From Nitrososphaerota archaeon (lineage in GTDB: Archaea > Thermoproteota > Nitrososphaeria > Nitrososphaerales > Nitrosopumilaceae): DNA of 34,209 nucleotides. Below, piece after piece: positions 1 through 34,209 of the stretch (positions are counted from its first letter, which is position 1; every line of letters begins with the position of its first letter). The stretch is from NCBI GenBank assembly GCA_018668425.1, contig JABJDB010000057.1, positions 1 to 34,209 on the forward strand, given 5' to 3'. A program made the translations under genes and the position numbers. The notes under the pieces are model-generated. The model saw nothing but the letters and a program-made list of their open reading frames with translations, was not told the origin of the DNA and searched no databases.

Positions 1-673
1 ATCTCATGTTGCCTGAATCAGATGCAGGTTCATAATCTGCAATTCCTAATTTCTTCATTAATGCCACATGTGGCGGAGGTTGCTCAACTGCACGGCTTTT
101 TGCAGATTCGTATTTTGCTAAAATTTCTAATTTTTTATGATTTGAAAAATCAAAATCACCAATATTTGTTAATGTTCCATCAGGGGACAATATCTTCCAG
201 TATGAACGGATGGTAGATTCACCCTTTAGTGCATCAGAAGTAATTTCCGTATCTTTTGATTCAGAGTCCTTTGTTACAACTTTGGAACTTTCAGCTAAAG
301 GATGACCTTTTACCTGAAGTTTGTAAGACTTTGTCCAACCAAATGGAGAGTGTGATACTTCAAGTTCAGAAGCACCGGATTCCATCTCTTTGAGCAAAGA
401 CATGGCAGTTGAAGGTTTTGCCAAGTTTGAACTAAGATGAGCATAAGGGTATAACAGTAATTTTTTACAACCAATTTTTTCCATAGAATTTTTTATCTGA
501 GTGATGGCATTTTGAGCAACTGATGAATCATCACCATCTTCTATTGCAACAAATACAACTACTAATTCCTCTAAAAGAATAGTTTTAGGATCATCAATAT
601 CTTCAGCAGATCTTATTTCTTTTTTTGTTGGAGTGTACTCTATACTATCACAGTGTAGTTGCAATATTCGCAT
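1..673 (-). CDS. thrS: threonyl-tRNA synthetase, archaeal type (5' part, runs off left edge)
   Basis: ThrRS charges tRNA-Thr in the cytoplasm. Only the first 224 codons lie in the window; the gene starts at the ATG at 671-673 and continues past base 1. The product begins MRILQLHCDSIEYTP and has LVVVFVAIEDGD around residues 36-47. This is the start of the archaeal-specific N-terminal editing domain (D-aminoacyl-tRNA deacylase fold), which hydrolyses Ser-tRNA-Thr. The catalytic synthetase core lies outside the window. The 111-aa unknown gene at 722-1057 is upstream on the same strand after 48 bp, so the two may be co-transcribed. The editing domain is recognised from memory of archaeal ThrRS sequences; an isolated editing-domain protein is the alternative, but the frame is open to the edge past residue 220. 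Confidence 0.9.
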   Translation of the reverse strand, partial: MRILQLHCDSIEYTPTKKEIRSAEDIDDPKTILLEELVVVFVAIEDGDDSSVAQNAITQIKNSMEKIGCKKLLLYPYAHLSSNLAKPSTAMSLLKEMESGASELEVSHSPFGWTKSYKLQVKGHPLAESSKVVTKDSESKDTEITSDALKGESTIRSYWKILSPDGTLTNIGDFDFSNHKKLEILAKYESAKSRAVEQPPPHVALMKKLGIADYEPASDSGNMR

Positions 674-721
674 AATTTCAAACAGAAAACATAATTGAAA
701 TAAGTGTTTGCTGAATTCCTA

Positions 722-1057
722 TCAGATATTGTTTCCACGAAGAGTGATCACTGAGCGTAAAATCAAGCCAGAAATTCCAAGATTAGAAGTCAAAAATTCT
801 TTTGTTCGCATTAAAACGTCATTTCCACGATAGCCTTCATCGTAAACCATCTCCACACTCCCTTTATCGGTTTGAACAAAAGAAGTAATCAAAGAAAAAA
901 CTCCTAATTTTTCATCTGTTTGTTCTTTGTATAGCCGTAATTCAACTTTGGAAATTTTAAACTCATCTTGGATAAAATTCCCTGAAGAAAATAAAACCTC
1001 CACCCCATCAGGAGTTTTACTTACTCTTGTAGGATCATGTAAATCAATAATTTCCAT
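722..1057 (-). CDS. conserved hypothetical protein, 111 aa
   Basis: Soluble protein of 111 aa with an ATG start and no membrane segment or Cys motif. It reads as a small alpha/beta protein (alternating hydrophobic strands such as VEVLFSSGNFI and KLGVFSLITSF). I do not recognise the family. It precedes thrS on the same strand with a 48-bp gap, so it may be co-transcribed with it. A TATA-like TTAATTA sits about 24-30 bp upstream of the ATG, compatible with a leaderless transcript. Divergent from deoxyhypusine synthase across 112 bp. Confidence 0.65.
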   Translation of the reverse strand: MEIIDLHDPTRVSKTPDGVEVLFSSGNFIQDEFKISKVELRLYKEQTDEKLGVFSLITSFVQTDKGSVEMVYDEGYRGNDVLMRTKEFLTSNLGISGLILRSVITLRGNNI

Positions 1058-1169
1058 ATAACATCATTTTGACACTTTCCTAATTAAGTAATATTTTCTT
1101 GTAAATTATTAAAAAGAAATCAATAATCTTGCGCAAGTATTATGTATAGTAGAAATTTATTTTTTTAAA

Positions 1170-2264
1170 GTGGATCCACACAAATTTCATGGTAAAGATA
1201 TTCCCCATATAGAACTAAATGAAAAAATGACCATAGAGGACTTGGTCAATGTTTTTGCAAGTACTGGATTTAATGGAAGGCAATTAGGCGATGCAGCAAA
1301 ACTGTATGCTAAAATGATTAAAGAAAATGCAACAATTTGCCTTACAGTATCAGGGGCATTAACACCAGTAGGATTTGGAGGAATCATCAAGACATTGATT
1401 CAAAGAGGATTTGTTGATTGGATTATTACGACAGGGGCAAATGTGTATCATGAAGATCATTTTGCATGGGGATTACCAATCAAACAAGGAAGTTTCAATG
1501 TGGATGATATGAAATTATATGAAAATGAAATTGTAAGGATTAGAGATATCTACATTAAATTTTATGAAACACTAGAAGCTCAAGACCAAGTAATTCAAAA
1601 AATGTTTGGAGAAGATTTTCCAGATAAATCATTTACCACAGCAGAGTTTTGTAATTTGATGGGAAAGATGAGTAAAGAAAATTCAAAACATCCTGAAAAA
1701 AGTTTCATTACTACTGCATATGATTATGATGTTCCAGTTTACATTTCAACAATTAAAGATTCATCATTAGCACTAAACTTGGCAGTTCATAGATTACGAG
1801 ATAAAAAATATAATTTGGATTTTGTACGAGAAATAATAGAACAAGCAGCTATTCTTTATGATTCAAAAAAATCAGGAATTTTAGAGTTAGGTGGCGGAGT
1901 TCCAAAAAATGCAGCGCAACAGACAGGACCATTATTAGATCAAATTCTTCGAAGAAATGATGGAGGACAAGATTACATTATTCAAATTACAGATGCTAGA
2001 CCAGACACAGGTGGTTTATCAGGGGCTACCCTACAAGAAGGGAAAAGTTGGGGCAAAGTCCAAAATGCACATGAAGGGGTAGTCACAGTTTATGCAGATG
2101 CAACTATCGCATTTCCAATTCTTGCACTGTATGTTCTAAGTAATCAAAAAACTAGAAAACCAAAAAGACTATACAAGAAATTAGGAAAACTTTACGATAA
2201 ACTAAGCGATGATTATTTTAAAAATCCAGGAAATAAGCAGAAAAAAACAAAAAAGAAAAATTAA
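1170..2264 (+). CDS. dys: deoxyhypusine synthase
   Basis: Makes the deoxyhypusine intermediate on translation factor aIF5A by transferring the aminobutyl group of spermidine to a lysine, with NAD as cofactor. The 364-aa length matches the family. Visible signatures are ITTGANVYHEDHFAWG (about residues 86-101), an NAD/spermidine-site segment, and LELGGGVPKNAAQQ (239-251), where Lys246 is the expected catalytic imine-forming lysine. ITDARPDTGGLSGA (273-286) is the conserved C-terminal substrate segment. The start is GTG at 1170; no in-frame ATG lies nearby upstream. The C-terminus is Lys-rich. Its stop overlaps the convergent zinc-site gene by 4 bp (TTAA). A homospermidine-synthase-like paralogue is the main alternative, since that family shares this fold. 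Confidence 0.9.
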   Translation: MDPHKFHGKDIPHIELNEKMTIEDLVNVFASTGFNGRQLGDAAKLYAKMIKENATICLTVSGALTPVGFGGIIKTLIQRGFVDWIITTGANVYHEDHFAWGLPIKQGSFNVDDMKLYENEIVRIRDIYIKFYETLEAQDQVIQKMFGEDFPDKSFTTAEFCNLMGKMSKENSKHPEKSFITTAYDYDVPVYISTIKDSSLALNLAVHRLRDKKYNLDFVREIIEQAAILYDSKKSGILELGGGVPKNAAQQTGPLLDQILRRNDGGQDYIIQITDARPDTGGLSGATLQEGKSWGKVQNAHEGVVTVYADATIAFPILALYVLSNQKTRKPKRLYKKLGKLYDKLSDDYFKNPGNKQKKTKKKN

Positions 2265-2473
2265 AACTTGTCAAATCGAGCACGTTCAAGGTCTCTATCA
2301 TCTTTAGATTCCTTTTTGTATTCTTTGTAGTGTTCTTTGCATAAAACAGATTTTTTGCCTACTGAACTTACTCGGAGACCTGCATTTTCGACTTTGGATG
2401 TATTTAGTGAACGTGCACCATCTTGGTCACATCCTTCAACATTACATTTTGCACCTTTTGATACAACTCCCAT
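2261..2473 (-). CDS. small Cys/His-rich protein, 70 aa (putative zinc binding)
   Basis: Basic protein of 70 aa starting at the ATG at 2471-2473. Cysteines occur as C9-x4-C14 and then C44-x2-H47 (KSVLCKEHYKEYKK), a layout that could hold one zinc ion. The C-terminal third is strongly charged. No enzyme motif is seen and I do not recognise a named family; similar short proteins are common in Thaumarchaeota. A clear TATA-like element 22-30 bp upstream supports the start and expression. Its stop overlaps the stop of deoxyhypusine synthase by 4 bp. Confidence 0.7.
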   Translation of the reverse strand: MGVVSKGAKCNVEGCDQDGARSLNTSKVENAGLRVSSVGKKSVLCKEHYKEYKKESKDDRDLERARFDKF

Positions 2474-2494
2474 ACTTAGTGTAAGCCAAGATGT

Positions 2495-2503
2495 TATTTA
2501 TAT
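2495..2503 (-). promoter_or_regulatory. TATA-box-like element for the 70-aa zinc-site gene
   Basis: On the minus strand this reads ATATAAATA, 22-30 bp upstream of the ATG at 2473. That spacing fits an archaeal TATA box and a leaderless or very short-leader transcript. It is called from sequence and spacing only. Confidence 0.45.
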
Positions 2504-2554
2504 TTGAAAATATTTCGATCATCTAAAATAAAATCAGATTGAGGATATCTATCG

Positions 2555-2562
2555 TTTATAAG
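2555..2562 (+). promoter_or_regulatory. TATA-box-like element for ribosomal protein S25e
   Basis: TTTATAAG lies 23-30 bp before the ATG at 2585, the usual distance for an archaeal TATA box with leaderless transcription. The AT-rich background means chance matches are frequent. Confidence 0.45.
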
Positions 2563-2584
2563 AGGAATATTTTTCTCCCAACTT

Positions 2585-2890
2585 ATGGGTGGAGCAAAGA
2601 AACCAACTACAGCAAACAAGGATAAATCTCCTAAAGATTCCAAAAAAAGTAAAAAGGACAAAGGAGAAGGCGGTCCAAGAAAAGCAGAGATCACAGTAAT
2701 GGTAAATGAAAAACAAGCCATGAAAATTTTAGAAAGCTCCAAAGTTGTCACAGTTCAAGATATGGCAAGGCAAACAGGAATTAAAATTTCTGCAGCAAAC
2801 AAATTTCTAATAGATGCTACAAAAAAAGGAACTGTAAAAAGAGTTGGCGGATATGCAGGTCATCACTTGTATCAATTATCGTCTTCATAA
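2585..2890 (+). CDS. rps25e: 30S ribosomal protein S25e
   Basis: Small-subunit ribosomal protein of the archaeal/eukaryotic set, 101 aa. Residues 1-35 are a Lys-rich disordered tail (KKSKKDKGEGGPRK), as in eukaryotic RPS25. Residues 40-101 form the winged-helix domain, with VNEKQAMKILESSKVVTVQD and MARQTGIKISAANKFL typical of the family. The start is ATG at 2585, supported by a TATA-like element 23 bp upstream. The 3' end overlaps the convergent cyclophilin-fold gene by 19 bp. S25e occurs in Crenarchaeota and Thaumarchaeota and is absent from most Euryarchaeota, which supports the taxonomic call. Confidence 0.9.
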   Translation: MGGAKKPTTANKDKSPKDSKKSKKDKGEGGPRKAEITVMVNEKQAMKILESSKVVTVQDMARQTGIKISAANKFLIDATKKGTVKRVGGYAGHHLYQLSSS

Positions 2891-3258
2891 ATATACAATA
2901 CATCTCCAGATTTTACATCATTTAATGCATCAACATTGTCACCGAGTTTACCAATTGGAGTCATTGCTTTTCCAAAAACTGCATCGTTTGTAAAAAAACA
3001 GATACTTCCAGATGATGGTAAAAATGCCACATCACCTTTCTTAAATTCAGTTCTAGCTCTTTCAGTTCCAGAGTCCACACTTGTTTCAAAGTAAACAATA
3101 CTTTTTCCCAACAAATGTGCATGCCCTTCCAATGGAATGGATCTCATAATGGTTCCAACAGTTCGAGGGGAAAGATGACGTTTAAGATCACATGTGATTT
3201 TTGCTTTTCCACGAATTTCCAAAATTAGTGATTTTCTAGATACAGAAGATGTGCTCAA
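2872..3258 (-). CDS. cyclophilin-like fold protein (TM1367/DUF369-type)
   Basis: Protein of 128 aa resembling the Cyclophil_like family (TM1367 type), small beta-barrels with a cyclophilin fold whose role is unknown. The visible pattern is a chain of short beta strands with IYFE (53-56), KKGDVAFLPSSGSICFF (73-89) and the C-terminal KSGDVLYIYE. No canonical cyclophilin catalytic Arg motif is evident, so isomerase activity should not be assumed. The start is TTG at 3258; no in-frame ATG or GTG is close upstream. Only 13 bp separate it from the divergent rpo6 start, so its promoter must lie inside rpo6. It overlaps S25e tail to tail by 19 bp. Confidence 0.7.
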   Translation of the reverse strand: MSTSSVSRKSLILEIRGKAKITCDLKRHLSPRTVGTIMRSIPLEGHAHLLGKSIVYFETSVDSGTERARTEFKKGDVAFLPSSGSICFFTNDAVFGKAMTPIGKLGDNVDALNDVKSGDVLYIYEDDN

Positions 3259-3271
3259 GTTGTAATTTAAA

Positions 3272-3799
3272 ATGATTAGATTATATAACGTTTTAAGAAA
3301 ATTTGGTTACTTGTCTGATGCTAAAGAAACCGTAGTAGAAGTCCCAGCAGAGGCAGAAGTTGAAGAGGAAATTGATACAAATCTCGGATTAACTAAAGCA
3401 CTTGATACTTATCGAAAATTAATTGATAGAAAAGATCTCGTAGAACCATTAACTGAAAAACAACAAGAAAATCTTGAGAAAAAAATTAGAGAAATTGAAG
3501 AAAGAGAAGTTGTAGAAAAAATTGAAGAACATGACCCAGTTGAAATCCCATGTGAGAAAAATAAAATTACAATTGGACCACCAACATTAACTAGATTTGA
3601 AAAAGCAAGAATCATGGGTGCAAGAGCATTACAATTATCTCTTGGAGCACCACCATTTATCCCAATTCCAAAAACTGCAAGAATTTCACTTGATATTTCA
3701 ATGGAAGAACTAGAACAAAGAGTAATTCCAATTACAATTAGAAGAGTACTTCCAAACGGGGATTACCAAAATATACCAATTGATTATTTTGAAAAATGA
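3272..3799 (+). CDS. rpo6: DNA-directed RNA polymerase subunit Rpo6 (RpoK / omega homologue) with long N-terminal extension
   Basis: Assembly subunit of archaeal RNA polymerase, equivalent to eukaryotic RPB6 and bacterial omega. The conserved domain is residues 107-175: LTRFEKARIMGARALQLSLG, then a proline-rich turn and PITIRRVLPNGDYQ. Typical archaeal Rpo6 is about 60-95 aa; this one is 175 aa because of a charged extension (residues 18-105), acidic near VPAEAEVEEEID and then helical and Lys/Glu-rich. RPB6 also has an acidic N-terminal tail, so the extension may be functional and not a start-site error. The frame is continuous from the ATG at 3272 and no frameshift is seen. The divergent neighbour starts only 13 bp away. 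Confidence 0.88.
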   Translation: MIRLYNVLRKFGYLSDAKETVVEVPAEAEVEEEIDTNLGLTKALDTYRKLIDRKDLVEPLTEKQQENLEKKIREIEEREVVEKIEEHDPVEIPCEKNKITIGPPTLTRFEKARIMGARALQLSLGAPPFIPIPKTARISLDISMEELEQRVIPITIRRVLPNGDYQNIPIDYFEK

Positions 3800-3815
3800 A
3801 TCAATGGTCGATAAA

Positions 3816-3824
3816 ACTTAAAAG
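3816..3824 (+). promoter_or_regulatory. TATA-box-like element for alba
   Basis: ACTTAAAAG lies 27-35 bp upstream of the ATG at 3851 and sits in a run of purines that could act as a BRE. The spacing gives a leader of only a few bases. Called from sequence and distance only. Confidence 0.35.
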
Positions 3825-3850
3825 AACAAAAAATTGTTGATTATTAATTA

Positions 3851-4165
3851 ATGCTCATGAACGATGTAATTGAACCGTATGGTCAAGAGCAGACCGAAAA
3901 GTCTGAAAATGCCATCATAAGAATTGGAAATGAACCTGTAATGCAATCAGCATTAGATGTACTATCAACACTTGGAGATAAAGGCAAAGTAGTTCTCAAA
4001 GCAAGAGGAAATTCAATTCCAAACGCAGTAGCTGTTGCAAATATCATTACTGAAAAAATGATGAATGGTAATTCTAAAATTCAAAATATCGTTCTAGATA
4101 CAGAGTCTGCTGCAGGTATTGGTAGTATGACATCAACTATAGAAATTATTTTAAGTAAAATTTAG
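3851..4165 (+). CDS. albA: DNA/RNA-binding protein Alba
   Basis: Abundant archaeal chromatin and RNA-binding protein acting as a dimer on the nucleoid. The 104-aa product shows the family signature from residue 22: IIRIGNEPVMQSALDVL, then KVVLKARGNSIPNAVAVAN (about 44-63), whose Lys/Arg loop contacts nucleic acid, and IGSMTSTIEIIL at the C-terminus. The N-terminal 20 residues are a short polar tail. ATG at 3851 is used; a second ATG at 3857 would remove two residues. The stop overlaps the stop of the convergent regulator gene by 4 bp (TTAG). Confidence 0.93.
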   Translation: MLMNDVIEPYGQEQTEKSENAIIRIGNEPVMQSALDVLSTLGDKGKVVLKARGNSIPNAVAVANIITEKMMNGNSKIQNIVLDTESAAGIGSMTSTIEIILSKI

Positions 4166-4578
4166 TAAATACTTCCAGGGCCCTTTAAGAGCATATTTTC
4201 ACATTCCTTACAAACTTGTTCATCAATGTTTGATTCAAGGTTATGATGGATTTCACAAATCAATAAACTAGATTTGATGTAATTACATAATCCAATAAAT
4301 TTTGAAAGACTAGATGGAGTGTATGCTAAATCAGAAGATAGATGATCACATAATTCATTAATCATAATTGAAACTTGTTCTTCTGCCAAAAGTTTTGCAA
4401 TTAAAGCTGGATCACCACGAGTTCCACGAATATAATTACTGATTGCAGCTTGCGTTACACCAAGCATTTTTGAAATTTCATCTTCTCTAACATTATGTTC
4501 CTCTGCAAGTTTTTTTGCAAGAATTGCCCTTAATGCAGGAATCAATGTTTTTGATTCAATTTCAGCAGGTAGTAACAT
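4162..4578 (-). CDS. HTH transcriptional regulator (COG2522-like) with C-terminal Cys/His site
   Basis: Predicted archaeal DNA-binding protein of 138 aa. Residues 12-55 form a lambda-repressor-type helix-turn-helix: an AILAKKLAEEHNVREDEISK scaffold, then LGVTQAAISNYIRGTRG as the turn and recognition helix. The C-terminal half carries C108, H111, H112 and C123-x2-C126 (VCKECENML), a plausible metal site that could make it a metal- or redox-responsive regulator. The start is ATG at 4578 with a TATA-like CTTTAAATT 24-32 bp upstream. It is divergent from the asparagine-synthetase-like gene across 91 bp. The heptamer AGGCATA occurs at 4592-4598 and 4644-4650 in that gap, which might be an operator; this is inference. 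Confidence 0.82.
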   Translation of the reverse strand: MLLPAEIESKTLIPALRAILAKKLAEEHNVREDEISKMLGVTQAAISNYIRGTRGDPALIAKLLAEEQVSIMINELCDHLSSDLAYTPSSLSKFIGLCNYIKSSLLICEIHHNLESNIDEQVCKECENMLLKGPGSIY

Positions 4579-4601
4579 AGATTCTCAAGTAAGGCATAAT
4601 G

Positions 4602-4610
4602 AATTTAAAG
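4602..4610 (-). promoter_or_regulatory. TATA-box-like element for the COG2522-like regulator
   Basis: The minus strand reads CTTTAAATT, 24-32 bp upstream of the start at 4578. It lies directly beside an AGGCATA heptamer (4592-4598) that recurs at 4644-4650 near the divergent promoter. Confidence 0.4.
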
Positions 4611-4669
4611 TTTGCAATAACCAAACAAATTTTTCAAAACTTAGGCATACCTATTTTAATTTCAATTTC

Positions 4670-5626
4670 ATGCGTAATATGTTGGAGGATATTTCCAAGA
4701 ATCTTTACGATGCTTTAGAAAAATCTTGTAATTCATGTACATCAAATTTAATTTCATTATCAGGAGGATTAGATAGTACAATTATTGCTTATTTTTTGAA
4801 AGAAAAAAATCCAAAAACAATTGCAATTATTGCTGAAGATTTTGTTTCAACTGATCTCACATATTGTCAAATGGTTTCAAAACAAATGCAATTACCACTA
4901 TCAATTTACAATGTAAAAACAGCGATAATTCTTGAAGCAATTGAAGAAACAATTAAAATTTTAAAAAACTTTAACGATATAGAAATTCGAAATAACGTAG
5001 TTATGTATTTGGCAATAAAATGGGCAAAAGAAAATGGAGAAAAGTCAATCATTACAGGGGATGGAGCTGATGAATTGTTTGCAGGGTACAATTTTCTGAT
5101 AAACAAACCAGAAAATGAGTTAGAAGAGGAAATAAAGAGAGTTTGCTCAATAATGCACTTTCCCACACAAAAAATTGGGAAAGCATTAGGAATTAAAATC
5201 GAATCACCGTTTTTAGATGATAATGTAATTAAAATTGCAAAAGAAATTCCCGCAAATCTCAAAGTTAAAAATGAGAATAATAAAAGACATGGAAAATGGA
5301 TTCTCAGAAAAACATTTGAGAAATATATCCCTCAACAAATTGCATGGAGAATGAAATCACCAATGCAAGAGGGATCAGGAACATCAGGGTTGACAAATTT
5401 ATTTGAATCAGTAATTGGAGAAGAAACATTTGTTGAGAAGAAATTAACTGTCAAAAAAGATGATGATGTTGTGATAAGAAGTAGAGAATCAATGCATTAT
5501 TATGAAATTTATAAAAAATTATTTGGTAGTCCATGTGATAAAGAATCAAAAAATACATGCCCATACTGTAAGCACAAAGTTGAGAATTCAAAATTTTGTA
5601 GAATGTGTGGTGCGTTTCCAATCTAG
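4670..5626 (+). CDS. stand-alone asparagine-synthetase-like PP-loop enzyme with C-terminal zinc ribbon
   Basis: Adenylating amidoligase related to the C-terminal domain of AsnB. Motifs are the PP-loop SGGLDS (31-36), TGDGADELFAGY (129-140, matching the AsnB synthetase motif) and SPFLDDNV...KWILRKTFEKYIP in the C-terminal half. The N-terminal glutaminase domain with its Cys1 nucleophile is absent, so it would have to use free ammonia or a partner glutaminase. The last 22 residues form a zinc ribbon (C297-x2-C300, C310-x2-C313), unusual for asparagine synthetases. At 318 aa it is complete at both ends. The start may be ATG 4670 or ATG 4679, since TATTTTAAT at 4652-4660 suits the second. Its stop overlaps the YHS microprotein by 4 bp (CTAG). 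A tRNA- or peptide-directed amidation role is possible. Confidence 0.82.
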   Translation: MRNMLEDISKNLYDALEKSCNSCTSNLISLSGGLDSTIIAYFLKEKNPKTIAIIAEDFVSTDLTYCQMVSKQMQLPLSIYNVKTAIILEAIEETIKILKNFNDIEIRNNVVMYLAIKWAKENGEKSIITGDGADELFAGYNFLINKPENELEEEIKRVCSIMHFPTQKIGKALGIKIESPFLDDNVIKIAKEIPANLKVKNENNKRHGKWILRKTFEKYIPQQIAWRMKSPMQEGSGTSGLTNLFESVIGEETFVEKKLTVKKDDDVVIRSRESMHYYEIYKKLFGSPCDKESKNTCPYCKHKVENSKFCRMCGAFPI

Positions 5627-5769
5627 GAATTATTTTTGTATTTTTTTGGTTTTTTGATAAAAATTTTTCTGCAGCCATTACAACAAAAATAGAAATTTTT
5701 TCCATTATAGTCATGAAGTAATGCTAAATCTTCATCAAGTTCAATTCCACATACAGGATCTACTGGCAC
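5623..5769 (-). CDS. YHS-domain microprotein, 48 aa (metal binding)
   Basis: Short gene with a GTG start at 5767-5769; an in-frame stop lies three codons upstream, which fixes the start. The product opens VPVDPVCGIEL, has HDYNGKNFYFCCNGCRK in the middle and ends after KKPKKY. Cys7, Cys29/Cys30 and Cys33 match the YHS/TRASH metal-binding module found in copper- and heavy-metal-handling proteins and at the end of some P-type ATPases. Almost the whole protein is the domain. It might carry or sense copper, relevant in an ammonia oxidiser with a copper-based respiratory chain, but that is inference. It converges on the Asn-synthetase-like gene with a 4-bp stop overlap. Confidence 0.75.
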   Translation of the reverse strand: MPVDPVCGIELDEDLALLHDYNGKNFYFCCNGCRKIFIKKPKKYKNNS

Positions 5770-5812
5770 GAATTTTTCTTAGTTGGATTCTATTTATAGA
5801 TTGAGAGAAAAT

Positions 5813-6178
5813 CTAGGAATTAATTATTTCAAGGATTTTTTTTGGTAATACACCATAATCTACATCAGGTTCAGATACCACATACAAAATATCCTCACCA
5901 AGAGGAATACTCATTGCAAGAGCTCGTTCACGGGAAGCCATAGCAAAATTCACACAGCCTAATTGCTTATCAAATTCTTTTCTCATTTTAACACGTAATG
6001 CAAGTTCCATGAAAATCATTTCGTCATCTTTTTCACTCTCTAGAGGTTCGACATTTTCTTTCATGCCACCTGCAACCAATCTGCCACGTTCATTGATTAC
6101 TCCAGCAAATCTGATTTTAGAATCTATGGCCATTACAGATGTACACACTTGTGCATAATCGTAGATTTTACCAGACAA
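5813..6178 (-). CDS. DUF6659 family protein
   Basis: Thaumarchaeal protein of 121 aa, unknown function. The family pattern is visible: AIDSKIRFAGVINERGRLVAG (residues 18-38), GGMKENVEPL, then a helix and VSEPDVDYG near the C-terminus. Layout and size suggest a roadblock/profilin-like alpha-beta fold that could sense a small ligand, but this is inference. The start is TTG at 6178; a stop lies three codons upstream in frame, so no longer form is possible. It follows the aldo/keto reductase on the same strand after 66 bp. Thaumarchaeal genomes usually carry several paralogues of this family. Confidence 0.7.
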   Translation of the reverse strand: MSGKIYDYAQVCTSVMAIDSKIRFAGVINERGRLVAGGMKENVEPLESEKDDEMIFMELALRVKMRKEFDKQLGCVNFAMASRERALAMSIPLGEDILYVVSEPDVDYGVLPKKILEIINS

Positions 6179-6244
6179 CGAATGCTACAATATGAAACTC
6201 TCATTTAATCGTTCCACAGAATCCAAAAGATAAGAATAGAAATT

Positions 6245-7357
6245 TTATGTTGTTAATTTTTTGACAAGACTTAGAAAATCAATTTCAACCATTGGGGAAA
6301 TATTCATGATTTCTAAATTCTCTGAAACATGTTCGTGTGATTTTTGTCCAACTAAGGGGGCTAAAACACCAGGAGATGAACGGATAAATTGTAAAGCACG
6401 TAAAGAGGTCTTTAGGTCATTAAATTCAGGCATTACACCTGGTTGTAACAATCTACCCTGCATGAAAGGAACGCTAGTAAAAACTCCAATTCCCAAAGTT
6501 ACAGCAGACTCTAAAATAGAAACGGGTTTTTCATTGACTGATTGATTTTTTGAAAGTAATGCTTGATCATAATTCATGTTGTATGGTAATTGAATAAATC
6601 GAAAGCCATGATTTTCTCCACCAACTTTTTTGGCAAGATTAACAGTATCTTCAAGAGACAAATATTGTGGGTTGTCTTTTGATACTCTGAAACATTCCCA
6701 TGTAGCCATTCCATAAAATTTGATTTTACCTTCTTTTCGTTTTTGTTCATATAACTCAAAAACAGATTCGAGATTTTTCATAAATTGTTCTTTAGAAACA
6801 TCTTTGATTTGACCTTCCACGGCATTATGCAAATACATTAAATCAATACATTCCAAATCTAAATTTTTTAAACTACGATCTAATTGATCTGAAAGATAAG
6901 GAACAGTCATACAATGATATCCAGATGTTACATCGCCTTCTTTGACAACTCCTTTTTCAGAATATTCTTGTTTCACATATTCCCAAAATCCCAATTGGAC
7001 ATCAGCATCATTTGTAACATAGCCATTTTTACTACTAATGAAAATTTGATCACGAGATATTTTTTTATCAGAAATTAATTCAGAAATGGCTTTTCCTACT
7101 GAACGTTCTGCTTTTTGAGATCTATAATTAATTGCAGTATCAATAACGTTTACACCAGAAAGAATGGATTGTTTTACAGCACTAGTAACTAATTCATCTG
7201 TTTTAGAATCAGCATCCCCAAGATAAGTTCCAATACCAACATTAGACAAAAAGAGATTCTCAAATTCGTTGAAATTTGTTTTAAGAATTGTAGAATTATC
7301 TACAAATTTTTTTGTCCCATCTAAAGTAGCATGTCCTGAAATCATAAAACTAGCCAT
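6245..7357 (-). CDS. aldo/keto reductase
   Basis: NAD(P)H-dependent carbonyl reductase of the AKR superfamily, 370 aa, cytoplasmic. The catalytic tetrad is visible in order: Asp73 and Tyr78 in VIDTAINYRSQ, Lys110 in FISSKNGYV and His177 in LMYLHNA. A TIM-barrel length is present, with a longer N-terminus and an insert after Lys110 (about 120-155). The C-terminal GVLAPLVGQKSHEHVSENL is the NADP-binding segment typical of the family. The substrate cannot be told from sequence. It lies 18 bp downstream of the prenyltransferase gene, so the two are probably co-transcribed. Confidence 0.88.
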   Translation of the reverse strand: MASFMISGHATLDGTKKFVDNSTILKTNFNEFENLFLSNVGIGTYLGDADSKTDELVTSAVKQSILSGVNVIDTAINYRSQKAERSVGKAISELISDKKISRDQIFISSKNGYVTNDADVQLGFWEYVKQEYSEKGVVKEGDVTSGYHCMTVPYLSDQLDRSLKNLDLECIDLMYLHNAVEGQIKDVSKEQFMKNLESVFELYEQKRKEGKIKFYGMATWECFRVSKDNPQYLSLEDTVNLAKKVGGENHGFRFIQLPYNMNYDQALLSKNQSVNEKPVSILESAVTLGIGVFTSVPFMQGRLLQPGVMPEFNDLKTSLRALQFIRSSPGVLAPLVGQKSHEHVSENLEIMNISPMVEIDFLSLVKKLTT

Positions 7358-7375
7358 TTGTTACTAAATTTATGT

Positions 7376-8266
7376 TTAGAGTGTTAAAGGAATCAAGAAA
7401 CTAGCCACAAATAAGACACCTGTAATTCTACTAAACATCAATGTAGAAGACATGAATGGGACTAGATCATCAACAGAATCAAAATTTCGTTTTAAACCCA
7501 ATCCAGATTTTATCATTAATGGAATACTAAACAAACTAATCAATGAAAAAATAGGAAATAATTCAAAATACACCCCAACTAATATGCTAACGTATGATAT
7601 TATAGGAAAAATCCAAAATGCGTTTGCTGCATTTTTCTTTCCAATTACAATTACTAAGGTTTTTCGTCCTTTTGATTTATCTGCATCATGATCAGGAAAT
7701 GACGCGATAAACAAAACTAACGATGATAGGGAACCTACTATTATTCCAGCTAAAATAGATTCAAAAGTTATTTGGCCTGATTGAATAAATAAAGTTCCAA
7801 TAACAATCATAGAGCCTTTTACTGCAACAAAAAATTCACCTAACCCTGAATCGACAATTTTTGTAGAGTAAAAATAGATAGATAGTATTGCAAAGCCCAA
7901 AATTATCGCAATAATAATTCCATCAGTAAAAACAAAATATCCACCAACAATAGTTCCAAGAATTAAAAATGCAATTCCTGCACGATAGACAGTTGAAGGT
8001 TTGAGTAAACCTTCAGGTAAAACACCTGTGCCCCCACTCATCTTTGTTCTTTTAGTTTTAGTGTCAATTCCACGTTTAAAATCCCAAAAATCATTTAGTA
8101 AATCAACACTAGCATGTAATGCCATAACTCCAGCAAATGTCAAAACTGCATCAAAAATATCAATAGAAGAGTTTTGCCACCAGTTTAAGGATAATGCAAC
8201 TGAAACTGCAATTACAGAAGCTAGTAAAAATCGAACACGAATTACCCTAAACCAAACAGATAACAT
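7376..8266 (-). CDS. menA: UbiA-family prenyltransferase, probable menaquinone-biosynthesis MenA
   Basis: Integral membrane prenyltransferase of 296 aa with about eight hydrophobic segments. The first Asp-rich motif is NDFWDFKRGID (about 58-68), followed by MSGGTGVLPEGLL; the second is FPDHDADKSKGRKTL (about 190-204). These bind prenyl diphosphate through magnesium. The NDFWDxxxGxDT form and the GGTG loop resemble 1,4-dihydroxy-2-naphthoate polyprenyltransferases, which fits menaquinone synthesis in Thaumarchaeota; another UbiA role (lipid or haem) cannot be excluded. The ATG at 8266 is preferred over the TTG one codon earlier. Co-directional with the aldo/keto reductase (18-bp gap). Confidence 0.82.
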   Translation of the reverse strand: MLSVWFRVIRVRFLLASVIAVSVALSLNWWQNSSIDIFDAVLTFAGVMALHASVDLLNDFWDFKRGIDTKTKRTKMSGGTGVLPEGLLKPSTVYRAGIAFLILGTIVGGYFVFTDGIIIAIILGFAILSIYFYSTKIVDSGLGEFFVAVKGSMIVIGTLFIQSGQITFESILAGIIVGSLSSLVLFIASFPDHDADKSKGRKTLVIVIGKKNAANAFWIFPIISYVSILVGVYFELFPIFSLISLFSIPLMIKSGLGLKRNFDSVDDLVPFMSSTLMFSRITGVLFVASFLIPLTL

Positions 8267-8323
8267 CAAAAATCATACAAATTTTTCAATATAATATTCA
8301 TGAGTTTTAGATTCAAAGAATTT

Positions 8324-8331
8324 TTTATATC
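8324..8331 (+). promoter_or_regulatory. TATA-box-like element for the 68-aa zinc-site gene
   Basis: TTTATATC lies 22-29 bp upstream of the ATG at 8353, consistent with leaderless archaeal transcription of the small downstream gene. Confidence 0.4.
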
Positions 8332-8352
8332 ATATGAGGATTAATCACGCCT

Positions 8353-8559
8353 ATGATAATTGGAAAAATATCAAAAAATGAAAAAAAAGTGAAATTTACA
8401 GAGAAAATAATCTGCACAAATTGCAGTAAACAAGTTCCAGGGGGATTACAAACAGGGGAATCATATTATCAAACAGAGCAATTCAAAAAAGAATTAGAGA
8501 ATTTTAAAAAATCATATCTTTGTGGTATTTGTAGAGATAAAAAAAGACAAGAAAACTAG
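8353..8559 (+). CDS. small two-CxxC protein, 68 aa
   Basis: Charged protein of 68 aa with C21-x2-C24 (IICTNCSKQV) and C57-x2-C60 (YLCGICRDKK), separated by a helical Glu/Lys segment. This is a standard four-Cys zinc-ribbon layout with a long spacer. It has no other domain and is not recognised. ATG start with a TATA-like element 22 bp upstream. Its stop overlaps the stop of the truncated membrane-protein gene by 4 bp (CTAG). Confidence 0.65.
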   Translation: MIIGKISKNEKKVKFTEKIICTNCSKQVPGGLQTGESYYQTEQFKKELENFKKSYLCGICRDKKRQEN

Positions 8560-8800
8560 ATTTCTTCATCCTCTTCCCAGTCTTCTTCTAAAGTAACTTT
8601 TGATTTTCTCAAAAACATTACAACCACTACAACTACCATCAATACACCTCCAATTACAACATAGATTATCCATTCAGGTAATTCCAAATCAATTGCATCA
8701 AATGATCTTTCAGGAGCATCAACATTTACAGTAAAACTATTTTTGCCTTCAGAATATCCTTCAGCTGTAGCTATAATATCAAAGGATACATCAGGTCCAA
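8556..8800 (-). pseudogene. C-terminal fragment of an extracellular-domain membrane protein (5' end missing)
   Basis: The minus-strand frame gives a convincing C-terminus: a beta-rich segment (PDVSFDIIATAEGY, KNSFTVNVDAPE), a membrane helix (PEWIIYVVIGGVLMVVVVVV), basic FLRKSK and an acidic tail EEDWEEDEEI. This is the usual end of an archaeal surface protein with an outside domain and one anchor. Upstream of about base 8800 the frame stays open only because it lies antisense to the regulator gene, and no signal peptide or plausible start is present. I infer that the 5' part has been lost at a junction near 8794-8800. The ATG at 8834 would give a 92-aa product, but its first residues are antisense to the HTH helix of the neighbour. 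Confidence 0.6.
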
Positions 8801-9534
8801 TTACAGCAAGTGCACTAGCTAAAGAACTAGACATGGACAGAGCAAGAACATACAGAACAGTAGAAAAACTAGTTAGTAGAAATATTTTATCAACTACTTT
8901 GTCTAGTCCAAAATTGTGTATTGCAGCAGATCCTCATGATGCATTAAAAATTGCCCTAGGTAAAAAAGAAGATGAAGTACATAAAATCAAAAAATCAGGA
9001 GAAGCAATTATTGAAAAAATCAATAACGAAATTACTACAAATCAAATTAATTCGGTTCCAACATTCAGAGTAGTTCAAGGACGTCAAAATATCTATGCAG
9101 ATATTGCACAAATGATTGAAACTACTAAAGATGAAATCTACATTGTAACAACATTAGATGATGTCTCAAGAATGTATCACAGTACAATTCCTGAAAAAAT
9201 TACAATATGTGAAAAAAATGGAGGGACAGTTAGATTACTAGTAGATATGAATGACACAAAATTAGCTCCATTTGTAAAACGATTCAATGCAACTGAAACC
9301 AAAATAGGAAAACTACCATCAAAAGGTAGACTCATTGTTCAAAAAAGTAAAAAAATGATAATGTCAGATTCTGCAGCATCATTTCAACATTCAAGTTCTG
9401 ATTCAGATTATTCGCTATGTACAAATTCAATGGAGATGGTGGATAATATTTTTACATTATGTTCATTTCTTTGGGAGAGATCAAGTCCACTCAAAACAAT
9501 TGATGTCAAAAATTTTGTTAGACAATCAAGATAA
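8743..9534 (+). pseudogene. TrmB-like transcriptional regulator, apparently lacking its N-terminus
   Basis: From about base 8794 the frame reads as a TrmB-type winged helix (GPITASALAKELDMDRARTY, then RTVEKLVSRNIL), a coiled segment (KKEDEVHKIKKSGEAIIEKI) and a phospholipase-D-like C-terminal ligand domain with DEIYIVTTLDD and a KKMIMSDSAAS segment. TrmB proteins normally have 20-35 residues before the GPxTAxxLA helix, a first helix with a YEIxxYxxLL pattern. Here that part is missing; the frame upstream is antisense to a membrane-protein gene, and the only upstream candidate start is a TTG at 8743. Either the gene was cut by a deletion, or it starts at an internal codon such as ATG 8833 and is non-functional. 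The body is otherwise intact to residue 263. Confidence 0.65.
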
Positions 9535-9536
9535 AA

Positions 9537-9950
9537 CTAAACAAGGGATTCATCACTAACATCAATAGGTTTTCTACCCATAAATCCAACATCTTTTTCG
9601 TGCCAAAATTTGATTTCTGTCTCACCATATTTCCAACATAACCAAACTTCCTCATCAAATCTTTTTGAAGGAAAATCAAGTAATCCCTGCTCAATACTTT
9701 TTACAACAACGCCAGTACTTTCAAGAAGTTCTACAGATTCATAGAATTTAGTTACTGCAGAGTTTAGATTTTGTTTAAGGGTAACATATTGTTCAAAAGA
9801 ATTTGTAGTAGACAAACTTAGTTGTAATTCCTGCTCTAATTTGTTGACTTCATTTTTTTTAGATAAGGAATATTCAAATTTTTTTATTACATCAGGCAAA
9901 GCATCATTTGCCTCAGTTGTCGTAAAAAATGAGAACATGTACATGGGCAA
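9537..9950 (-). CDS. DUF2203 family protein
   Basis: Soluble protein of 137 aa matching DUF2203: an N-terminal EANDALPDVIKKFEYSL helix, a coiled-coil central region (about 25-75), then GVVVKSIEQGLLDFPSKRF and the family hallmark VWLCWKYGE...FWHEKDVGFMGRKPI. The function is unknown. The start is ATG at 9950, though a later Met (residue 3 or 5) is possible. Its stop lies 2 bp from the stop of the TrmB-like gene, again a tight convergent pair. Confidence 0.82.
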   Translation of the reverse strand: MPMYMFSFFTTTEANDALPDVIKKFEYSLSKKNEVNKLEQELQLSLSTTNSFEQYVTLKQNLNSAVTKFYESVELLESTGVVVKSIEQGLLDFPSKRFDEEVWLCWKYGETEIKFWHEKDVGFMGRKPIDVSDESLV

Positions 9951-10012
9951 TTTCTATCAATTAAAAATCTTAGGTGCAAAAGTTGACAATTTTCTATAAA
10001 TTACAAATTTTA

Positions 10013-10333
10013 TTAGAATGAATTACCTTGACGTTTCTTTTGGTAATTTCTGTATAAATTACGAACACCTAACCCCATTACCATTACCCCAATAATTTGA
10101 AAATACCATTCACCAAATGATAGAAGTTGATAACCGCCGATGATAACCATCATAATTCCCCAGAGTACACTTTCAGTTAATTTTTGAAATGAATTTTTAG
10201 GCCTCATTTTTTGTGGTGTGTCATCTATTTTTTCTATTTTTTCTATTTCTGTGTTACATTTACAATTTGGACAATACTTTAGCTTAGGATCTAGTTCACT
10301 ATCACATTCTCTACAGATATTATCCTCAACCAT
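10013..10333 (-). CDS. zinc-ribbon membrane protein, 106 aa
   Basis: N-terminal zinc ribbon (C7-x2-C10, C21-x2-C24: NICRECDSEL, KYCPNCKCN), a short polar linker (25-55), then two hydrophobic segments (about 57-72 and 78-93) forming a hairpin, and a basic tail RNLYRNYQKKRQG. The layout suggests a small inner-membrane protein with a cytoplasmic zinc knuckle. The function is unknown. The ATG at 10333 is 103 bp from the divergent 10437 gene. Confidence 0.72.
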   Translation of the reverse strand: MVEDNICRECDSELDPKLKYCPNCKCNTEIEKIEKIDDTPQKMRPKNSFQKLTESVLWGIMMVIIGGYQLLSFGEWYFQIIGVMVMGLGVRNLYRNYQKKRQGNSF

Positions 10334-10406
10334 AATTTTCTAAATTGCGTTTGAACTTAAGCGTACTGATGTTTAGAAAAAACTAGATGTTATTTTCTAG
10401 GTGCAG

Positions 10407-10416
10407 ATTTATTAAG
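10407..10416 (+). promoter_or_regulatory. TATA-box-like element for the 92-aa gene
   Basis: ATTTATTAAG lies 21-30 bp upstream of the ATG at 10437, the right distance for a leaderless transcript that would also cover the translationally coupled PPOX-fold gene. Confidence 0.4.
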
Positions 10417-10436
10417 AAATCAACTAGAGATTAGTC

Positions 10437-10715
10437 ATGAGTGAGGATCAATTAGAAACAATAATAGTTCAAACTATCAATGGTGCAATTGCAACAATTC
10501 CAAATTATCTTGAAGAAATCAAAGAAAACAAAGAAGTTCTCAAAGTGGAAGATCCTAAGGAATTCGTATACGGAATTGTAATGGGTATGGCACTTGGAAT
10601 GAGCGGGGCTATTCTTAGTGCACAAAAAGAGATGCCAACTGCAGAAGATCAAATCAAGGTCAGAGATATTGTATACAAACACATTCCTGAAATAAGAGAA
10701 CGTATTTTCAGTTGA
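10437..10715 (+). CDS. conserved hypothetical protein, 92 aa
   Basis: Helical, acidic protein of 92 aa with an amphipathic Gly/Met-rich segment (YGIVMGMALGMSGAILSAQ, about 45-63) and a charged C-terminal helix. No known motif; not recognised. The stop TGA overlaps the TTG start of the next gene by 4 bp (TTGA), so the two are translationally coupled and probably act together or are co-regulated. Confidence 0.65.
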   Translation: MSEDQLETIIVQTINGAIATIPNYLEEIKENKEVLKVEDPKEFVYGIVMGMALGMSGAILSAQKEMPTAEDQIKVRDIVYKHIPEIRERIFS

Positions 10716-11110
10716 TAGAATTTAATGATAAAGAAATTGAATTTCTAAATTCAATTGAAGAAGCTAGAATTGCAACTAGTCATAATGATGTTCCACATGT
10801 CAAACCAGTATCATTTGTGTATGATGATGGAGTGATTTTAGTTGCCACAGATTATGATACTAGGACATTTACAAATATCAAAATCAATTCAAACACAGGT
10901 ATTGTTATGGATATTTACAAATCAGGCAGTCATAAAGCAATTTGTATTCAAGGGAAATCAGAAATTATTGAAAAAGGTGAAAAATTTGAAAAATATTATA
11001 ATATTTTTTATAAAAAGTTTGAATGGGTAAGAAAAGACCCATGGAAAGAAAATGAGGCTCCATTTTTAAGAATAATTCCAAAAAATAAAGTAAGTTGGGG
11101 AATAAAGTGA
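10712..11110 (+). CDS. pyridoxamine 5'-phosphate oxidase-fold protein (FMN/F420-type split barrel)
   Basis: Small split-beta-barrel protein of 132 aa of the PPOX superfamily, which binds FMN or F420. Recognisable elements are the N-terminal FLNSIEEARIATSHNDVPHV (11-30), PVSFVYDDGVILVATD (32-47), the flavin-phosphate-type loop DYDTRTFTNIKINSN and the VSWG C-terminus (127-130). The family includes oxidases, F420-dependent reductases and haem-utilisation proteins; Thaumarchaeota make F420, so an F420-linked role is plausible but unproven. TTG start within the stop of the upstream gene. Confidence 0.8.
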   Translation: MIEFNDKEIEFLNSIEEARIATSHNDVPHVKPVSFVYDDGVILVATDYDTRTFTNIKINSNTGIVMDIYKSGSHKAICIQGKSEIIEKGEKFEKYYNIFYKKFEWVRKDPWKENEAPFLRIIPKNKVSWGIK

Positions 11111-11135
11111 AAAGACATAATCCAATTAAAGGGAA

Positions 11136-11144
11136 TTTATAGAA
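11136..11144 (+). promoter_or_regulatory. TATA-box-like element before the His-rich membrane-anchored protein
   Basis: TTTATAGAA lies 20-28 bp upstream of the TTG at 11164, which supports that unusual start codon. Weak evidence, in an A-rich region. Confidence 0.3.
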
Positions 11145-11163
11145 TAAAAATAAAATAAAAAAA

Positions 11164-11889
11164 TTGACTGAAGATAAAGTACTTCCAAAAGATACAGATT
11201 CAGACTATAGTTTACCTGGGCGAATTGAGGAAAGTAATGCAGAATATTTTGAAATTGACAACATACCCCCAAAACCTCAAAATAAAATAATCATAATTGT
11301 TGCAATATCTTTTCTATTAATTTCAGCAGGAGCTTTTACATTTTATTTTATTAATCAACCAGAAATTGATTCACAACTAATTGACAATACACTAAATTTT
11401 GATCCTGAAAAACAAATGATAGAGAAATACAATATTGGAGAGTATGGTAGTGATCATGCTCATGCTGCAATTTTAATCACCATAGATGGTGAACAACTAA
11501 ATTTCGGTTTAAATCAATTTCAGCTTTCAAGTAAATACATTCATTTTGAGAATCACAATCCATACATGATTCACAAACATGCAGTGGGAGTACCATTAGA
11601 GATGTTGTTTACATCATTTAATTTAGAAATCACACAAGATTGTATAATTTTAAACTATGAAAAATCAAAAGAATTTTGTTCAGAAAATGATCAACACTTG
11701 TTGTTTTTTCTTAATGGTGAAAAATACTATCCAGATATATCACAATATGAAATTAAACATGATGATAGGATAATGATCTCGTTTGGAGGAGAAAAATCAA
11801 TTTCAAAAAATCTGGCATATTTAGAATCATTAGAAATTTCAGAAGTTCCAAAAAGACCCCAATCATCAGGCAATGATATCAGTATTTGA
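11164..11889 (+). CDS. membrane-anchored His-rich extracytoplasmic protein
   Basis: Product of 241 aa with a 40-residue cytoplasmic tail, one membrane helix (41-63) and an extracytoplasmic domain. The domain contains GSDHAHAAILITIDGEQLNF (96-114), YIHFENHNPYMIHKHAVGVP (125-144), two cysteines (160 and 172) and ending strands EIKHDDRIMISFGGE. His98, His100, His127, His131, His137 and His139 could form a metal site, and the two Cys may form a disulfide. I recall related thaumarchaeal proteins being labelled protein-disulfide isomerase, but no thioredoxin CxxC is visible, so I do not accept that name. TTG start, supported only by spacing. Confidence 0.72.
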   Translation: MTEDKVLPKDTDSDYSLPGRIEESNAEYFEIDNIPPKPQNKIIIIVAISFLLISAGAFTFYFINQPEIDSQLIDNTLNFDPEKQMIEKYNIGEYGSDHAHAAILITIDGEQLNFGLNQFQLSSKYIHFENHNPYMIHKHAVGVPLEMLFTSFNLEITQDCIILNYEKSKEFCSENDQHLLFFLNGEKYYPDISQYEIKHDDRIMISFGGEKSISKNLAYLESLEISEVPKRPQSSGNDISI

Positions 11890-11890
11890 T

Positions 11891-12106
11891 TTATCGAGTT
11901 CTACTTAATGCCAATTTACGTTTTAATTTTCTTGCACGAGGTTTTGTTCTTAATAGTCGCCCACAGCAAGGACAGAATAATCCCTCCCATTCCACAAATA
12001 CTTCGCATTCAGGGCATCGTTTTTGCCCCTGTTCGTATCTTCCACCATCAAGACCACTTTTTGCCTTGTAATTTTTACATGAACCGTTACAGTGCACAAT
12101 ATTCAT
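11891..12106 (-). CDS. multi-Cys zinc-ribbon protein, 71 aa
   Basis: Basic 71-aa protein with C6-x3-C10, C32-x2-C35 (RCPECEVFVEWEG) and C45-x2-C48 (FCPCCGRLLRTK), followed by an Arg/Lys-rich tail (KPRARKLKRKLA). The central CPxC...CPCCG block is a clear zinc ribbon and the basic tail suggests nucleic-acid binding. Two overlapping plus-strand frames lack any such pattern. Starts at the ATG at 12104-12106; its stop is 1 bp from the stop of the His-rich protein gene. Confidence 0.75.
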   Translation of the reverse strand: MNIVHCNGSCKNYKAKSGLDGGRYEQGQKRCPECEVFVEWEGLFCPCCGRLLRTKPRARKLKRKLALSRTR

Positions 12107-12187
12107 TAAATTAAGTTCTAAAAAATATTGTCGTTAGGAATAAGGTGAAAAATTCATCAATTAATCACCCTAACAAATATGCCAATG

Positions 12188-12298
12188 TTACTCAAATGAC
12201 TTGACAATTTTTGTAATTCGATGACCACAATTTGCACAAAGATTAATTTTTGTATCAAATCTAAGTTCCCCACATTTGCCACATCGAGTAAAAGCCAT
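12188..12298 (-). CDS. zinc-ribbon microprotein, 36 aa
   Basis: Very short gene starting at the ATG at 12296-12298. The product begins MAFTRCGKCGELRFD and continues with LCANCGHRITKIV; Cys6-x2-Cys9 and Cys22-x2-Cys25 form a perfect zinc ribbon covering most of the protein. The pattern CGKCG...CANCGH is too regular to be chance. Similar to short Zn-ribbon proteins in archaeal genomes that are often left unannotated. Function unknown. Confidence 0.72.
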   Translation of the reverse strand: MAFTRCGKCGELRFDTKINLCANCGHRITKIVKSFE

Positions 12299-12416
12299 GA
12301 TATATTCAAAACAAACTAGGAATTAAAAATTATCTTAATTTCAGTCGTTAAACAGACCATACATTTTGGTTCAAGACTCCAAAACAATTAAGATGTAGAA
12401 TAATGGTAAAATAACA

Positions 12417-12695
12417 ATGTCAGTCAAAGTAAAATGTTCACATATTTTAGTTGAAAAACAAAGTGAAGCAATTGAAATCCTAGAGAAAATAAAAAATGGT
12501 GAAAAATTTGGAAAATTAGCAAGAGAACTCTCAACTGACAAAGGTAGCGGTAAGAAAGATGGGAGTTTAGGTTATTTTACAAAAGGAATGATGGTAAAAC
12601 CATTTGAAGATGCAGCGTTTAAGCTAAATATCGGTGAAACATCAGAACCAGTAAAATCAGAATTTGGATATCATATCATCAAAAGATTAGGATAA
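12417..12695 (+). CDS. parvulin-type peptidyl-prolyl cis-trans isomerase (NmPin-like)
   Basis: Single-domain parvulin of 92 aa. Signatures are KCSHILVEKQSEAIEILEKI (6-25), FGKLARELSTDKGSGKKDGS (31-50), LGYFTKGMMVKPFEDAAF (51-68) and SEFGYHIIKRLG at the end, giving the two active-site histidines (His9 and His87 region). It is highly similar, from memory, to NmPin of Nitrosopumilus maritimus, an isomerase that associates with the membrane through a lysine patch; Lys residues at 4, 6, 26, 30 and 33 here would form that patch. ATG start, with CAATTAAG 25-32 bp upstream as a possible TATA box. Confidence 0.92.
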   Translation: MSVKVKCSHILVEKQSEAIEILEKIKNGEKFGKLARELSTDKGSGKKDGSLGYFTKGMMVKPFEDAAFKLNIGETSEPVKSEFGYHIIKRLG

Positions 12696-12709
12696 AAAAT
12701 TAATCATTA

Positions 12710-14206
12710 TTAAAGAAAAGCATCAAGCCCTGTTTTTTCAGAATTTTGTTTTAAAATTTTTGTCATCTTTTCACCCATCCCTTTTGATGCAGTAATTTTT
12801 CTTTTTCCAATCCAATAGTAGGTCTCATCAATAGTGTTTTTTGCAATTAATACTACAAGTTTTCCCGTATCTTTTCTACCAGTTCTTCCACGTCTTTGAA
12901 TAAATCTAATTGAGCTTGGGACGTTGTCATAAAAAATAACCTGATTAACTTCTGCAATGTCTAATCCCTCTTCTCCAACTCTAGTTGCAACTAGTACCTG
13001 AAATATTCCATCTCTAAACTTTTGAACAGTTTCAATTTGCTTTTTTTGTTTTAATCCGTGCTCCCCTGCTTTTCCAATTAAAATTCCAGCAGAAACACCC
13101 ATCTCATTTAGTTTATTGAAAATCAAATCAACTGAATCACGATAACTAGTAAAAATTAATGCTTTACCAGGAACAGAATCTAAAATTTCTTTTAGTTTTG
13201 GAATTTTTGGATGTTCTATTCCTTTTGATTGTGCTTGTTTTGCAAGGATTAGAGCTTGGGTAAAATTAGGATCCATTTCAAAAAGATCCTTGACACCTAT
13301 TCCTTTTTTTGCCTGTGCACGTTCACAAAATTTCAAAAATGGTGTTATTCCATGGACTTCAAGCATGTTTAGAGCATAATGAATTCGAATTGCAGTAAAC
13401 AGAGGTTTTGCAGAACGTCTATTTTGATTTAAAACAAATTGTCTAATTCGCAATAATGCGGAAAGAGATTGTTGTGATGCTAATTTAATTCCATTATCAC
13501 GAAGTGTATCATATCGTTGATCAAGGGCTGTTTTGATTAATTTCTGAATTTCTTTAAGTTCATCAGGAAGTTCTACGTTAATCCATTCAGTGTTTGTTTC
13601 TTGAGTGTAGGGTTTTACATCAGGACTATCTTCTGTTCTTTCTGCAACACTAGTAATTTTTAATCGAGTGAGAATCTCTGTTGCTTTTTGTTTTTCACTA
13701 GGTAAAGTAGCAGTCATTCCAACAATTCTGATATCAGAGTCCTCAAAACGTTGTGCAATTCCAGAGTAAGCATAATCCCCAACAGTGCGATGTACCTCAT
13801 CAAAAATCACTAAATTGAATTGATCAGGAGATACAATACCCCTGTCAAAATCATTTTTAGTGATTTCAGGAGTTGCACAAATTACACTGTTATTCCAAAG
13901 TTTGGTACGTTTTGAAATTGTATCCTCACCAGTAATCAAAGAAACATCATCAAGTGTAAGGTTATTTTTTAAAAATTCATAATGCTGATTGACTAAAACT
14001 CTAGTTGGTGCTACAAACAAGACCCCACCAGTTCCCTTTGAGAGATATTCAGCAATCACATGTAGTGCTATTGCAGTTTTTCCCAAACCCGTAGGCAATA
14101 CCACAATACAGTTTTCTCTAATTGCCTGCTCTGCAAGATTTACCTGATAATCTCTTTTTTCAATAGAGTCTTTTTGAACATATTTTTTCTCTAGAAATTG
14201 AGTCAT
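12710..14206 (-). CDS. Hef-type superfamily 2 helicase (no nuclease domain)
   Basis: Helicase of 498 aa related to the helicase half of archaeal Hef and eukaryotic FANCM/Mph1, which remodels stalled forks. Motifs in order: Walker A VLPTGLGKTAIAL (36-48), APTRVLV (66-72), DEVH (136-139), GMTATLPS (motif III), IFTSYRDSV (motif IV), ATRVGEEGLDIAEVNQVIFY (motif V) and QRRGRTGR (motif VI). A helical insert (about 205-330) between the RecA lobes matches the Hef thumb-like domain. The XPF nuclease and HhH of euryarchaeal Hef are absent and the frame ends cleanly. The last residues, KTGLDAFL, look like a PCNA-interacting (PIP) tail. It is a complete protein, not truncated by a frameshift. Confidence 0.87.
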   Translation of the reverse strand: MTQFLEKKYVQKDSIEKRDYQVNLAEQAIRENCIVVLPTGLGKTAIALHVIAEYLSKGTGGVLFVAPTRVLVNQHYEFLKNNLTLDDVSLITGEDTISKRTKLWNNSVICATPEITKNDFDRGIVSPDQFNLVIFDEVHRTVGDYAYSGIAQRFEDSDIRIVGMTATLPSEKQKATEILTRLKITSVAERTEDSPDVKPYTQETNTEWINVELPDELKEIQKLIKTALDQRYDTLRDNGIKLASQQSLSALLRIRQFVLNQNRRSAKPLFTAIRIHYALNMLEVHGITPFLKFCERAQAKKGIGVKDLFEMDPNFTQALILAKQAQSKGIEHPKIPKLKEILDSVPGKALIFTSYRDSVDLIFNKLNEMGVSAGILIGKAGEHGLKQKKQIETVQKFRDGIFQVLVATRVGEEGLDIAEVNQVIFYDNVPSSIRFIQRRGRTGRKDTGKLVVLIAKNTIDETYYWIGKRKITASKGMGEKMTKILKQNSEKTGLDAFL

Positions 14207-14301
14207 TATACAAAAATGAATCAGAATTTATGGATTTTATGTTTTCGTGTAGTCAAGTATTAGCTAACGTATACTTTTCAGTTTCGTATTAACCAAAAAT
14301 C

Positions 14302-14718
14302 ATGCCTAGTTGTATGAGTTACATCGTTGAAAAACAACAAAAGATGAGTTTTTTAGAAGAATTAGCAAACTCTCAAAAAGGGATAATAAATCAAAAAATT
14401 ATGTCAATGATAATAAAATCTAAATTAAAATTTCTTCTAATTATCCCTATACTTTTAGGAATTATTTATTTTGGAACTAGTGTAAGCGATTTTGATATAC
14501 TGAAAATGTTTGATCAAAATGAATGGGTATTGGAGCAATTTGCAATAAACTACAAGGCAATGATGACTGCATGTAGTAAAGATAACCTAAACCCTGATGA
14601 ATTACAATCCTGTCTTAGTGCATTTGATGAGGTGAGGGAATTTTGTGTCGATAATATTTCAGAGCAATGTAATGATGAACAAATGGGGCAATTAGAACAA
14701 AAATTATTAGATATTTGA
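14302..14718 (+). CDS. hypothetical single-pass membrane protein, 138 aa
   Basis: One hydrophobic helix (about 44-60, KFLLIIPILLGIIYFGT) followed by a polar domain with four Cys in pairs (C92, C104, C118, C124), which could make disulfides outside the cell. The N-terminal 40 residues are polar; later in-frame Met codons (such as MSMIIKSKLKF) might be the real start, giving a signal-anchor protein. No family recognised. It stands alone between the helicase (divergent) and a zinc-ribbon microprotein. Confidence 0.55.
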   Translation: MPSCMSYIVEKQQKMSFLEELANSQKGIINQKIMSMIIKSKLKFLLIIPILLGIIYFGTSVSDFDILKMFDQNEWVLEQFAINYKAMMTACSKDNLNPDELQSCLSAFDEVREFCVDNISEQCNDEQMGQLEQKLLDI

Positions 14719-14766
14719 TTACTATTTTTACAATACCCTTAAGTTCAAAATCATTCTAAAAAATAT

Positions 14767-14892
14767 GTGAATGAAACAAAATTTTACATATGTAAAAATT
14801 GTGGTGCAGAGTTTCCATCAACTGAAGTTAGACTCTATTGCAAAGTTTGTAAATCAAATTTAGATAAAACAGGGAATTTACCAAAACCCTAG
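14767..14892 (+). CDS. zinc-ribbon microprotein, 41 aa
   Basis: Short frame with a GTG start at 14767. The product reads VNETKFYICKNCGAEFPST followed by RLYCKVCKSNLDK; Cys9-x2-Cys12 and Cys25-x2-Cys28 make a complete zinc ribbon. The coding pattern and the tight spacing to the preceding gene (48 bp) support it. No ATG in frame is available. Function unknown. Confidence 0.62.
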   Translation: MNETKFYICKNCGAEFPSTEVRLYCKVCKSNLDKTGNLPKP

Positions 14893-15018
14893 ATAGCATA
14901 CTTTCCAAAAATACTAGTTTTCATGAACTTTTACGTAGTAAAACACCATCATAATCACTTCTGTATGACAAATTCGGCATAATTATTCAAATTTCGAGCC
15001 TAAAATAACTAAAACAAA

Positions 15019-15699
15019 TCAAGTGAGATTGTTTAGTTTTTCATCTAAAATTTCTACTTGTTTTTTAAAATCATGAATTAACTCATCAAAAGAACTAGTC
15101 TTTTTTTTAACTGATTTTTTCTTTCCATTTGACCAATCAGTCATGGCATCAAATATTGCCATTACCTGTAAAGAATAGTCACAAAGGGTTTCAATAGATA
15201 TATGCTGCATCAATTGTTTGTCATTAGGATAAATAATCAAATATCCATTTTTTGAAATTATGTATTGTCCAGAAATAATTGCAGTTTGAAATTGTTCTAA
15301 AAATAAGCCTAAAACAGAGTTTTTGAGTTTTTCAGAATATTGCATTTTGTTACAAATTTTTTTAATCAAAGCAGATAGTAAAGAACAGTCATTAAATTCA
15401 CCCTTTATTTTTGAAGTATTTATTATAATTTTTAGAAATATTTTCATCATATTCAAGTGAGATATTATGTATGAAGATTCAGAATAAATTACAAACATTG
15501 AAAGATATTCATATTTTTTATCAAGTGGGTCGAGTTTTTTTATGATTTCAGCAAATGAAAAAGTGAATGCTTTTTGAAAATCCAAAAAATTCCTAAAATA
15601 GGATTCATCAAAGTGTTCTTTAGTAAATTGAATTAAATCATGTTTTTCAATATCATTTAAAATTAGAAATGTTGCTTTGTAATTTGGATTATTACTCAA
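15019..15699 (-). CDS. hypothetical helical protein, 226 aa
   Basis: Soluble, largely alpha-helical protein with hydrophobic helices in the middle (for example EYLSMFVIYSESSYIISHLN), a short beta segment SKNGYLIIYPNDKQ (about 149-162) and a Lys-rich linker GKKKSVKKKTSS before a C-terminal coiled coil (FDELIHDFKKQVEILDEKLN). No motif I recognise. The TTG at 15699 is the only start available, because a stop lies four codons upstream. Divergent from dCMP deaminase across about 130 bp. Confidence 0.6.
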   Translation of the reverse strand: MSNNPNYKATFLILNDIEKHDLIQFTKEHFDESYFRNFLDFQKAFTFSFAEIIKKLDPLDKKYEYLSMFVIYSESSYIISHLNMMKIFLKIIINTSKIKGEFNDCSLLSALIKKICNKMQYSEKLKNSVLGLFLEQFQTAIISGQYIISKNGYLIIYPNDKQLMQHISIETLCDYSLQVMAIFDAMTDWSNGKKKSVKKKTSSFDELIHDFKKQVEILDEKLNNLT

Positions 15700-15800
15700 T
15701 GATTTTTTTTATAAATTACAAACTTAAGCTTGTTGTTAATCATAACATTCAATTAAAAAATAGGTTTTTTGATCGCAATTAAAATCTCAACAACGTGATC

Positions 15801-15809
15801 CATATATTG
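15801..15809 (+). promoter_or_regulatory. TATA-box-like element for dCMP deaminase
   Basis: CATATATTG lies 22-30 bp upstream of the ATG at 15831. It supports that ATG over the GTG at 15795 as the start, because the GTG would lie upstream of the promoter element. Confidence 0.45.
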
Positions 15810-15830
15810 ACCACCATAGACACAAACGAT

Positions 15831-16346
15831 ATGAGTTCTTTTGATAGACCAAACTGGGATGAATATTTTATGCTTCAAGCAGAACTTGCAAAACTGCGTT
15901 CAAATTGTGTTACAAGACAAGTGGGAGCAGTAATAGTAAGAAATCACAGACAGTTAGCTACAGGGTATAATGGGACACCTCCAGGCATAAAGAACTGTTT
16001 TGAAGGCGGATGTCAGCGATGTCAAGACAGAATGGACGGTAAGATAAAGTCAGGTGCATCACTTGATAGATGTCTCTGTAACCATGCAGAAGCTAATGCA
16101 ATAATGCATTGTGCAATATTGGGAATTGAAGCTGGTGTTGCAGGAGCAGTACTATACACAACATTTGTCCCATGTTTGGAGTGTACAAAAATGGCAATCA
16201 CCATAGGAATCAAAAAATTTGTTTGTCTTGACACATATCCTGAAACAGATTATGATTTACTAAAAGAAGCTGGTGTTGAGGTAGTTCATCTAGATAAAGA
16301 AAAAGTTAGTTCATGGGCAAAAAAACTAATTGATAAAAATGAGTAA
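15831..16346 (+). CDS. deoxycytidylate (dCMP) deaminase
   Basis: Converts dCMP to dUMP for thymidylate synthesis. From the ATG at 15831 the product has 171 aa and begins MSSFDRPNWDEYFM, typical of the family; the frame is also open from a GTG at 15795, but a TATA-like element at 15801-15809 argues for the ATG. The catalytic zinc site is CNHAEANAI (His85, Glu87) and PCLEC (Cys115, Cys118). CFEGGCQRCQDRM and DRCLC give extra Cys seen in dCMP deaminases of this type. The 3' end overlaps polB by 8 bp, so supply of dTTP precursor and DNA polymerase are co-transcribed. Confidence 0.92.
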   Translation: MSSFDRPNWDEYFMLQAELAKLRSNCVTRQVGAVIVRNHRQLATGYNGTPPGIKNCFEGGCQRCQDRMDGKIKSGASLDRCLCNHAEANAIMHCAILGIEAGVAGAVLYTTFVPCLECTKMAITIGIKKFVCLDTYPETDYDLLKEAGVEVVHLDKEKVSSWAKKLIDKNE

Positions 16347-18942
16347 TGTAACAACAGGTGATACAAATATTGCCAATAAAGGAAAATTAACTAATCAAAG
16401 AGAAAAAAACTCTTTTAGAAATTTAGAGACATCAATGTTAGTTTCTGCAACATATGATGGTAAAAAAAATGCAGTTGTTTTAAAATTTTATAATCCAAAA
16501 ACACAAGAACTAAAGTTATGGATTGATGAGACTAATCATTATCCATATTGTTATTCAAAATTAGCACCAGATGAATTAGGATTTGTGCAAGATAGGGAAG
16601 ATGTTCGGGAAATTAAAACTGTAAAAAAATATGATTTAATCAAAGATAAAGAAATTGAAATGTCACAAATCATTGCTCAAAATCCTCTTGCAATTGGAGG
16701 AACAATGGGTGGAAACAGTATCAGAAATACAATGGATACATGGGAATCAGATATCAAATATTATGAAAACTATCTTTATGATCAAAGACTCATCATTGGG
16801 AAATATTATAAAATTGACAATGGAAAAATAATTCCAGATGATTTAGAAATTCCTGACGAAGTAAGAATTTCGCTAAAAAGTTTGCTTTGGGATAAAGTAG
16901 ATAGTACAAGTATGGTAGATTCTGAACAATTCAAAGAATTCATTTCAGAGTGGGCAGAATTACTCAATCAACCAATTCCAAAAATAAAAAGACTGAGCGT
17001 AGATATTGAAGTAGAGGCCGAAATTGGTAGAATTCCAGACCCAAAAATTGCAGAAAAAAAAGTTACAGCCATAGGGTTCAAAGGTACAGATGGGTTTGAT
17101 CAAATATTTGTGCTTAGAACAGAAGGAACTGAGCAAGGAACAAATGAATTAGAATCAAACATCAAAGTTGAATTTTATAATTTAGAAGACGAGAAAAAAA
17201 TGATACAAGATGCATTTAAGATTATCAAAGAATTTCCATTTGTTCTCACATACAATGGAGATGAGTTTGATTTACCATATCTTTACAACAGAGCAGAAAG
17301 ATTAGGAGTTCCAAATTCAGAGAATCCATTTTACATGATGAGGGACTCTGCCACCCTAAAAGAAGGAGTCCATATTGATTTGTACAGAACATTATCAAAC
17401 AGATCTTTTCAAATCTATGCATTTAGTCAAAAGTATACTAGTTTTTCATTAAATGCAGTGTCAAAAGCATTACTAGGTAAAGAAAAAATTGATTATGGAT
17501 TAGAATTTGATGAACTATCACTATACCAGACTGCAAACTATTGTTACAATGATGCATTGTTAACATACGAACTAACTAGTTTTAACAACGAAATATTGAT
17601 GAACTTGCTTGTAATTATTGCAAGAATTGGGAGAATGCCAATTGACGATATTGCAAGGATGGGTGTGTCCCAATGGATTCGAAGTTTACTATACTATGAA
17701 CACAGAAAAACAAATTCACTCATTCCAAAAAGAGCAGAATTAGAAATACGTTCAGAAGGAGTAATGTCTGATGCAGTAATCAAAGATAAAAAATATCGAG
17801 GAGGTCTAGTTGTTGAACCAAAAGAAGGAGTTCATTTTGATGTAGTAGTAATGGATTTTGCTAGTCTATATCCAAGTATCATCAAAGTTAGAAATCTATC
17901 ATATGAGACAGTTAGATGTGCTCATGAAGAATGTAAAAGAAATACAATTCCAGGAACAAATCACTGGGCATGTACAAAGAAAAACGGAATGACAGCATTA
18001 ATCATTGGATCTCTGCGAGATTTGAGAGTAAATTACTACAAAAGTTTATCAAAAAAAGAGACACTTACAGAAGAACAAAGACAACAGTATACCGTAGTCA
18101 GTCAAGCACTCAAGGTAATTCTAAATGCCAGTTATGGGGTAATGGGTGCAGAAATTTTTCCACTATACTTTCTTCCAGCTGCTGAATCAACTACAGCAAT
18201 TGGCAGATATACGATTCTTGAGACGATTAAAAAATGTGAAGGTACAGGGATTGAAGTGTTGTATGGAGATACAGATTCGTTGTTTATCAAGAATCCAACA
18301 ACTGAGCAAATCAATGCAGTAATTGAGCAGGCAAAAAAAGATCATGGTGTTGATTTAGAGATTGATAAAACTTACAGATATTGTGTTCTTAGTAATAGAA
18401 AGAAAAACTATCTAGGAGTAACTAAAGATGGCAAAGTAGATGTTAAAGGACTAACTGGGAAAAAATCTCACACACCAGCATTTATCAAAAATTTATTTTA
18501 TGAATTAGTAGAAGTTTTATCCAAAGTAAAAACAATGGAAGAATTTAATTTTGCAAAAAAAGAAATTTCTGAAAAAATTGCAATAGTTGGTAAAAAAGTA
18601 GAAGCAAAAGAAATCCCAATAGAGGATTTAACATTTAATGTAATGCTTAGTAAAGCACCATCAGAATATACAAAGACAATTCCTCAACATATTAGAGCTG
18701 CAAAACAATTAGAGGGTATTAGAGAAATAAAAAAAGGGGATAGAATATCATTTATCAAAATTCTAAACAAGCCAGGAGTAAAACCTGCAGAATTGGCAAA
18801 AAAAGAAGAAATTGATTCAAAAAAATACATGGAGTTTTTAGAATCAACACTTGAGCAAATCACATCATCGATGGATTTAGATTTTGATGTGATTTTAGGA
18901 AAGCCTAAACAAACAGGGTTGGACGAATTTTTCTGGAGTTAA
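16339..18942 (+). CDS. polB: DNA polymerase, family B
   Basis: Replicative or repair polymerase of 867 aa with proofreading. Exonuclease motifs: LSVDIEVEAE (Exo I, near 219), LTYNGDEFDLPYLYNRAE (Exo II) and YCYNDALLTYEL (Exo III). Polymerase motifs: MDFASLYPSIIK (motif A, Asp506), KVILNASYGVMGAE (motif B) and YGDTDSLF (motif C, 642). The C-terminus KQTGLDEFFWS is a textbook PIP box for the PCNA clamp. No intein interrupts motifs A-C. The ATG at 16339 inside the dCMP-deaminase stop is preferred over the TTG three codons earlier. The next gene begins 1 bp after the stop. Confidence 0.96.
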   Translation: MSNVTTGDTNIANKGKLTNQREKNSFRNLETSMLVSATYDGKKNAVVLKFYNPKTQELKLWIDETNHYPYCYSKLAPDELGFVQDREDVREIKTVKKYDLIKDKEIEMSQIIAQNPLAIGGTMGGNSIRNTMDTWESDIKYYENYLYDQRLIIGKYYKIDNGKIIPDDLEIPDEVRISLKSLLWDKVDSTSMVDSEQFKEFISEWAELLNQPIPKIKRLSVDIEVEAEIGRIPDPKIAEKKVTAIGFKGTDGFDQIFVLRTEGTEQGTNELESNIKVEFYNLEDEKKMIQDAFKIIKEFPFVLTYNGDEFDLPYLYNRAERLGVPNSENPFYMMRDSATLKEGVHIDLYRTLSNRSFQIYAFSQKYTSFSLNAVSKALLGKEKIDYGLEFDELSLYQTANYCYNDALLTYELTSFNNEILMNLLVIIARIGRMPIDDIARMGVSQWIRSLLYYEHRKTNSLIPKRAELEIRSEGVMSDAVIKDKKYRGGLVVEPKEGVHFDVVVMDFASLYPSIIKVRNLSYETVRCAHEECKRNTIPGTNHWACTKKNGMTALIIGSLRDLRVNYYKSLSKKETLTEEQRQQYTVVSQALKVILNASYGVMGAEIFPLYFLPAAESTTAIGRYTILETIKKCEGTGIEVLYGDTDSLFIKNPTTEQINAVIEQAKKDHGVDLEIDKTYRYCVLSNRKKNYLGVTKDGKVDVKGLTGKKSHTPAFIKNLFYELVEVLSKVKTMEEFNFAKKEISEKIAIVGKKVEAKEIPIEDLTFNVMLSKAPSEYTKTIPQHIRAAKQLEGIREIKKGDRISFIKILNKPGVKPAELAKKEEIDSKKYMEFLESTLEQITSSMDLDFDVILGKPKQTGLDEFFWS

Positions 18943-18943
18943 A

Positions 18944-19231
18944 ATGGAAGTAGACGGAACATTACTAACTATTCTAGGAGTATCTGCAGGAATTTTAATT
19001 CTTGCTGGATGGATTGAACAGGTCTACAAAGGATACAAAACAAAGAGAATGACAGATATCTCAAAATTTTTGATGATATTCATTGCTGCAGGTTCAATTT
19101 TATGGTTAATTTATGGAGTTATTGTATCAGATGTGTTTATCATAGGAACAAACACTGCAGGATTGTCATTGATGATCATAGTTTCAATTATGAAGAAAAA
19201 ATATGACATGCAATTAAAATCTAAGAATTAA
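18944..19231 (+). CDS. SemiSWEET-type PQ-loop transporter
   Basis: Three-helix membrane protein of 95 aa (about 7-24, 40-62, 66-84), the size of bacterial SemiSWEET sugar transporters, which work as dimers. The loop after helix 1 reads WIEQVYKGYKTKRMTDIS, where the family PQ is here EQ, followed by the usual basic stretch and TDIS/KFLM. Substrate unknown; sugars or other small metabolites. The start is 1 bp after the polB stop and 26 bp before tpiA, so it is part of the plus-strand run. Confidence 0.8.
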   Translation: MEVDGTLLTILGVSAGILILAGWIEQVYKGYKTKRMTDISKFLMIFIAAGSILWLIYGVIVSDVFIIGTNTAGLSLMIIVSIMKKKYDMQLKSKN

Positions 19232-19257
19232 ATACAATATAGTGAGAATCAAAAAAG

Positions 19258-19914
19258 ATGTTTATAATTAATTGTAAAAACTATGAAGAAATCTCAGGAG
19301 AGAAAATTATCAAATTTGTAAAAACTGCAGAAAAAGTTGCAAAAAAATTCAAAGTAAAAATTGCAATTGCACCACCACAACACTTGCTTGGAGTTGTATC
19401 AAATAGTTCAATTCCAATATTGGCTCAACATATTGATGATTCAAAAATTGGTAGTACCACAGGATTTATGATTCCAGAATTATTAAAAAAATCCAAAGTG
19501 AGTGGTTCTCTAATCAATCATAGTGAACATAGAATTACATCAAAAGAAATTCAGAAATTAGTTTTAAAGTTAAAAGAATTGAAAATGATCTCAATTGTAT
19601 GTGTAAAAGATGTTGCAGAAGCTAGAAAATATGCAAAACTTAATCCAGATTATATCGCAATAGAACCACCAGAGTTAATTGGTTCAGGAAAAGCTGTTTC
19701 AAATGAAAAACCAGAGTTAATTACAAAAGCTGCAAAAGCTGTAAAGGATTCAAAAAATAAAACAAAACTTCTTTGTGGTGCAGGAATTGTTTCAGGAGAT
19801 GATGTGTCAAAAGCCGCAGAATTAGGATCAAAAGGAATTTTGGTTGCCAGTGGAATTATCAAGGCAAAAGATTGGAACAAAATAATTTCAGAATTTGCCA
19901 AGGCATTGGTTTAA
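19258..19914 (+). CDS. tpiA: triosephosphate isomerase, archaeal type
   Basis: Interconverts dihydroxyacetone phosphate and glyceraldehyde 3-phosphate in gluconeogenesis. The 218-aa length is typical of the short archaeal TIM. Catalytic residues: Asn5 and Lys7 in IINCKNY, His88 in INHSEHR, Glu136 in IAIEPPELIGSG. The phosphate loop LLCGAGIVSGDDV and LVASGIIKA are near the C-terminus. ATG at 19258. The next gene, ppdK, begins 28 bp after the stop at its ATG. Confidence 0.94.
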   Translation: MFIINCKNYEEISGEKIIKFVKTAEKVAKKFKVKIAIAPPQHLLGVVSNSSIPILAQHIDDSKIGSTTGFMIPELLKKSKVSGSLINHSEHRITSKEIQKLVLKLKELKMISIVCVKDVAEARKYAKLNPDYIAIEPPELIGSGKAVSNEKPELITKAAKAVKDSKNKTKLLCGAGIVSGDDVSKAAELGSKGILVASGIIKAKDWNKIISEFAKALV

Positions 19915-19942
19915 AAAGCCAAAAAAATTTAGAAACTTTCGT

Positions 19943-22600
19943 ATGGCAAAACCAGTCTATGCATTTGAAGAAGCAGACAGTAAGAAAAGAATGCTTCTAG
20001 GCGGTAAAGGAGCTGGTCTTAGTGAAATGACCCGACTAAAACTTCCAGTACCACCAGGATTTACCATTACAACTGAAGTTTGTAACAAATATTATGATAA
20101 TAACAAAAAACTCCCAAAAGATGTGATGCCAGCAGTTATGAAAAACATCATGAAAATGGAAAAAAAGACAGGTAAAAAGTGGAATTCAACTAAAAATCCA
20201 CTTTTAGTTTCAGTAAGATCTGGGGCTGCAATATCTATGCCAGGTATGATGGATACTATTTTGAATTTAGGATTAAATGAAAAAACAGTTGAAGGGTTTG
20301 CAGAGCAAACAAGAAATCCAAGATTTTCATGGGATTCATACAGACGATTTATTCAATTATTTGGCAAAGTTGTTTTTGGTGTAAATGATGAAAAATTTGA
20401 TCATGTATTGGATTCAGCAAAAACCAAACAGGGGGTTTCAGATGATAGTAAACTAAACGTAGAATCACTAAAATCAATTGTTTCAGAATATAAAAAAATC
20501 TGTGAAACACACACCAAAAGAAAATTCCCAGATTCGCCAAAAGAACAATTGGAATTATCCATAGAAGCTGTTTTCAAAAGTTGGATGGGAGAAAGAGCAA
20601 TAGTTTATCGTGAAAAAAATAACATTACAAAAGACATTGCAAATGGAACTGCAGTTAATGTTGTAACAATGGTGTTTGGAAATATGGGAGATGATAGTGC
20701 GACAGGGGTAGTTTTTACAAGAAATGGACATAACGGTAAAAAAGAAATCGAGGGAGAGTATCTAATTAATGCACAAGGTGAAGATGTTGTTGCAGGAGTT
20801 AGAACTGGAAAAAATATCGATTTATTAAAAAAAGACATGCCAAAATCTCACAAAGAACTAAGTGATGCATGTACAAAATTAGAAAGACATTTCAGAGAAC
20901 CACAAGATATCGAATTTACCATAGAACAAGGAAAATTCTATTTGCTACAAACAAGAACTGCAAAAATGAGTGCAATGGCACTAGTAAAAACATCAGTAGA
21001 CATGGTAAAAGAGAAATTAATTAATAAAAATAAAGCACTTACAAGAATTCCAGCCCAACAATTAGAAGCATTACTACATAGAACTATGGATGAATCAAAA
21101 GTCAAAGAACACAAACAACTAGCAAAAGGAATTGCAGCATCCCCAGGAGCTGCAAGCGGAATTGTAGTGTTTGATGTAAAAAAGACAATTGAATTAGGGG
21201 ATCAAGGTAAAAAAATAATTCTAGTAAGAAAAGAAACAAAACCTGAAGATGTTCCAGCATTTTTCTCAGCAGAAGGAATTCTGACTAGTTTAGGAGGAAA
21301 ATCATCTCATGCTGCAATTGTTTCACGAGGAATGGGCAAACCATGTATCGTAGGATGTCCAGAATTAAAAATTGATTATGATAATAACACATGTACTGCA
21401 AATGGAATAACTATCAAAGAAGGTGATACAATCTCAATTAACGGTAGTGAAGGCACAGTATTCATTGGGGAAGTTCCAACAGTAGAGCCAAAAATGACTA
21501 AAGACTTTGAGACGATTTTAGAATGGGCACAAAAAACAAAGACATTGGGAATTAGAGCAAATGCAGATACACCAGAAGGTGCAAAATTAGCAAGAAAATT
21601 CGGAGGTAAAGGAATTGGATTATGCAGAACAGAAAGAATGTTCAATGGAAGTGATAGAATTAATTTATTTGTAGAAATGATAATGGCAGAAAATATTGAA
21701 GGCCGAGGAAAAATATTGAAAAAATTAGGTCAATTACAAAAAAGTGATTTCATTGAAATTCTAAAAGCAATGGAAGGATACGAGGTAACAATAAGACTAT
21801 TAGATCCACCACTACACGAATTCTTGCCAAACCCTGAAGAACTAGTTGAAAAAATTCAAAAATTAGAATCAGCAGGAAAAACAAATGAAATCAAAGATGC
21901 AAAAATTGTTTTAAAAAGAGCAAGAGAGCTTGCAGAGGTAAACCCAATGATGGGACATAGAGGAGTAAGAGTTGGAATTACATATCCTGAAATTTATGAG
22001 ATGCAAATTCGTGCAGTCTTTGAAGCACTAGTTGAATTAACAAAGAAAAAAGTAAAAGCACATCCACAAATTATGATTCCACAAATTAGTAGTATTGCAG
22101 AATTAAACCACATCAAGGAAATTTATGATAGAATCAAAAAAGAGGTTGAAACTAAAAACAAGATGAAATTAAAAATAAACTTTGGAACAATGATAGAAGT
22201 TGTAAGAGCAGCACTAACTGCAAACGAACTTGCAACAACTGCAGAGTTCTTTAGTTTTGGAACAAATGATTTGACTCAAGGAACATTTAGTTTTAGTAGA
22301 GAAGATGTAGAAGGTAAATTCCTTCCAGAATACATGGAAAAAGAATTACTAGAAAGAAATCCATTCCAATCAATTGATGTTAACGGTGTAGGCAATCTAA
22401 TCAATATTGGACTAACAGCTGGTCGAAAGATTAGAAAAAATATGGAAGTAGGGATTTGTGGAGAGCATGGAGGAGACCCAAGTTCAATCAAATTCTGTCA
22501 TAAAACAGGTCTAAGTTATGTCAGTGCATCACCACATAGAATTCCAATTGCAATTGTTGCAGCAGCACAGGCAGCAATTGAGAATCCAAAAAGAAAATAA
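19943..22600 (+). CDS. ppdK: pyruvate, phosphate dikinase
   Basis: Forms phosphoenolpyruvate from pyruvate, ATP and phosphate, the entry of fixed carbon into gluconeogenesis. From the ATG at 19943 (MAKPVYAFEEADS) it has 885 aa. Domains: N-terminal ATP-grasp with GGKGAGLSEM; central phosphohistidine domain with LGGKSSHAAIVSRGMG (His456); C-terminal TIM barrel with FGTNDLTQ and VGICGEHGGDP (Cys839 acid/base). The frame is open to a TTG at 19895 inside tpiA, but the ATG gives the usual N-terminus. It follows tpiA directly, so both gluconeogenic genes share a transcript. Confidence 0.96.
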   Translation: MAKPVYAFEEADSKKRMLLGGKGAGLSEMTRLKLPVPPGFTITTEVCNKYYDNNKKLPKDVMPAVMKNIMKMEKKTGKKWNSTKNPLLVSVRSGAAISMPGMMDTILNLGLNEKTVEGFAEQTRNPRFSWDSYRRFIQLFGKVVFGVNDEKFDHVLDSAKTKQGVSDDSKLNVESLKSIVSEYKKICETHTKRKFPDSPKEQLELSIEAVFKSWMGERAIVYREKNNITKDIANGTAVNVVTMVFGNMGDDSATGVVFTRNGHNGKKEIEGEYLINAQGEDVVAGVRTGKNIDLLKKDMPKSHKELSDACTKLERHFREPQDIEFTIEQGKFYLLQTRTAKMSAMALVKTSVDMVKEKLINKNKALTRIPAQQLEALLHRTMDESKVKEHKQLAKGIAASPGAASGIVVFDVKKTIELGDQGKKIILVRKETKPEDVPAFFSAEGILTSLGGKSSHAAIVSRGMGKPCIVGCPELKIDYDNNTCTANGITIKEGDTISINGSEGTVFIGEVPTVEPKMTKDFETILEWAQKTKTLGIRANADTPEGAKLARKFGGKGIGLCRTERMFNGSDRINLFVEMIMAENIEGRGKILKKLGQLQKSDFIEILKAMEGYEVTIRLLDPPLHEFLPNPEELVEKIQKLESAGKTNEIKDAKIVLKRARELAEVNPMMGHRGVRVGITYPEIYEMQIRAVFEALVELTKKKVKAHPQIMIPQISSIAELNHIKEIYDRIKKEVETKNKMKLKINFGTMIEVVRAALTANELATTAEFFSFGTNDLTQGTFSFSREDVEGKFLPEYMEKELLERNPFQSIDVNGVGNLINIGLTAGRKIRKNMEVGICGEHGGDPSSIKFCHKTGLSYVSASPHRIPIAIVAAAQAAIENPKRK

Positions 22601-22642
22601 TCAAGTATAATCTAATAGGCATTAAGTGTCACTGAATTTATC

Positions 22643-23200
22643 ATGTTACCTAGAATTGAGACAATAAAACAACAACGACAAAAACTAGGGATTACTCAGA
22701 AAAAACTAGCAGGGCTAACAGGTGTTAGCACCTCAATGATTAATCAGATTGAATCAAGAAAAAGTCAACCAAGTTATGATACTGCAAAAAAGATTTTTGA
22801 AAATCTTACAAGGTTAGAAGGAGAATCATCATCACATACTGCAGGTGATTTTTGTAGTAAAGATATTGTAAAATTAAAACCAACAAACACACTACATGAC
22901 GCAGTAAAAAAAATGCACGAGTTATCAATTAGTCAGATTCCAGTATTTGATAATTCAAATGTGGTTGGTGTAATTTCAGAAAATGGAATTATAAAGCATT
23001 TAGCAGATTTAGGTGAAGCAGAATTAAAAAAAGCAAAGTTAGCAGATACAATGGAATCAGTTCCACCAATTGTAGGGTCAGACACTCCAGCAAATGTATT
23101 GGTACCATTAATCAAATATTCCATGTGTATTTTAGTTTCAAAAAAATCAAAAATTGTAGGAATCATTACGGCTTCTGATACTTTGAAAATGATGGAATAA
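22643..23200 (+). CDS. HTH transcriptional regulator with paired CBS domains
   Basis: Regulator of 185 aa: an Xre-type helix-turn-helix (residues 5-55; KLGITQKKLAGLTGVSTS and MINQIESRKSQPS) joined to two CBS motifs (about 66-122 and 125-183), recognisable by LHDAVKKMHELSISQIPVFD and VGVISENGI, then CILVSKKSKIVGIITASDTL. CBS pairs bind adenine nucleotides, so the protein may sense energy charge. Archaeal members of this layout are common; targets unknown. Placed 42 bp after ppdK on the same strand, so it may be read with it. Its stop is 1 bp from the stop of the sensor kinase. Confidence 0.87.
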   Translation: MLPRIETIKQQRQKLGITQKKLAGLTGVSTSMINQIESRKSQPSYDTAKKIFENLTRLEGESSSHTAGDFCSKDIVKLKPTNTLHDAVKKMHELSISQIPVFDNSNVVGVISENGIIKHLADLGEAELKKAKLADTMESVPPIVGSDTPANVLVPLIKYSMCILVSKKSKIVGIITASDTLKMME

Positions 23201-23201
23201 G

Positions 23202-25094
23202 TTATTCAGTTTTTTTGGAAATCGTTTTTTTAGGTAAGGATATTGTAAAAGTGGTAGGGTTTTGAGATACAGAAAGAGATCCACCATGTTGTTCGATTAC
23301 AGATTTACAATATGGTAACCCCAACCCAGTTCCAGTTGATTTTGTAGTGAATAAAGAATCAAAAATCTTTGATAGATTTTCAGAAGGAATTCCAGGACCA
23401 TCATCACTAACATGAATTTGAACATCATGGTTAGAAGTATCAGAATCAATAGTAATTACGCCATTTTCTTTTAGTGCATCAGAGGCATTTGAAATAATAT
23501 TCATTAATACAACTTGTAGTTTGTCGGCATCACATTGAATATAATTTTCAGTGTTTTTAGAATTTATTGAGAGAGTGTTAGGTAAATCCATATTTTGTAA
23601 TGTATCAGCAATTAAATCAGTAATTTTAGTTTCAACTAATTCAAGGGGTTTTTCTCGGACATAAGTCAAAACACTTTCAATTTGTTTTTCTAAATTTGTA
23701 GAAGCTGATTGTATTCGTTCTAATTTTTCAATAGATCTTTTATCAAGAGTATCTTTATTTTGTAATTGTAACAGATCTGCTGCAACTTTGATTACAGTTA
23801 ATGGAGTTCGTAGGTTATGAGTAAGTTTTGAGGCTAATTCTCCAACTTTGGCTAATTTTTCTAGTTGAGATTTTTGAATTGTTAGTTCTTGATTTTTGAC
23901 ATGGATTTCTTCTTGATAATCATTCATTTTTTTAATCAAATCATTGACAGAATGGGTAATTTGTGCAGTTTCATGGTTAGTAGTAGAGATAGATTCTAGT
24001 CGTTCAGGATTTTCAGAGGAAATTTCATTTGCTAATTGTATAATTGGACGTGTGATTCTTGAAGAGATTATAATTACACTAAAAACACCAATAATTGAAA
24101 CAGTTGTTGCAACAATACCAATAGTAAAAATCAAATTTTCCACAGTTGTATTTCCAACTAAAATTGAAGAGACAGATTTGTCATGTACAAGAATCCAATC
24201 AAAAGTAGACAAGTGTTCATAAACAAATACATGTTCTACTCCATTTACAACATATGTTCCAGAACCCACATCATTTGAATTCATTTTGTTTAAAATTTCA
24301 GAATTACCATCTGCAAAAACAGATTGGAATGGAGGAAAGTGAGATACAGGATCAATAGATAAAACAGTATCAGATATAGGATTGGCTGAATCAGCTACAA
24401 CAAACCCTTGAGGATCTAAAACATAAACTCGTCCATCATCAACATGAACGTCAAGTAAATCTGAAAATGTAGTCATTGGTATCTCAAAGTGGTATATTGC
24501 AGGTTTTTGACCACTTCCTAATTCCACAGGTGAAGTATACGCAAATACCCATCTGTTAGTATCAGGGGAAACATAAGGATATTGTACATGTACCTCATCT
24601 TTTTGTTTCATAAATGATGGTTCAAAGAAAGGAGATGTTTCTTCATCAGGTGAAAGATTTTCATTGGTTTCTATTTTACTTAAGACAAGTCGTGCATGTT
24701 CTTGTCCTGTAAAATCAATAACACATGTTTCATCAACTTGGAATTTATTTTGAAAATGATAAACCCATTGCTCCAAATCTTTTTTAATTTCTTGTTGTTT
24801 TGGAGTAAATTGTAAAACACCATTTTCATCATAATTATTTCCGGCTTTAGTTTCAGGAAGTTCAAAGTATTCTACGAATAAAGGATTTTTCAAAGTGAAT
24901 ACCAAATCTTCAGAGGCTCGTTGATGCAAAGTCTCAATATCATGCATGATTTCACTATTATGGGTCTCCATTTTAGCAAATTCAGCAGTAATAACACCTG
25001 ATTCAGTATATGAAATAGCAAAAAAAGCAGATAACCCTACAGAAAAAATAATCACAAGAGAGAAAAAGAAAATTAGTTGTTCTCGAATATTCAT
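23202..25094 (-). CDS. membrane sensor histidine kinase
   Basis: Two-component sensor of 630 aa: membrane helix 1 (about 8-28), a large extracytoplasmic domain (30-320, dCache-like, with YVLDPQGFVVADS), membrane helix 2 (321-344), HAMP (345-400), a coiled linker, HisKA with the phospho-acceptor in KLTHNLRTPLTVI (His426), and HATPase_c with N box MNIISNASDALKENG (N536), G1 box SDDGPGIP and G2 box GTGLGLPYC. All catalytic motifs are intact. No response regulator gene lies near it. It is the last gene of the minus-strand run with the mutase genes (58-bp gap), so co-expression with carbon fixation is possible. Confidence 0.93.
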   Translation of the reverse strand: MNIREQLIFFFSLVIIFSVGLSAFFAISYTESGVITAEFAKMETHNSEIMHDIETLHQRASEDLVFTLKNPLFVEYFELPETKAGNNYDENGVLQFTPKQQEIKKDLEQWVYHFQNKFQVDETCVIDFTGQEHARLVLSKIETNENLSPDEETSPFFEPSFMKQKDEVHVQYPYVSPDTNRWVFAYTSPVELGSGQKPAIYHFEIPMTTFSDLLDVHVDDGRVYVLDPQGFVVADSANPISDTVLSIDPVSHFPPFQSVFADGNSEILNKMNSNDVGSGTYVVNGVEHVFVYEHLSTFDWILVHDKSVSSILVGNTTVENLIFTIGIVATTVSIIGVFSVIIISSRITRPIIQLANEISSENPERLESISTTNHETAQITHSVNDLIKKMNDYQEEIHVKNQELTIQKSQLEKLAKVGELASKLTHNLRTPLTVIKVAADLLQLQNKDTLDKRSIEKLERIQSASTNLEKQIESVLTYVREKPLELVETKITDLIADTLQNMDLPNTLSINSKNTENYIQCDADKLQVVLMNIISNASDALKENGVITIDSDTSNHDVQIHVSDDGPGIPSENLSKIFDSLFTTKSTGTGLGLPYCKSVIEQHGGSLSVSQNPTTFTISLPKKTISKKTE

Positions 25095-25152
25095 ACCATC
25101 ATATATGAATTTAAGACATTTATCAGTTATTCTACAAAAAATTAAGGTCTAA

Positions 25153-25548
25153 TTAATTTGGATGAGAGCACAATTCTGCCAAAACCCCATGTAATGATTT
25201 TGGATGAATAAAAGTAACTTTAGTTCCAGCAGAGCCAGGTCTAATTTTTCCTAAAAATTGAATACCACAACCTTCCATTCGTTCTACTTCGCCTTCAATG
25301 TTGTCTGTATCTAATGCCATGTGATGTAGTCCTTGACCTTTTTTATCCAAGAATTTTTTTATCGGACTGGAATCATTTGTTGGTTGCATTAATTCAATTC
25401 TTCCATTTTCTAAATGAATAATTGCAACTTTGACACCTTCAGATTCTACTGTTTCAAATTCTACAGAATCCACACCCAATGCTTGTTGGTATACTTTGGC
25501 TGATTCTTCTACATCATTTACTGCAATTGCGATATGATCAATTTTCAA
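25153..25548 (-). CDS. mce: methylmalonyl-CoA epimerase
   Basis: Interconverts (S)- and (R)-methylmalonyl-CoA. Glyoxalase/VOC-fold protein of 131 aa: HIAIAVNDVEESAKVYQQAL (5-24) with metal His5, IIHLENGRIELMQPT (44-58), GQGLHHMALDTDNIE (71-85) with His75/His76, and HGVLAELCSH near the end with the metal Glu. TTG start directly after the mutase stop (TAA then TTG), indicating translational coupling. In Thaumarchaeota it acts in the 3-hydroxypropionate/4-hydroxybutyrate cycle. Confidence 0.93.
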   Translation of the reverse strand: MKIDHIAIAVNDVEESAKVYQQALGVDSVEFETVESEGVKVAIIHLENGRIELMQPTNDSSPIKKFLDKKGQGLHHMALDTDNIEGEVERMEGCGIQFLGKIRPGSAGTKVTFIHPKSLHGVLAELCSHPN

Positions 25549-27138
25549 TTAAAAGACCTCTTTTGGACGATACTCACCAAATACTTCTCTAAACGTATTG
25601 CTGATTTCACCAGTTGTAGCAAATGCTTTAGCTGATGTAATAATGTAAGGCATTAAATTTTCATCAGTGTCAGCTGCACTCTTCATTGCAGAAAGTGCTT
25701 TTTCTAATTTTTTATTATCCCTTGATGCTCGTAATTTTTTGATTGCTTTGTTTTGTTGAATCTCAATTCTGCCATCAACTCGCAATAATTCTGGTTGTTC
25801 CTCTTGTTCTTCATACTTGTTTACACCAACAATTACTCGTTCACCAGAATCTGCCTCTTTTTTGAGACGATATGCATTTGCTCTAATTTCAGATTGGAAG
25901 AATCCCTTCTCAATTGCTTTAACAGAACCGCCCATTTTTTGAATTTTTTTCAAATACTTCCAAACATCAGCCTCAATTTTATCACAAAGATCTTCTAAAT
26001 AATGAGAGCCACCCATAGGGTCTGCAGTTTTAGTAACACCGCTTTCATTTGCAACTATCTGTTGAGTTCGTAAAGCAATTTTTGCTGATTCCTGAGTAGG
26101 TAAAGCAAGAGCTTCATCTCTAGAATTAGTATGAAGTGATTGAGTACCACCCATAACGGCTGCCATTGTCTGAATTGCGACACGAATGATGTTGTTATCA
26201 GGTTGTTGTGCAGTTAGTGATTCACCACTGGTTTGTGTGTGGAATTTTAGTTGAATAGAACGAGGGTTTTTTGCATGAAACATTTCTTTCATAATTTTTG
26301 CATATACTTTTCTTGCAACTCTAAACTTTGCAACTTCTTCAAAGAACTCTATGGTACAACAAAAGAAGAAAGACAAACGAGGAGCAAAGTCATCAATTTT
26401 TAATCCTGCATCAATACAAGTTTGAATATATGCAATGGCATTAGCCAAGGTAAATGCAACTTCTTGTGTTGCAGTACATCCAGCTTCTCTCATATGATAT
26501 CCAGAAATAGATACAGGATACCATGATGGAACTTTTTCTGCACAATACCCAATCATATCACCAATTAATCGCATAGATGGTTGTGGAGGGTAGATGTAGG
26601 TGTTTCTTGCAATGTATTCTTTGAGGATATCATTTTGAGTTGTTCCACGAAGGTCATGACTTTTGAATCCTTGAGATTCACCAACTGCAATATAATATGC
26701 AAGTAATGTTGATGCTGAAGAATTAATGGTCATTGAAGAACTTACTTTACCTAAAGGAATTCCATCAAAGGCTGTCATCATATCTTTAATTGATGTAATA
26801 GAAACACCGACTTTACCAACTTCACCTTCTGCTTGAGGAGAATCTGAATCATATCCAATTTGAGTTGGCAAGTCAAATGCCATACTGAGACCAGTTTGAC
26901 CTTTTTCAAGCATGAATTTGAATCGCTCATTGGTTAGTTTTGCATCACCAAATCCAGAATACTGACGCATGGTCCAAAATCTTTCACGGTACATTCCAGG
27001 GTGGATACCTCTAGTGTAAGGATATTTTCCAGAATCTTCAGTAGTTCTCTTTTTTGCTGATTTTTGATAAATTCTTTTTACTTCAAAGTTTGAATCAGTA
27101 AATATTTTCTTTGCAGGAGATGATTTTTTTGTAGCCAT
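25549..27138 (-). CDS. mcmA1: methylmalonyl-CoA mutase large (substrate-binding) subunit
   Basis: TIM-barrel catalytic subunit of 529 aa of the B12-dependent mutase turning (R)-methylmalonyl-CoA into succinyl-CoA in carbon fixation. Signatures: PYTRGIHPGMYRERFWTMRQ, YSGFGDAKLTNERF, GLSMAFDLPTQIGYDSD and GTTQNDILKEYIARNTYIYP. The Tyr in RQYSGF fits a methylmalonyl and not an isobutyryl substrate (family knowledge). The C-terminal B12 domain is absent; it is a separate gene at 31097. ATG start 1 bp after meaB. Confidence 0.93.
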   Translation of the reverse strand: MATKKSSPAKKIFTDSNFEVKRIYQKSAKKRTTEDSGKYPYTRGIHPGMYRERFWTMRQYSGFGDAKLTNERFKFMLEKGQTGLSMAFDLPTQIGYDSDSPQAEGEVGKVGVSITSIKDMMTAFDGIPLGKVSSSMTINSSASTLLAYYIAVGESQGFKSHDLRGTTQNDILKEYIARNTYIYPPQPSMRLIGDMIGYCAEKVPSWYPVSISGYHMREAGCTATQEVAFTLANAIAYIQTCIDAGLKIDDFAPRLSFFFCCTIEFFEEVAKFRVARKVYAKIMKEMFHAKNPRSIQLKFHTQTSGESLTAQQPDNNIIRVAIQTMAAVMGGTQSLHTNSRDEALALPTQESAKIALRTQQIVANESGVTKTADPMGGSHYLEDLCDKIEADVWKYLKKIQKMGGSVKAIEKGFFQSEIRANAYRLKKEADSGERVIVGVNKYEEQEEQPELLRVDGRIEIQQNKAIKKLRASRDNKKLEKALSAMKSAADTDENLMPYIITSAKAFATTGEISNTFREVFGEYRPKEVF

Positions 27139-27139
27139 T

Positions 27140-28069
27140 TTATTTTAACAAAGATTTTGTAATCTTGTCTCCAGCATCATAGGGGTTTATTTTTTTTGTG
27201 GTTAATTTTTTAATATAACTTGAAAATGTTTTATCAGAATCAGACATATCATCAATCTTTTCTTTGATGTTATTTAAAACAATATCTTTTAATTCAGACT
27301 TTAATCGTTCTGAATCCTTGTCTTTTTTTATCTTCTTTTTATCAATCATTAATTTTTTTAGAGTCTTTGCAAACTCTGAAATTCCAGTATTTTTTTTAAC
27401 AGAAGTTTTCAAAATTATTGGGTTTCGTTCAGTATCACCAATAAAGTCCCTTACAGCATCAAAGAGTTGATTTGTTCCACTAAGGTCACTTTTGTTAACA
27501 AGGTAAATATCTCCAATTTCAGTCAATCCAGCTTTAATTGTTTGAATGCTATCACCAGTATTTGGATTAAACACAACTACTGTAATATCTGCAATATTTG
27601 AGATTTCAACTTCAGTTTGTCCTGCCCCTACACTTTCAATAATAATTGGATTAAATCCAGCATACTCCAATACACGAATACTGTTTCTTAATGAATTAGA
27701 TATGGCACCGGTTGCGCCACGAGATGCAATACTGCGAATATAAGTTCCCGAATCAGTTGATTCATTCATTCGAACTCTATCGCCTAAAATTGCACCTCCA
27801 GTTACATGACTACTAGGATCAATTGCAAGTACTGCAGGTTTTGTACCTAATTTTTTTAATGCAACTGCTGTTTTATTTATCAAAGAACTTTTTCCAGCAC
27901 CAGCAGGTCCTGTAATTCCAATAATTATTGAATTTCCAGTGTCTTTGAAAATTTTTTTTAATAGTTTTTTTGATTCTTTAGGATTATTTTCTATCAAAGT
28001 AATTGCTTTAGCAATTGTACCACGTTTGCCTTTTTTTAAATCAGATAAATCCAATATACTAAAACTCAA
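27140..28069 (-). CDS. meaB: methylmalonyl-CoA mutase-associated GTPase MeaB (ArgK family)
   Basis: P-loop GTPase of 309 aa that loads and protects the mutase B12 cofactor. Walker A is GITGPAGAGKSSLINK (51-66); DPSSHVTGGAILGDRVRM and IRSIASRGATGAIS follow, then IIESVGAGQTEVEI (Walker B/switch) and the base-recognition motif VNKSD. The C-terminal helical arm is Lys-rich. TTG start. It precedes the mutase large subunit by 1 bp, as expected from function. Confidence 0.92.
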   Translation of the reverse strand: MSFSILDLSDLKKGKRGTIAKAITLIENNPKESKKLLKKIFKDTGNSIIIGITGPAGAGKSSLINKTAVALKKLGTKPAVLAIDPSSHVTGGAILGDRVRMNESTDSGTYIRSIASRGATGAISNSLRNSIRVLEYAGFNPIIIESVGAGQTEVEISNIADITVVVFNPNTGDSIQTIKAGLTEIGDIYLVNKSDLSGTNQLFDAVRDFIGDTERNPIILKTSVKKNTGISEFAKTLKKLMIDKKKIKKDKDSERLKSELKDIVLNNIKEKIDDMSDSDKTFSSYIKKLTTKKINPYDAGDKITKSLLK

Positions 28070-28098
28070 AACTAGTAGAATAAAATCTTGTACCCGAT

Positions 28099-28503
28099 CT
28101 ATGAACGAGAGTAAATCACAGGAGGTAAAGGTTGGTCGGATTCATGAATTTCAGTTTTTAATTGAATGTGACCAAATTCAGAATGCTCAATTTCTAAAAC
28201 TATGGGATGAATTGCCCAACCATACTTTGGAACATCATTAAATGGAACTAATTCTGTAAATTGTGAGCCAACATAAGATTTTTGAAAAGTTTCATCCATT
28301 CCCAATATTTCCATAGTTATAGAATCAGTATTTCCAGATTTATCAATGAATGAAATTACAACATTACCGTTTTGATAAATGGCATCAATTTCAAATGTTT
28401 TAGACAAAATTTCATTATTGTCATTTCCAGAACCACTAAGAAACAGTATTGCAAATACAGTAATCACACCAAGAGATATTGCTGGAAGAATTTTTCTAGC
28501 CAT
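28099..28503 (-). CDS. membrane-anchored hypothetical protein, 134 aa
   Basis: Signal-anchor helix (about 6-24, LPAISLGVITVFAILFLSG) followed by a beta-rich extracytoplasmic domain (VVISFIDKSGNTDSITMEIL, YGWAIHPIVLEIE, HIQLKTEIHESD). No Cys and no enzyme motif. Similar short anchored beta domains occur in Thaumarchaeota; no family name can be assigned. Its ATG overlaps the end of the aminopeptidase gene by 8 bp, so it is translated with it. Next downstream is meaB (29 bp). Confidence 0.68.
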   Translation of the reverse strand: MARKILPAISLGVITVFAILFLSGSGNDNNEILSKTFEIDAIYQNGNVVISFIDKSGNTDSITMEILGMDETFQKSYVGSQFTELVPFNDVPKYGWAIHPIVLEIEHSEFGHIQLKTEIHESDQPLPPVIYSRS

Positions 28504-30997
28504 TTTCTTTGAAATCTTTTTTCATTTTTCTCAAAAATTTTGAATGAACTCTAATTTTTTCAAGTGTTTGTGTTTGAGTTCTTTCTGTTCCAGGAGTAGG
28601 GTTTTTCTTGAAAAATGCCTTAATGTCTGATTCCATAGAGTCATCGGCAATTAGTGCAATGCTTGCAACAATTCTATTGAATAGAGGATTACCGTGTCCT
28701 ACTTTTTTACTGATTTTGCCCCAATTTTTCTTGAGCCATGGCCATAGAATGGCTCTACCATACGGGTTTGCTGCAATTTTCATAATTGGTAGTTGCATAT
28801 TTTGAGAACGTACCTCAGAGGTTTGAGAAAATTGTAATGTTTTGATTAGTAATTTTTTGTCAGTGAAACTACACAGGGCACCCAAGAATCGTAATTTTTC
28901 CTCCATTGTTTTTGCTTTTTTGTATAGTGTGATGAATTGGGCATGTGTTTTTGCATTTCCAGTCCATGCAACTAGTGCAAATACAGGTTCTCGAATATCA
29001 GGAGGTAAAGTTGAAGGGTTTTTCAAAAATGCTTTGAACTTTATTTGTGCTTGCTCCAATACGGATTCATCACCTAATTTTCCTAAAGCAAAAATAGAAA
29101 ATCCTCTAAGAAATGCATCAGTATGTTTATCTGTTTTTTGTGGAACCCATCCAAGGTTTGATAATATTTTTCTGAAATAATTAATTGCATATGCTCTAAT
29201 TTCTTCAGTGAAATCCTCAAAGAATGTCAATAATGATAAAAAGTTTAGATTGTTTGCGACATTTGTTTGAGGTAAATAGGAATCTTCATCAAAGTATGCA
29301 TCAGTGAAATCTAAATAATTTGTAATGTCTTCTTTTCCTGCAACACACAAAGCAAATAGATCATTTTGAATTGCCCATCTATCAACAGGAGGAATTTGTT
29401 TTTGGTCAACTAACATTTTTAGATCAAGTAAAATTCCATCATCATACTTTACACGATAAAATCCAGTTCTACCAATATTTGCAACAAATCCAGGACCATC
29501 AGTAGTTTTCACAGTAGAGGATTTTTTTGTCAGCAGAGTTGTTTTGGTTTCTTTTCCCAATCCATATGTAATTGGTACTTGCCAGAGTCCTTTCTGAGTT
29601 TTAGGAGTTGGCTCCATTAGGAATCGACTTTGTTTTAGAGTGAGTGATTTGTCATTTTGAGTGATTTCAATTTGAGGGAATCCAGGTTGTTTTAGCCACG
29701 AATTTACCATGGAACTAACTGGCATCTTTGATGCTTTGCCTATTGCATCCCACAAATCTTGTCCTTTGGCATTTCCATACTTGAATGCTGAAAGATATTT
29801 TTTTAGTCCTGTTCTAAAATTAGATTCTCCAACATAACTTTCAAGCATTCTCAAAACACATCCGCCTTTATCATAGGATATTACATCAAAGATTTCTCTA
29901 ATTTCTGAAGGAGAGTTTACTGTAACATCAATTGGGTGTGTTGTTTTTAGAGCATCTAATCCCATTGCATTGTTCATTGCATCTTCAATGAATTGGTCCC
30001 ACAAGTTCCATTCAGGGTAAAACTTGTCAACAAATTTTGTTGCCATAAATGTTGCAAAACTTTCATTGAGCCACAAGTCATTCCACCATTCCATGGTAAC
30101 CAAATTACCAAACCATTGATGAGCAATTTCATGAGAAATAACTTCTGCGATAAACTGTTTAGTTCGAGTTGATGATGTTTTTGGATCATATAGTAGAATT
30201 GTTTCTCTAAATGTTATGGCACCCCAATTCTCCATGGCACCTGCTGCAAAGTCAGGAATTGCAATTAAATCTAATTTGGGTAATGGGTATTTTATTCCAA
30301 AATATTTTTCATAAGATGTTAAGAGTTTTTTTCCTAAATCTAGCGAGTATTTTCCTTTTGATTTATTTCCTTTTGTAGTTACTACTCTAATTGTCACTTT
30401 ACCTGTTTTTCCAGTGAGATACTCAAATTCTCCAACTCCAAGATAAATCAAATATGTTGAAACAACAGGTGTTTTTCCAAATTTGTATAGTGTTTTGTTT
30501 TTAATTTTTTTCTTTGAAATTATTGGCATGTTTGAAATTGCAGTAAATTTGTTATCAGCAATAATTGAAATATCAAAAGTGGCTTTTGCTTTAGGCTCAT
30601 CCCAGCAAGGAAATGCACGTCTAGCATCAGCTGCCTCAAACTGAGTAGTTGCCAGATACTTTGTTTTTCCATTTTGTTTGTATTGACTACGATAAAATCC
30701 CAATAGCCTATCATTAAGAATTCCTTGGAATTTTAATTCAATTGTGATTTTACCTTTAATTTTTTGTCCCAGTTTAATGGATAATGATTCTTTTTTTGCA
30801 TCTAGTTTTGGAGCAGATTTTATGATATCTTTTCCAGATGATACCACACATGATTTTATCTTAATTTCAGCACAATGCATTGTTATTGTATTAGTAGATT
30901 TTTTACATGAAACAGTAATTACTTCAGAACCTTCAAACGTGAATTTTTTTAAATCAGGTTCAAATGTTAAATTATAATTTATTGGGAACGTATCCAC
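28496..30997 (-). CDS. M1-family zinc aminopeptidase (tricorn-factor F2/F3-like)
   Basis: Aminopeptidase of 833 aa that trims peptides released by the proteasome. Substrate-binding GAMENWGAITFRE (253-265); zinc motif HEIAHQWF (His289, His293) with the third ligand Glu312 in WLNESFATFM. N-terminal beta-saddle domain (QFEAADARRAFPCWDEPKAK) and C-terminal HEAT-like ERAP1 domain are both present, so the enzyme is complete. No signal peptide, so cytoplasmic. GTG start at 30997; the gene is divergent from the mutase B12 subunit across 99 bp. Confidence 0.93.
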   Translation of the reverse strand: MDTFPINYNLTFEPDLKKFTFEGSEVITVSCKKSTNTITMHCAEIKIKSCVVSSGKDIIKSAPKLDAKKESLSIKLGQKIKGKITIELKFQGILNDRLLGFYRSQYKQNGKTKYLATTQFEAADARRAFPCWDEPKAKATFDISIIADNKFTAISNMPIISKKKIKNKTLYKFGKTPVVSTYLIYLGVGEFEYLTGKTGKVTIRVVTTKGNKSKGKYSLDLGKKLLTSYEKYFGIKYPLPKLDLIAIPDFAAGAMENWGAITFRETILLYDPKTSSTRTKQFIAEVISHEIAHQWFGNLVTMEWWNDLWLNESFATFMATKFVDKFYPEWNLWDQFIEDAMNNAMGLDALKTTHPIDVTVNSPSEIREIFDVISYDKGGCVLRMLESYVGESNFRTGLKKYLSAFKYGNAKGQDLWDAIGKASKMPVSSMVNSWLKQPGFPQIEITQNDKSLTLKQSRFLMEPTPKTQKGLWQVPITYGLGKETKTTLLTKKSSTVKTTDGPGFVANIGRTGFYRVKYDDGILLDLKMLVDQKQIPPVDRWAIQNDLFALCVAGKEDITNYLDFTDAYFDEDSYLPQTNVANNLNFLSLLTFFEDFTEEIRAYAINYFRKILSNLGWVPQKTDKHTDAFLRGFSIFALGKLGDESVLEQAQIKFKAFLKNPSTLPPDIREPVFALVAWTGNAKTHAQFITLYKKAKTMEEKLRFLGALCSFTDKKLLIKTLQFSQTSEVRSQNMQLPIMKIAANPYGRAILWPWLKKNWGKISKKVGHGNPLFNRIVASIALIADDSMESDIKAFFKKNPTPGTERTQTQTLEKIRVHSKFLRKMKKDFKENG

Positions 30998-31067
30998 AAT
31001 TTTGATGATTTGGATAGGCTTTAAGTAGATTTTCTATTAAAATTCCCATCAGAAAATCAAATAAACC

Positions 31068-31076
31068 CTTTAAAAT
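31068..31076 (+). promoter_or_regulatory. TATA-box-like element for the mutase B12 subunit
   Basis: CTTTAAAAT lies 21-29 bp upstream of the ATG at 31097, consistent with a leaderless archaeal promoter in the 99-bp gap shared with the divergent aminopeptidase. Confidence 0.45.
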
Positions 31077-31096
31077 AACAAAAAATAGATCACATC

Positions 31097-31519
31097 ATGA
31101 AACAAAAAGCCACATCAAGAAACATCAAGATACTAGTTGCAAAATTGGGTCTTGATGGACATGATAGAGGTGCTCTTGTTTTGTGTAGAGCATTTAGAGA
31201 TGCAGGAATGGAGGTAATCTATTCAGGGTTATTTGCAACACCAGAAAGAGTAGCACAAATTGCAGAAGATGAAGATGTAGATGCAGTTGCCATGTCTTTA
31301 CTTAATGGAGCACATGGAACATTGTTTCCAAGAGTTGTAAAAGCACTTAAAAAGAAAAAAATCAATGATGTGTTAATTGTTGGTGGAGGGGTAATTCCTG
31401 AAATCGATCACAAAGATTTGCTAAAAGCTGGAGTCAATCATGTTTATGGTCCAGGTACAACATTACCTACAATAATTGATCACATCAATACTGGTGTATC
31501 AAAATTAAGAAAAATATAA
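31097..31519 (+). CDS. mcmA2: methylmalonyl-CoA mutase small (B12-binding) subunit
   Basis: Cobalamin-binding subunit of 140 aa. The B12 signature LGLDGHDRGA (17-26) supplies His22, the lower axial ligand; SLLNGAHGTL (68-77) and LIVGGGVIPEIDHKDL (94-109) complete the Rossmann-type domain, ending with VYGPGTTLPTII. It must pair with the large subunit encoded 4 kb away on the other strand. The split, physically separated arrangement matches my memory of N. maritimus. Convergent with ilvC (9-bp gap). Confidence 0.93.
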   Translation: MKQKATSRNIKILVAKLGLDGHDRGALVLCRAFRDAGMEVIYSGLFATPERVAQIAEDEDVDAVAMSLLNGAHGTLFPRVVKALKKKKINDVLIVGGGVIPEIDHKDLLKAGVNHVYGPGTTLPTIIDHINTGVSKLRKI

Positions 31520-31528
31520 AAAATAAAA

Positions 31529-32527
31529 TTATTCTGTGGAATCAGGCCACATCATTTTACGCATTGCTTTACCAACTTTTTCAATTTGGTGTTCATCATT
31601 TTGTTTCATGTATTTATCAAACGCATCTTTACCATGTTTTTGGTATTCAGAAATCCACTCATCATTGAATGTTCCATCTTGAATCATGGTTAGAACTTTT
31701 TTCATGTTCTCTTTACTTTGTTTATCCATGACCATTGGTCCACGAGTTAGCCCACCATATCTTGCGGTTTCACTTACTCGTCTCCACATTCCATTAATTC
31801 CATATCTTTGAATCATATCTACAATGAGTTTGAGTTCATGTAAAACCTCAAAGTATGCAATTTCTGGTTGATAACCTGCTTCAACTAGAGTTTCAAATGC
31901 GTTTGTTACCATAGAAGCTGCACCACCACAAAGGTCTGCTTGCTCACCAAACCAATCAGTTTCAACTTCTTCTTTGAATTCAGTTTTGATTAATCCAGCT
32001 CTTGCACTTCCGATTGCTTTTGCAATTCCCAATGTTCTATCCCAAGCATTTCCTGTAAAGTCTTGCTCAACTGCAACAATAGCTGGTGTTCCAAAATTAT
32101 CAAGATATGTTTCTCTTACTTTAGAACCAGGTCCTTTTGGTGCAATCATGATTAAATCAACATTGTTTGGTGCTTCAATCCATTTGAAATAGATTGCAGC
32201 TGCATGAGAAAATGACAATGCTTTTCCGTCTGAAAGATTTGGTCCGATTTCATCTTTGTATACTTGACCTTGAATCATGTCAGGAATCAATATGTGAATA
32301 ATGTCTGCTTGTTTTGTTGCATCTGCTACTGACATTACTTTGTGACCATCAGCTTGTGCCTTTTTCCAGCTGTTACCGCCTTCTTTAAGACCAATTATCA
32401 CATTAAGACCAGAGTCTTTCATGTTATTTGCTTGTGCATCACCTTGGATTCCATAACCGATTACTGCAACTGTTTGACTCTTTATTGGGTCAAGACTGAT
32501 ATCAGCATCTTTCCATGTTTTTGCCAT
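31529..32527 (-). CDS. ilvC: ketol-acid reductoisomerase (class I)
   Basis: Second enzyme of valine/isoleucine synthesis, 332 aa. NADPH site VAVIGYGIQGDAQANNM (20-36); DIIHILIPDMIQGQVY (74-89); IMIAPKGPGSKVRETY (metal/substrate segment); ETDWFGEQADLCGG and AYFEVLHELKLIVDMI carry the Mg-binding Asp and Glu residues. ATG start at 32527. No other ilv or leu genes are in the window. Upstream on the same strand lies a 39-aa zinc ribbon (40-bp gap). Confidence 0.95.
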   Translation of the reverse strand: MAKTWKDADISLDPIKSQTVAVIGYGIQGDAQANNMKDSGLNVIIGLKEGGNSWKKAQADGHKVMSVADATKQADIIHILIPDMIQGQVYKDEIGPNLSDGKALSFSHAAAIYFKWIEAPNNVDLIMIAPKGPGSKVRETYLDNFGTPAIVAVEQDFTGNAWDRTLGIAKAIGSARAGLIKTEFKEEVETDWFGEQADLCGGAASMVTNAFETLVEAGYQPEIAYFEVLHELKLIVDMIQRYGINGMWRRVSETARYGGLTRGPMVMDKQSKENMKKVLTMIQDGTFNDEWISEYQKHGKDAFDKYMKQNDEHQIEKVGKAMRKMMWPDSTE

Positions 32528-32567
32528 AATTGTGATGAAAGATATTGCAAATATTAACTATTAAATA

Positions 32568-32687
32568 CTAAATTGAGATAATTTTATCACAATTTCTACA
32601 TTTTACAGTTACAGAGTTACTCTTTATTCTAGTAAATTTTTTAGAACCACATTTGGGACAAATAGGACATGAACGTACTGGTTCCAA
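32568..32687 (-). CDS. zinc-ribbon microprotein, 39 aa
   Basis: Short frame with a TTG start at 32687; two stop codons lie just upstream in frame, so it cannot be longer. Product MEPVRSCPICPKCGSKKFTR, then VTVKCRNCDKIISI: Cys10-x2-Cys13 (with Cys7 nearby) and Cys30-x2-Cys33 form a zinc ribbon. The pattern resembles the CPKCGS...CRNC finger of archaeal Zn-ribbon proteins. Located between ilvC and the SpoIIM-family gene, all on the minus strand. Function unknown. Confidence 0.6.
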   Translation of the reverse strand: MEPVRSCPICPKCGSKKFTRIKSNSVTVKCRNCDKIISI

Positions 32688-32735
32688 TAATTACTAAAAA
32701 TGATTATCAAATTTAGATTTTGTTTTTCAAATATA

Positions 32736-33281
32736 CTATAAATCATCAATACTAAGAATATCTTGTTGTACTTCTTCAAGCATACTAGATTCCAATGTAC
32801 CACCAATAAATAACAAAACAACAACAATTCCAATTTCAATACCTAAAGGAATCAATTGGGTTTTGAGATTTGATCTTTTAATGAGTCCATAAAATAGTAG
32901 ATAACTTCTAGACATTGCAATAGAATATGCAATCAATTCTAAAAATCCAAAAACAGTAGTGTAAAGAATAGAAATCGCAGGAACGTTAGATAATTCTGGA
33001 GTTAAAGATGCGAGTGCACCATATGTAAATCCAGTTGATGTACCAGAGTATAATCCCCAAATCAATCCAGCTCCTGGAATAAACATAGGTAACGATAATG
33101 ATGCATTGTTTACAAATAATCCAAATGAATCAATTTCTTCAACAGTGTCTAGAAAGTCAAATAAAATTTCTCGCGCATCTAATTCATCAATTGGATATAA
33201 AGAGCCCAACTGTAAAGAAAGTGAAAATAATCCTACAAATATTAAAAATGTGATTAACCTAGTTTTTATCATATCATCCAC
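32736..33281 (-). CDS. SpoIIM / DUF95-family membrane protein
   Basis: Integral membrane protein of 181 aa with about five hydrophobic segments. The family pattern is seen in FGLFVNNASLSLPMFIPGAG (53-72), followed by LIWGLYSGTSTGFTYGAL and helix-rich C-terminal segments. Relatives called stage II sporulation protein M are widespread in archaea, where they have no link to sporulation and an unknown role in membrane or envelope processes. It starts 13 bp after the upstream repeat protein gene, so both are likely one transcript. Confidence 0.8.
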   Translation of the reverse strand: MDDMIKTRLITFLIFVGLFSLSLQLGSLYPIDELDAREILFDFLDTVEEIDSFGLFVNNASLSLPMFIPGAGLIWGLYSGTSTGFTYGALASLTPELSNVPAISILYTTVFGFLELIAYSIAMSRSYLLFYGLIKRSNLKTQLIPLGIEIGIVVVLLFIGGTLESSMLEEVQQDILSIDDL

Positions 33282-33294
33282 CTAATTTGAAAAA

Positions 33295-34209
33295 TTAATT
33301 TTCCATCAAATTACTTTTTAACAAATTGTAAATAATAGAAACTATTTCATGATCAGGAACGGCTGAATCCTTTAATTTTGTAGCATGTTGTTTTAACCAA
33401 TTTGGAATTTGATCAGAACTGAAGGTATCAGTAATAGAAAGAGGTTCAGAAGGAGAATTAAAAATTGCAAGGTAGATCATGTTAAAGAATTCATCATCAG
33501 TCAAAATTCCATCTTTCCATTGTGTTACATATGAGGTTAAATCTGAAATTGACTTTGATTCATATTTTTCAATTTCATAATTTTTAGTTATTTCAGATAC
33601 ATGTTTTGAATACACATCAGGATTGGAAAGTACACCCGTTTTTACCAAATGACCAACTACATAGATGAAATCAGAATTAGATATTTTATCATCTACCCAT
33701 AATCTAACATATTGTTTAACCCAATCAGGAATATTATCAGAGTGTACAGCATCTACAAGATCAGTAGATTGTAAATAAGCATCATTATCAATGAAGGGTT
33801 CCAATGAATTGAAAAACTCATAATCAGAAATTTCATTGTTTATCCAACTACCAGCATAAGGTTTTACCCAATAAGGAATAGAATCATCAATCATCAATAA
33901 TTCTTCAACATCAACATCAAAGGAAGGCTGTAAATATTCTTCAACACTTTCAACACCACCATATTCTACAGAAAGAGGTTTAATGGTCAAAGCATCACCA
34001 TATGTTTTGTAAGTTGGGTGTCTATCTTCATTCCATGCTACAAAATACATGTTAGATGCATCCATAGGTTCAGTTGATGTAGAGTTAGAAGTAATAGAAT
34101 CTACAGAATCAACTAGTGGGTCTAGGGACGAATCTGTAGAGTTTGTCGGGATATCAGAAGCATCAACAGTTTCAGTTGATGTAGAGTTAGAAGTAATAGA
34201 ATCTACAGA
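33295..34209 (-). CDS. probable secreted protein with IPxWVK-type helical repeats and Ser/Thr-rich linker (5' end off the right edge)
   Basis: The frame is open from the stop at 33295 to the window end, so the ATG at 34065 is internal and the true start lies outside; 304 codons are visible. The first 48 visible residues are a Ser/Thr/Asp linker with a duplicated SVDSITSNSTSTE. The C-terminal part has four imperfect repeats (counted from the Met at 34065: near 62-97, 111-146, 174-203, 219-252) of the form IPxWVKxYAxxWxxxxISDxEF. Such repeats are common in surface or periplasmic thaumarchaeal proteins. Substrate unknown. Upstream of the SpoIIM-family gene by 13 bp. Confidence 0.72.
   Translation of the reverse strand, partial: SVDSITSNSTSTETVDASDIPTNSTDSSLDPLVDSVDSITSNSTSTEPMDASNMYFVAWNEDRHPTYKTYGDALTIKPLSVEYGGVESVEEYLQPSFDVDVEELLMIDDSIPYWVKPYAGSWINNEISDYEFFNSLEPFIDNDAYLQSTDLVDAVHSDNIPDWVKQYVRLWVDDKISNSDFIYVVGHLVKTGVLSNPDVYSKHVSEITKNYEIEKYESKSISDLTSYVTQWKDGILTDDEFFNMIYLAIFNSPSEPLSITDTFSSDQIPNWLKQHATKLKDSAVPDHEIVSIIYNLLKSNLMEN
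34069..34107. repeat. 39-bp direct repeat, copy 1
   Basis: Identical to 34171-34209. It lies in frame within the repeat-protein gene and encodes SVDSITSNSTSTE on the minus strand. The copies are 102 bp (34 codons) apart start to start. Confidence 0.9.
34171..34209. repeat. 39-bp direct repeat, copy 2 (at the window edge)
   Basis: Perfect copy of 34069-34107 that reaches the last base of the window, so the repeat and possibly more copies may continue outside. Confidence 0.9.

Follow-up and report, generated by a model that had tools for sequence, protein, structure and literature searches.

A probable deletion scar of a type IV pilus locus in a Nitrosopumilaceae archaeon, at a site of repeated pilus loss among its relatives

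The window analysed here, one complete contig (C33) of 34,209 bases from genome G000 of a marine ammonia-oxidizing archaeon (an assembly of 1.27 Mb in 113 contigs, 86.7% complete), very probably carries the scar of a deletion that removed 11.3-13.3 kb of a pilus locus, plausibly by joining at a short repeat, leaving two stubs that would now drift. Comparison with related genomes indicates that everything between about codon 829 of a surface-protein gene and codon 37 of a regulator gene is gone. The same locus has been lost repeatedly in related species at this one fixed site, with different break points.

The junction and its two stubs

The features that bear on this reading are listed below, in coordinates of the window.

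7376-8269, minus strand: UbiA-family prenyltransferase of the left flank (PF01040, 91.2 bits), which adjoins the pilus site genus-wide
8350-8558, plus strand: small cysteine-rich protein of the left flank, 69 aa with two CxxC pairs
8556-8792, minus strand: 3' stub of the surface protein of the pilus locus, the last 78 of ~907 aa
8790-8799, no strand: probable deletion junction with AGGTCCA, placed by base-level comparison with 14-15 intact loci
8797-9534, plus strand: remnant of a TrmB-like regulator that keeps 245 of 282 aa at the C-terminal end, the first 36 residues being gone
8833-8835, plus strand: in-frame ATG, a possible start of the regulator stub (I13M; Ile in intact orthologues)
9537-9950, minus strand: DUF2203 gene of the right flank (PF09969, 126.8 bits), conserved beside the pilus site

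The two stubs, both without their 5' ends, meet at 8790-8799. On the minus strand, 78 codons ending ...VVIGGVLMVVVVVVMFLRKSKVTLEEDWEEDEEI cover the end of a beta domain, a membrane helix and an acidic tail, with 64-81% identity to the C-termini of full-length congeneric proteins. These orthologues, ~905-916 aa long, extend further upstream and share a conserved 'SSDGSAIVSLTAFEGP' upstream of where the stub begins, which bears out the initial view of this frame as a surface-protein C-terminus that has lost its 5' end. The mechanically called minus-strand reading frame runs on to 8834; beyond 8792, however, it has left the surface gene, and all that lies upstream of 'GPDVSF' is the regulator read antisense.

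On the plus strand, 245 codons without a stop correspond, at 80-89% identity, to residues 37-281 in an orthologue of 282 aa. All intact orthologues have 36 more residues upstream, with a conserved '...ELEEILDLDDLEAKVYLNLLRAG', and none begins at the window's position; a regulator that genuinely starts there is thereby ruled out. The TrmB HTH profile (PF01978) is matched by a full-length orthologue with 50.7 bits over positions 1-67 and by the window copy with 24.2 bits over positions 20-67, under the cut-off of 25.6, so that the window copy falls short of a complete winged helix, in keeping with the preliminary description, which had placed the cut within that domain. The match to the sensor profile PF11495 also lies under its cut-off (18.3 against 22.2 bits). 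The ATG at 8833 arose in the window's lineage, through an Ile to Met change in the HTH.

In a base-level comparison, relatives have GGNCC in the surface gene where the window is broken, and some of them AGGTCC; their regulator likewise has GGNCC, in several cases AGGTCCAAT, and the window has ATCAGGTCCAAT. With AGGTCC or GGNCC at the corresponding position of both parental genes in relatives, the earlier suggestion of short homology is plausible: AGGTCC(A) may have served as the joining microhomology, a claim confined to the window, its length of 5-7 bp being an estimate from relatives whose nearest intact copies are 15-25% diverged. An automated tie test over all scars returned 0-10 bp according to the reference used, a mixed and inconsistent outcome on which the idea of microhomology at all scar junctions was dropped.

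Both flanks of the junction are in register with the intact loci of relatives. The UbiA gene is present in 81 of 95 congeneric genomes and the DUF2203 gene in 80 of 95; the small cysteine-rich gene, which has no Pfam match, is kept between UbiA and the pilus site in relatives, and in the window it now precedes the regulator stub, both being on the plus strand. Elsewhere in the genus the interval between UbiA and DUF2203 may hold unrelated extra genes: some 25.9 kb of them in G083 (L113), a cation-efflux gene in G015 (L097), an O-methyltransferase and a CxxCxxCC protein in G022 (L091) and G104 (L084), and others in G071 (L063). The site looks generally changeable. The DUF2203 gene of G080 (L119, 16868-17250) has an apparent frameshift, lying in two overlapping pieces in different frames.

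The intact locus in related genomes

We looked for the two halves, the pilus ATPase and the two flanking genes first in 60 relatives and then in the full set of 94 congeners. The surface gene and the regulator (~282 aa) are both full length on one contig in 14 congeners, where they bound the locus on either side and face outward, the locus between them being intact or nearly so, and it is against these 14 that 11.3-13.3 kb are missing from the window. From the ~907-aa surface protein inward, the minus-strand set of the locus has a pilin, a ~590-aa protein, two small proteins (~227 and ~176 aa) and a TackOD1 protein; the plus-strand set begins with an ATPase, followed by a pair of T2SSF platform genes and then by the TrmB-like regulator. 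The block thus includes further surface-type proteins besides the ~907-aa one. The ATPase is T2SSE/VirB11/FlaI-like (PF00437, 141.6 bits; nearest solved chains 2OAP and FlaI), and the platform, T2SSF/TadC/FlaJ-like, consists of two adjacent PF00482 proteins (53.9 and 63.0 bits). The pilin has a class III signal peptide (TIGR02537, 31.5 bits, cut-off 20) and reaches only 21.2 bits in PF07790, below the cut-off of 25.2. Given an ATPase, a two-gene platform, a pilin and a surface protein in one block, the missing block is, by its predicted products, an archaeal type IV pilus locus. An archaellum was considered and is ruled out: the FlaI equivalog model, with a cut-off of 550, gives 412.3 bits, and among the neighbours no model of a further archaellum subunit exceeds its cut-off.

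In the preliminary description a deletion took the 5' ends of regulator and surface gene alike, and this stands; both stubs are homologous to the outer ends of one locus. It had also taken the two for adjacent divergent genes that shared a promoter, and that part fails. The full-length genes of relatives are not neighbours: they lie 11.3-13.3 kb apart in intact loci, with the pilus locus between them.

In Nitrosarchaeum records the core gene order is the same, and in one of them (L153) DUF2203 also follows the block; by this common order the pilus locus is older than the genus. In the single-contig genome G061 (L114, 11700-13312) the pilus ATPase lies in two overlapping frames, possibly an early step of decay or a sequencing error.

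Could the island reside elsewhere in the genome? No pilus ATPase orthologue was found in the window or in the rest of G000 (86.7% complete), the sole T2SSE match being a weak hit to a 617-aa frame of C92, and a search of G000 for the platform protein found none. The 13 kb of island DNA matched in G000 only the window's own stub and one weak stretch of 69 bp. On these searches relocation within the assembled part of the genome was rejected. Nor was a PF01478 prepilin peptidase found in G000, a genome that is 86.7% complete and without the pilus locus. Since G000 is incomplete, the absence of island genes would by itself be weak support for a real deletion. The register of the flanks, the scars in other assemblies and the loss of constraint in the stubs weigh more.

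Scars in other genomes

About 14 further genomes carry scars of a comparable kind whose endpoints differ (G033, G093, G074, G020, G109, G117, G009, G103, G081, G079, G013, G107 and G064, with a weak one in G016), among them a single-contig genome of 1,713,078 bp (G064). The scar of G093 retains pieces of the surface gene, the platform and TrmB2; G093, G064 and G009 each have more than one internal deletion, and the regulator remnants of G020, G074 and G081 carry stops or frameshifts. In many others the site is empty and clean of remnants, and for these we infer loss. On a tree of three genes (UbiA, the gene at 6245-7357 and DUF2203; 79 rows, some forks weak), parsimony requires at least 13 changes between intact and lost states within the genus. 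Parsimony changes do not tell gain from loss; in the scarred genomes it is the remnants that show loss. Breakpoints differ even between sister rows (the two versions in G033, G081 and G117, G093 and G109). We conclude that the pilus locus has been lost repeatedly in related species at one fixed site, by way of different break points.

Some breakpoints do fall close together. Those in the surface gene of G000 (window 8792), G074, G109 and G064 (L071, L088 and L076) lie within ~25 nt of one another with different partners, reflecting either a hotspot or shared history. Placed on a single reference, the regulator breakpoints of G074 and G020 fall within 6 nt of each other, though the tree separates these genomes, and the two scars may stem from a shared event.

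Two assemblies hold the site twice. G033 has two versions (L053 on C61, L054 on C79) with flanks 90-94% identical and different deletions, both scarred: in one the surface gene is joined to the last ~53 aa of the regulator, in the other to the region just before a second TrmB gene. The two differently deleted versions show that this assembly mixes two strains or species. G090 has an empty site (L094, C67) and a nearly full-length surface gene (L095, C46) on separate contigs with flanks 87% identical, and thus mixes two species of differing pilus status.

Constraint, rival explanations and known pilus loci

To gauge constraint we counted changes in the window at residues invariant in intact copies, and compared them by Fisher test with the intact copies pooled. 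The surface stub has changed at 5 of 41 such residues, against 7/620 in intact copies (p=0.0004), and the winged-helix stub at 4 of 38, against 5/575 (p=0.001); the count for the neighbouring UbiA gene is unremarkable. The sensor part of the regulator (stub codons 47-239) has changed at 1 of 122 invariant columns, against a background of 21/1851, where the rate pooled from the surface and winged-helix stubs predicts ~14 (binomial p=6e-6), and it differs from the surface stub taken alone (p=0.004); the sensor-part comparison is post hoc and small, with ten changes in all. Taken as a group, scars also have more changes of this kind than intact copies do (Mann-Whitney p=3e-5); among the copies counted, 18 were intact or lay at a contig end, and the list compared contained one surplus zero, with no effect on the conclusion. 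Both the surface stub and its winged-helix counterpart are therefore under relaxed constraint, and the sensor part is without decay. The latter pattern would be produced either if the regulator was cut after the surface gene had died or if the sensor half is still used.

These observations are most readily accommodated by a deletion of ~11.3-13.3 kb, by joining at AGGTCC(A), in which the cell would have lost the type IV pilus encoded by the deleted block. Because the two border genes point outward, a deletion of what lay between them spares just their 3' ends, and the surface and winged-helix stubs would now drift. Misassembly, raised in the preliminary description, now seems very unlikely; an assembler would have bridged the edges of a variable island in an organism that keeps the intact locus. 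In its favour, the assembly has 113 contigs and 86.7% completeness, and the site is evidently troublesome for assemblers, with two alleles each in G033 and G090 and with contigs that end inside the surface or regulator gene in G028 (L057), G004 (L058), G010 (L060), G085 (L125) and G067 (L126), where the contig ends suggest strain variation. However, the two edges brought together belong to one locus and are the right ones, correctly oriented, with flanks in register; the other contigs of G000 hold no island gene; and comparable scars are found in better assemblies, including that of G064. The stubs are moreover altered at residues invariant in live copies, and relaxed constraint of this kind disfavours an assembler's join of live genes.

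A single deletion scar is less comfortable with the intact state of the sensor part, since 1 change in 122 is unexpected for a dead gene as old as the surface stub. It is possible, if on balance improbable, that loss was stepwise, the pilus and the surface gene dying before a second deletion cut the regulator, in which case the present junction would date from the final event in a series. G093, G064 and G009, each with two or more internal deletions, give this course a precedent, and the surface stub has indeed changed faster than the sensor part. One clean junction nevertheless suffices for the window, and change has sped up in the HTH stub as well (4/38), which fits a simultaneous loss of function in both truncated parts. 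A third account, which we consider doubtful, is that the truncated regulator may still be made and used, selection keeping the sensor half without a complete DNA-binding domain. It would explain 245 codons free of stops and a sensor part that evolves at the background rate, and the in-frame ATG at 8833, specific to this lineage, together with an upstream gene on the same strand that could read through into the stub, would offer means of expression. The test behind it is post hoc and involves ten changes in all, though, the remnants of G020, G074 and G081 carry stops or frameshifts, and a recent second cut accounts for the same data. Still more speculative is the idea of a by-product regulator without a complete DNA-binding domain, started at the ATG at 8833 or at a TTG (8743) through read-through out of the small gene before it and selected for its sensor half, which might bind a ligand or a paralogous TrmB partner, combined with a preferred break site in the surface gene (four genomes, ~25 nt). 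Over all of these we favour the deletion scar.

Pilus genes are patchy among ammonia-oxidizing archaea (AOA). N. maritimus SCM1 lacks secretion ATPases for reasons that a 2016 census (Makarova et al. 2016, PMC4858521) describes as obscure, leaving the absence in the model strain unexplained; adhesion genes are irregularly distributed (PMC12448741); and an ancestral reconstruction recognises four pilus types in AOA, gained and sometimes lost (PMC7554672). A search of the open-licence literature on pilus gene loss and islands in these archaea found no account of the site or of serial scars. Scars with varied endpoints show repeated loss at a fixed site, in some lineages recent enough for the pieces to be legible. 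They allow losses of a surface appendage to be counted and dated in abundant marine microbes, and let one ask which conditions, such as planktonic life or virus pressure, favour pilus loss.

The missing block shares with published AOA pilus loci (PMC4858521, PMC7554672) a VirB11/FlaI-like ATPase, a TadC/FlaJ-like platform, a pilin and a large protein of S-layer or adhesin type; thaumarchaeal pilus loci have been described with S-layer or adhesin extras (PMC4858521), and their platform is given as one or two genes. Our assignment is to the archaeal type IV pilus in general, and the locus may be of any of the four published AOA types. As for the regulator, full-length orthologues of the TrmB family (PF01978) carry a winged helix, of which the window copy, without its first 36 aa, has only the remainder. 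In microhomology-associated gene-cluster deletion, a large block is lost between short identical sequences and a fused remnant is left. The window resembles such an event, with the difference that its repeat of 5-7 bp is estimated from relatives and not from the parent. Unlike in published accounts of AOA pili, loss is visible here as scars, at one fixed site and with endpoints that vary by genome. The scar fits a known kind of event, and where pilus loss in AOA had already been inferred, what it adds is a physical trace at one site.
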